Origin: an uncultured Spirochaetaceae bacterium
Lineage (GTDB): Bacteria > Spirochaetota > Spirochaetia > Sphaerochaetales > Sphaerochaetaceae
DNA length: 41,589 bases
Direction of reading: 5' to 3'
Assembly: GCA_944392965.1 (NCBI GenBank)
Contig: CALXYM010000018.1
Location: 1-41,589, forward strand
The notes beneath the pieces were generated by a model. That model worked only from the letters and a program-made list of their open reading frames with translations, was not told the DNA's origin and did not search any database. Shown here in pieces: positions 1-41,589 of this stretch (position 1 is its first letter; each line of letters opens with the position of its first letter). The position numbers and the translations under genes were made by a program.

Positions 1-69
1 GTAAGTGAAACGCCCATACGCCGATGGTACTGCGGCCCGTCCGTGGGAGAGTAGGTAGCTGCCAGGTCT
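1..69 (+). rRNA. rrf: 5S ribosomal RNA, 3' part
   Basis: The window opens inside a 5S rRNA gene. The segment with CCGATGGTACTGCGG, then GTGGGAGAGTAGGT and GCTGCCAGG is the conserved 3' half of bacterial 5S rRNA. The 5' half and the rest of the rRNA operon lie upstream of the window. The 3' end is placed at about 69 by comparison with the usual end just after the GCCAGG motif. A terminator follows at 87-114. Confidence 0.9.
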
Positions 70-86
70 TCTTTTTTACATTTACT

Positions 87-114
87 GCTCTTCTTCTGAA
101 GAGCCTTTTTTTTT
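87..114 (+). terminator. rRNA operon intrinsic terminator
   Basis: A perfect 7-bp stem GCTCTTC / GAAGAGC (87-93 and 98-104) with a TTCT loop is followed by C and nine T. It lies just after the 5S gene and ends the rRNA transcript. Confidence 0.93.
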
Positions 115-246
115 GCCGATAAACTTAATGATTTTATAAGTAAATCGAACTGTTATTATATAATTTTTATATCATTTAGATTTGTTTTATTTCTAGTTAT
201 GTATAGTTTCATATTAAAACAAATTAATGAATATCTTTTTTTATTA

Positions 247-261
247 TGCTATATTATCATC
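247..261 (+). promoter_or_regulatory. Extended -10 promoter, predicted leaderless start
   Basis: TGCTATATT (247-255) is an extended -10 element. The 6-nt gap ATCATC then leads straight to ATG at 262, so the expected +1 is the A of the start codon. No Shine-Dalgarno sequence is present. The same geometry recurs at 10583, 17319, 24642, 28144 (minus) and 39378. Confidence 0.6.
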
Positions 262-1299
262 ATGGCTCTAACAATCAGATTCACAAAACCGACATTGATA
301 AGAAAAGATATGGATGCTGTTTTACAGACCATGGTCGACGAGAAGATTGGACCAGGAGAGAGAAAAAGGGAGTTTTTGAAGCTCTTCTCTTCTTTCATTG
401 GATCAAAAGATGGTATTGCACTTCGTTCTTTCGTCGATACTCTCATATATTCCATCTCTGCTCTTAATTTAGAAAAAGAGAGTGCCATCGCACTTTCCGT
501 TTATTCCCCAAAGATATATGAGTACGTCATAAAGAGGATGGGTTATGAGCTTTATCTTACCGATGTTGATGAGTACGGGCTTCCTCTCATTGAGGATGTT
601 CAGAATGGGATGGAATCAAACAGGGTTAAGGCTCTTATCGTTTTTTCTCCACTTGGCAGCATGTATAAGGAAATGGAATCTTATAAGGAACTCCAGATCC
701 CTATCATTGAGGATGTCACGGAATCCCTATGTTCTGAGTTCGGTGATCTTAAGGCAGGAATGCTCGGAGATATCGTGATATGTTCCTTCGAGGAGGATGG
801 GATAATCTCCACTGCAGGTGGTGCTATCGCGGTGAGCAGGAAGGATGAGTATATTGAAGCTCTCAAGAAGGAGGCTGAGAAGACCAGACGCTATAACGAT
901 CTGCCGGATATGAATGCCTCCTTGGGGATAGTTCAGCTTGTTAAGATAGATAGTACCATAGAGCGTAGGCGTGAGATATTCAAGGCTTTCCAACAGAGTC
1001 TGCAGAAGGGGGAGGGAAAGTCATTTCTTACGGGAAACATCAATTTCAATCCAAACGGATTTACTTTCCCCGTTATGATAGAGACCCGTATAGATGAGGC
1101 TATAGCTTTTGCTGAGAAATATGGAATTGAAGTTAAACGTTCCTTCTCTCAGAGCATAGGGAACCGCTATCAGGAGAAGTATGATCGCTATCCAAATGCA
1201 GTGGGACCTCTTTCAAGATGTCTCTCTTTTCCCTTATATCCTTTTCTGAAAAGTACTGATGTCGATACCATAGAAAAGGTTCTGAGACATATCAGCTGA
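262..1299 (+). CDS. DegT/DnrJ/EryC1-family protein without the PLP lysine
   Basis: This 345-residue protein has the fold pattern of DegT/DnrJ/EryC1 (AHBA synthase-like) PLP aminotransferases. It has the aspartate strand IIEDVTESL, then GMLGDIVICSF, a GG-rich turn, the segment SLGIVQLVKID and a C-terminal FPLYPFLKSTDVDTIE. Active family members carry the Schiff-base lysine in a motif like SFHPTKNLTTGEGG. Here the matching stretch is SFEEDGIISTAGG, with no lysine, so transaminase activity is unlikely. The reading frame is open from 199, but I place the start at ATG 262 because the -10 element at 250-255 would give a transcript starting there. The role is unknown. A sugar-binding, dehydratase-like or regulatory function is possible. 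It stands alone after the rRNA terminator, 74 nt before nadK. Confidence 0.75.
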   Translation: MALTIRFTKPTLIRKDMDAVLQTMVDEKIGPGERKREFLKLFSSFIGSKDGIALRSFVDTLIYSISALNLEKESAIALSVYSPKIYEYVIKRMGYELYLTDVDEYGLPLIEDVQNGMESNRVKALIVFSPLGSMYKEMESYKELQIPIIEDVTESLCSEFGDLKAGMLGDIVICSFEEDGIISTAGGAIAVSRKDEYIEALKKEAEKTRRYNDLPDMNASLGIVQLVKIDSTIERRREIFKAFQQSLQKGEGKSFLTGNINFNPNGFTFPVMIETRIDEAIAFAEKYGIEVKRSFSQSIGNRYQEKYDRYPNAVGPLSRCLSFPLYPFLKSTDVDTIEKVLRHIS

Positions 1300-1373
1300 T
1301 GTGTCATAAACGGCGACATAAAATGATTATGATGATAAGATAGAGTATCGAGGCCGTGTAAAAGGAGATCACA

Positions 1374-2225
1374 GTGAAGCCAGAGGAAGTCCTTATAATA
1401 TCTAACGGAATGAAGAAAGAGTCACTCTCTCTAGCAAAAGAAATAGAAGATTATCTAGAGAGTGTGGAAATCAGACATTCGGTTGTTATGACGATGAGTA
1501 CCGACGATGATGTGACCATTCCATATTCCACGGATTTCGTAATCAGCCTTGGCGGGGACGGTACCGTCCTATACGTAGCTAGGAAAGTACATGATCTGGG
1601 GCTGCCGATACTCCCTGTTAACCTTGGTTCGTTTGGTTATATAACGGAAGTCGGAAAGGATGAATGGAAGGAGGCTTTCGAACGTTATGTCTCTTCAGGG
1701 GATAATCTTTCACGCCGACTCATGCTGAAAGTCTCGGTGACAAGGAGAAGAAGGAAGATATTCTCTTCCTATGCCCTTAATGAGGCGACGATCTCCTCTA
1801 GCGGTATCAGCAAGGTCGTCAAACTCGAACTTGATCTTGATAACACTTATGCTGGACTCTTCAAGGCAGACGGACTTATCGTTGCCACCCCTACAGGTTC
1901 CACCGCTTACAGCCTTGCTGCGGGAGGTCCCATACTTATGGCTGATATATCTGCGTTCGTGATAACACCTATCTGTCCTTTCACTCTTTCCAATCGTCCT
2001 CTTGTGACGGGCAGTGAGACAACCTGTACGATAAAGGTGAAAGAAGGACAGAGAACGGAGGTCGTTCTCTCTGTGGATGGGCAGAACTCGATAGCTTTAG
2101 AAGAGGGAGATGAGGTGACCATAGAGAAGTCGAGGAGTAAGGCTCTTCTCGTCATGAGCCATAAGAGGAATTATATAGAGGTTATCCGCGATAAACTCAA
2201 CTGGTCAGGAGAGATGCATGCTTGA
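1374..2225 (+). CDS. nadK: NAD kinase
   Basis: This 283-residue protein phosphorylates NAD to NADP with ATP or polyphosphate in the cytoplasm. The signature GGDGT lies at residues 60-64 after the strand FVISLG. It is followed by NLGSFGYITE, the NEATI segment, and DGLIVATPTGSTAYSLAAGGPI-type residues of the NAD site. The length is normal. The start is GTG 1374, preceded by an AAAGGAGA Shine-Dalgarno site. The end overlaps recN by 8 nt (ATGCATGCTTGA), so the two are translationally coupled. A nadK-recN pair is common in bacteria. Confidence 0.96.
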   Translation: MKPEEVLIISNGMKKESLSLAKEIEDYLESVEIRHSVVMTMSTDDDVTIPYSTDFVISLGGDGTVLYVARKVHDLGLPILPVNLGSFGYITEVGKDEWKEAFERYVSSGDNLSRRLMLKVSVTRRRRKIFSSYALNEATISSSGISKVVKLELDLDNTYAGLFKADGLIVATPTGSTAYSLAAGGPILMADISAFVITPICPFTLSNRPLVTGSETTCTIKVKEGQRTEVVLSVDGQNSIALEEGDEVTIEKSRSKALLVMSHKRNYIEVIRDKLNWSGEMHA

Positions 2226-3855
2226 GCGACTGAGAATCAATAATTTCGTGCTTATTCCAACCCTTGATCTTGATTTATATGATGGGATGAGTGTTATCAC
2301 AGGGGAAACAGGGTCTGGTAAATCCATCGTTCTTGGAGCTCTTGCCCTGATTCTTGGTGCGAAAGCAGACAAGGAGGAGATCAGGGCAGGGGAGGACAAG
2401 GCTGAGATTGAAGCTGTTTTCCGTACTGGTAGAAAGAGTCTCCTTTCTTATCTTGATGATAAGGGGATAGATACGGATGATGGTATTGTAATTATCCGAC
2501 GCCAGATAAAGAGCAATGGCAGGAACCTCTATACGGTCAACGGTGTGAGCATAACGCTTTCCGAAGGACAGGAGATCGGTAGAAGGCTTGTGGACATCAC
2601 AAGTCAGAACTCCTCCCTATCTCTTATGAAGAAGGAACAGCAAAGGCTGCTACTTGATGGTACTGATGAGATAACAAGGGCTCTTTCCTCTTTTTCATCT
2701 TCCTATCAGAGGCTCCTTGCCCTAAAAAAGGAGAAAAGGGATCTGGAAGAGAAGATGAGACGCATCGAGGAAGATCGCTCGTATGTGGAGTACTCTCTTA
2801 ATGAACTTGAGAAGGCGGATTTAAAGGTCGGAGAGGATGATGAGATAAAGGAGAGGCTGCAGATCGCCTCAAGCAGTGAATATCTCGTGGAGAACCTCAG
2901 TGATGTGAAAGAGCATCTTGATGGAGCTCTTAAGTCTTTTTCCTCTGCGCTTACCTCCCTTGCTAAGGCAAAAAGCAGGGATGATGGACTGGAAGAGTAT
3001 TATAACAGGCTGGAATCCTGCTCTATAGAGAGCGAGGATGTATTGGAAAGCCTCTCAGAACGTCTTTCTTCATATTCCTTTGATCCCTATAAACTTGAGG
3101 AGCTTAACAGCCGCCTTGCCCTGTTACAGAGGATCAGGAAGAAATATGGTGGCTCTATTGGGGAGGCTATAAGAAGAAGGGATGAACTTAAAGCTATGCT
3201 GACCTCCTCTGATGAGGAGACTCTACGTCTTGATAATCTTGAAAAAGACATCAGAGAGATTGAGAAGGAATGCATACAGGGTGCGGATAGGCTTCACAGT
3301 CTTCGGATGAAGAGGGCCGAGCGTCTTGGAAGGGACATTACAGCGACACTTAGAAAGCTTTCGATGGAGAGTGCTGAGTTTAAAATCAGTGTTGAGAAAG
3401 GTCCCCTTGGAGAGTTCGGTTATGATGAGATATCATTTTTGATTGCTCCGAACAGGGGAGAGAAGATGAGTGCTATCGAGAATTCCGCATCAGGAGGAGA
3501 ACTCTCGAGGATAATGCTTGCAATAAAGAGTAATTTCCTAGACAGTGATGATGTTGAGACGCTCATCTTTGATGAGATAGACACAGGTATAAGCGGTCAT
3601 GCCGCAAGTAATGTTGCCTCCTTGATGAAGGCCTTGAGCGAAAGTCACCAGATCATCGCGATAACTCATCTGGCCCAGATTGCAAGATGGGCTGATCACC
3701 ATATCCTCGTTTCGAAGAACATTGAGAAGGGTAGGACGGTAAGCCATTTAAGATATATAGATGAGGATGAGAAAGTAAGAGAGATTGCCCGTCTCCTCTC
3801 CGGGGATGATTCGGATATATCAATACGACATGCGGAGAGCTTAATTAAAGTTTAA
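2218..3855 (+). CDS. recN: DNA repair ATPase RecN
   Basis: RecN is an SMC-like ATPase that helps repair double-strand breaks. The protein has 545 residues, the usual length. It has an N-terminal head with Walker A GETGSGKS (29-36), long central coiled-coil segments rich in E, K, L and R, and a C-terminal head. The C-terminal head has the ABC-type signature SASGGELSRI, Walker B LIFDEIDTGISG and the H-loop region ITHLAQIA. The start ATG 2218 lies inside the nadK end with AGGAGA upstream. The 3' end overlaps the converging GH57 gene by 15 nt, and no terminator is visible between them. Confidence 0.96.
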   Translation: MLERLRINNFVLIPTLDLDLYDGMSVITGETGSGKSIVLGALALILGAKADKEEIRAGEDKAEIEAVFRTGRKSLLSYLDDKGIDTDDGIVIIRRQIKSNGRNLYTVNGVSITLSEGQEIGRRLVDITSQNSSLSLMKKEQQRLLLDGTDEITRALSSFSSSYQRLLALKKEKRDLEEKMRRIEEDRSYVEYSLNELEKADLKVGEDDEIKERLQIASSSEYLVENLSDVKEHLDGALKSFSSALTSLAKAKSRDDGLEEYYNRLESCSIESEDVLESLSERLSSYSFDPYKLEELNSRLALLQRIRKKYGGSIGEAIRRRDELKAMLTSSDEETLRLDNLEKDIREIEKECIQGADRLHSLRMKRAERLGRDITATLRKLSMESAEFKISVEKGPLGEFGYDEISFLIAPNRGEKMSAIENSASGGELSRIMLAIKSNFLDSDDVETLIFDEIDTGISGHAASNVASLMKALSESHQIIAITHLAQIARWADHHILVSKNIEKGRTVSHLRYIDEDEKVREIARLLSGDDSDISIRHAESLIKV

Positions 3856-6153
3856 GTCAGCGAATATGGCTTCCTTCTGATCCTCTGTGATGTTTTCATC
3901 CATTTTCCTCGTTCCTATATAATATGGGTAGATCTCGTTCTGTGCCATGGTTGTATTGGGTTCGTAACCATTTCTTCTTGCAAGACGGAGAGTACCTATC
4001 AGGTTTCTCGCGTTATCCTTTTTCAACCCCTCTTTGTGGATTCTCTCTGCCATCGCATCCATGAAGGAGGAGAAGAGCGTACTGAGTGTTTTTATCTCAG
4101 CATCACCTCCATTTCTCGTCACGAATTCGATCAGTGTATCAAGTTTCACACGTACACCCTTATCCATCTCACTTTTAAAGGAGACTGCAAACGAGGATTT
4201 TATTATCTTCTGTGCCAGACCCAGATTCTCCCTCGTCTCTGTCAGAAGTGGCAGATAGCTGTTATTCTTGGCAAGCAGGGAGTAGTTGTACAGATTCCTT
4301 ATGAGGCTATCCATCTCGTTGTATGTCACCTCATTAAGCTCCGTGTCAATCCATTTTGATGTAAGCATCGTCAGATACTCAGGGATGTCCTTACTGAATA
4401 TCCTGTAGTGTCTTGCCCTCTCATCATCCTTTTCCTTTACGCTGATATATAGATCGATTCCCCATTCGATGGTTGAGAGGGATACGATCTCAAACGTGTA
4501 TTCAAGTAAGAGACGTTTATCAAGGATTCTCATGTGAATCCTGTTCTCCTGCTTCTCAAAGGAGAGAAGTTTGAATTTCCCATATACTCCCATCGTGTCA
4601 ACAGACCTAGCAAAGGAGATGTTCAGGTAGAACGCGAGAGCGGCCTCCGTCTCTCCCTTCATGCATTTAAGCTCTTTTGTCGCTAAATCCATCGCATCCG
4701 GATAGATGTTTGATGTGCTTTTGACTTTCCTCAGATCAGAGAGGAATGGCAGAAGGAGATCCCCATTGTAATAAGGTTGGAGAAGTTCTATAGAATAGAG
4801 TGCATAGCGGATGTTCTGTACTGGATCGATATCTGAGACATCAGAGAAAAAGAATCCCGAGGATGTGAGGCTGAACCTGATCATCATCATGGCAGCGATC
4901 ATCGTTGCGATTTTCTTGTCATAAGCTTGAGAAAAATCGTATTTTGAGTGAAGTTCCTTTAAGAAAACTGAAACGCTCTCGTTCCTTGTAACCGTTCCCG
5001 CAGCGAGATGAAGGAGGGCGTTTGCACCCAGAGCTTGTCCGAATATCTTCTCCGTCTCCTTGTTAAATACTTCCTTTTCTTTTGTCGTCAACCGGTTTAT
5101 CGCAGTCCTCAGTCCCATCCTGTGCCTCTGCAGGTTCTCTGCCGGGATGTTTGTCTGTTCGACTTTCTTATACCATCTTTCAATACCGTCTACCGCCGAC
5201 CATGAGGATCCGATACCATCTGAACCACGGTAAAGTTCTGCGATTTCTTCCGCCCCATGTTCTTCAAGGAACGTGGCGTAGTTGATGAATCTGAAATCTT
5301 TTCTCTCTTTTACCTTTTTTATGAGTGCGGAGAGGGCCATGTCTGCATAAGGCTCATAATGTCCGTAAATCTCACCGTCCGTCGCACTCTGTATGAATCT
5401 CAGTCCTCTCTTCTTCTCCTCAAGGAGGTTTGCATAGAGGTTGTCTGCACTTGTCAGGATATGGTTGAATGAGATGTCGTTGGCAATTTTCTGATTGTAA
5501 AAGAAACAGGCGATCCTCCGACCTTTCCTACCCTCAATGAGGAAGGGTCTGTCAGTCGGAACGTCAAGCCCATCCTTATAGAGCCTGTTGCCTATCTTTT
5601 TGCACTGTCTGGGTGAGAGTATTACATATTTGATTCCAAACTCGGCGACACTGTCTATGACATCGGGGTTTACTGCAGCTTCTGGAAGCCAGATTCCCTC
5701 AGGATCCCTTTTGAACCGGACATGGAAGTCTGTGATTCCCCAGTCTATCTGAATCTTTTGATCTTCTGCACTCTCAAGTGGGAGAAGTGTGTGATTGAAG
5801 GGGTGGGCAATAGCATTTCCATGTCCAAGTCTCTCTTTTGATATCCTATCTGCCTCCACGATGAGCTCGTATGTAGAGTGATGATATCTATCGATCCAGT
5901 TCAAGAGCGTTGGACCAAAGTCGAAGGATATGTCCTCATAATTGTTCGTTATCGTAAGAATCTTACCATTCTCATCCAGGTATCTGGAATGCGCATTCGC
6001 ACTGTAGCAGTTGTGGAATATCTTCTCATTCCAGTTCAGATACGGACTCGCAGACTCTTGGCTTCCGATTATTCCCGTAAGGGGATTCTCTCTCTGAGGC
6101 TGGAAAAAATGTGCATGTAGGCACAGGCCTAAACGTTCTTCTATCTCACTCAT
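3841..6153 (-). CDS. GH57 family glycoside hydrolase, DUF3536 type
   Basis: This 770-residue cytoplasmic protein belongs to the GH57 alpha-amylase/glucanotransferase superfamily, in the long branch with a C-terminal DUF3536 region. It has the family region HAHFFQP (13-19), a GIWLPEAAVN motif with the likely nucleophile Glu158, and SATDGEIYGHYEP with the likely acid Asp259. The C-terminal half is helical and probably accessory. There is no signal peptide, so the substrate is likely an intracellular alpha-glucan. The exact reaction (amylase, 4-alpha-glucanotransferase or other) cannot be decided from sequence. A TGCTAGAAT extended -10 lies 9 nt before ATG, giving a leader of about 3 nt. It diverges from the DUF4912-GH57 pair, which suggests a shared pathway. 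Confidence 0.88.
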   Translation of the reverse strand: MSEIEERLGLCLHAHFFQPQRENPLTGIIGSQESASPYLNWNEKIFHNCYSANAHSRYLDENGKILTITNNYEDISFDFGPTLLNWIDRYHHSTYELIVEADRISKERLGHGNAIAHPFNHTLLPLESAEDQKIQIDWGITDFHVRFKRDPEGIWLPEAAVNPDVIDSVAEFGIKYVILSPRQCKKIGNRLYKDGLDVPTDRPFLIEGRKGRRIACFFYNQKIANDISFNHILTSADNLYANLLEEKKRGLRFIQSATDGEIYGHYEPYADMALSALIKKVKERKDFRFINYATFLEEHGAEEIAELYRGSDGIGSSWSAVDGIERWYKKVEQTNIPAENLQRHRMGLRTAINRLTTKEKEVFNKETEKIFGQALGANALLHLAAGTVTRNESVSVFLKELHSKYDFSQAYDKKIATMIAAMMMIRFSLTSSGFFFSDVSDIDPVQNIRYALYSIELLQPYYNGDLLLPFLSDLRKVKSTSNIYPDAMDLATKELKCMKGETEAALAFYLNISFARSVDTMGVYGKFKLLSFEKQENRIHMRILDKRLLLEYTFEIVSLSTIEWGIDLYISVKEKDDERARHYRIFSKDIPEYLTMLTSKWIDTELNEVTYNEMDSLIRNLYNYSLLAKNNSYLPLLTETRENLGLAQKIIKSSFAVSFKSEMDKGVRVKLDTLIEFVTRNGGDAEIKTLSTLFSSFMDAMAERIHKEGLKKDNARNLIGTLRLARRNGYEPNTTMAQNEIYPYYIGTRKMDENITEDQKEAIFADLNFN

Positions 6154-6162
6154 TTCAGGAAG

Positions 6163-6171
6163 ATTCTAGCA
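6163..6171 (-). promoter_or_regulatory. Extended -10 for the GH57/DUF3536 gene
   Basis: On the minus strand TGCTAGAAT precedes ATG 6153 with a 9-nt gap, so the mRNA leader would be only about 3 nt. No Shine-Dalgarno sequence is present. The register differs by 3 nt from the six exact leaderless cases. Confidence 0.4.
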
Positions 6172-6228
6172 TAAAAGAGCTCAAATTAAAGTATTTTTTA
6201 GTAATATCGCTACTCAATTCAATCAAAC

Positions 6229-6258
6229 TTGACTAAAGTCTCTTTATTTCGGTAAATT
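6229..6258 (+). promoter_or_regulatory. Promoter of the DUF4912-GH57 operon
   Basis: TTGACT (6229-6234), an 18-bp spacer and TAAATT (6253-6258) form a sigma-70-type promoter. The expected start is near 6265, giving a 17-nt leader that contains the Shine-Dalgarno site AAAGGGA before ATG 6282. Confidence 0.5.
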
Positions 6259-6281
6259 TATCATTAGCAAAGGGACTCTAA

Positions 6282-6986
6282 ATGATATTAATAAAGATTG
6301 ATTCGTTATCAACCCAGGAATTGAGGAATATCGCACAGAGAGAAGGCGTCGAGGATTATCAGACGCTTTCCCGTGATGATCTCATTCTTATGCTGCGTGA
6401 AATTTATGAAGAGGATGATGACGTCGTTGAAAGATCAGATCTGAATAGGCGTTTCCTGTACGGCATCACCGATTATCGTGAGATTGACAAGGATGTCGTC
6501 GAACTGCCGGGAGTGGAGGAGCTTCCAGAGAGCTATCCTAACACCGAGATACATCTCCTTTATAAGAATCCCAACTGGGCCTACTGCTACTGGGGGATCT
6601 CCCCGCAGGATATGGCCAGGCTCGAGGAGATGAGAAAGACGGAACTCAAGCTGCGTGTGACTGTTTCAAAGAACGGGACGAAGGAGAGTTTCGATATCCC
6701 TGTTTCCCTGGATGATACCGAGTGGACAGTTAGTCTTCCAGAGCATGGCGGTATTTGCTACGTCTCTCTTATTGTAGAGAATGAGGGAGAGAATCTGGAA
6801 CTTGCCCATTCATCCAGCCTTACTTTGGTAGAATCATATTGGCTTGAACACGGGCAGGAGATCAAGGATAACGACAATCTTTTCAAGATATATCTTTCCC
6901 TGCTTACGACGAAGGAGGGCAACGTCGCGGAAAGCCCTCTACTTGATGAGATATTGAAACTTGCGGAGGAGGGGAAGAATGAGTAA
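6282..6986 (+). CDS. DUF4912 protein with an N-terminal Rho_N/SAP-like segment
   Basis: This 234-residue protein has two parts. The first ~45 residues (LSTQELRNIAQREGVEDYQ, then SRDDLILML) resemble a Rho N-terminal or SAP-like helix-turn-helix motif. The rest matches DUF4912, with the hallmark stretch LYKNPNWAYCYWGIS (about residues 90-104) and a beta-rich body ending near ESYWLEHG. The biochemical function of DUF4912 is not known. Its 8-nt overlap with a GH57 branching-type enzyme suggests a carbohydrate-related accessory role, possibly binding glucan or scaffolding the enzyme. No signal peptide or membrane segment is seen. The start ATG 6282 has AAAGGGA upstream. Confidence 0.8.
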   Translation: MILIKIDSLSTQELRNIAQREGVEDYQTLSRDDLILMLREIYEEDDDVVERSDLNRRFLYGITDYREIDKDVVELPGVEELPESYPNTEIHLLYKNPNWAYCYWGISPQDMARLEEMRKTELKLRVTVSKNGTKESFDIPVSLDDTEWTVSLPEHGGICYVSLIVENEGENLELAHSSSLTLVESYWLEHGQEIKDNDNLFKIYLSLLTTKEGNVAESPLLDEILKLAEEGKNE

Positions 6987-8577
6987 CAAGAACAGGGTCA
7001 ATCTGATTTTACATGCTCACCTGCCTTATGTGAGACATCTGGAATATCCCCGCTTCCTGGAGGAGGACTGGCTCTTTGAGAGCTTGAATGAGAGCTATAT
7101 CCCCCTTCTTTCCCTTCTTGATAACCTTGATCAGGAAGGCTTGAAATTCAAGATAACTTTCTGCTTTTCTCCTACGCTTCTTACGATGCTGTCAGATAAA
7201 GATCTCAATGAACGCTTTGCTTCCTACATGAAACTCCATATGGAGCTGGGCAGAAAGGAGGAGCAGAGGCTGAAAGGAGAGAAGGAGACTCTTCGTCTTG
7301 CCAGCATGTACCTGAGGAATCTTGAGAAGAACTGGAAGTTCTATGAGGATAACGGATGTTCAATCATCCCTGTTCTGAAAAGGCTGCATAAAAACGGAAA
7401 AATAGAGTTGATGACCACCGCTGCGACGCATGCCTATCTTCCTTTATACAGGGAATATCCGACTGCGATAAATGCGCAGGTATCCCTTGGCATCAGCACG
7501 TTCCTTGATGTTTTCGGTTTCCTTCCTGCTGGTTTCTGGCTTCCTGAGTGTGGGTATTATCCTGGTCTTGATGAAGTCCTCAAAAAATATGGTGTAAAAT
7601 ACTGCCAGCTTCCGAGTCATGCTGTCATATCAAGCCGGGATAAAAGCCTTTACGGAGGTTATGCTCCTGTTGAGCTTCCGAGTGGAGTCAACGGTTTCGT
7701 CCGTGATTGGAGTATTACAAGCCTCATCTGGAGCAGTACGAGTGGATACCCTTGCGATGTGGATTATAGGGAGTTCTATAGGGATATCGGTTATGACCTT
7801 CCGCTTGATTACATCAGGCCTTACATCCATGAACCTGACGTAAGGGTTTTCACGGGATTCAAATATCATAGAATTACGGGTAAGACCGATGAAAAGGAGC
7901 TTTATGACCCTGAGAAGGCGATGGAGAAGGTTGCTCTGCATGTAGATAACTATCTCTATCATATAGAACGTAAAGGGATAATGCTTTCCAGTTTTGGCAT
8001 AGAGAATCCTCTTTTCAATCTGTGCTATGACGCAGAGCTCTTTGGGCACAGATGGTATGAGGGCATATCATTTATCGAGCTTCTTCTCAGGCGGAGTGCG
8101 AAGAGCGATAACATAGCTCTCGTAACGCCTTCCGAATGTCTAAGAGATCCTGTGATGAAAAGTGATAAGCTTTACATCAATGGTTGTTCCTGGGGACGTG
8201 GAGGGTATTCCGATACCTGGCTGGACGGGTCCAATGTCTGGATCTACCGTCACATCCATCAGGCAATAGAACGCATGGAGGAGCTTACGGAGCGTTTCCC
8301 GGATCAGGGCTCTCTTAAAGGAAGATTCCTGAACCAGGCGAGTAGGGAAGTTCTTCTTGCCATGAGCTCTGACTGGCCTTACATCATGCATGATAATACA
8401 AGTGTGACATATGCGGAGAAGCGGCTTAGAAATCATCTTGGATCATTCAATGTCGTTTATTCTTCGATGTGTAAGAACACCGTGAATACCGAATGGTTGA
8501 TAAAGGCGGAGAGAAGGAACGCGATATTCCCGAATATTGATTACAATATTTTCCGTCCAGAGAAAAAATCTCAGTAG
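6979..8577 (+). CDS. GH57 1,4-alpha-glucan branching-type enzyme (DUF1957)
   Basis: This 532-residue enzyme is of the GH57 branching type (EC 2.4.1.18 in characterised relatives), which makes alpha-1,6 branches in glycogen-like polymers. It has the N-terminal motif LHAHLPYVRH (11-20), FWLPECGYYPG with likely nucleophile Glu190, and YDAELFGHRWYEG with likely acid Asp351. The C-terminal DUF1957 region ends with SSDWPYIMHDNTSVTYAE, typical of this group. The start ATG 6979 overlaps the DUF4912 stop and has a strong GGAGGAGGGG Shine-Dalgarno site. An earlier in-frame start (6961) would cover that site and is less likely. A strong terminator follows at 8595. Confidence 0.9.
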   Translation: MSNKNRVNLILHAHLPYVRHLEYPRFLEEDWLFESLNESYIPLLSLLDNLDQEGLKFKITFCFSPTLLTMLSDKDLNERFASYMKLHMELGRKEEQRLKGEKETLRLASMYLRNLEKNWKFYEDNGCSIIPVLKRLHKNGKIELMTTAATHAYLPLYREYPTAINAQVSLGISTFLDVFGFLPAGFWLPECGYYPGLDEVLKKYGVKYCQLPSHAVISSRDKSLYGGYAPVELPSGVNGFVRDWSITSLIWSSTSGYPCDVDYREFYRDIGYDLPLDYIRPYIHEPDVRVFTGFKYHRITGKTDEKELYDPEKAMEKVALHVDNYLYHIERKGIMLSSFGIENPLFNLCYDAELFGHRWYEGISFIELLLRRSAKSDNIALVTPSECLRDPVMKSDKLYINGCSWGRGGYSDTWLDGSNVWIYRHIHQAIERMEELTERFPDQGSLKGRFLNQASREVLLAMSSDWPYIMHDNTSVTYAEKRLRNHLGSFNVVYSSMCKNTVNTEWLIKAERRNAIFPNIDYNIFRPEKKSQ

Positions 8578-8594
8578 GATAGGTTTTCTTAAGT

Positions 8595-8619
8595 GCCCTC
8601 ATCTTGAGGGCTTTTTTTT
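8595..8619 (+). terminator. Intrinsic terminator after the GH57 operon
   Basis: The perfect stem GCCCTCA / TGAGGGC (8595-8601 and 8605-8611) has a TCT loop and is followed by eight T. Confidence 0.93.
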
Positions 8620-8839
8620 GCCGTTAGCCGTAAAAACTTTTCTTTCGGGAATGATTGAGTGCCAGATGTTCCCAAAAGTGGAAAAAAATCTGGGAAATAC
8701 CCCCATCTGAGAAAACTTTTTAATTCATTGAAAAAATACATATCTGATATCTTCTTACATATAAAAGAATAAAAAGTTTAAATCTTTTATAAATAGCATG
8801 AAAAATACAACCTGCAACAAAAAAGGAAAGAAATTTTTG
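8620..8839. other. AT-rich non-coding leader region upstream of mraZ
   Basis: No gene is seen here, but several inverted repeats are. CAGATGTTCCCA (8663-8674) is answered by TGGGAA (8691-8696) and CATCTG (8704-8709). AAACTTTTTA (8713-8722) is answered by TAAAAAGTTT (8770-8779). An isolated AAAAGTGG resembles the MraZ boxes downstream. The region probably holds regulatory sites for the division operon. Confidence 0.4.
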
Positions 8840-8844
8840 TTGCA
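8813..8844. repeat. 11-bp inverted repeat at the mraZ -35 region
   Basis: TGCAACAAAAA (8813-8823) and TTTTTGTTGCA (8834-8844) are perfect inverted copies with a 10-nt centre. The right arm covers the likely -35 TTGCAA (8840-8845), so the repeat looks like a binding site for a dimeric regulator. It would form an RNA hairpin only in transcripts that start further upstream. Confidence 0.6.
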
Positions 8845-8868
8845 AAAGAATGGGAGTTAGTGTAACTT
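8840..8868 (+). promoter_or_regulatory. Promoter of the division (dcw) operon
   Basis: TTGCAA (8840-8845), a 17-bp spacer and TAACTT (8863-8868) give an expected start near 8875. The -10 and initial transcribed region lie within the MraZ box array. Confidence 0.5.
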
Positions 8869-8909
8869 TAGTGTCAAGAAGTGGTGGCATTTCCCATAAA
8901 GTGGTGAAC
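8851..8909 (+). promoter_or_regulatory. MraZ operator: GTG-type boxes in 10-bp register
   Basis: GTG or TGGG cores occur at 8851 (TGGG), 8871 (GTGT), 8881 (GTGG) and 8901 (AAAGTGG with the preceding AAA). They share one 10-bp helical phase, and an inverted TTCCCA lies at 8891. MraZ of other bacteria binds TGGG or AAAGTG(T/G) repeats spaced 10 bp, upstream of its own operon. Position, sequence and phase all agree with autoregulation. Confidence 0.6.
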
Positions 8910-8911
8910 TT

Positions 8912-9364
8912 ATGAAGATGATTACGGGGATTTATAGTACTAACGTTGACGATAAGGGTAGGATTCTACTTCCATCTCGTATGCGTCAGGCTCTACAGTC
9001 CCAAGAGCTGGTAGTACTTCCTGGTCTTGATGAGAACCATTTGATGCTTATGACTCCTTCCTACTTCGAAGATCGGTTTTCCCAGGCTGTGCTTTCCTCT
9101 GATACTGCAATGTTCGACAGCGGAAAGCGCAGTCTAATTAGAAGACTCATCTCTCCTGCCGTCTATATCGATCAGGACGCGTCGGGAAGGATCAACATAC
9201 CACAGAATCTAAGAGAAAAATATTCGATCCTGACCAAAAGTGAGGTCACTTTGGTAGGAACGGGTTTTGCAATAGAAATCTGGAACTCCGAAATCTACAA
9301 TAAGGCAATGGATGAAGAGAGCGAGAGCCTTTCCAGTTTGGCTGATAGGCTGAGGAGTACATGA
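8912..9364 (+). CDS. mraZ: Transcriptional regulator MraZ
   Basis: MraZ is a double AbrB-like DNA-binding protein that controls the division and cell wall operon it heads. The protein has 150 residues. It carries two copies of the characteristic DxxGR motif, DDKGRILLPSRMR near the N-terminus and DASGRINIPQNLR near residue 90. The length is normal. A second ATG two codons downstream is a possible alternative start. The gene follows the box array at 8851-8909 and its stop overlaps the rsmH start (ATGATGG), which marks a coupled operon. Confidence 0.95.
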   Translation: MKMITGIYSTNVDDKGRILLPSRMRQALQSQELVVLPGLDENHLMLMTPSYFEDRFSQAVLSSDTAMFDSGKRSLIRRLISPAVYIDQDASGRINIPQNLREKYSILTKSEVTLVGTGFAIEIWNSEIYNKAMDEESESLSSLADRLRST

Positions 9365-10254
9365 TGGAGATACTACACTATCCTGTACTTCATGACAGCG
9401 TACTGGAATATCTTGCACTGAGTACGGATGAAGATGCTGTAATGATCGACTGCACGACGGGGGAGGGCGGACATAGCAACCTTTTCCTCTCCCGCTTTCC
9501 CCGTCTGTGCGTCATCGGCATAGACCGTGACGAGGAGATTCAGAAGAAGGCGATAGAGAGGCTTTCTGTCTATCCTGGGAGATTCAAAGCCGTGAATGCA
9601 TGGTTTGATGATTATCTCAGGAGTGCTGAGAGTGAAAGTGCCGACAGGATTCTTTTCGATCTGGGAATTTCAATTTTCCACTATGAGGAGAGTCAGAGGG
9701 GCTTCTCATTCCGAAAGGATGAACCTTTGGACATGAGACTTGATAAGAATGCCTCCCTCTCTGCTGCCGATATCGTGAACAGCTATAGTGAGGAGGAGCT
9801 TGCCTCCATCATTTACCGCTATGGTGAGGAACGATATTCCAGGCGTATTGCAAGAGCCTTTGTCGAGCATAGGGAGAAAAGCCCGATCAGAACGAGTAAG
9901 GAAGCGGAGGACATCATCTTCCACGCGGTTCCAAAGGAATACCGTTACGGAAGGATAAGTCCTGCTACAAGAACGTTCCAGGCTTTGAGAATAGAGGTCA
10001 ACAAGGAGCTTGACAGGATTAAACCTTCGCTTCTTGAGGCCATAAGGGTACTTAAACGTGGTGGAAGAATAGGTGTTATAACCTTTCACAGCCTTGAGGA
10101 TAGGATCGTAAAGTGGACGTTCAAGGATGAGGCGGAAAAGGAGAATCCTGAAATAAGGATCATCACGAAGAAACCTGTTGTTCCCAGCGAAGCAGAGGAG
10201 AGAGTGAACGCGCCTTCCAGAAGCGCGAAACTTAGAGTGGTGGAAAAGCTATGA
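9361..10254 (+). CDS. rsmH: 16S rRNA (cytosine1402-N4)-methyltransferase
   Basis: RsmH (MraW) methylates N4 of C1402 in 16S rRNA using S-adenosylmethionine. The 297-residue protein has the SAM-binding motif MIDCTTGEGGHS (about 28-39), the IDRD segment, FDLGIS, and the conserved blocks RGFSFRKDEPLDMRLD, RTFQALRIEVNKEL and ITFHSLEDRIVK. It overlaps mraZ and the FtsL-like gene by 4 nt each (ATGA junctions), so translation is coupled. Confidence 0.97.
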   Translation: MMEILHYPVLHDSVLEYLALSTDEDAVMIDCTTGEGGHSNLFLSRFPRLCVIGIDRDEEIQKKAIERLSVYPGRFKAVNAWFDDYLRSAESESADRILFDLGISIFHYEESQRGFSFRKDEPLDMRLDKNASLSAADIVNSYSEEELASIIYRYGEERYSRRIARAFVEHREKSPIRTSKEAEDIIFHAVPKEYRYGRISPATRTFQALRIEVNKELDRIKPSLLEAIRVLKRGGRIGVITFHSLEDRIVKWTFKDEAEKENPEIRIITKKPVVPSEAEERVNAPSRSAKLRVVEKL

Positions 10255-10529
10255 GAGAGAGCACATTTAGATTCAGTATAAAGGAGAAGGCAATTGTAAT
10301 ACTTGCTTTCTTTTTCATCTTCATTTCTCTTTTCGTTCCTCTCTGGCAGATTGGAGTCAATCACAGTCTGGAGATGAAGATTAGAAATGATAAGGAGGCT
10401 CTTGCGGAACTCAGCGCTGAGGAGCGGCGTATCCGCACGAGCATGGCAGAGAGCGAGGCCGAGATGGAGAACAGGGTGGTCCTGTCTTCCGTTAACGAGC
10501 TTTCAATGCGGCTCTCAACGATAAATTAG
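10251..10529 (+). CDS. ftsL: FtsL-like division protein
   Basis: This 92-residue bitopic membrane protein has one transmembrane helix at about residues 15-34 and a short coiled-coil-prone region rich in E, A and L. That layout matches FtsL, a scaffold of the FtsQLB complex. Sequence conservation in FtsL is poor, so the call rests on architecture and on the position directly after rsmH, where ftsL normally lies. ftsI and murE would usually follow, but the next gene here is ftsW. Confidence 0.75.
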   Translation: MRESTFRFSIKEKAIVILAFFFIFISLFVPLWQIGVNHSLEMKIRNDKEALAELSAEERRIRTSMAESEAEMENRVVLSSVNELSMRLSTIN

Positions 10530-10545
10530 ATTTTATCGAGCAAGT

Positions 10546-10566
10546 TGCCCAGATTCCTGGGCATTT
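10546..10566 (+). terminator. Hairpin between ftsL and ftsW, weak terminator
   Basis: The perfect stem TGCCCAG / CTGGGCA (10546-10552 and 10557-10563) with an ATTC loop is followed by TTT only. It could attenuate read-through from the mraZ promoter just before the ftsW -10 element. Confidence 0.5.
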
Positions 10567-10567
10567 A

Positions 10568-10582
10568 TGTTATATTACAGGT
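10568..10582 (+). promoter_or_regulatory. Extended -10 promoter of ftsW, predicted leaderless
   Basis: TGTTATATT (10568-10576) ends exactly 6 nt before ATG 10583, so the expected +1 is the start codon. No usable Shine-Dalgarno site is present. The hairpin at 10546-10563 lies immediately upstream. Confidence 0.6.
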
Positions 10583-11755
10583 ATGAGAGAAGATTACGGA
10601 AAGGATTATGATGATTTCACATTGACGGATTATTCTGACAAGGAGCTTTCAGGATCCCTGAGCCCCTTCACTTTCCTTTGCGTCGTAGCGGTTCTCACTC
10701 TCTTTGGTCTGATCATGGCATACAGTGCAAGCTATGATGCAGCTATCAGGGAAGGCCTGTCCCATTATCACTATCTTCTGGAGATGGTCACATATGGTTT
10801 TTTTGCGATAATAACGGGGACCGTCCTCTTTTTCATGCCACGTGCGAAGATTGAGAAGATATTCTATTTCACACTCCCTTTGTCCTTTCTCCTTCTTCTG
10901 ATAAACGTCATCAATGTCTATTTTGAAAACTCGGTTCAGATCCTTTCAGGATTTCCTGATCTGAATGGTTCTGATGCTCTGATTTTTTCCTCCGTCCTCC
11001 TTGTCGCATACCTCATGCCCCGTATGAGGGAGAAGGAGATGAGGGGTTATGTTTATCTTGCATTCTTCATCATGAGCCTTGTGGTAACATTCTTTATGAT
11101 GACTGCTGTCAGCTTCTGCTATGCCATCCTTTTCTTCCTGACGATGGCAGTTGCCCTTCATGCGTCAAAAGTGGAGAGGAAATACATCGTATTCTATATA
11201 CTTTTCAATGTAACTTTAATGGTTTTCCTCCTTCTGAGTTCTTCGGATTATCTTGGTTCATTCTTCTCCCGTCTCATGCCTTACTATTGGGAGAGTGAGG
11301 ATGCGCTGAACGCGTCCAACTGTCTTTCCGCTGTTGCCGAAGGGGGGATATTCGGTAAGGGAATAGGGTCATCGTATTACAAGCTGGGGCTTATTGATGG
11401 AATCGAGGATGAGTATATTTTTGCAGCCATCGCAGAGGAGATAGGTTTCCTCGGCGTTCTCATGATTCTTTTGTTCTTTCTCCTGTTTTTGTTTCTTGGA
11501 ATAAGGTGTGCTCATAGAAGCAGGAATACTGGAGATGACTATATAAATGTCGTAAGCCTATCTTTTTCCTTCATGATAGTTTTCAAGACGGTTTTGAGCA
11601 TGCTTTCCGCCGTCTCGATAATTCCCTCAGCAGGGATATCTATGCCATTTTTCAGCGCTGATGGATTCAGTTATTTCTTAACGATAATAGAATGTGCAAT
11701 GCTCTATCGTTTCATGCACATAACAGGAAGGGGGTATGAGAAAGTCCGTGATTAG
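10583..11755 (+). CDS. ftsW: FtsW/RodA/SpoVE-family (SEDS) division protein
   Basis: SEDS proteins polymerise glycan strands from lipid II and work with a partner transpeptidase. The 390-residue protein has about nine or ten membrane helices. The family segment at residues ~255-290 reads FGKGIGSSYYKLGL, then EDEYIFAAIAEEIGFLGVL, which matches the SEDS pattern of a catalytic-loop acidic residue followed by the IAEELG helix. It overlaps the next gene by 20 nt. In most bacteria ftsI and mur genes lie between ftsL and ftsW. Here there is only a 53-nt gap. FtsW is favoured over RodA by its place before ftsQ-ftsA-ftsZ. Confidence 0.9.
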   Translation: MREDYGKDYDDFTLTDYSDKELSGSLSPFTFLCVVAVLTLFGLIMAYSASYDAAIREGLSHYHYLLEMVTYGFFAIITGTVLFFMPRAKIEKIFYFTLPLSFLLLLINVINVYFENSVQILSGFPDLNGSDALIFSSVLLVAYLMPRMREKEMRGYVYLAFFIMSLVVTFFMMTAVSFCYAILFFLTMAVALHASKVERKYIVFYILFNVTLMVFLLLSSSDYLGSFFSRLMPYYWESEDALNASNCLSAVAEGGIFGKGIGSSYYKLGLIDGIEDEYIFAAIAEEIGFLGVLMILLFFLLFLFLGIRCAHRSRNTGDDYINVVSLSFSFMIVFKTVLSMLSAVSIIPSAGISMPFFSADGFSYFLTIIECAMLYRFMHITGRGYEKVRD

Positions 11756-12455
11756 CCTGTCGATATTACTTGCTCTTCCCCTCGTATTTTATAGCCTTTC
11801 CTTTATTGATGTGTTCAAAGTAAGGAGGCTTGGATTTGACCCTTTCTCCTCATCCATTGCGAGCATAGAGAGATTTACGAATATGGCGTGGGGTGCGAAT
11901 ATTCTCTCTCCCCGTTTCCGTTCATTAAAACGGAACATTGAAGCTCTGGGGTATGTGAGGAATGTTGACCTCATATCCTCTTCATTTCTGGAATACGATG
12001 TTGTTATCGAATATGAGGATGGACTCGTTCTTACAGATGGAGATCTCTTCTTCTTTTATTCGGAAAGAGGGATCTTTCAGCTTGATTCAAGGGATGTATA
12101 TCCACTCTTATCGAGATATATTCCTTTTCTTATGACTCCTGAGATGTTGAACTATCTAGTGAATTTTCCGATTGATAGAGAGCATTCATCTTTGCTAGCA
12201 TTGTTGATGGATATTTCACGAGGAAATGGGTATAATGAAAACTTAATTGGAAGGGCTGAATATTCACCCTCCTCAGGAAATGGTTTCGGAGAGCTCAGAC
12301 TCTATTCAAGGGATGGAGATTTCATCCTCATTGTCAGTGGTGCTGTCGACCTTTCCTTTTTATCTTCTTCCCTATCTGAGATAGGAGGACATGATTTCGA
12401 TATTCCAGTGGTATTCGAAATTAGGAATAATACTTTGATTAGGCGGTTGAGTTAA
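11736..12455 (+). CDS. ftsQ: FtsQ/DivIB-like division protein
   Basis: This 239-residue protein has an N-terminal membrane helix (about residues 5-24), then a short strand FKVRRLGF that resembles the start of a POTRA domain, and an extracytoplasmic region of mixed alpha/beta character. Sequence similarity to FtsQ is not obvious to me. The call relies on topology, size and position between ftsW and ftsA, which is the normal place of ftsQ. The start ATG 11736 has a strong GGAAGGGGG site and lies within the ftsW end. Confidence 0.62.
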   Translation: MRKSVISLSILLALPLVFYSLSFIDVFKVRRLGFDPFSSSIASIERFTNMAWGANILSPRFRSLKRNIEALGYVRNVDLISSSFLEYDVVIEYEDGLVLTDGDLFFFYSERGIFQLDSRDVYPLLSRYIPFLMTPEMLNYLVNFPIDREHSSLLALLMDISRGNGYNENLIGRAEYSPSSGNGFGELRLYSRDGDFILIVSGAVDLSFLSSSLSEIGGHDFDIPVVFEIRNNTLIRRLS

Positions 12456-12456
12456 G

Positions 12457-13692
12457 GTGGCTACGGATAAGACGTTGTTAGGACTAGACATAGGTACAAG
12501 TTCAATCAGGGCTGTGATCGCATCTGTCAACAGGGATGGACAGTTGATGATTGAGGCTATTGCAGAGCGTCCGGGAGAAGGCGTCAAGGCCGGCAGTATC
12601 GTCAACATAGAGCAGACGTTGAAAGCCATCAACAGCGTAATCAGTGACGCAGAGCTCCAGAGTGGAACGGAAGTCTCCTCTGCAATTCTGGGAATAGGAG
12701 GAGATCATATAGAAGGGATCTCTAGTAACGGGGCTGTTGGAATTACAAGTAAGGATCAGGAGATAAAGAGTGATGATATCCGCAAGTCGATTGAGATCGC
12801 GCGTGCACGCGACATTCCACAGGATGCGGAGATCCTGCATACGCTCGTACAGGATTTCCAGGTCGATTCCCGTTCTGGAATAAAGGATCCGATAGACATG
12901 CTCGGACATCGACTTGAGACGAGAGTTCTTCTTGTCCTCGGTTCCTCTTCCATCTGTCAGAACCAGAGAAAGTGCGTTCAGAAAGCAGGCCTTCAGGTCC
13001 AGCGTATGGTACTCCAACCTCTTGCAGACAGCGAGGTCGTCCTCACTAATGAGGAGAAGGAGATGGGGGCTATCGTAATAAACATCGGTGCAGGAACCAC
13101 GAACATGATCTGTTATCTGCAGGGATCTCCCGTGTATGTCGGCGGCATCGGCTTTGGAGGAGACAATGTCACGGGAGACATAGCATATATGTTACAGCTT
13201 CCTCGTGTGGCTGCAGAGTCGATAAAAATTACGGATGGTTCCTGTCATACTCCGAGTGTCAATCCAGATGAGATGATAATCACTCCTGCGGTTGGAGGAA
13301 AGCCTAGTTTCCGCTTTCCAAAAAGGGAGCTTGCAAAGGTGATAGAGCCGAGGATGGCAGAGATATTCTCTCTTTTACAAGGAGAGCTTGAAAAACACGA
13401 CATCAGTGGCTCTTTCGGTGCGGGTATCGTTCTCGTTGGAGGGGGAAGCCTTTTAAGTGGAGCTACTGAGCTTGCTGCGGAGATATTCCGTCTTCCTGCA
13501 CGTCTTGGTTTTCCTCAGGCGATTAATGGACTGGACAGACAGTATATCGATCCTAAATATTCTACGGTCTTGGGACTGGTGAAGATAGAAGCTAAAAGAT
13601 ATAGGGACAGCGGAGGCCATAATTCCGCAAGAGGTAAGGACAAGGGGGGATTCTCCTCTAAAATGAAAGGACTTTTCTCAAAGCTGTTTTAG
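12457..13692 (+). CDS. ftsA: Cell division protein FtsA
   Basis: FtsA is an actin-like ATPase that tethers FtsZ to the membrane. The 411-residue protein starts with the phosphate-1 motif [16 protein letters not shown] (8-23). It has the inserted 1C domain, the second phosphate loop [11 protein letters not shown], and the adenosine motif [12 protein letters not shown]. It ends with the amphipathic membrane-targeting helix [12 protein letters not shown]. The start is GTG 12457, one base after the ftsQ stop, with AGGCGG upstream. Confidence 0.97.
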
Positions 13693-13703
13693 GAGTGTTG
13701 GAT

Positions 13704-14996
13704 ATGAGTTTTGATATTTTTGACATCGAGGATACTACTACAGGCGAGCAGGCCGCTCCTACAATCATCAAGGTCGTCGGGGTCGGTGGAGGTGGCGGTA
13801 ATGCCATAAACCGCATGATCGCGGCAGGACTAAAGAAAGTACAGTTCATCGCACTCAACACCGATGTTCAGGCTCTTCAGCGCTCTAATGCTCAGACGAG
13901 GATCGCAATCGGTAAGGAGCTTACCGGAGGTCTTGGAGCCGGTGGCCAGCCCGAAGTGGGAGAGAAGGCCGCCATTGAGAGCAAGGATGAGATAAGAGAA
14001 GCTCTTGAAAACGCTGATATGGTTTTCATCACCGCAGGAATGGGTGGAGGAACGGGAACAGGTGCGGCGGCGGTCGTTGCAGAGGTTGCACGTAATTGCG
14101 GGGCTCTTACTGTGGCTGTCGTCACTCTTCCTTTCGCGTTTGAGGGAAAGAAGAAGCTCGCTCTTGCTCAGCAGGGTATAGAGAGGCTGAGAAAGCAGGT
14201 TGATACGCTGATCCTCATTCCTAATCAGCACCTGCTTAACATCGTGGATAATAACACTCCCATAAAGCAGGCCTTCATAATGGCAGACAGTGCTCTCTTA
14301 CAGTCTGTACAGGGAATTTCTGATCTCATCACTGAGCCGGGAGAGATAAACATCGACTTTGCAGATGTGAAGACGGTTATGAAGGGCAAGGGGGATGCTC
14401 TTATTGGCCTGGGATATGCCGAGGGTGCTAACAGGGCCATTGAGGCAGCCCGCTGTGCTGTGAGCAATCCTCTTTTGGAGAATGCTTCCATTGAAGGCGC
14501 GAAGAGCGTCCTCGTAAATCTTGCAGGAGGAGATAACCTTACCATCCAGGAATATCAGGATGTCGTTGAGGTCATTACGGAAAACTGTGCAGAGGATGTT
14601 CTTGTCATTGCAGGTCAGTCTTACAATCCCGCACTTGGAGACAGAATCCGTGTGACCGTCGTCGCCACCGGTTTTGAAAAGAGACCTGAGGCATCCACCC
14701 TTGAGAGGGAGGCTGAGACTTATCGTAACCGCTTTGCAGAAAGAAGCAGGGAGGAGAGCATAAGAGAGGCTCAGGAGAAGGAGAGAGAACGAGAGAAGGA
14801 AGCAGAAAGGGAAAGAGAGCGTGAGAGAGAACGGGAGAAGGAGAAGCATGACAGTCTCAACGCCGATCCATCCACGATCACAGTCAACAGATGGCAGGAT
14901 CTTCAGAAACAGCTTGGAAAGAGAAGTGGAAATCCCAATGACTACTCGATACCCGCCATACTGCGTTATTCCCGTGACGAAGATGACAAGAATTAA
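13704..14996 (+). CDS. ftsZ: Cell division GTPase FtsZ
   Basis: FtsZ polymerises into the Z ring. The 430-residue protein has [13 protein letters not shown] near the N-terminus, the tubulin signature GGGTGTGAA, and the synergy-loop region with [15 protein letters not shown]. The globular domain is followed by a linker extremely rich in Glu and Arg (about residues 335-380). The conserved tail [14 protein letters not shown] binds FtsA. I chose ATG 13704 because AGGAG (13691-13695) lies 8 nt upstream. GTG 13695 overlaps that site. Confidence 0.97.
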
Positions 14997-15921
14997 TGAA
15001 GTTGACAGAGAGATAATCAGGATGTATGCCGATTATCTCCTGTTTGAAAAAAGAGTAAGTATGAAGACCAAGGATGCCTATTCAGCGGAGGCATCCATTT
15101 TATTATCCCATCTTGAGAAGAATAATATAGATCTTGCTAATGTGACATTTGAGCAGCTTGTAGGCTTTATGGATGAACGGAGGAAGGATTCATCTCTGGA
15201 CGAGAGGACTCTTAACAAGATACTCTCTGCTCTCCGTTCTTTTTTCTCATACATAGTGAAGGAGGGATACAGGAAGGATAATCCGGCTCTTCTGCTGACA
15301 CGGCCTAGGATGCGTGAATATCTTCCAAAAACGTTAAGCAGGGAGGATGTTGAGGAGATCCTTCTTTCATTCAGGGGAGATGAGGATGAGCTGATGATAA
15401 GGGATTATGCTCTTTTTGAGCTTATATACTCATCTGGAATGAGGATAAGTGAGGCTATAAGCCTTGAACTTTCCTCCTATTCACGAGAGAAGAGTTTCAT
15501 CCGTGTCGTAGGAAAGAGAAATAAGGAGCGTATCGTTTTTATCGGCAAGGTCGCGAACAACGCCCTCACTTACTATATAGATAATGTGAGGGGAAAACTT
15601 GCCATGCGTTCGAAGAAACACTCTGAAGCCCTTTTCCTTGGCCGTACGGGAGAACCCCTTACACGACAGGCCGTGCATAAGCGTTTTCATGAACACGTCA
15701 CATCACTGGGGCTAGAAGCGACCGTTCATAGTCTTCGTCACAGCTTTGCAACCCACATGCTTCAAAACGGTGCGGATATCAGAAGTCTTAAGGAAATGCT
15801 GGGGCACAGTGATATCAAAACCACCCAGGTCTATACCCATCTTGACACTAAGGAACTTCTAAACGCATTTGACAGCTTCTCCTCGATTCCAGTCCTTGAT
15901 GGAGGAGATGAGGATGAGTGA
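14983..15921 (+). CDS. xerD: XerC/XerD-family tyrosine recombinase (first copy)
   Basis: This 312-residue protein is a site-specific recombinase of the Xer type, which resolves chromosome dimers at dif. It has an N-terminal SAM-like core-binding domain (about 10-100) and a catalytic domain. The visible catalytic residues are Arg in SSGMRISEA, His and Arg in [11 protein letters not shown], the His of LGHSDIKTT, and the nucleophile Tyr in TTQVYTHLD. The start ATG 14983 overlaps the ftsZ end by 14 nt. A second Xer gene lies at 17319. Which copy is XerC or XerD cannot be decided by eye. I assign XerD here because the other copy has the codV/xerC-hslVU context. Confidence 0.85.
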
Positions 15922-16648
15922 TGTCCTGCTTTTCTTTTTCATCTTTCTCGCCGGTTTCATCGATTCGATCGCAGGGGGTGGGGGACTTATCAGCCTTAGT
16001 GCATATTATGCTTATGGTCTTCCTCCTTTGGAAGCTCTGAGTAATAACAAGTTCAGCTCTACCTCAGGAACTGTTTTCAGCGTGCTGAACTATGCGAGGA
16101 ACAGAAGCATTATTTTCAAGACAGCCGGAGCAGGAGCTGTTGCTGCGATAATAGGTTCATTCATCGGTAGTTATCTTGCGCTCCTTTTCTCCGATTATTA
16201 TTTCCGTATATTCCTTCTTGTGATGATTCCTTTTGTTACTCTTCTCACTCTGAAAAAGAGGAAAGAGGGGAGATGCCGGCGCTTTTCACATACAAAGGAG
16301 ATGATCCTGACTTTCTCTTTTTCCCTTGTGATAGGAATGTATGATGGATTCTTCGGCCCCGGCACGGGGATGTTTCTGACCCTTGCGTTTTCTTTCATCG
16401 GATTCAGCATGCTTGAGAGTGCTGCAAATTCAAAACTCATAAATCTTTCAAGCAATGTCGTCGCTTTAACGGTGTTTCTCTTAAATGGGAGTGTTGATAT
16501 TTCACTCGGCATTCCTTGTGCTGTCTTTTCAATCATCGGAAATCTTCTCGGTTCCTCAATAGCGATAAGATTCAATTCCCGTATCATAAGACCGATGCTC
16601 ATAGTAGTACTTGTACTTTTATATCTTGAAGTACTTAACGTTTTTTAG
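15914..16648 (+). CDS. TauE/SafE-family membrane permease
   Basis: This 244-residue integral membrane protein has about seven or eight helices and the TauE/SafE pattern. The N-terminal helix carries FIDSIAGGGGLISLSAYY, followed by LPPLEALSNNKFSS, and a repeat in the second half reads YDGFFGPGTGMFLTLAF then ESAANSKLINLSSNVV. Family members move sulfite, sulfoacetate or other small organic anions, and the substrate here is unknown. The start ATG 15914 has GGAGGAG upstream and overlaps the xer stop by 8 nt. Its place between two recombinase genes seems to be operon packing rather than a functional link. Confidence 0.85.
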   Translation: MSDVLLFFFIFLAGFIDSIAGGGGLISLSAYYAYGLPPLEALSNNKFSSTSGTVFSVLNYARNRSIIFKTAGAGAVAAIIGSFIGSYLALLFSDYYFRIFLLVMIPFVTLLTLKKRKEGRCRRFSHTKEMILTFSFSLVIGMYDGFFGPGTGMFLTLAFSFIGFSMLESAANSKLINLSSNVVALTVFLLNGSVDISLGIPCAVFSIIGNLLGSSIAIRFNSRIIRPMLIVVLVLLYLEVLNVF

Positions 16649-16668
16649 ACTTTTTTCATTATATATAT

Positions 16669-17331
16669 GTGGAGAAAAGAAAAGGAAGTTATAAGGGGCT
16701 TGACTATTACTATTATGGATCGAGCTTGGAAGAGAAGCGGAGGAATATCATATTCTATTTTGGATCTAGAATTGATTTAAGGTATTATCCATCTGTGATA
16801 AAGAGTGCGGTGGAGGCGGTAAGTCATGGCTATGATATCATTACAAACGGAAGATATCGGGCACGCAGAGCCCTGAGTATTCCCATACTCTCATATTCAG
16901 GACGTCTTTTCGTCGTTCTCTCTCCGTCATTGGACAGTTTCTCATATACAAGTCAGGAGAAGCTTGTTCTTCTGACGGGAGGAGGTTTCATAAGTTTCTC
17001 AGATGATGAGGAGGATGGGATGGATCTTTTTCTTACCAGTTCAGAGAAATTGCTTACCCTCTCTGATAAGATCATTTTCATAGGAAAGACCGTTCCCCGT
17101 CTTGCCTCCCTCGCACTTGACAGGGGGATGGATGTCGCCGTGCTTAGGGATTTCCTATATGAGAGGGAGACGAGGGAACTTGCCTTGGAAGGGGCTGCCG
17201 TCATAGATACATTCTCCTCCTGGCTGGAATGGCCTGAGCATATCGCATATGAGGAGGTAAAGGAGGATAAGCGCTATCTTAGGCTGATGAGCTATCAGGA
17301 TTGTGCTATAATTAAGGCATGCAGGAAATAG
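16669..17331 (+). CDS. Degenerate DprA/Smf-like Rossmann protein
   Basis: This 220-residue protein resembles the Rossmann core of DprA (Smf), which loads RecA on single-stranded DNA in transformation. It has NIIFYFGSRIDLRYYPSVIKS-type residues at the G-S/T-R position, SHGYDIITNGRYRARRALSI where DprA has SGLARGID, and LSDKIIFIGKTVPRLASLALDRG where DprA has its LVVEA...S.TA..AL.QGR segment. The nucleic-acid-binding glycine/arginine motifs are largely lost and the usual HTH tail is absent. dprA commonly lies next to topA and xerC, which supports homology. The start is GTG 16669 with no Shine-Dalgarno site. TATATATA just upstream may be promoter sequence. Function is uncertain. Confidence 0.6.
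   Translation: MEKRKGSYKGLDYYYYGSSLEEKRRNIIFYFGSRIDLRYYPSVIKSAVEAVSHGYDIITNGRYRARRALSIPILSYSGRLFVVLSPSLDSFSYTSQEKLVLLTGGGFISFSDDEEDGMDLFLTSSEKLLTLSDKIIFIGKTVPRLASLALDRGMDVAVLRDFLYERETRELALEGAAVIDTFSSWLEWPEHIAYEEVKEDKRYLRLMSYQDCAIIKACRK
17304..17318 (+). promoter_or_regulatory. Extended -10 promoter of the second xer gene, predicted leaderless
   Basis: TGCTATAAT (17304-17312) is a consensus extended -10 inside the end of the DprA-like gene. It ends exactly 6 nt before ATG 17319. AAGG is only 1 nt from ATG and cannot serve as a Shine-Dalgarno site. Confidence 0.65.
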
Positions 17332-18191
17332 AGGGGTTTCTATCGTTTCTTACCTCTGTCAAGGGTGAGAGCGAGAATACCAGAATCAGTTATGAGAATG
17401 ATCTGAGACAGTACTGCTCCTATCTTGAAAGGATTGATCTGGAGTATGTGGATGTGTCCGTAAATGATGCGAGGGAGTATGTCCGCTACCTTATGGGGAA
17501 GTACAAGGAGAGGAGCATGCTGCGCAAGCTGAGTGCGCTCAGGATGTTCTATGACTATCTCATGAGAAAGGAAGAGATGGATTTCAATCCTTTTCAGGAC
17601 ATATCACTGAAGCGGAATGAGAAACGGTTACCATCGGTGCTTACCGAAGATGAGGTTGCTCGCCTTTTGGCTCTAAAGGGGGAGGATTTTCTATCACTGA
17701 GGGATCATATTCTCTTTCTTTTCATATATTCAACCGGGGCTCGTATCTCCGAAGCCCTGAGTGTGAACATCTCAGATATTGAGTGGAGAGAAAGGAGGAT
17801 AAAGATAAAAGGGAAGGGAGGAAAGACACGCTTCCTTTTCTTGAACAGGAACGTGGTCCCCGAACTCAATGATTATATCGAGAAAAGAAGGATATACCTT
17901 GAAGGTGTCAGTGAGGAAGCTCTCTTCATCGGAAAGAACAAGGAGCGTCTTTCATTCAGCTCAGCCCATCTTATTTTCGATAATGCACGTGAAAATCTCT
18001 CTTTGGACAAGAATCTTACTCCGCACACACTTCGTCACAGCTTTGCGACACACATGATGGATCGTGGTGCCGATATCCGTTTCATCCAGGAACTGCTGGG
18101 GCATGAGAGTATCTCCACAACGCAGATATATACTCACGTATCATCAAAAAAGCTCAAAAAGGTGTATGATGAGACCCATCCTCATGCCTGA
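17319..18191 (+). CDS. xerC: XerC/XerD-family tyrosine recombinase (second copy)
   Basis: This 290-residue recombinase has an N-terminal core-binding domain (EGFLSFLTSVKGESENTRIS) and a catalytic domain. Visible catalytic residues are Arg in STGARISEA, His-x-x-Arg in [20 protein letters not shown], and Tyr in TTQIYTHVSS. The length is typical for Xer proteins. It lies directly before hslV-hslU, as codV/xerC does in Firmicutes, so XerC is the better guess. It differs from the first copy in most positions, so the pair is probably a true XerCD pair and not a recent duplication. Transcription probably starts at its own ATG. Confidence 0.88.
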   Translation: MQEIEGFLSFLTSVKGESENTRISYENDLRQYCSYLERIDLEYVDVSVNDAREYVRYLMGKYKERSMLRKLSALRMFYDYLMRKEEMDFNPFQDISLKRNEKRLPSVLTEDEVARLLALKGEDFLSLRDHILFLFIYSTGARISEALSVNISDIEWRERRIKIKGKGGKTRFLFLNRNVVPELNDYIEKRRIYLEGVSEEALFIGKNKERLSFSSAHLIFDNARENLSLDKNLTPHTLRHSFATHMMDRGADIRFIQELLGHESISTTQIYTHVSSKKLKKVYDETHPHA

Positions 18192-18195
18192 AGGA

Positions 18196-18224
18196 TTGCC
18201 GTTTTCCTTATAAGAAGTTATTTT
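18196..18224 (+). promoter_or_regulatory. Possible promoter of hslVU
   Basis: TTGCCG (18196-18201), a 17-bp spacer and TATTTT (18219-18224) would start transcription near 18231, giving a short leader containing the Shine-Dalgarno site AGGAGG. The hexamers are only moderate matches. Confidence 0.35.
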
Positions 18225-18249
18225 TTATGTGTGTTTTTAGGAGGAAGTG

Positions 18250-18783
18250 ATGCACGGAACAACTATTATCGCCGTCCGCAAAGATGGGAAGGTTGCCATC
18301 GCCGGTGACGGACAGGCCACGCAGGGAGATACTATCGTAAAAGGAAATACAAGAAAAGTTAGAAGGCTCTACGATGGAAAGATCGTAATCGGATTCGCAG
18401 GGGCCACAGCCGATGCCTTTACGCTTTTTGAGTTATTTGAAGCTAAATTGAAACAGTACAATGGTGATATCACGAGGAGTGCGGTGGAGCTAGCCAAGCA
18501 GTGGAGGATGGACAAACAGCTAAGGAATCTTGAGGCGATGATGCTTGCCAGCGATGGAAAACTCATGTTCCTCATCTCGGGTAATGGGGATGTCCTAGAA
18601 CCGGAGGGGGATGCTATGGCTATCGGAAGCGGAGGAAACTATGCACTCTCTGCGGCAAGGGCTTATCTTGACAGTGGAATTGATCTCACAGCAGAGGAAA
18701 TTGCCCGCCGTGCGCTCAAGATAGCAGGAGATATCTGCATATATACCAACCACAATGTCACATGCGAGGTAATCAATGGATAA
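18250..18783 (+). CDS. hslV: ATP-dependent protease subunit HslV (ClpQ)
   Basis: HslV is the proteasome-like peptidase that works with the HslU unfoldase. The 177-residue protein begins [20 protein letters not shown]. The likely catalytic nucleophile is the first Thr of TTII, exposed after removal of MHG. Other family blocks are [11 protein letters not shown] and [18 protein letters not shown] 18250 has AGGAGG 5 nt upstream, while GTG 18247 is too close to that site. The gene overlaps hslU by 8 nt. Confidence 0.96.
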
Positions 18784-20137
18784 GGAAAAAAGACTTGATG
18801 ACATGATGCCAAAGGAGATAGTCAAGGCACTTGATGAATATATAATCGGACAGGAGGATGCCAAGAAACTCATAGCAGTAGCTATCCGCAACCGTGTAAG
18901 GCGTAAGAGGCTGAGTGATGAGATGAAGAGTGAGGTTACTCCGAAGAACATCATCATGATAGGACCTACAGGAGTCGGTAAGACCGAGATCGCACGTAGA
19001 ATTGCTAAGCTGGCGAACGCACCTTTTATAAAGGTTGAGGCTACGAAATACACCGAGGTCGGTTATGTCGGCAGGGATGTAGAATCTATGGTACGTGATC
19101 TCATGGGATCTGCGATCTCCCTTGTCAGAGAGGAGATGTTCAAGCAGAATGAGACTTTAGTCGAAGGTAAGATCGAGGAGCGTCTTCTTGACCTTATAAT
19201 TCCAGCAATCGATGAGGAGAAGAAGGAGAGTGATGTTCAGGTTATCGATGTGAGAAACAGCATGCGCAACCTTCTCCGTTCCGGTGCCCTTGATGATAAG
19301 GAAGTTGAAATGGTCGTTCCTCAGAGTGTCAAGGTCAGTGGTGTCGGTGTCTTTGGCGCTCCCACGGACGGGGCATCCGGCATAGAGCTTGGAAACATCT
19401 TCGAGGACATAAACAACATGTTCTCCTCTAACAAGAATCGTAAGAGGAAGGTAAGTGTCAAGAGGGCACGTGAGATACTCCGTGAAGAGGAGCTTAACAA
19501 GCTCGTTGACAACGACAAGGTGATTGATGAGGCACGTACGAGATGCGAGGAGATGGGAATCATCTTTATTGATGAGATAGATAAGATTGCAAGTAAGGGG
19601 AGTACTAACAATGCCGATGTATCCCGTGAGGGCGTACAGCGTGATATTCTTCCTATAGTTGAGGGTACGAAGGTCTCAACTAAGTGGGGTGTGATCGACA
19701 CTACCAATATCCTCTTCATCGCAGCTGGAGCTTTCAGTATTTCAAAACCTTCAGATCTCATCCCCGAGCTTCAGGGACGTTTCCCTCTCCGAGTGGAGTT
19801 GAAGGATCTTACGAGTGATGATTTTTATCGGATCCTTGTGGAACCGAACAATGCCATCGTAAAGCAGTATAAGGCTCTTTTAGAGACGGAAGGTGTTGAA
19901 CTCGAGTTCACTGATGAGGCGCTTCATCATATCGCTGATATCGCAGCAAAGGCCAATACAAGTGCCGATAACATCGGAGCTAGAAGACTGCACACCGTCA
20001 TGGAGAAGCTTCTTGAGGATCTTTCATTCTCTGCAGAGGAGAAGAAAGGTGAGAGGGTTGAGATTACTGCCGACTATGTGGATAATGAGCTTGGAGATAT
20101 AATCGAGAACCAGGATCTCACAAGGTATATTCTCTGA
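18776..20137 (+). CDS. hslU: HslU (ClpY) ATPase subunit
   Basis: HslU is the AAA+ unfoldase that feeds substrates to HslV. The 453-residue protein has the N-terminal [22 protein letters not shown] block, Walker [10 protein letters not shown] (about 62-70) and the [10 protein letters not shown] pore-loop region. It also has the intermediate domain, Walker [12 protein letters not shown], and the sensor/arginine region [12 protein letters not shown]. The C-terminal end DLTRYIL is the HslU tail that inserts into HslV. It is translationally coupled to hslV. Confidence 0.97.
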
Positions 20138-20149
20138 TAGGTGGTATTT

Positions 20150-21232
20150 ATGAAATATGTGACCATAACTGCTAACAGCTACGAGGAAGCGCTTGCAAAA
20201 GCGGAGCAGGACTATGGTAAGAATATAAGAATCCATTCACGGAGGGATTACTCCGTGGGTGGAGGTCTTTTCTCCAGGAAGAAGAGCAAATGCGATCTCA
20301 CCATCTACCTTCCGGAGGGGTATGATAAGAGGGGTGCTCGTACAGACGAGGAGTCGATCATGGAATTTGAGAAGGAGGCCCGTACTCCTGATCCTGATTC
20401 CCTGAGTGACAAGGAACGGCTTAACACTGAGATCTATAGAGGTTCTTTGGAGAAGATGACGAAGGCTGAGAAGATCTTGAAAGCCAACGACATCTCCGAG
20501 CCTTTATGGTCTGTGCTGCTGAAGGATTTCTCTTTAGAACAGAAGGTTGAGCTTGAGATCGCCAATAGGATAATAGATACAACAGCCCTTAAAAGCGAGA
20601 TAGATAACAAGTATCAGGTACTGCTTGGTCCCACGGGTTCAGGAAAGACCACGACGTGTGCAAAACTCGCCATAAACTATAAGAGGCGAGGGCAGGATGT
20701 GTTCATTATAAGTCTTGACAGCTATCGTGTCGGATCTTTCTATCAGATACAGAAACTTACGGATGCACTGAATATTCCACTTAGAACTGTCAGTGATGAG
20801 GTTGAGTTCAAGACAGCACTGAAGGAAGCTCAGGATTATGGTATCGTGCTTATTGATACTATGGGACTCAGTAAAAGTGATGATGAGCTGAATTTAAAAC
20901 TGAAGGGAATGCTTAATAATCTGAACAGGGCTAATTCCGAGTTCATATTCATAGCTTCTGCTACAACGAAGATCGATGATCTTGAAAGCCTATATGAGAT
21001 TTACTGTACGTATCTCAAGATAGACAGCATAATCGCGAGCAAGGCCGATGAATGTTCTACGATAGGAACTCTTCTTTCCTTCTCTTTCAGGCACAGGCTG
21101 CCTTTTTCCTATATAACGAACGGACAGAGGGTGCCTGAGGATATTGAGAAGGCTGAGAGCCTTGAGGTGCTAAGGTATCTCAATTCTCTCGATCTTGATT
21201 TGAAGAGGTTTTCTCATCAGGTAGCTGATTAG
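20150..21232 (+). CDS. flhF: FlhF-like SRP-family GTPase
   Basis: FlhF is an SRP-type GTPase that sets flagellar position and number. This 360-residue protein has the FlhF B domain (KYVTITANSYEEALAKAEQD, then NIRIHSRRD), an N domain, and a G domain with P-loop GPTGSGKTTTCAKLA. Later motifs are SLDSYRVGSFYQIQ, a G3 motif reading DTMGLS instead of DTAGR, and TKIDDLESL. It ends with a SYITNGQRVPEDI motif typical of FlhF. No flagellar gene is present in the window. ATG 20150 has AGGTGG upstream, and GTG 20141 is the poorer start. The gene sits 12 nt after hslU, where motile spirochaetes may carry flagellar operons. Confidence 0.85.
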   Translation: MKYVTITANSYEEALAKAEQDYGKNIRIHSRRDYSVGGGLFSRKKSKCDLTIYLPEGYDKRGARTDEESIMEFEKEARTPDPDSLSDKERLNTEIYRGSLEKMTKAEKILKANDISEPLWSVLLKDFSLEQKVELEIANRIIDTTALKSEIDNKYQVLLGPTGSGKTTTCAKLAINYKRRGQDVFIISLDSYRVGSFYQIQKLTDALNIPLRTVSDEVEFKTALKEAQDYGIVLIDTMGLSKSDDELNLKLKGMLNNLNRANSEFIFIASATTKIDDLESLYEIYCTYLKIDSIIASKADECSTIGTLLSFSFRHRLPFSYITNGQRVPEDIEKAESLEVLRYLNSLDLDLKRFSHQVAD

Positions 21233-22191
21233 AGCGAGAGCATGGCCTCGAATTCCCTGAGAGAAGAGTCCATCATCTCCTTGTCACTAGAGGATGCGAC
21301 GAGTGCGAATCCTGAACGGTAGTGTATGTTCACATGACGACCATTATTCTCCTTCTTCGTATCCTCAGGGGTAGGGATGTTTTTTTCCCTCTCCGTCTTG
21401 AGTATCGTGTAGGGCCGACCTGACAGGGCTGTTTCTATTGCATCGAAATCAATATCCTCCTCCTTTCCACTGCTGACAGAGAGCGCGTATATCTCACCTG
21501 TGGAATAATCAAGGAGTGAGAGCATGAGATAGTCCTCATCTGACTCTGTGACATAACTGGATACTATGTGATCGGCTATGTATTCCATTCTCTGACTTAA
21601 AGAGAGGGTAATATCTTTTCCTGTTGAGAGCGCTTCTGTGAGTGTGAAAGGTGGATCGAGTATCTCATCGTAGACGCCTTCTGCTGCAAACTCGGATTTC
21701 TCTCCTTCCCGTCCTATCACGATACGCCCATGTTCGGAGAGTGGATAAATCCTCTCTCTCTTCTCTTCAAGGCTGACAAGATGGTCCAGCCTCTCTCTCT
21801 GCAGCATCTGCTTGAAATCCTCCTGCTCAGAGAGCATGATTGAGGAAGTGAGTTCCAACTTTCCACCAAGCCTTATTGCGTTTTCAAGCGTGAGGGCACT
21901 CATCGATGTATAAGGTGCGATGATTGAGGAAAGGCGGCTTACTTCACTTACCCTCTCAGAATTAATCTTGATGACATAGCTGGTTCTGTCCATCGCAAGG
22001 ATATTTCCATTCCTGTCATATATGGAACCTCTGAAATATTCACTTTGGATCTCAGGATCCCTATAGTTCGTGTTTATCACGCCCTCTGAGATATAAAGGG
22101 ATAAGAGCCTAATTATCAATATCATTGAAAGTATCAGCATGCTAAGGAAGATAACAAGTCCTTCCTTATTCGCTTTCCTGTTGTTTGCCAT
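21229..22191 (-). CDS. FtsI-like PBP without the transpeptidase domain
   Basis: This 320-residue protein has an N-terminal membrane helix (about 12-33) followed by the class B PBP dimerisation (pedestal) motif FRGSIYDRNGNILAMDRTSY (53-72). Later it has GKDITLSLSQRMEYIADHIV and LLDYSTGEIYALSVSSG, which match the linker of FtsI/PBP2 (DV.LTID..LQ, then TGEILAMAS). Class B PBPs then have about 300 residues with SxxK, SxN and KTG. These are absent here. The lone SSDK near the C-terminus lacks the expected context. The gene is intact and not fused to neighbours, so it may be a stable scaffold for FtsW. It is transcribed divergently from the LysM-LytM gene and converges with flhF, overlapping by 4 nt. 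Confidence 0.78.
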   Translation of the reverse strand: MANNRKANKEGLVIFLSMLILSMILIIRLLSLYISEGVINTNYRDPEIQSEYFRGSIYDRNGNILAMDRTSYVIKINSERVSEVSRLSSIIAPYTSMSALTLENAIRLGGKLELTSSIMLSEQEDFKQMLQRERLDHLVSLEEKRERIYPLSEHGRIVIGREGEKSEFAAEGVYDEILDPPFTLTEALSTGKDITLSLSQRMEYIADHIVSSYVTESDEDYLMLSLLDYSTGEIYALSVSSGKEEDIDFDAIETALSGRPYTILKTEREKNIPTPEDTKKENNGRHVNIHYRSGFALVASSSDKEMMDSSLREFEAMLSL

Positions 22192-22255
22192 ATTTATACA
22201 TTAAACCTCAAGAAAAAAGAAAATCAATGCTCCTCTTCAAAATCATGAACAATAC

Positions 22256-22264
22256 TGTTATACT
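22256..22264 (+). promoter_or_regulatory. Extended -10 promoter of the LysM-LytM gene
   Basis: TGTTATACT (22256-22264) predicts a start at 22271 and a 20-nt leader carrying GGAAGGGG before ATG 22291. This is an ordinary leadered arrangement with the same TGnTATAnT style of -10. Confidence 0.5.
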
Positions 22265-22290
22265 TCTGGTGATGGAAGGGGTATGAGCTT

Positions 22291-23244
22291 ATGAGTCGTA
22301 ATGATTATGATGACATGGGCCCCGGGTTCTCCCGCAGGGGAGGAGGGGATAACAAGAAGACGTATATCATCTCATTCATGTGTATTTTGATAATTCTCAT
22401 AGCAATACTGCTTTATATCGTATTCCGTCCCTCCGAAGAGGAAGCTGTGGAGGGGGATAGCACTCCGATGACAATCTCTTTGGATATCCCCGAGGTCGAA
22501 CAGGTCCCTGTCGAGAGGAGTTCGATTCCCGTAGTTGAAGAGGAGAAGGACGAAGACGGCTTCTTCACATCCTATACTGTCACATCCACAGATACACTCA
22601 GTTCCATAGCATCCTCTTTTGGCATTTCCCCCACGACGATCAGCCAGGTGAACAACATCCAGGATCAGAGTGGAATAAAAGAAGGCATCTCCCTTACCAT
22701 ACCATCTCTTGATGGAATCCTGTATACGGTAGAAGAGGGGGATACAATCTCATCCTTGATGTCTCGTTACATGGTAAGTGTCAATGAATCAGAGCTTATT
22801 GCTATAAACGGAATAGAAGGGGATCTGAAAGAGGGAGATGTGATATTCATTCCTATTGTCATGGAGAGCAGTGATTCCTCTTTCCTTAGACCTTCTGATG
22901 GTAGCTTAGTATACCGTTTCAATGAGGTATATAATGGCATGCCGTTAAATGGTGTTGCCTTTTCTCAGGAAGCGGGGAGTGCCGTATATGCGATAGCCGA
23001 TGGTTTTGTCATGGATGCAGGAAGCAGCAGCCAGTTTGGACGCTTTGTTACCATCGTCCATCAGGACGGGTTCAAAAGCAGTTACTATTGCCTTGAGGTG
23101 GTGAATGTAAGGGTAGGACAGAGAGTCAAGGCAGGGGATGTCATTGCGACTGTCGGCTCATCCAACCGTTATTTTGAAACTCCGACCCTTTACTTTACAC
23201 TCGAGCAGGGGTCATTAACTCTGGATCCCATGATGTTCTTCTAG
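22291..23244 (+). CDS. LysM protein with degenerate M23 (LytM) domain
   Basis: This 317-residue envelope protein has a membrane anchor at about residues 25-46 and an acidic linker. Two LysM repeats follow (SYTVTSTDTLSSIASSFGIS at about 91-110, and YTVEEGDTISSLMSRYMVS near 147), then a C-terminal LytM/M23 domain. In active M23 peptidases zinc is held by HxxxD and HxH. Here the first site is replaced by NGMPLNGVAF, and the HLHFE motif reads TLYFTLEQ. The catalytic His of the YxHL motif is Cys (SSYYCLEV). The domain is therefore very probably inactive, like EnvC or NlpD, which activate amidases. It is divergent from the truncated FtsI-like gene. Confidence 0.85.
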   Translation: MSRNDYDDMGPGFSRRGGGDNKKTYIISFMCILIILIAILLYIVFRPSEEEAVEGDSTPMTISLDIPEVEQVPVERSSIPVVEEEKDEDGFFTSYTVTSTDTLSSIASSFGISPTTISQVNNIQDQSGIKEGISLTIPSLDGILYTVEEGDTISSLMSRYMVSVNESELIAINGIEGDLKEGDVIFIPIVMESSDSSFLRPSDGSLVYRFNEVYNGMPLNGVAFSQEAGSAVYAIADGFVMDAGSSSQFGRFVTIVHQDGFKSSYYCLEVVNVRVGQRVKAGDVIATVGSSNRYFETPTLYFTLEQGSLTLDPMMFF

Positions 23245-23247
23245 CTT

Positions 23248-24492
23248 TCAGAAAAGGGGAAGAATCAGGCGGGAGATGAAAATGTTTTCTTCTTCCTCCT
23301 GCCTGAAGAGTCCGGAGTTCTTCCTTATTATGGTGAAAACACTTTCCAATCCCGTTCCCCACTTGATGTCTCCCTTTCCATTGAACGTGTTTCTCACTTC
23401 GAGGATAAATGTATTCGAGTTTGTCCTTGCATTCACCTCTGTATATGGATTATCTCCTGATTTTGCAGCATTGATTGCATTCTCAAGCAGGTTCCCAAGC
23501 AGTATCACAAGATCGATATCGTTTATGGCTATATCTTCTGCTACTGTCACATTCGATACGAATTCGACACCTGCATCCCTTGCAAGGCGGGAGGCTATTC
23601 TGAGTTCCGCATTTATGACCCTATTTTCACAGAATGTCGTGAATCCATCGTTCTTTATCAGATTCTCATATTCTCTCAGATAACGTTTCGCACCATCTAA
23701 ATCTCCTTCCTCAAGATATTCATTGAGCATTCTGCTATGATGTCTCAGGTCATGACGATATTGCATGGCCTTTTTCACATAGTTTCTCTCTGTCTCGAGC
23801 TCGGTTGCCAACAGACGCTGGCGGTATTCCTGCCTTTCTTTGTTCCTCTCGTCCTTCAGTAGTATTATCAGTTTGAATATGATCAGGTACGCAGATGTCA
23901 CAAGAATCGTAACCATCGAGAGGATGGCAAGGTAGATGACTTCATTCTTGATGAAGAAGAACGCGGAGAGTGCATATGTGAAAGCGGACAGGCATGCCAC
24001 CGCTGCAAAAAGGGCAAGCTCCGTCCATCCTCTTGATATTTCATGACTAAGATTCAGAAATAGTTTCCGGAGTTTCACGATCAGGATGATTATGAATGTA
24101 AGAGACAGCATGGTTCTGATTAAAAGAGTTGCAAGCTCATTTGATGAGAAAAGGAGGATGGAAATGTACTGGGAAATGCTGACAGCGAGCATGAAGTATA
24201 GAGAATAGGACATGAAGAAAAAGAGGTTTCGCGATAGGGAACCGCTGTTAATGAGACAGAAGAACACGGCATATGTGATAAGCAGGATAAGTCCCAGGAT
24301 AAATGTAGTAGAAAAATTGACGCTGAAATGGAGGATCATAATCACACTTATCATCTCAGATACCAGAAACAGTGGAATCCATAAAAAAAGTGGATGATTG
24401 AATTTGCTTTTCGGTTTGGAAAGCAGATAAAGTGTTATCATATGGGCAAGTATGACGAGAGTCATTCTCAAGATATCGAAAAGAACTTTCAC
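23248..24492 (-). CDS. AgrC-type (SpoOB/GHKL) sensor histidine kinase
   Basis: This 414-residue membrane kinase has about six or seven helices in the first ~215 residues, then a coiled coil. The phosphoacceptor motif YRHDLRHHSRMLNEYL has likely His247, followed by the ATPase domain with N box NLLENAINAAKS and a GTGLESV G box. That set is typical of AgrC/ComD/LytS-like kinases that pair with LytTR regulators. The frame stays open to TTG 24513. I prefer GTG 24492 because GGAGAG lies just upstream. It is divergent from the LytTR response regulator, its likely partner. The stimulus is unknown, and no peptide pheromone gene is visible nearby. It converges with the LytM gene with 3 nt between stops. 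Confidence 0.82.
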   Translation of the reverse strand: MKVLFDILRMTLVILAHMITLYLLSKPKSKFNHPLFLWIPLFLVSEMISVIMILHFSVNFSTTFILGLILLITYAVFFCLINSGSLSRNLFFFMSYSLYFMLAVSISQYISILLFSSNELATLLIRTMLSLTFIIILIVKLRKLFLNLSHEISRGWTELALFAAVACLSAFTYALSAFFFIKNEVIYLAILSMVTILVTSAYLIIFKLIILLKDERNKERQEYRQRLLATELETERNYVKKAMQYRHDLRHHSRMLNEYLEEGDLDGAKRYLREYENLIKNDGFTTFCENRVINAELRIASRLARDAGVEFVSNVTVAEDIAINDIDLVILLGNLLENAINAAKSGDNPYTEVNARTNSNTFILEVRNTFNGKGDIKWGTGLESVFTIIRKNSGLFRQEEEENIFISRLILPLF

Positions 24493-24629
24493 CGGTCTCT
24501 CCACTATAAACAAGAATAAGGTAATTCAAGGCTTCTGTAAGCAGGAAAAAGCATCTTTTTATCGTAAATGGATGATTGTTTATTGATAACAGAGCTTGAA
24601 AACTATTTTTTTCCTTTTGTTTCACCTAA

Positions 24630-24641
24630 TATATTTTAATT
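24630..24641 (+). promoter_or_regulatory. -10 promoter of the LytTR gene, predicted leaderless
   Basis: TATATT (24630-24635) ends exactly 6 nt before ATG 24642, with no Shine-Dalgarno sequence. A T-rich tract lies in the -35 region. Confidence 0.5.
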
Positions 24642-25388
24642 ATGTTGCATATTGCCATCTGTGATGATATAAGCGGACAGTTGGATCTTTTGAAAAGATC
24701 CGTTGATTCATTTTTCAGATTGAAAGGTGGAATCTCCTATTCGCTTGAAACATTCTTCTCTTCAAAAGAACTCCTTCTTTCTTTTGAGAAAGGGAATTCC
24801 TGGGATATTGTTATTCTCGACATCGTGATGCCCGACGTTCTTGGAACGGATGTTGCCCGTATTCTCAGGGAAAGGGGAGAGCAAAGTGCGATAATCTTTA
24901 CCTCGTTCAGCAGTGAATATGCTGTTGAGGCGTTTTCCCTTAATGCACTGCATTATGTCTTGAAACCTTTTAAGGAGGCTGATTTCCATGAGGCTATGGA
25001 AAGGGCAGTGAATACACTCAGTACAAAGATTGGAAAGACACTCATCATACAGATGGAGGATGGCGTTGTTGAAAATGTCAATGTCGATGACATCATATTT
25101 ATAGAGAGCGTCGGTTATAGAAGATGCGTTCATACGAAACATGGAATTTTTGAGGAGATCAAGAAAACGCTCACGCTTTTTCTCGAAGAGCTAGATTCCT
25201 GCTCTCCCGGGCAGTTCATCATCCCATACAGAGGCTATATCATAAACCTTGAAGCTGTAAAAACAATAACCGTCAGGAACATCGTGATGCAGGATGGAAC
25301 GGAAATACTGCTCAAAAGAGGGGATTACAGGAAGATTCGTGATATCTTCTTTAACTGGTCCTTCAGAAAAGAGGGAGGCAGAATATAG
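24642..25388 (+). CDS. LytTR-family response regulator
   Basis: This 248-residue regulator has an N-terminal receiver domain (acidic pair Asp8-Asp9 in AICDDI, likely phosphoacceptor Asp60 in DIVILDIVMPD, and LKPF near residue 110). A C-terminal LytTR DNA-binding domain follows (about 138-245, with DIIFIESVGYR and FIIPYRGYIINLEAVK). Such proteins bind direct repeats upstream of target promoters. The divergent AgrC-type kinase is the probable partner. The mRNA is predicted to be leaderless. A bidirectional hairpin after the gene separates it from secA. Confidence 0.93.
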   Translation: MLHIAICDDISGQLDLLKRSVDSFFRLKGGISYSLETFFSSKELLLSFEKGNSWDIVILDIVMPDVLGTDVARILRERGEQSAIIFTSFSSEYAVEAFSLNALHYVLKPFKEADFHEAMERAVNTLSTKIGKTLIIQMEDGVVENVNVDDIIFIESVGYRRCVHTKHGIFEEIKKTLTLFLEELDSCSPGQFIIPYRGYIINLEAVKTITVRNIVMQDGTEILLKRGDYRKIRDIFFNWSFRKEGGRI

Positions 25389-25392
25389 CAAA

Positions 25393-25410
25393 GGCCGTCT
25401 TTCGACGGCC
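25393..25410. terminator. Hairpin between converging LytTR gene and secA
   Basis: The perfect stem GGCCGTC / GACGGCC with a TTTC loop lies between the two stop codons. On the minus strand it is followed by TTTGCTATATT, a weak U tract for secA. On the plus strand there is no T run. Confidence 0.65.
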
Positions 25411-25423
25411 CTGAATGTATATC

Positions 25424-28144
25424 CTAAAAGTTCCTGCCACAGCAGTTCTTATATTTCTTTCCACTTCCACAGGGGCAGGGATCATTCCTTCCGACTTTTG
25501 GGGTGGCTCTTCTGATCTGCTGATTCTCGCTCTCACTTCTACTGGATACCGCTGTCTGGGCCCCTGCTTGTGCATGACGGGCATTTAGAATACGTTCTTT
25601 CTGCTCTCTCTCAGTTAGAACCTTCACCGAGACGACGGTCTTTACGACCTGATCGCTTATTTCACTTATCATGTCATCAAAGGCATCACTAGCAGTATTC
25701 TTGTATTCTACGAGTGGATTCTTCTGGGCATAACTCATGAGTCTGGCTGAATCCTTGAGCTCCTCAAGCGCATCAAGATGGTCGATCCAGCGTCGATCGA
25801 TGTTTCTTAGATAGATATATCTTATGAAGCGGTTGAATTCCGGTTTTGTAACCTTTTCCTCTTTCTCCCTGATGTTCTTTTCAATAATGGAGTAGACGTT
25901 ATCCAAGGTTACATCGCCATCCGTGAGGTGGAAGAAATCCTTTATCTCGGAGAGTGCCTTATCCTTATCCTTTGGATTCTCATCCTTATAGAAGTCTATG
26001 ATGTTCTTGATGTTCTCAAGAATTCTATCCGAAAGATCATCCGCCTGTAATATCTTATCCCTTTCTGAGTAGATGTAATTCCTCTGCTCATTGAGGACAT
26101 CATCATAATCAAGGAGGTGCTTTCTTATCTCGAAGTTCCTTGCCTCGACCCTCTCCTGGGCTTTCTCAATCGCGTTATCAAGCATCTTGTGTTCGATTGC
26201 CGTACCGTCATTCAGTCCGAGTCGTCCGATCATCTCTCTCAGCCCCTCTTTCGCAAAGAGCCTCATCAATGGATCTTCAAGGGATACGTAGAATCTGGAA
26301 GTTCCAGGATCTCCCTGTCTTCCGCTTCTTCCCCTTAACTGGTTGTCGATTCTCCTTGACTCATGCCGCTCTGAACCGATTATATATAATCCACCGAGGG
26401 CCTTGACCTCCTCATAGGCCTTCTTATACTCGGGCATGATCTCACTGAGAGCCTTTTTATACTCCTCAAGATCTGCATCGGCTCCACATTTTTTTCTTGC
26501 AAGGTGCTCAGGAGAACCTCCGAGCTTGATGTCGGTTCCTCTTCCTGCCATGTTCGTCGCTATTGTGACGGCTCCCTTCATACCTGCCTCTCCGATGATG
26601 TATGCCTCCCTTGCGTGATTCTTGGCGTTAAGAACCTCATGCCTGATGCCTGCACGTCTCAATAAGGCTGAAAGAAGTTCGGATTTCTCGATGCTCACGG
26701 TTCCAATGAGGATGGGCTGTCCCGTCTCATGGATCTTCTTAACATCGTTTACGATGGCATTGAATTTCGACTTCTCATCGTAATAGATGAGGTCCTTCAG
26801 ATCCTTTCTTATTACAGGACGGTTTGTTGGAATTACAACAACATCAAGGCCATATATCTCCTTGAATTCCCCAGCTTCAGTATCTGCTGTTCCTGTCATC
26901 CCCGAGAGCTTGTCATACATTCGGAAGAAGTTCTGGAAGGTAATCGTGGCAAAGGTCTTGCTCTGGCCTAGAACCTTGACATTCTCCTTCGCCTCAATCG
27001 CCTGATGCAATCCATCGGAGTACCTTCTACCTTGTAAGACACGTCCTGTGAACTCATCGACGATCTGTACCTGTCCATCCTTTACTATATAATCCACATC
27101 CTTTTCAAAGAGCTTATGCGCCTTTACAGCCTGGGTAACATAATGAACGAGTTCAAAGTTCTCTCCGTCATAGAGGCTGTAGATCGTGTTTCCTTCATCA
27201 TCCTTGCTGGCAAGAAGGGCACCTGTTTTTTTCAGAAGCTCCTCCATGTGGGTCATACCCTGTTTCGTGAACGTGACTTTCTTCTCCTTCTCATCGAGCT
27301 TGTAATCACCTCTCTCATCAAAATTCATTGCCACGCTCTTATCGAGCTTTTCCATCTCGGTAAGCTCATAATATGTTCCCGTCTCTGGATCCTTCTCACA
27401 CTCTTTTAAGAATGGGACTATGGAATTGGCTGCCCTTACTTTTGGAGTGTCATCCTCGCCCTGGCCTGAGATTATCAGAGGCGTTCTCGCCTCGTCTATG
27501 AGGATGCTGTCTATCTCATCGACAATCGCATAATGGTGCTTCGCCTGGATCTTGTCGGCATAGGAGACTTTCATGTTGTCCCTCAGATAGTCGAATCCGA
27601 ACTCGTTATTCGTGCCATAAGTGACATCCGCGCTGTAGTTCTTCCTCTTTGACGCGTTATCCATCTCACTCGTGATGACCCCGACACTCAGTCCAAGATA
27701 TTCATAAATCGGAGCCATCCATTCAGCATCCCTCTTTGCGAGATAGTCATTTACTGTGACTATATGGACCCCCTCTCCCTCGAGGGCGTTGAGGTAGGCT
27801 GCGGGAACACATGCAAGGGTTTTTCCCTCTCCCGTTTTGAGTTCCATTATCTTTCCCTCATGGAGAGTGACGGCTCCCATGAGCTGTACGTCATAGTGCC
27901 TTTCTCCTATGGTCCTGAATGCTGCCTCACGTGCAAGTGCAAATGCCTTTGGAAGGATGTCATCAAGGCTTCTGCCTTCCTTCACTTCCTTCTTCCATGC
28001 TTCTGTCTGTCTCTTGAAATCTTCCTGGCTGAGGCTTTTTGCCCAAGCCTCCTCATCGTTTATCTTCTTGATAACAGGGCTCAAATGCTTCATGTCCCTG
28101 TCGTGTTTTGTCCCCCCGAAGAGGGCTGTTAAGAAATTAGCCAT
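25424..28144 (-). CDS. secA: Protein translocase ATPase SecA
   Basis: SecA drives preproteins through SecYEG. The 906-residue protein has Walker [20 protein letters not shown], the [13 protein letters not shown] and [16 protein letters not shown] blocks, the DEAD-type [18 protein letters not shown], and [14 protein letters not shown]. The scaffold/wing domains are present, and the C-terminal zinc-binding SEC-C motif is [20 protein letters not shown]. An in-frame ATG lies two codons upstream (28150). I choose 28144 because TATATT on the minus strand (28151-28156) ends exactly 6 nt before it, so the predicted transcript starts at this ATG. The gene is divergent from cvpA. Confidence 0.97.
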
Positions 28145-28156
28145 GAGCATAATATA
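28145..28156 (-). promoter_or_regulatory. -10 promoter of secA, predicted leaderless
   Basis: On the minus strand TATATT (28156-28151) and the gap ATGCTC precede ATG 28144. The gap contains the upstream ATG, which would lie outside the transcript. No Shine-Dalgarno sequence is present. Confidence 0.55.
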
Positions 28157-28225
28157 CTAAAAAGACGAGAAAAATGGTAGGAAGAAAGCCCTTTTTTCGT
28201 TTATCATTGGCGTATAGGAGTTTTT

Positions 28226-28720
28226 ATGGATTTTCAACCTTGGATTCTTGATGCTGTGCTGGCACTTATCTTACTGGTCTCCTGTCTAGGTGGAATTCTG
28301 AGAGGCCTCTTGAGAAGTATAAGCTGGCTGCCCGGCATAGTTTTCGGTGTCCTTGCCGTGAAGTTCTTCTCTGTGACGCTTGCAGAGATCATCAAGGAGA
28401 ACAGTGTTCTCTCACCTCTTTGGAGCACCTACATATCGGTTATTGCATTGATGGGGGGTGTCTATCTGATTGTAAGACTACTTGCCTCCATCTTCTCATC
28501 CTTCTTGGATGAGATGGGCCTGAGTGCCATTGATAAGATTCTTGGGGGACTTTTCTCACTTGCTCTCACGCTTCTCATCTTTGGGATCATCATCTCAGTT
28601 GTTGATAATGTCGCCGCCCTTTCCTCTGTAAAGGAATTCTTCGATACCTCCTGGCTTGTAAGGAGCATAATCAGGCCATTCTTCTCAGGAACGGTCTCAT
28701 TCTTTCAGGGGGCCCTGTAA
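28226..28720 (+). CDS. cvpA: CvpA family membrane protein
   Basis: This 164-residue protein has four predicted membrane helices (about 9-27, 33-52, 66-88 and 108-131) and the CvpA pattern, with DAVLALILLVSCLGGILRGLLR at the start and a glycine-rich third segment. CvpA proteins affect envelope stress tolerance and colicin V production in enterobacteria, but the mechanism is unclear. The Shine-Dalgarno site AGGAG is 5 nt before ATG 28226. It is the first gene of a tight run through holB, the NtrB/NtrC-like pair and dinG. The stop abuts the next start codon. Confidence 0.82.
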   Translation: MDFQPWILDAVLALILLVSCLGGILRGLLRSISWLPGIVFGVLAVKFFSVTLAEIIKENSVLSPLWSTYISVIALMGGVYLIVRLLASIFSSFLDEMGLSAIDKILGGLFSLALTLLIFGIIISVVDNVAALSSVKEFFDTSWLVRSIIRPFFSGTVSFFQGAL

Positions 28721-29833
28721 TTGAAACTCTACCGGTCGGGTACATGGGATGAGATTTACTCATCATTGCGGACGGATACATTGGCCCAGTCCCTCCTTTT
28801 CTCCGGTCCGAGATACTCCGGGAGGCTCTCCCTTGCTTTGGACCTGGCGAAGGCGATGGGGGCAGAGGATGTCATATTTATTCCAGAGCGGGATCTCTCC
28901 CTTGGAATCAGGGCATCTTACAACCTTCTCAATGAGAAGTACTCTGCACGTTTCCTCTCTTATTTCATCTCTGAGGTGAGACTTCTTCTGATGCAGTATC
29001 ATCCATCCTTGCAGTCAAGGGGGGCAGAGGGTGGCAAGGACAGGATATTTTCCCAGGCCGCGGACATCTCGGACATGGTTTATGATCTTTCTCTACTCGA
29101 TGTGGATGAGGAGAGACAGAAGATTCTAAAACTTGCCGGAGATATTTATAAGCTATCTCTTAAAAGCGATATCCTCTTCCGTGGTAAGAAGAAAGGGGTG
29201 ATCTCCGTCGATGATGTAAGAAGCATCCAGAATTACCTTGTCCGCAAAAAGGACAGGAGCATGGTGATCATAGAGAATATCGAAGACTCTACGGAAGCAT
29301 CGCGCAATGCGATGCTGAAAGTTCTGGAGGAGCCGTATAAGGACACTTATTTCGTCTTGATCTCTGCAAACAGCCTGAGAATCCTCACCACGATACTCTC
29401 CCGTCTGAGGAAGTACAGTTTCTCTCCTTTGCCACGGAAAGATTTGAACATATATCTTAAAAACAATTTTTTAACAGAAAGGGATTATGACAGTTACGGG
29501 GATTTCCTTTTTGAAATGAGCAGTACGGCTGCAGAGAGGGAGATTATCTTATCGAATGCCAGTAAGATGGCGGATGCTCTCATGAACAAAAAGAGGCTTG
29601 ATGTCGATGATCTGGATGAGGTGTATTCTTCCCTTGAGGGCAATCCGTCATATTTCATCTCTCTAGTTATAAAAGAGGTAAAAAGTGAATTCCTCTCCGG
29701 TTCTCTCAGTGCCAGGAAGGCGTTTTCCCTTCTGAAAGGACTGGATGACGCGGCACTATCCAACGCTGTGTATAATCAGAATATAAAGAGTGCGTTTGAT
29801 CTTGCACTTCGGGAGGCGTCATTTGTCAGTTAA
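28721..29833 (+). CDS. holB: DNA polymerase III delta'-like subunit
   Basis: This 370-residue protein resembles the delta' subunit of the clamp loader. It has an AAA+-like fold with an altered P loop, GPRYSGRLSLALDLA (the lysine is Arg), then VISVDDVRSIQNYLVRKK, VIIENIEDSTEASRNAMLKVLEEP and LRILTTILSRLRKYSF. The last blocks match the delta' and tau/gamma sensor regions. The protein contains no cysteine, so the zinc module common in delta' is lost. About 60 residues of unusual sequence lie between P loop and Walker B. The start is TTG 28721, right after the cvpA stop, with AGGGGG upstream. A clamp-loader role is likely but it is a divergent member. Confidence 0.8.
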   Translation: MKLYRSGTWDEIYSSLRTDTLAQSLLFSGPRYSGRLSLALDLAKAMGAEDVIFIPERDLSLGIRASYNLLNEKYSARFLSYFISEVRLLLMQYHPSLQSRGAEGGKDRIFSQAADISDMVYDLSLLDVDEERQKILKLAGDIYKLSLKSDILFRGKKKGVISVDDVRSIQNYLVRKKDRSMVIIENIEDSTEASRNAMLKVLEEPYKDTYFVLISANSLRILTTILSRLRKYSFSPLPRKDLNIYLKNNFLTERDYDSYGDFLFEMSSTAAEREIILSNASKMADALMNKKRLDVDDLDEVYSSLEGNPSYFISLVIKEVKSEFLSGSLSARKAFSLLKGLDDAALSNAVYNQNIKSAFDLALREASFVS

Positions 29834-30971
29834 GTTGTTGAAGAAGATACTGGGTTCCAATATAGAGGTCAGCAGGAATCATCTGAACGAGATCATAGCA
29901 GATGCCCTGGACGAGTATGGCCTTGTCAGAGAGGTTCTTGACAGGGAGGAGGAGGGCCATGTGGTGGTAGAGAGAAACAGCCATAATGTCGTCCTGATAA
30001 CCCGTTCCCTTTCGAAACTCGTTCCTGTGAGTCTCAGTGGTAAGCGCTTCGCTGATTCAATCAAGGATGCCGATTTGAAGAAATATTTCAAAGCCGTTCT
30101 TGATGGAGAGGAGGGGATGAATGAGCGTGATTTCTCTTTCGGAGAGGGAGAGATTAAGACAATAAGAATCTCCTACATGCCGTTCATGTTCAATAACAGG
30201 GAATATATCGACATACGTTTTGATGATATCACGGAAAACCTGAAGAAGGAGATGAAGCTTAGAAACTCAGAGGCGCTTGCGAGCATGACTACGATGGCTG
30301 CAGGGGTTGCTCATGAGATTAAGAATCCTCTTGCTGCGATGCAGATATACACATCCCTTCTGAGAAAAGCGATTTCCAGTGGAAAGGGGATAGAGAAGGC
30401 CAATGAGTTCATAGACATAATTGAGCAGGAGACAGAGCGGCTCAATGAGATTGCTGTTGATTTCCTCTTTGCTGTCAAACCGATGCAGGTCGAGCTCAAG
30501 ATGGACAGCCTTAATGACATCATCATCGAACTCAGCGATTTCGTTGCTGTCGAGGCTGCAACCAAGAATATAAGGATCACTCTTCGCCTTGATAAATTCA
30601 TCCCATCTCTCATGCTTGACAGGAAGCTTTTGAGAAGGGCGTTCTTGAATGTCATCAACAACAGCTTCTATGCCATGAAAACGGGTGGTGAGTTGATAAT
30701 CGAGGATAAGAGCGATGGGGATTATGTAAAACTCTCCATAATCGACAATGGTACGGGAATGAGCGAGGAGACGAAGAGGAGGATCTTTGAACCGTATTAT
30801 ACGACGAAGGCTGAGAGCGGTACAGGACTGGGGCTTACCGCTGTTCTTAAGATAATCAACGCACACTCTGGGGAAATAACACTTGAAAGTCAGCTTGGAG
30901 TAGGGACCTGTTTCACGTTCAAATTCCCTATTCCAAAGAGCCAGAGAAAGGTTTTGAAAGATAAGGAATAA
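29823..30971 (+). CDS. NtrB-like cytoplasmic sensor histidine kinase
   Basis: This 382-residue kinase has no membrane segment. The N-terminal ~140 residues look like a PAS sensor domain. The phosphoacceptor motif MAAGVAHEIKNPLAAM has His164. The ATPase domain has the N box NVINNSFYAM, G1 DNGTGM, F box RIFEPYYTTK and G2 GTGLGLTAVL. It is the partner of the NtrC-like regulator 5 nt downstream. In Borrelia the equivalent Hk2-Rrp2 pair controls RpoN-dependent transcription of rpoS. I choose TTG 29823 because GGGAGG (29811-29816) sits 6 nt upstream. Upstream GTG 29790 lacks such a site. Confidence 0.88.
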   Translation: MSVKLLKKILGSNIEVSRNHLNEIIADALDEYGLVREVLDREEEGHVVVERNSHNVVLITRSLSKLVPVSLSGKRFADSIKDADLKKYFKAVLDGEEGMNERDFSFGEGEIKTIRISYMPFMFNNREYIDIRFDDITENLKKEMKLRNSEALASMTTMAAGVAHEIKNPLAAMQIYTSLLRKAISSGKGIEKANEFIDIIEQETERLNEIAVDFLFAVKPMQVELKMDSLNDIIIELSDFVAVEAATKNIRITLRLDKFIPSLMLDRKLLRRAFLNVINNSFYAMKTGGELIIEDKSDGDYVKLSIIDNGTGMSEETKRRIFEPYYTTKAESGTGLGLTAVLKIINAHSGEITLESQLGVGTCFTFKFPIPKSQRKVLKDKE

Positions 30972-30976
30972 CATAA

Positions 30977-32347
30977 GTGGCGACTATTTTAATAACAGAT
31001 GATGAGGCCAACATCGTAAGTGGGCTTAAATACGCTTTCGAGGATGAGGGCTTTAACGTGCTTACTGCGAAGAACGGCGTGGAAGCATGGCATACCATCA
31101 ACAACAATGTCATAGATCTCGTGATAACAGATCTGAGAATGCCTGAGATGGATGGATATGAGCTTATCAAGAGGATAAGCGCATCTTATCCGACCCTTCC
31201 CGTCATAGTTCTCACCGGCCATGGCACGATTGAGACCGCGGTTGAGACAATGAGGGATGGGGCTATAGATTTTTTCACAAAACCCGTAGACCTTGATAAA
31301 CTCATTCTCGTTGTAAAGAAGAACATAAAGAACAGTCAGCTGCAGGAGCAGAACAGGAAGCTGACCGAGGAGATTGATAAGCTTAAAAGCCAGCAGAAAT
31401 ACTCCAAGATAATCGGTAAAAGCAGCAAGCTCTCGCAGATGATGCAGATAATAAACCAGGTTGCTCCTACAAAGGCCAGTGTCCTTGTAACAGGTGAGAG
31501 TGGAACGGGTAAGGAACTCGTAGCAGATGCCATTGTCGCCCTTTCTGATAGGAAGGACAAGCCTTTTATAAAGGTACACTGCGCATCCCTTTCAGAGAGC
31601 CTTCTCGAGTCTGAGCTCTTCGGTCATGAGAAAGGAGCGTTCACGGGAGCCACCAGCCAGAAGAAGGGTCGCTTTGAGCTTGCCGACGGGGGAACGATCT
31701 TCCTCGATGAGATAGGGGAGATCAACATGAGTACCCAGGTCAAGATACTCCGTGTGCTTCAGGAGAGGGAGTTCGAACGGGTCGGAGGTGAGAGGACGAT
31801 CAAGGTTGATGTGCGTGTCATCGCCGCAACGAATCGAGATCTTCTTGAAGAGGTAAAAAAGGGAAATTTCAGAGAAGATCTCTATTACCGTCTGAATGTC
31901 GTACATATCGAGGTACCTCCGCTAAGAGAGAGGAAGGAGGATATCGAGCTTTTGGTCATCAACTTCCTCAATCAGTTCAATCAGGAGGACGGAAGGAAGA
32001 TAGAGGGGATAAGTCCTCAGGCGAGGAGAGCTTTGCTCAATTACAACTGGCCGGGAAACATAAGGGAGCTTAAAAACAGTATTGAAAGCTCTGTTGTCCT
32101 TGCAAAGGGGAATATCATCCAGCTTGAGGATCTTCCTCCTCAGATCACGGCATCTTCCTCTTCTAGTCAGAGCAATATCACGATAGAGCTGCCAACGACG
32201 CTGGAGGAGGCAGAGAAGAAGATCATTCTTGGTACGATAGCTTACTGCGCAGGTAACAAGAGCCGTGCAAGCGAGATCCTTGATATCGGGAGAAAGACAC
32301 TGCACAGGAAACTCAACGAATACATGGGAAAGAGCGATGGATCTTGA
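30977..32347 (+). CDS. NtrC-like sigma-54-dependent response regulator
   Basis: This 456-residue enhancer-binding protein activates sigma-54 RNA polymerase. The receiver domain has likely phosphoacceptor Asp52 in [12 protein letters not shown]. The AAA+ domain has Walker A GESGTGKE (173-180), the sigma-54-contacting loop GAFTGA (220-225), Walker [12 protein letters not shown], and [20 protein letters not shown] Fis-type helix-turn-helix ends the protein ([20 protein letters not shown]). All residues needed for sigma-54 activation appear intact. The start is GTG 30977 with AAGGAA upstream. Rrp2 of Borrelia has the same architecture. A -24/-12 promoter is present at 35516. Confidence 0.95.
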
Positions 32348-34406
32348 TTCTGTATTCGCTCCCGGAGGTATTCTTGAAAAAGAGCTTCCCTTCTATATTT
32401 ACAGGGAGAGTCAGTATGAGATGGCGCTTCTGGTCCAGAGGGCCTTCTCTGAGGAGAAGATTGCGGTACTGGAAGCGGGAACTGGAATCGGCAAGAGTTT
32501 TGCATACCTTGTGCCATCTTTTCTGGAGATACTGAAGGATAAGAAGAAGCGTATCGTAATAGCAACCAGCACCATAACTCTTGAAAACCAGCTTTTTGAG
32601 AAGGATATTCCTCTTATAAACAAGGCTTTAGGTACGGATATAGAGAGTGCGATCCTTTTTGGACGTTCGAATTACGTATGTCTTGATGCATTCAAGGAAA
32701 AGGAGGAGGAACTTGCAGTACTGAAAGAGGATGATTCTTCCGATTTTGCGAAACTGAGTGCTTGGGTATACTCATCAGAGAGCGGTGCTCTCTCCGATCT
32801 GAAGGACAAAGGTGCAATTTCCGTTTTCCATGAGATTGCATCGGATGCCGCTACCTGCAAGGGGGCCAAGTGCCCTTATTTCGGACAGTGCTTCTTCTAT
32901 GAGGCACGTAAGAAGGCAAAAAGAGCCCGTATCATAGTGACGAATCATCATCTATTCATACTGGACGGAAAGAACCGTCTTGAGAGAGATATGGATTACG
33001 AGGAGGACCTCGTACTTCCATCATTTGACTATGCTATCCTGGATGAGGCCCATCACCTTGAATCGGAGGCAGGAAAGTTGCTTTCCCTCTCTTACTCCTA
33101 TGAATCGCTTAGAAAGACGATTGATAACCTCTCTAAGAAGGACAAGGATCTCGGAGGAAAGAGCAAGATCGAGTATATGAGGATGTATGAGCAGCGCAAG
33201 GGGGCTTCTTCTGCTTTTTCCAAGGAACTTAAAGTGATAAAGGATGAGGCTGACAGTTTCGATCAGCGCCTCATGTACTACCTTTCTTCTATCTCCCGGG
33301 ATGCAGAGATCCTTTTAGATGATTCACTAGCTAGACAAATGGAAGCATTGAGGTCTCAGTCAGAGGAACTTGGCAGGAGGATTACTAATGCCGTTCTTTC
33401 TTTTACTTCCGTTCTTTCAGATGATGGAATGGAAGGGGATGCTACCTTCGCCCTTGTTCTACACAATGTAGGCACTCTTTTGTCGCATGCATCCGTTCTG
33501 TCATCTTTCTTCTCAGACTGCGGATATGAGAAAAACGTCCCTTATTTCGTGAGAGAGAGGAGTGGACGCTACAGTATGCTCATAACTCCAATGAACATAG
33601 GATCTCTACTCTCGGATATGTTCTATCAGAAGATAAAGTCGATGGTATTCTCATCTGCGACACTTACTGTTGGCCGGGATTTCTCCCATTTTGAGAGCAG
33701 GACAGGGCTAGACAGCGTTGATGTCATAAGCCAGAGATTCGATTCCCCGTTCGACTTCAAGAAGAATCTCATGTTGCTGATTCCCCAGGATGGCATGCTG
33801 TACAGAAAAGGGGAGGATGAGGCCTATTACGTATATGCGGCATCGGCAATCAGCGAGGCGATAAACATGAGTGGAGGAGGGGCTCTTGTACTCTTTACGA
33901 GTAATGAGATGCTTAATGCCGTCACTGAGATGGTGAGATCATCCCTTCCTGATATGACGATACTCAAACAGGATGGAAGGAGGGCAAACAGGAAGAAACT
34001 TCTTGATAAGTTCAAGGAGGACAAGAACTCCTCCCTTTTCGCGACATCATCCTTCTGGGAGGGCATAGATGCTCCCGGGGAGACACTCAGACTCCTGATA
34101 ATAGTGAAACTTCCTTTCTCCAGTCCTACTAGCCCAATGAACAAGGCCCTCGAATGCGTGCTCAGAAGGGAGAGCAGGAGCAGTTTCTTCGAGATATCGC
34201 TTCCTGATGCTGTTATAAAATTCAAACAGGGAGTAGGCCGTCTTATCAGGAGTGAGAATGACAAAGGGGTCGTCCTTGTACTTGATGGCAGACTCTGGAG
34301 AAACAGCTATCACCGATTCTTCATTGAGAGTATTCCTCCCTGTTATCTTCCTGAAGACTGTATGATGTCCAATATCAGCGAGAAGATAGAATCGTTCCTT
34401 TATTGA
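32337..34406 (+). CDS. dinG: DinG/XPD-type ATP-dependent helicase
   Basis: This 689-residue superfamily 2 helicase has Walker A EAGTGIGKSFAYLVPSFLE (about 47-65) and an iron-sulfur cluster region with cysteines in NYVCLDAF and in ATCKGAKCPYFGQC. The DEAH box is ILDEAHHLE. Motif IV-VI segments include VFSSATLTVGRDFSHFE, LFATSSFWEGIDAPGE and FKQGVGRLIRSENDKG. DinG-type enzymes unwind damaged or R-loop DNA. The start ATG 32337 overlaps the NtrC-like stop by 11 nt. It ends the cvpA run, and no clear plus-strand terminator follows within 150 nt. Confidence 0.92.
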   Translation: MDLDSVFAPGGILEKELPFYIYRESQYEMALLVQRAFSEEKIAVLEAGTGIGKSFAYLVPSFLEILKDKKKRIVIATSTITLENQLFEKDIPLINKALGTDIESAILFGRSNYVCLDAFKEKEEELAVLKEDDSSDFAKLSAWVYSSESGALSDLKDKGAISVFHEIASDAATCKGAKCPYFGQCFFYEARKKAKRARIIVTNHHLFILDGKNRLERDMDYEEDLVLPSFDYAILDEAHHLESEAGKLLSLSYSYESLRKTIDNLSKKDKDLGGKSKIEYMRMYEQRKGASSAFSKELKVIKDEADSFDQRLMYYLSSISRDAEILLDDSLARQMEALRSQSEELGRRITNAVLSFTSVLSDDGMEGDATFALVLHNVGTLLSHASVLSSFFSDCGYEKNVPYFVRERSGRYSMLITPMNIGSLLSDMFYQKIKSMVFSSATLTVGRDFSHFESRTGLDSVDVISQRFDSPFDFKKNLMLLIPQDGMLYRKGEDEAYYVYAASAISEAINMSGGGALVLFTSNEMLNAVTEMVRSSLPDMTILKQDGRRANRKKLLDKFKEDKNSSLFATSSFWEGIDAPGETLRLLIIVKLPFSSPTSPMNKALECVLRRESRSSFFEISLPDAVIKFKQGVGRLIRSENDKGVVLVLDGRLWRNSYHRFFIESIPPCYLPEDCMMSNISEKIESFLY

Positions 34407-34554
34407 AGAATAAAAACAATGAGTACCTTTGGTATGATGGAGGCTTTCTCATGCAGGCATTGCTTTTATGTAATTCAGTCAGCTAGTACTTTGTAATTCA
34501 TGAAGAAACAAAGGTCCTGAGACCCATTGTGTTCCATTAATTATAATGAGTATG

Positions 34555-34576
34555 AAAAGGGGCTGTTTCCAGCCCC
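34555..34576 (-). terminator. Intrinsic terminator of groES
   Basis: The perfect stem GGGGCTG / CAGCCCC (34559-34565 and 34570-34576) lies just past the groES stop on the minus strand and is followed there by TTTT. Confidence 0.8.
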
Positions 34577-34581
34577 TGGTG

Positions 34582-34845
34582 TTATTTGATTACTGCTAGG
34601 ATATCCTGAGCATTGACGATGAGATAATCATCGCCTCCGTCCTTTATCTCGGTTCCGGCATACTTGTCATGAAGAACTTTGTCTCCGACCTTGACCTTGA
34701 TCTCCTCGCTATCGCCAACTGCGACAACAGTCGCAATCTGGGTCTTTTCCTGCGCAGCCTGCGGGATGAATATTCCTCCTGCAGTCTTTTCTTCACTCTT
34801 CTCTGCTTTAAGAAGAACTCTCTCTCCAAGTGGAATGATTGTCAT
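34582..34845 (-). CDS. groES: Co-chaperonin GroES
   Basis: GroES caps the GroEL folding chamber. The 87-residue protein starts MTIIPLGERVLLKAEKSEEK, has the mobile loop TAGGIFIPQAAQEK, and ends DYLIVNAQDILAVI, all typical of the family. The Shine-Dalgarno site GAGGTGA lies before ATG 34845. groEL is not adjacent, so it must lie elsewhere if present. No CIRCE inverted repeat is visible upstream, which argues against HrcA control. Confidence 0.96.
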   Translation of the reverse strand: MTIIPLGERVLLKAEKSEEKTAGGIFIPQAAQEKTQIATVVAVGDSEEIKVKVGDKVLHDKYAGTEIKDGGDDYLIVNAQDILAVIK

Positions 34846-34973
34846 TTCTAATCACCTCGAAAAATCAATTTCAATAAGTAATATATATAAGGAAAATGAA
34901 AGCGACAAGGAGTAAAAGAAAGAAAAAGAGGTTCAGATTTTTTGAAATGAGCTATTAACTTTTATTTTATAAT

Positions 34974-34982
34974 TGTTATATT
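34974..34982 (+). promoter_or_regulatory. Extended -10 promoter before the small unknown gene
   Basis: TGTTATATT (34974-34982) predicts a start at 34989. The 13-nt leader AAAGAGATGAACA precedes ATG 35002 and itself holds an ATG (34995) that opens a 6-codon reading frame overlapping the gene start. Confidence 0.4.
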
Positions 34983-35001
34983 TCTGTTAAAGAGATGAAC
35001 A

Positions 35002-35394
35002 ATGATGAAGTTTGAGGAGAGTAGAAAGATTTTCAGCGAAGCAGGAGATAGGATGAGGCATGGGGATATCCTCGAGGCTTTTGACCTCTATTGTGACGTG
35101 CTTCTTGATCGTCTTTCTCGTGAAGATGATGATTTGGATTTCATCCTGTTCTTCCGTTCTCAGCTTGTGAAGTATCTGCGACAGAAGAGAAGTCTTTTCC
35201 TTTCTCTTGCAGAGGGAGACATGATAAGTGATCTGATCTATTCCACTTATGAAGATTTTCTTTCGTCTCTTAGAAGCAATCCTTTTGTTAAGACAGCAAA
35301 AGGGAGATTTAGACTGCTGATGTCGGTAAAAATTGTTTTTCCGATTCAAAATGACACATGCTTTGAGCCGGAATCAAAAATAGTGTCAAAATAA
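35002..35394 (+). CDS. Small unknown protein upstream of the sigma factor gene
   Basis: This 130-residue protein is not recognised. It is predicted to be mostly helical and soluble, with an acidic centre (SREDDDLDFI) and no cysteine-rich or membrane segment. The first ~100 residues look like a compact helical domain and the last 20 look disordered. ATG 35005 is an alternative start. It lies between groES (divergent) and the sigma factor gene, and its 3' end contains one of the GTGTCA-type repeats. A link to sigma factor control is possible only by position. Confidence 0.55.
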   Translation: MMKFEESRKIFSEAGDRMRHGDILEAFDLYCDVLLDRLSREDDDLDFILFFRSQLVKYLRQKRSLFLSLAEGDMISDLIYSTYEDFLSSLRSNPFVKTAKGRFRLLMSVKIVFPIQNDTCFEPESKIVSK

Positions 35395-35428
35395 CCCATA
35401 TTTGTTTTCGAAATGTTGCAGTGTGTCA
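35352..35428. promoter_or_regulatory. GTGTCA repeats, candidate activator sites
   Basis: TGACAC (35352-35357) and two GTGTCAAAAT copies (starting 35383 and 35423) lie about 90-165 bp upstream of the -24/-12 promoter. The two direct copies are 40 bp apart, and the first site is inverted. The distance suits enhancer sites for an NtrC-type activator. Binding by the regulator at 30977 is only a hypothesis. Confidence 0.35.
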
Positions 35429-35515
35429 AAATGAGACTTAATTAATCATATCTTCATAAATTATAATCTATGATAATTTATTATATAGTAATAAATTGCT
35501 GTGGTTATGCTTTAG

Positions 35516-35532
35516 TTGGCATGATTTTTGCT
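35516..35532 (+). promoter_or_regulatory. Sigma-54 (-24/-12) promoter of the sigma factor gene
   Basis: TTGGCATGATTTTTGCT matches the sigma-54 consensus TTGGCAC-R-N4-TTGCW at all positions except T for C at the seventh base. The invariant GG (35518-35519) and GC (35530-35531) have the required spacing. The expected start is near 35543, giving a ~16-nt leader with AGGAG. A TATAAT hexamer (35535-35540) directly downstream could serve sigma-70, but its -35 region is poor. Confidence 0.7.
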
Positions 35533-35558
35533 TCTATAATTGTATAGGAGAACAAAGA

Positions 35559-36434
35559 ATGTTAAAAGAAACATCAAATGCAGCTTATCTTGATTCTGAG
35601 AACGAGATCCTCTCTATCTATCTTGAGCAGATAAATAAGATTCCGATGCTCACATATGAAGAGGAGTATGAGCTTGCCCTTAAGGCGAAAGCGGGAGATA
35701 AGAAGGCATTTGACAGGATCATAAATGCCAACCTTCGCTTCGTTGTCTCGGTGGCAAAAAAATACAGGGGACAGGGAATGGCTCTCTCTGATCTCATCAA
35801 TGAGGGAAACATAGGTCTTATTACTGCGCTTGAGAAATTCGAGCCAGAAAAGGGCTATCATTTCATCTCCTATGCCGTATGGTGGATCAGACAGTCGATC
35901 ATGAAGGCTCTCAGCGAGAAAGCAAGGGCCGTCCGATTGCCCCTTAACAGGGCAAATGAGCTGATGCAGATTCAGAAAGCCCAGAGTGAGATCCTCCATG
36001 ATAATATAGACGATCCAAACAATTTAGAGCTTATCAGTGAGAAGACTGGTCTTGAGGAAAGCCTTGTAAAAGATCTTCTCTCTATAAGCCAGGACATAGT
36101 AAACCTCGATTCGGCCATTAAGAGTGATGATGATTCCTCTTCAACTTTCTCAGAGTTCATTGAGGACCCTTCAAAAGGACCTGAGGAGGAGGTTGTAGGA
36201 GAATCTCTTAAAAGTGAGGTAAGATCACTTCTGCTTACGCTCAGCGAAAAGGAAAGACAGATTCTTGTCATGCGTTATGGTCTTGATGGGAATAAGCCGA
36301 TGAGTCTTAAAGAGATCGGCATCAAGTTCGGCCTGACGAAGGAGAGGATCAGACAGATAGAGAAGAGAGCTCTTGAAAAACTCAGGGAGAACAGCCAGAG
36401 TAGGGCTCTTGAATGCTATACAGTCGCATGTTGA
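35559..36434 (+). CDS. Sigma-70-family factor, group 2 (RpoS/RpoD-like)
   Basis: This 291-residue sigma factor lacks the large region 1.1 and non-conserved insert of primary RpoD, so it is best seen as a group 2 factor. Region 1.2 (DSENEILSIYLEQINKIPML), region 2 (NANLRFVVSVAKKY, SDLINEGNIGLITALEKFEPEKGYHFISYAVWWIRQ) and region 3 are present. Region 4 has ERQILVMRYGLDGNKPMSLKEIG and an HTH with KERIRQIEKRALEKLR. Upstream is a near-consensus sigma-54 promoter, as for rpoS in Borrelia. RpoS identity by descent is not shown. The frame is open from 35496, but ATG 35559 has AGGAG and fits family N-termini. A terminator follows. Confidence 0.88.
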   Translation: MLKETSNAAYLDSENEILSIYLEQINKIPMLTYEEEYELALKAKAGDKKAFDRIINANLRFVVSVAKKYRGQGMALSDLINEGNIGLITALEKFEPEKGYHFISYAVWWIRQSIMKALSEKARAVRLPLNRANELMQIQKAQSEILHDNIDDPNNLELISEKTGLEESLVKDLLSISQDIVNLDSAIKSDDDSSSTFSEFIEDPSKGPEEEVVGESLKSEVRSLLLTLSEKERQILVMRYGLDGNKPMSLKEIGIKFGLTKERIRQIEKRALEKLRENSQSRALECYTVAC

Positions 36435-36440
36435 GGATAA

Positions 36441-36467
36441 GGCGGGTTTCATAACCTGCCTTTTTTT
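36441..36467 (+). terminator. Intrinsic terminator after the sigma factor gene
   Basis: The stem GGCGGGTT / AACCTGCC (one G-T pair) with a TCAT loop is followed by seven T. Confidence 0.9.
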
Positions 36468-36569
36468 ATTGGTTTTGAAAATGAAACCATGTTTCAATTT
36501 TTTAATATATAATTTTACAATGTAAATAATTATTCTGAGTTCCTGTTGTTTTTAGTCCGTTTAAATGAT

Positions 36570-36585
36570 AAGCTGGTTACAGCTT
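36570..36585 (+). other. Small hairpin in the ppdK leader
   Basis: AAGCTG / CAGCTT with a GTTA loop lies 6 nt before the Shine-Dalgarno site AGAGG of ppdK. It may stabilise the mRNA or influence initiation. No T run follows, so it is not a terminator. Confidence 0.35.
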
Positions 36586-36601
36586 GAATTTAGAGGTAAA
36601 A

Positions 36602-39310
36602 ATGTCAAAACAGGAAAAAAAGAAGTATGTTTATTTTTTCGGAGGAGGGAGCGCGGAAGGTTCTGCGGATATGAAGGCCCTCTTGGGGGGAAAGGGTGCG
36701 AATCTCGCAGATATGACGAGCATAGGACTGCCTGTTCCTCCTGGATTCACTATTACGACAGAAGCATGTGCTTTTTTTGATAAATCAGGTGGTGGATATC
36801 CTGAGGGAATGAGGGATGAGGTACTTCAGAATCTTAAGAGACTTGAGGAGTTGCAGGGTGCAAGACTCGGAGATAAGGAGAATCCTCTTCTTGTATCGGT
36901 AAGAAGTGGTGCGGCCCAGTCCATGCCGGGAATGATGGATACCGTTCTTAATCTGGGACTTAATCCTGACAGTCTGGAAGCCCTTGTGAAAAAGACGGGT
37001 AATGAGCGTTTCGCCTGGGACAGTTATAGACGGTTCATCCAGATGTTCGGTGATGTAGTCATGGGTGTTGAGCATGCCCGTTTTGAATACATTCTGCAGA
37101 GCGTGAAGGATGAGAACGGGGTTCATTTTGATAACGAACTTACCGTCGATATGCTGAAAGAAGTTATCAAGCGTTATAAGATAATGTATAAGAAGGCCAC
37201 TGGAGAGGATTTCCCAACGGATCCTGAGTATCAGCTGTTCAAGGCAATAGATGCCGTATTCAGAAGCTGGAACAATGAGAGGGCCATAAAATACAGAATG
37301 ATGAATGATATCCGTGGCCTTCTAGGAACCGCTGTTAACGTGCAGTGCATGGTATTCGGTAACATGGGAGAAACGAGTGGAACGGGTGTAGCATTTACCC
37401 GTGATCCATCCACGGGAGAGAACAAGTTCTTCGGTGAGTATCTCATGAACGCCCAAGGAGAAGATGTTGTTGCAGGTATAAGGACACCTCAGTCCATAGA
37501 TACTCTTAAAAAGGTAAATCCAGATGCCTATGCTCAGCTTGTAAACATAAGGAGCATTCTTGAGAAGCATTACAGGGATATGCAGGATCTTGAGTTCACG
37601 ATCCAGGAAGGCAAGCTCTACATGCTTCAGACCAGGAATGGAAAGAGAACAATCTTCAGCTGGCTCAGAAGCCAGGTAGAGATGGTTGAAGAGGGTCTTA
37701 TCGATAAGAAAACGGCTGTATCACGTGTTCCTGCAAGTGAATTCAACAAACTTTTTGCACCTGTTTTGGATAATAAGATAATCAGGGATCTTTCATGCAA
37801 GGAAGCCACGAGAGGTCTTAATGCTAGTCCCGGTGGTGCATGTGGTCAGATTTATTTTACAGCAAAGGATGCGGAGAAGGCTGCAGCAGAAGGAAAGGAT
37901 GTTCTTCTGGTACGTGTTGAGACAAGTCCTGAGGATATCGGGGGAATGGCTGTAAGCCGAGGTATCGTCACCTGCCGTGGTGGTATGACCAGCCATGCTG
38001 CCGTAGTTGCACGTGGAATGGGATGTCCGTGTGTCTCTGGCTGTGGAGAGATTCATGTCGATGAGATAAAGAAAACACTTGAGGTAAATGGTGTCATCCT
38101 CTCTGAAGGTGATTACATGGCGATCGATGGATTCACGGGATCTGTTTATGCACAGAAGATTCCTGTAAAACCAAGTGAGATCATGCAGGTACTTGAAGGT
38201 GGTATGAGGGAGTCTGAATCCCTTCTTTTCCAGAACTACAAGAAGTTCATGGGGTATGTGAACGAGTTCAAGACGATGGGGGTAAGGACGAATGCCGATA
38301 CGCCTCAGGATGCACGGCATGCCGTTCAGCTTGGAGCTGAGGGGGTAGGACTCTGCAGGACGGAACACATGTTCTTCGGTGGAAAGAGGATCATCAGCAT
38401 GCGCAAGATGATTCTTGCAAACAATACAAAGGAAAGAGAGGCTGCTCTTGCAGAACTTCTTCCAATGCAGAGGGAGGATTTCATCGGCATATTCAAGGCT
38501 CTTAACGGGCTTCCTGTAACTATCCGTCTGCTTGATCCTCCACTTCATGAGTTCCTTCCAAACGATCATACAAGCCGCCATGAGATGGCACTTACCCTTG
38601 GAATCAGTGCAGAGGAAATTGCACAGAAGATCAATAGCCTGCATGAGTTCAATCCTATGTTAGGTTTCCGTGGCTGTCGACTTGCGATAATCTATCCTGA
38701 GATTCTAAGAATGCAGGTCAGGGCTATAATCGAGGCAGCGATCGCAGTCAAAAAAGAGGGAGGACAGGTTCACCCTGAGATCATGATTCCTCTGGTAGGC
38801 ATCTACAAGGAGTTCAATTTCTGCAAGGAGAAGGCTGTAGAGACGATAGAGGAGGTTTTCGGAGAGCAGGGCATGAAGATCGAGTACAAGATCGGTACCA
38901 TGATTGAGGTTCCTCGTGCAGCGATCACTGCTGATGAAATTGCAAGGGAGGCGGAGTTCTTCTCGTTTGGAACAAATGATCTTACACAGATGACTTGTGG
39001 TTTCAGCCGAGATGATGCTGCATCCTTCCTCGGCCATTATGTGAACGACCCTGATAAGCAGTTCTATGATTATGATCCATTTGCGACGATTGATGTCGAT
39101 GGAGTTGGTAAGCTGGTCAGAATGGCATCCGAACTTGGTCGCTCCGTAAGACCTGATATCAAGCTGGGGATCTGCGGAGAGCATGGAGGAGATCCGAAAT
39201 CCATAGCATTCTGCCAGTCTATCGGACTGAATTACGTATCCTGTTCCCCGTTCCGCGTACCAATTGCGCGTCTTGCAGCGGCACAGGCTGCGATAGCTCA
39301 GTTTAAATAA
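36602..39310 (+). CDS. ppdK: Pyruvate, phosphate dikinase
   Basis: PPDK interconverts pyruvate + ATP + Pi and PEP + AMP + PPi, a PPi-linked step common in fermenters. The 902-residue protein has the ATP-grasp start GGKGANLADMTSIGLPVPPG, the swivelling phosphohistidine domain with GGMTSHAAVVARGMGCPCVSG-type residues (His in TSHAAV), and the C-terminal PEP-binding barrel. The barrel has GLCRTEHMFF, RLLDPPLHEFLP, ATITADEIA-like segments and FGTNDLTQMTCGFSRDD. The length is normal. ATG 36602 has AGAGG upstream, and TTG 36584 is less likely. A terminator follows. Confidence 0.97.
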   Translation: MSKQEKKKYVYFFGGGSAEGSADMKALLGGKGANLADMTSIGLPVPPGFTITTEACAFFDKSGGGYPEGMRDEVLQNLKRLEELQGARLGDKENPLLVSVRSGAAQSMPGMMDTVLNLGLNPDSLEALVKKTGNERFAWDSYRRFIQMFGDVVMGVEHARFEYILQSVKDENGVHFDNELTVDMLKEVIKRYKIMYKKATGEDFPTDPEYQLFKAIDAVFRSWNNERAIKYRMMNDIRGLLGTAVNVQCMVFGNMGETSGTGVAFTRDPSTGENKFFGEYLMNAQGEDVVAGIRTPQSIDTLKKVNPDAYAQLVNIRSILEKHYRDMQDLEFTIQEGKLYMLQTRNGKRTIFSWLRSQVEMVEEGLIDKKTAVSRVPASEFNKLFAPVLDNKIIRDLSCKEATRGLNASPGGACGQIYFTAKDAEKAAAEGKDVLLVRVETSPEDIGGMAVSRGIVTCRGGMTSHAAVVARGMGCPCVSGCGEIHVDEIKKTLEVNGVILSEGDYMAIDGFTGSVYAQKIPVKPSEIMQVLEGGMRESESLLFQNYKKFMGYVNEFKTMGVRTNADTPQDARHAVQLGAEGVGLCRTEHMFFGGKRIISMRKMILANNTKEREAALAELLPMQREDFIGIFKALNGLPVTIRLLDPPLHEFLPNDHTSRHEMALTLGISAEEIAQKINSLHEFNPMLGFRGCRLAIIYPEILRMQVRAIIEAAIAVKKEGGQVHPEIMIPLVGIYKEFNFCKEKAVETIEEVFGEQGMKIEYKIGTMIEVPRAAITADEIAREAEFFSFGTNDLTQMTCGFSRDDAASFLGHYVNDPDKQFYDYDPFATIDVDGVGKLVRMASELGRSVRPDIKLGICGEHGGDPKSIAFCQSIGLNYVSCSPFRVPIARLAAAQAAIAQFK

Positions 39311-39334
39311 GTTAAATATCTGTTAAAACAGGGC

Positions 39335-39364
39335 AGGGAGGCTTCACCGCCTCCCTATCTTTTT
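39335..39364 (+). terminator. Intrinsic terminator after ppdK
   Basis: The stem AGGGAGGC / GCCTCCCT (39335-39342 and 39349-39356) is followed by ATC and five T. It directly abuts, and partly shares bases with, the popT promoter. Confidence 0.9.
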
Positions 39365-39377
39365 GTATATTCATGCT
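39364..39377 (+). promoter_or_regulatory. -10 promoter of popT, predicted leaderless
   Basis: TATATT (39366-39371), preceded by TG, ends exactly 6 nt before ATG 39378. A possible -35, TTCACC (39343-39348), lies 17 bp upstream in the loop of the ppdK terminator. No Shine-Dalgarno sequence is present. Confidence 0.55.
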
Positions 39378-40217
39378 ATGTTGAAAACAATAGTAAAAGG
39401 TTTTATAGTGGGGTCAAGTATGATGATTCCCGGGGTCTCTGGTGGATCCATGGCCATGATACTTGGAATTTATGATCGCCTAATAGCATCAATACCTGCA
39501 TTATTCAAAAAAAAGACATTTGTAGAGAGTTTCAAGTTTCTCCTTGTTTTTGTTATTGCCGCCCTTGCAGGCATTTTGATTGTAGCCCGTCCTCTGGACG
39601 CTCTTATCTCTCGATATTCGATAGTCATCATGTACCTCTTTTTAGGTGCTGTCTGTGGAACTATTCCAATGATGGTGAAGAAGGCACATTCAGAAGGATT
39701 TGATATCCCAAGTCTTATCTACATAGCAATAGGAATTTTAATCGTATTCTCCATAGATTTCATCCCTGAGGGGATATTCAATCCGAGTTTAAATGCCTCG
39801 TTTACAGATATCCTGATACAGCTTCTTGGAGGAGTTCTCGTTTCCATTGGGCTTGTTCTCCCTGGAATCAGTACAAGTTATTTATTGCTGGTCCTAGGGC
39901 TTTATGAACCTTTGCTCTCAGCCCTCTCTAATGGTGAATTCCTGTCTCTGATTCCCCTTGTTCTCGGTCTTTTAGTTGGTATTCTTGCTTTGACAAAAGG
40001 ACTTGAAATAGCAATGAACAGATACCCCAAGATCACATACATGATGATTTTAGGATTTCTTCTTGGATCAATCAGAGAGATCTATCCTGGCATACCATCC
40101 TCATGGTCAATAATAGTGGCTATTCTTCTTTTTGTCTTGGGCTTTGTTGTGGTATATAAGCTCTCTTTGTTTGAAGAGAATGAAGAGAAGGCGAAAAAGG
40201 AGGTTGATAATATATAA
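39378..40217 (+). CDS. popT: DUF368 polyprenyl-phosphate transporter (PopT)
   Basis: DUF368 proteins of the PopT group recycle undecaprenyl phosphate across the membrane for cell wall synthesis. The 279-residue protein has about eight helices and two copies of the family motif in internal repeats: SSMMIPGVSGGSMAMILGIY (about 13-32) and IGLVLPGISTSYLLLVLGLY (about 160-180). TTG 39363 is in frame but ATG 39378 fits family N-termini and the predicted transcription start. A lipid-carrier transporter agrees with continued lipid II use, despite the missing PBP transpeptidase in this window. Confidence 0.85.
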   Translation: MLKTIVKGFIVGSSMMIPGVSGGSMAMILGIYDRLIASIPALFKKKTFVESFKFLLVFVIAALAGILIVARPLDALISRYSIVIMYLFLGAVCGTIPMMVKKAHSEGFDIPSLIYIAIGILIVFSIDFIPEGIFNPSLNASFTDILIQLLGGVLVSIGLVLPGISTSYLLLVLGLYEPLLSALSNGEFLSLIPLVLGLLVGILALTKGLEIAMNRYPKITYMMILGFLLGSIREIYPGIPSSWSIIVAILLFVLGFVVVYKLSLFEENEEKAKKEVDNI

Positions 40218-40339
40218 GTTTTTGATCGAAGACTGTTAGAACGTTAAGCCATTTCTAAGACTTGATTTAGAACTTACGTAGGTGTTACTTGTTTTTGCCA
40301 TTTATGAGGTTCCTGCAGATGATGTCGTAAAGGATGGTC

Positions 40340-40833
40340 ATGCCGCTCAATAGTGACAACGGACATTGTATATTCATCACTGGTTCAAATTCAAAACTCC
40401 TTACTGGAGAACTTTCGACATACCTATCCGGACGGTATGTGGAGATTCCCATCTATCCACTATCCTTTGTCGAGTTCCGTATGTTCGGAGAGGCCAGATT
40501 TGTGTTGTAGAGACGTTTGACAACTACTATTTCGCAAATCATTCTCTGCTGTATGGACTGAAAGGATTTCATGGTACTGATGAGGCTGCGATTATTGAGA
40601 ATATCATATATCTTGAACTTCGAAGACGAGGATTCAAGGTCTATGTTGGAAAGTTGTATGACCAGGAGATCGACTTCGACGCCGAGAAAGAGAAGGGTAG
40701 AGAGAGATTGTATGTACAGGTATGTAAAACCATGCCGTCCTCTTCCGATAGAGAGTGTCTAATCTTAGGTAGGTTGGGGACGATTACCCGAAGTAGTGGT
40801 CACTCTGTACATTATAAAGGTTTTGAATATTAG
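40340..40833 (+). pseudogene. Decayed AAA ATPase / DUF4143-type gene
   Basis: Two pieces of an AAA ATPase with a DUF4143 C-terminal domain are seen in different frames. The first (40340-40510) has IFITGSNSKLLTGELSTYLS and YVEIPIYPLSFVEFR, a hallmark of this family. The second (about 40486-40833) has NHSLLYGLKGF, EAAIIENIIYLELRRRGFKVY and the nuclease-like QEIDFDA. The N-terminal Walker A region and about 150 central residues are missing, and a frame change joins the pieces. It is therefore a deleted and frameshifted remnant. Confidence 0.75.
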
Positions 40834-40959
40834 ATTTTCTAAATGTCTGTCAAATCCTCCTTATAATCTAATTTAGGAAATTTCTAGAATGATTTTAGTA
40901 GCAGGACTTTCATTGTTTAGCTTTCTAGAGGTCGTTTTTCTCTATTTTTAAACTGGAAT

Positions 40960-40989
40960 AAAAAAAGCTAAGCCCAAAAGACTTAGCTT
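40960..40989 (-). terminator. Terminator downstream of tRNA-Thr
   Basis: On the minus strand the stem AAGCTAAG / CTTAGCTT (40989-40982 and 40972-40965) is followed by a T run. It lies directly after the tRNA gene. Confidence 0.85.
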
Positions 40990-40992
40990 AGA

Positions 40993-41064
40993 AGCCAAAG
41001 ATGGGAGTCGAACCCGCGACCTGCTCATTACGAGTGAGCTGCTCTACCACTGAGCTACTTTGGC
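40993..41064 (-). tRNA. tRNA-Thr (anticodon CGU)
   Basis: On the minus strand a 72-nt cloverleaf runs from GCCAAAG to CTTTGGC plus discriminator T. The D arm is GCTCAGTGGTAGAGC. The anticodon stem-loop GCTCA-CTCGTAA-TGAGC has anticodon CGT for ACG codons. The T arm is GCGGGTTCGACTCCC. CCA is not encoded. Confidence 0.95.
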
Positions 41065-41175
41065 GTACCCTAAGAATATACTAAAAAGACTATTTGTTTT
41101 CAACATGTTTTCGTATTTTTTTCAATTACTTTTTCTTTTGAACCTCAATTTCAAAACTTTTCACTACTGTTTATT

Positions 41176-41406
41176 TTATTTGGAAAGCCTTCGGCATTTG
41201 ATTCCATAATTTCCCCTTCCTTCATATGTTCTGATTATCTCATAGGGGATATCATTGATAAGTACTATATTGTCAGTTAAAAAGGAATAATCATCCCCAT
41301 TTGATTCACAGTATTTTTTTATTGCTTCTTGAGCATCTAAGATGCTTGCATTCTTATAACTGTCAGTGTAAGGGACCCAGAAAGTTCTTCTTAAAAAGCT
41401 GAGCAT
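41176..41406 (-). CDS. Small hypothetical protein, 76 residues
   Basis: Not recognised. The 76-residue product is basic at the N-terminus (MLSFLRRTFWVPY) and ends with KCRRLSK. It has a central helix (ILDAQEAIKKYCES) and beta-like segments (NIVLINDIPYEIIRTYEG). A good Shine-Dalgarno site AGGAGA lies just before ATG 41406, and a TATAAT hexamer (41429-41424 on the minus strand) supports real expression. It lies about 110 nt upstream of tRNA-Thr on the same strand. Confidence 0.55.
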   Translation of the reverse strand: MLSFLRRTFWVPYTDSYKNASILDAQEAIKKYCESNGDDYSFLTDNIVLINDIPYEIIRTYEGRGNYGIKCRRLSK

Positions 41407-41589
41407 ATATTCTCCTTTTAAGTATTATAAAATAATAATGTTTAGATTGCTTTAGTATTTTCATGTGCTTTACAATACAACCATATTCGAATTGTATCTT
41501 TTGGATATGGTACTTTGTCAGTAAAATGGTAGTGAACGGATATGACTAATATTTAATTACGCATAAATAGAATGTGAGTGTTGGAAGTA

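Follow-up and report, generated by a model that had tools for sequence, protein, structure and literature searches.

The window, that is, the whole stretch of 41,589 nucleotides analysed here from an uncultured Spirochaetaceae bacterium, encodes a protein of 320 amino acids (21229..22191, (-), ATG start), henceforth pseudo-FtsI, with the features of a class B PBP shell without the catalytic core. An N-terminal membrane helix (residues 9-36; 22084..22167, (-)) is predicted by the AlphaFold2 model, and the pedestal domain PBP_dimer (residues 54-168; 21688..22032, (-); E 3.6e-9), with its RGSIYDRNG motif, was the only Pfam match, with none to a transpeptidase. The transpeptidase domain opens with helix alpha1 followed by beta1 and beta2 (residues 198-241; 21469..21600, (-)), as placed by hhalign to full-length FtsI and by the model, and the C-terminal strands and helix (residues 278-320; 21232..21360, (-)) are proposed, from the model and its superposition, to be a remnant of the transpeptidase end (beta4, beta5 and alpha11). 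In the alignment, R54, G55, I57, R147, E171 and G191 are invariant within the genus, most of them also family-wide. The SxxK, SxN and KTG motifs, present in 16-17 of the 17 aligned wall-positive family members, are absent from the window protein, from all 27 aligned congeneric homologues and from all 12 homologues of clade B, the second wall-less clade (genera g28, g32, g38, g42 and g45). The segment YTILK (within P260-YTIL-K265) was considered as a TxxK vestige of SxxK and set aside; apart from the window protein, only three of its near relatives showed it. The first-pass annotation had described an intact 320-residue FtsI-like frame with membrane helix and pedestal and without the three motifs, and reading frame, Pfam and alignment agree on this.

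In wall-less and wall-positive genomes alike, an flhF-like gene is followed by ftsI, which faces an NlpD-like gene, and this shared order places the pseudo-FtsI gene at the ftsI locus itself. The FlhF-like protein, an SRP-type GTPase (20141-21232, (+)), is encoded beside ftsI throughout most of the family, whose cultured members, to our knowledge, lack flagella. The NlpD-like neighbour (22291-23244, (+)), a LysM and M23 protein in which the HxxxD and HxH metal residues are missing, is kept in wall-less genomes; its degeneracy was rejected as a sign of wall loss, the protein being equally degenerate in wall-positive relatives.

Upstream lies an mraZ-rsmH-ftsL-ftsW-ftsQ-ftsA-ftsZ cluster; its ftsW, ftsL and ftsQ genes, earlier described as lying beside pseudo-FtsI, do share its conserved neighbourhood but at a distance of about 10 kb. 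The cluster encodes an FtsL-like protein adjoining ftsW (10251..10529, (+); FtsL_2 at E 0.07 only), pseudo-FtsW (10583..11755, (+)), which has the SEDS fold (PF01098, E 6e-35) and has lost active-site residues, an FtsQ-like protein assigned by position, with no Pfam match (11736..12455, (+)), FtsA (12457..13692, (+); PF14450, E 1.7e-32) and FtsZ (13695..14996, (+); PF00091, E 1.1e-52).

The transpeptidase domain of pseudo-FtsI

Using a genus profile, hhalign aligned pseudo-FtsI residues 1-241 with residues 1-244 of full-length FtsI (E 1e-43), a stretch that reaches past alpha1, beta1 and beta2 of the transpeptidase fold, and the starts of FtsI-type transpeptidase domains were weak PDB matches of residues 176-266. 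The protein therefore continues into the transpeptidase domain instead of ending ahead of it, as had been proposed, since homology runs through these elements to residue 241; simple C-terminal truncation was rejected on this ground and because clade B retains the end of the domain. In profile comparisons the clade B tails matched the strands and helix that close the transpeptidase domain (E 2e-9 and 1e-8), with a mean of 10.5 bits vs -4.6 +/- 0.9 for shuffled tails, and removal of the middle, catalytic part in this clade is statistically clear from these comparisons. In the window genus no significant similarity was found between the last ~75 residues and the end of the transpeptidase domain (E 0.1-0.6; -3.8 bits vs -4.3 +/- 0.6 for shuffles), the tail being too diverged for a match at this level.

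For the window protein we turned to the predicted structure. Residues 198-320 of the model superposed on the transpeptidase domain of E. coli PBP3 (residues 250-559) over 114 residues at 2.9 A, and similarly on PBP2x; the match thus takes in either end of that domain and passes over its middle. The model comprises a helix (200-216), two strands (222-228 and 234-239) and a second helix (249-257), followed by three strands (278-282, 285-292 and 295-301) and a final helix (304-319), with pLDDT of 64-77 for the greater part of the 40 C-terminal residues and below 50 at 259-277. Its input alignment consisted of N-terminal homologues, and AlphaFold may have filled in a memorised PBP fold; when full-length distant homologues were used, the tail was misaligned and residues 244-303 stayed under pLDDT 50. 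The model thus argues with moderate strength that the helical catalytic half was excised and that the two ends of the alpha/beta half were rejoined into a small domain. Compared with class B PBPs (PF03717 plus PF00905) such as FtsI/PBP3, pseudo-FtsI shares the membrane helix, the RGxIxDRNG pedestal, R147/E171/G191, the start of the transpeptidase fold, the locus and descent from ftsI, but it lacks PF00905, the three catalytic motifs and the central catalytic half, and has 320 residues vs ~555 in wall-positive relatives. What had been read as truncation is better described as internal excision, and the entire peptidoglycan pathway was lost along with it, at least twice.

The same part of the model (residues 197-320) also superposed on Roadblock/LC7 domains (MglB, MP1-p14) over 97-109 residues with Z about 10, at modest pLDDT, and the remnant might accordingly have been recruited outside division, for example as a periplasmic Roadblock/LC7-like regulatory or binding module. 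We regard such recruitment as decidedly improbable: the transpeptidase alpha/beta half superposes equally well, so the likeness may be generic, and neighbourhood and pedestal both point to division.

Peptidoglycan pathway and probable wall loss across the family

The family census covered 139 genomes from 22 genera. In 13 of the 22 genera, closed genomes of 3.2-3.6 Mb included, a single full-length FtsI-type protein carrying PF00905 was found, and the lack of PBP transpeptidases, earlier noted as reported for cultured Sphaerochaeta, does not extend to the family. No PF00905 was detected in the window genome, while ten control genomes gave matches, nor was it found in the rest of the window genus or in g27, g28, g32, g38, g42, g45 and g46. 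MraY (bar one sub-threshold match) and MurC-F (bar one MurD-like exception) were likewise not found in the window genus and seven other wall-less genera; searches of the window genome for MraY, GT51 and YkuD were all negative. The MurD-like protein (L216:1168-2454, (+)) occurs in a single genome (G144) of the otherwise wall-less g42. Wall-positive genera have about five Mur_ligase matches and wall-less genera one or two; the matches read in the window genus were FolC, to which the window genome adds a PgsB-like ligase. This PgsB-like poly-gamma-glutamate synthase (L207:877-1980, (-)) scored 217 bits, narrowly missing the cut-off of 222.7, and possibly serves a capsule in a wall-less cell. Among the MurJ matches listed, strong ones (E below 1e-58) came only from wall-positive genera; MurJ was set aside as a wall marker, blurred as it is by weak matches from related transporters.

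Class A PBP glycosyltransferases were not found anywhere in the family and nearly all genomes have a single SEDS protein, which leaves FtsW as the sole recognised glycan polymerase in wall-positive genera. LD-transpeptidases were found in 2/139 genomes. One 3.9 Mb genome of genus g43 (G145, rpoBC at L184; 86% complete) gave three Mur ligase matches and no FtsI-like, SEDS or transpeptidase match, and may be incomplete.

The window genome is a 38-contig assembly, 95% complete, so one may ask whether the gene is split, or whether an assembly or binning artefact caused a catalytic domain or pathway lying elsewhere to be missed. Such an artefact is hardly credible, as the genomes with PF00905 or MraY include no congeneric one, the frames are open, and within contigs ftsL directly adjoins ftsW, without the Mur ligase and mraY that separate the two genes in wall-positive relatives.

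In an RpoB-RpoC tree the window genus was sister to wall-positive g26, and g27/g28/g38/g42/g45 were sister to wall-positive g31/g34; the placement of g46 was not settled. The AU test rejected a single wall-less clade (p 1e-5), as well as a joining of the window genus with the g27/g28/g38/g42/g45 group (p 1e-6), which implies at least two independent losses. Two g26 genomes, G063 and G065, encode FtsI proteins of 474-480 residues without SxxK, SxN or KTG (L139:13948-15369, (-), and L140:1702-3141, (+)) and keep MraY, Mur ligases and a normal-scoring FtsW; G065 also holds one of the only two LD-transpeptidases in the family. It is plausible that their FtsI represents an intermediate state.

Sphaerochaeta and Bullifex, spherical bacteria probably of the same family-level group, have been reported without PBP1a, PBP2 or PBPC (PMC7738495). 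They keep murA-G, mraY and murJ, and Bullifex has muropeptides (PMC7738495), whereas the wall-less genera described here do not keep the pathway; the wall-positive relatives analysed here keep a full-length FtsI. Loss of peptidoglycan pathway genes also characterises PG-negative Rickettsiales and symbionts (the PGn class, PMC8406291), but in the PGn closed genomes surveyed aPBP, bPBP and SEDS were lost together (PMC8406291), while here bPBP and SEDS shells remain under selection. We found no report of this combination, wall pathway lost and both shells kept, in the open-licence papers searched.

FtsW and selection on the pair

The FtsW of wall-less genomes looks catalytically dead. Its GxxRW motif was deleted in 31/31 wall-less sequences, the QPSExxK motif is broken in wall-less genomes, and the equivalents of W138, Q147, R243, R246 and G380 (E. 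coli numbering), each essential in E. coli (PMC8765783), are missing in most wall-less sequences, so that the active-site set of a SEDS polymerase (R137, W138, Q147, R243, R246, D297 and G380) is not retained. The FtsI transmembrane helix meets FtsW TM8-TM9, and the FtsI pedestal and linker meet ECL4 (PMC7614612, PMC8078798). Of the residues invariant in 19 wall-positive FtsW proteins, most in the catalytic loops were lost. Those kept in the window genus (g1) and clade B, respectively, amounted to 10% and 0% in ECL2 and to 9% and 26% in the first half of ECL4, but to 91% and 86% in its second half; the values for TM8 were 90% and 93%, with TM9 less well kept (36% and 57%). These proteins thus resemble shells in which the FtsI-contacting parts appear preferentially preserved. 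As read from the aligned sequences, catalytic residues have been lost and FtsW contact regions retained; we infer the absence of a wall, the formation of an FtsI-FtsW complex and its function. In E. coli, the FtsW active-site mutants tested still localised to midcell and bound and recruited FtsI (PMC8765783).

A pedestal that still activates a working FtsW, yielding uncrosslinked glycan strands, would fit the conservation of the pedestal and of the part of ECL4 that it contacts, and the D297 equivalent is D in 8/21 and E in 5/21 congeneric FtsW sequences. This is nevertheless very unlikely given the erosion of the essential residues, the missing MraY and MurC-F, and MurJ-family matches that are distant only. 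Of the scaffold or SEDS-activating role suggested in the first-pass annotation, the scaffold part stands, with the enzyme lost; SEDS activation is unsupported because FtsW looks dead and the lipid II pathway is missing.

The family census recovered one pseudo-FtsI homologue per genome in 44/48 congeneric genomes (33 of the first 35 other genomes of the genus). Lengths in the 27 aligned congeneric homologues ranged from 281 to 336 residues, and an FtsI-type match was present in 75/75 high-quality family genomes. For pseudo-FtsI, dN/dS was about 0.1 (0.08-0.15 over pairs without saturated dS), with the N and C parts similarly constrained, compared with about 0.03 for FtsW, 0.007-0.025 for FtsZ and 0.30-0.35 for the FtsQ-like protein. 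The expected conservation of length and purifying selection were both borne out, and a search for a separate full-length FtsI, or for random truncations with high dN/dS, found neither.

Functionless ftsI and ftsW genes, decaying slowly on their way out, would account for the eroded catalytic core, for an ftsI that evolves faster than ftsW or ftsZ and is less constrained than the latter, for the four congeneric genomes without a match (78-89% complete) and for the single one with an in-frame stop. We nonetheless consider slow decay unlikely: besides the low dN/dS of both genes and the match in every high-quality genome, frames remain intact between species down to 20-30% identity, and the same pair was retained after independent losses. 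Pseudo-FtsI is, on its substitution pattern, kept under purifying selection.

Proposed role of the FtsW-FtsI pair

It appears, then, that the cell wall was lost at least twice in this spirochete family and that FtsI and FtsW were each time kept as dead, trimmed shells, which suggests a structural job in division beyond wall chemistry. Pseudo-FtsI is probably an FtsI orthologue that, together with pseudo-FtsW, forms a non-catalytic scaffold of the FtsZ divisome in bacteria without peptidoglycan. In a lineage that no longer makes peptidoglycan, with the catalytic parts of both enzymes lost, the two proteins would still pair, TM8 of FtsW meeting the membrane helix of FtsI and ECL4 meeting the pedestal. 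With FtsL, FtsQ, FtsA and FtsZ they would constitute a transmembrane hub without catalytic activity, by which the constriction signal is relayed or held between the Z ring and the periplasm during wall-less division. The FtsW-FtsI-FtsQLB core known from cryo-EM (PMC7614612) has its counterpart here in FtsL- and FtsQ-like, FtsW, FtsI, FtsA and FtsZ genes and in the preferentially kept FtsW contact regions, but here both synthases appear dead, the substrate pathway is absent and no FtsB was identified. A stronger version, a dead but necessary FtsW-FtsI hub in several independently wall-less lineages whose transpeptidase domain has been reduced to a Roadblock-like interaction module, is a fair possibility and is put forward tentatively.

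If the hub is dead and yet necessary, the FtsWI complex would have a wall-independent role in constriction. An essential wall makes it difficult to test whether this complex does more in constriction than make wall. Here evolution seems to have performed that experiment on at least two occasions, losing the pathway and the chemistry and keeping the FtsW-FtsI pair. These lineages would offer natural separation-of-function forms of both proteins, as well as a minimal FtsZ divisome, free of a wall, for reconstitution. They also correct the view of a family simply lacking transpeptidases: most genera have exactly one, and others a dead one.
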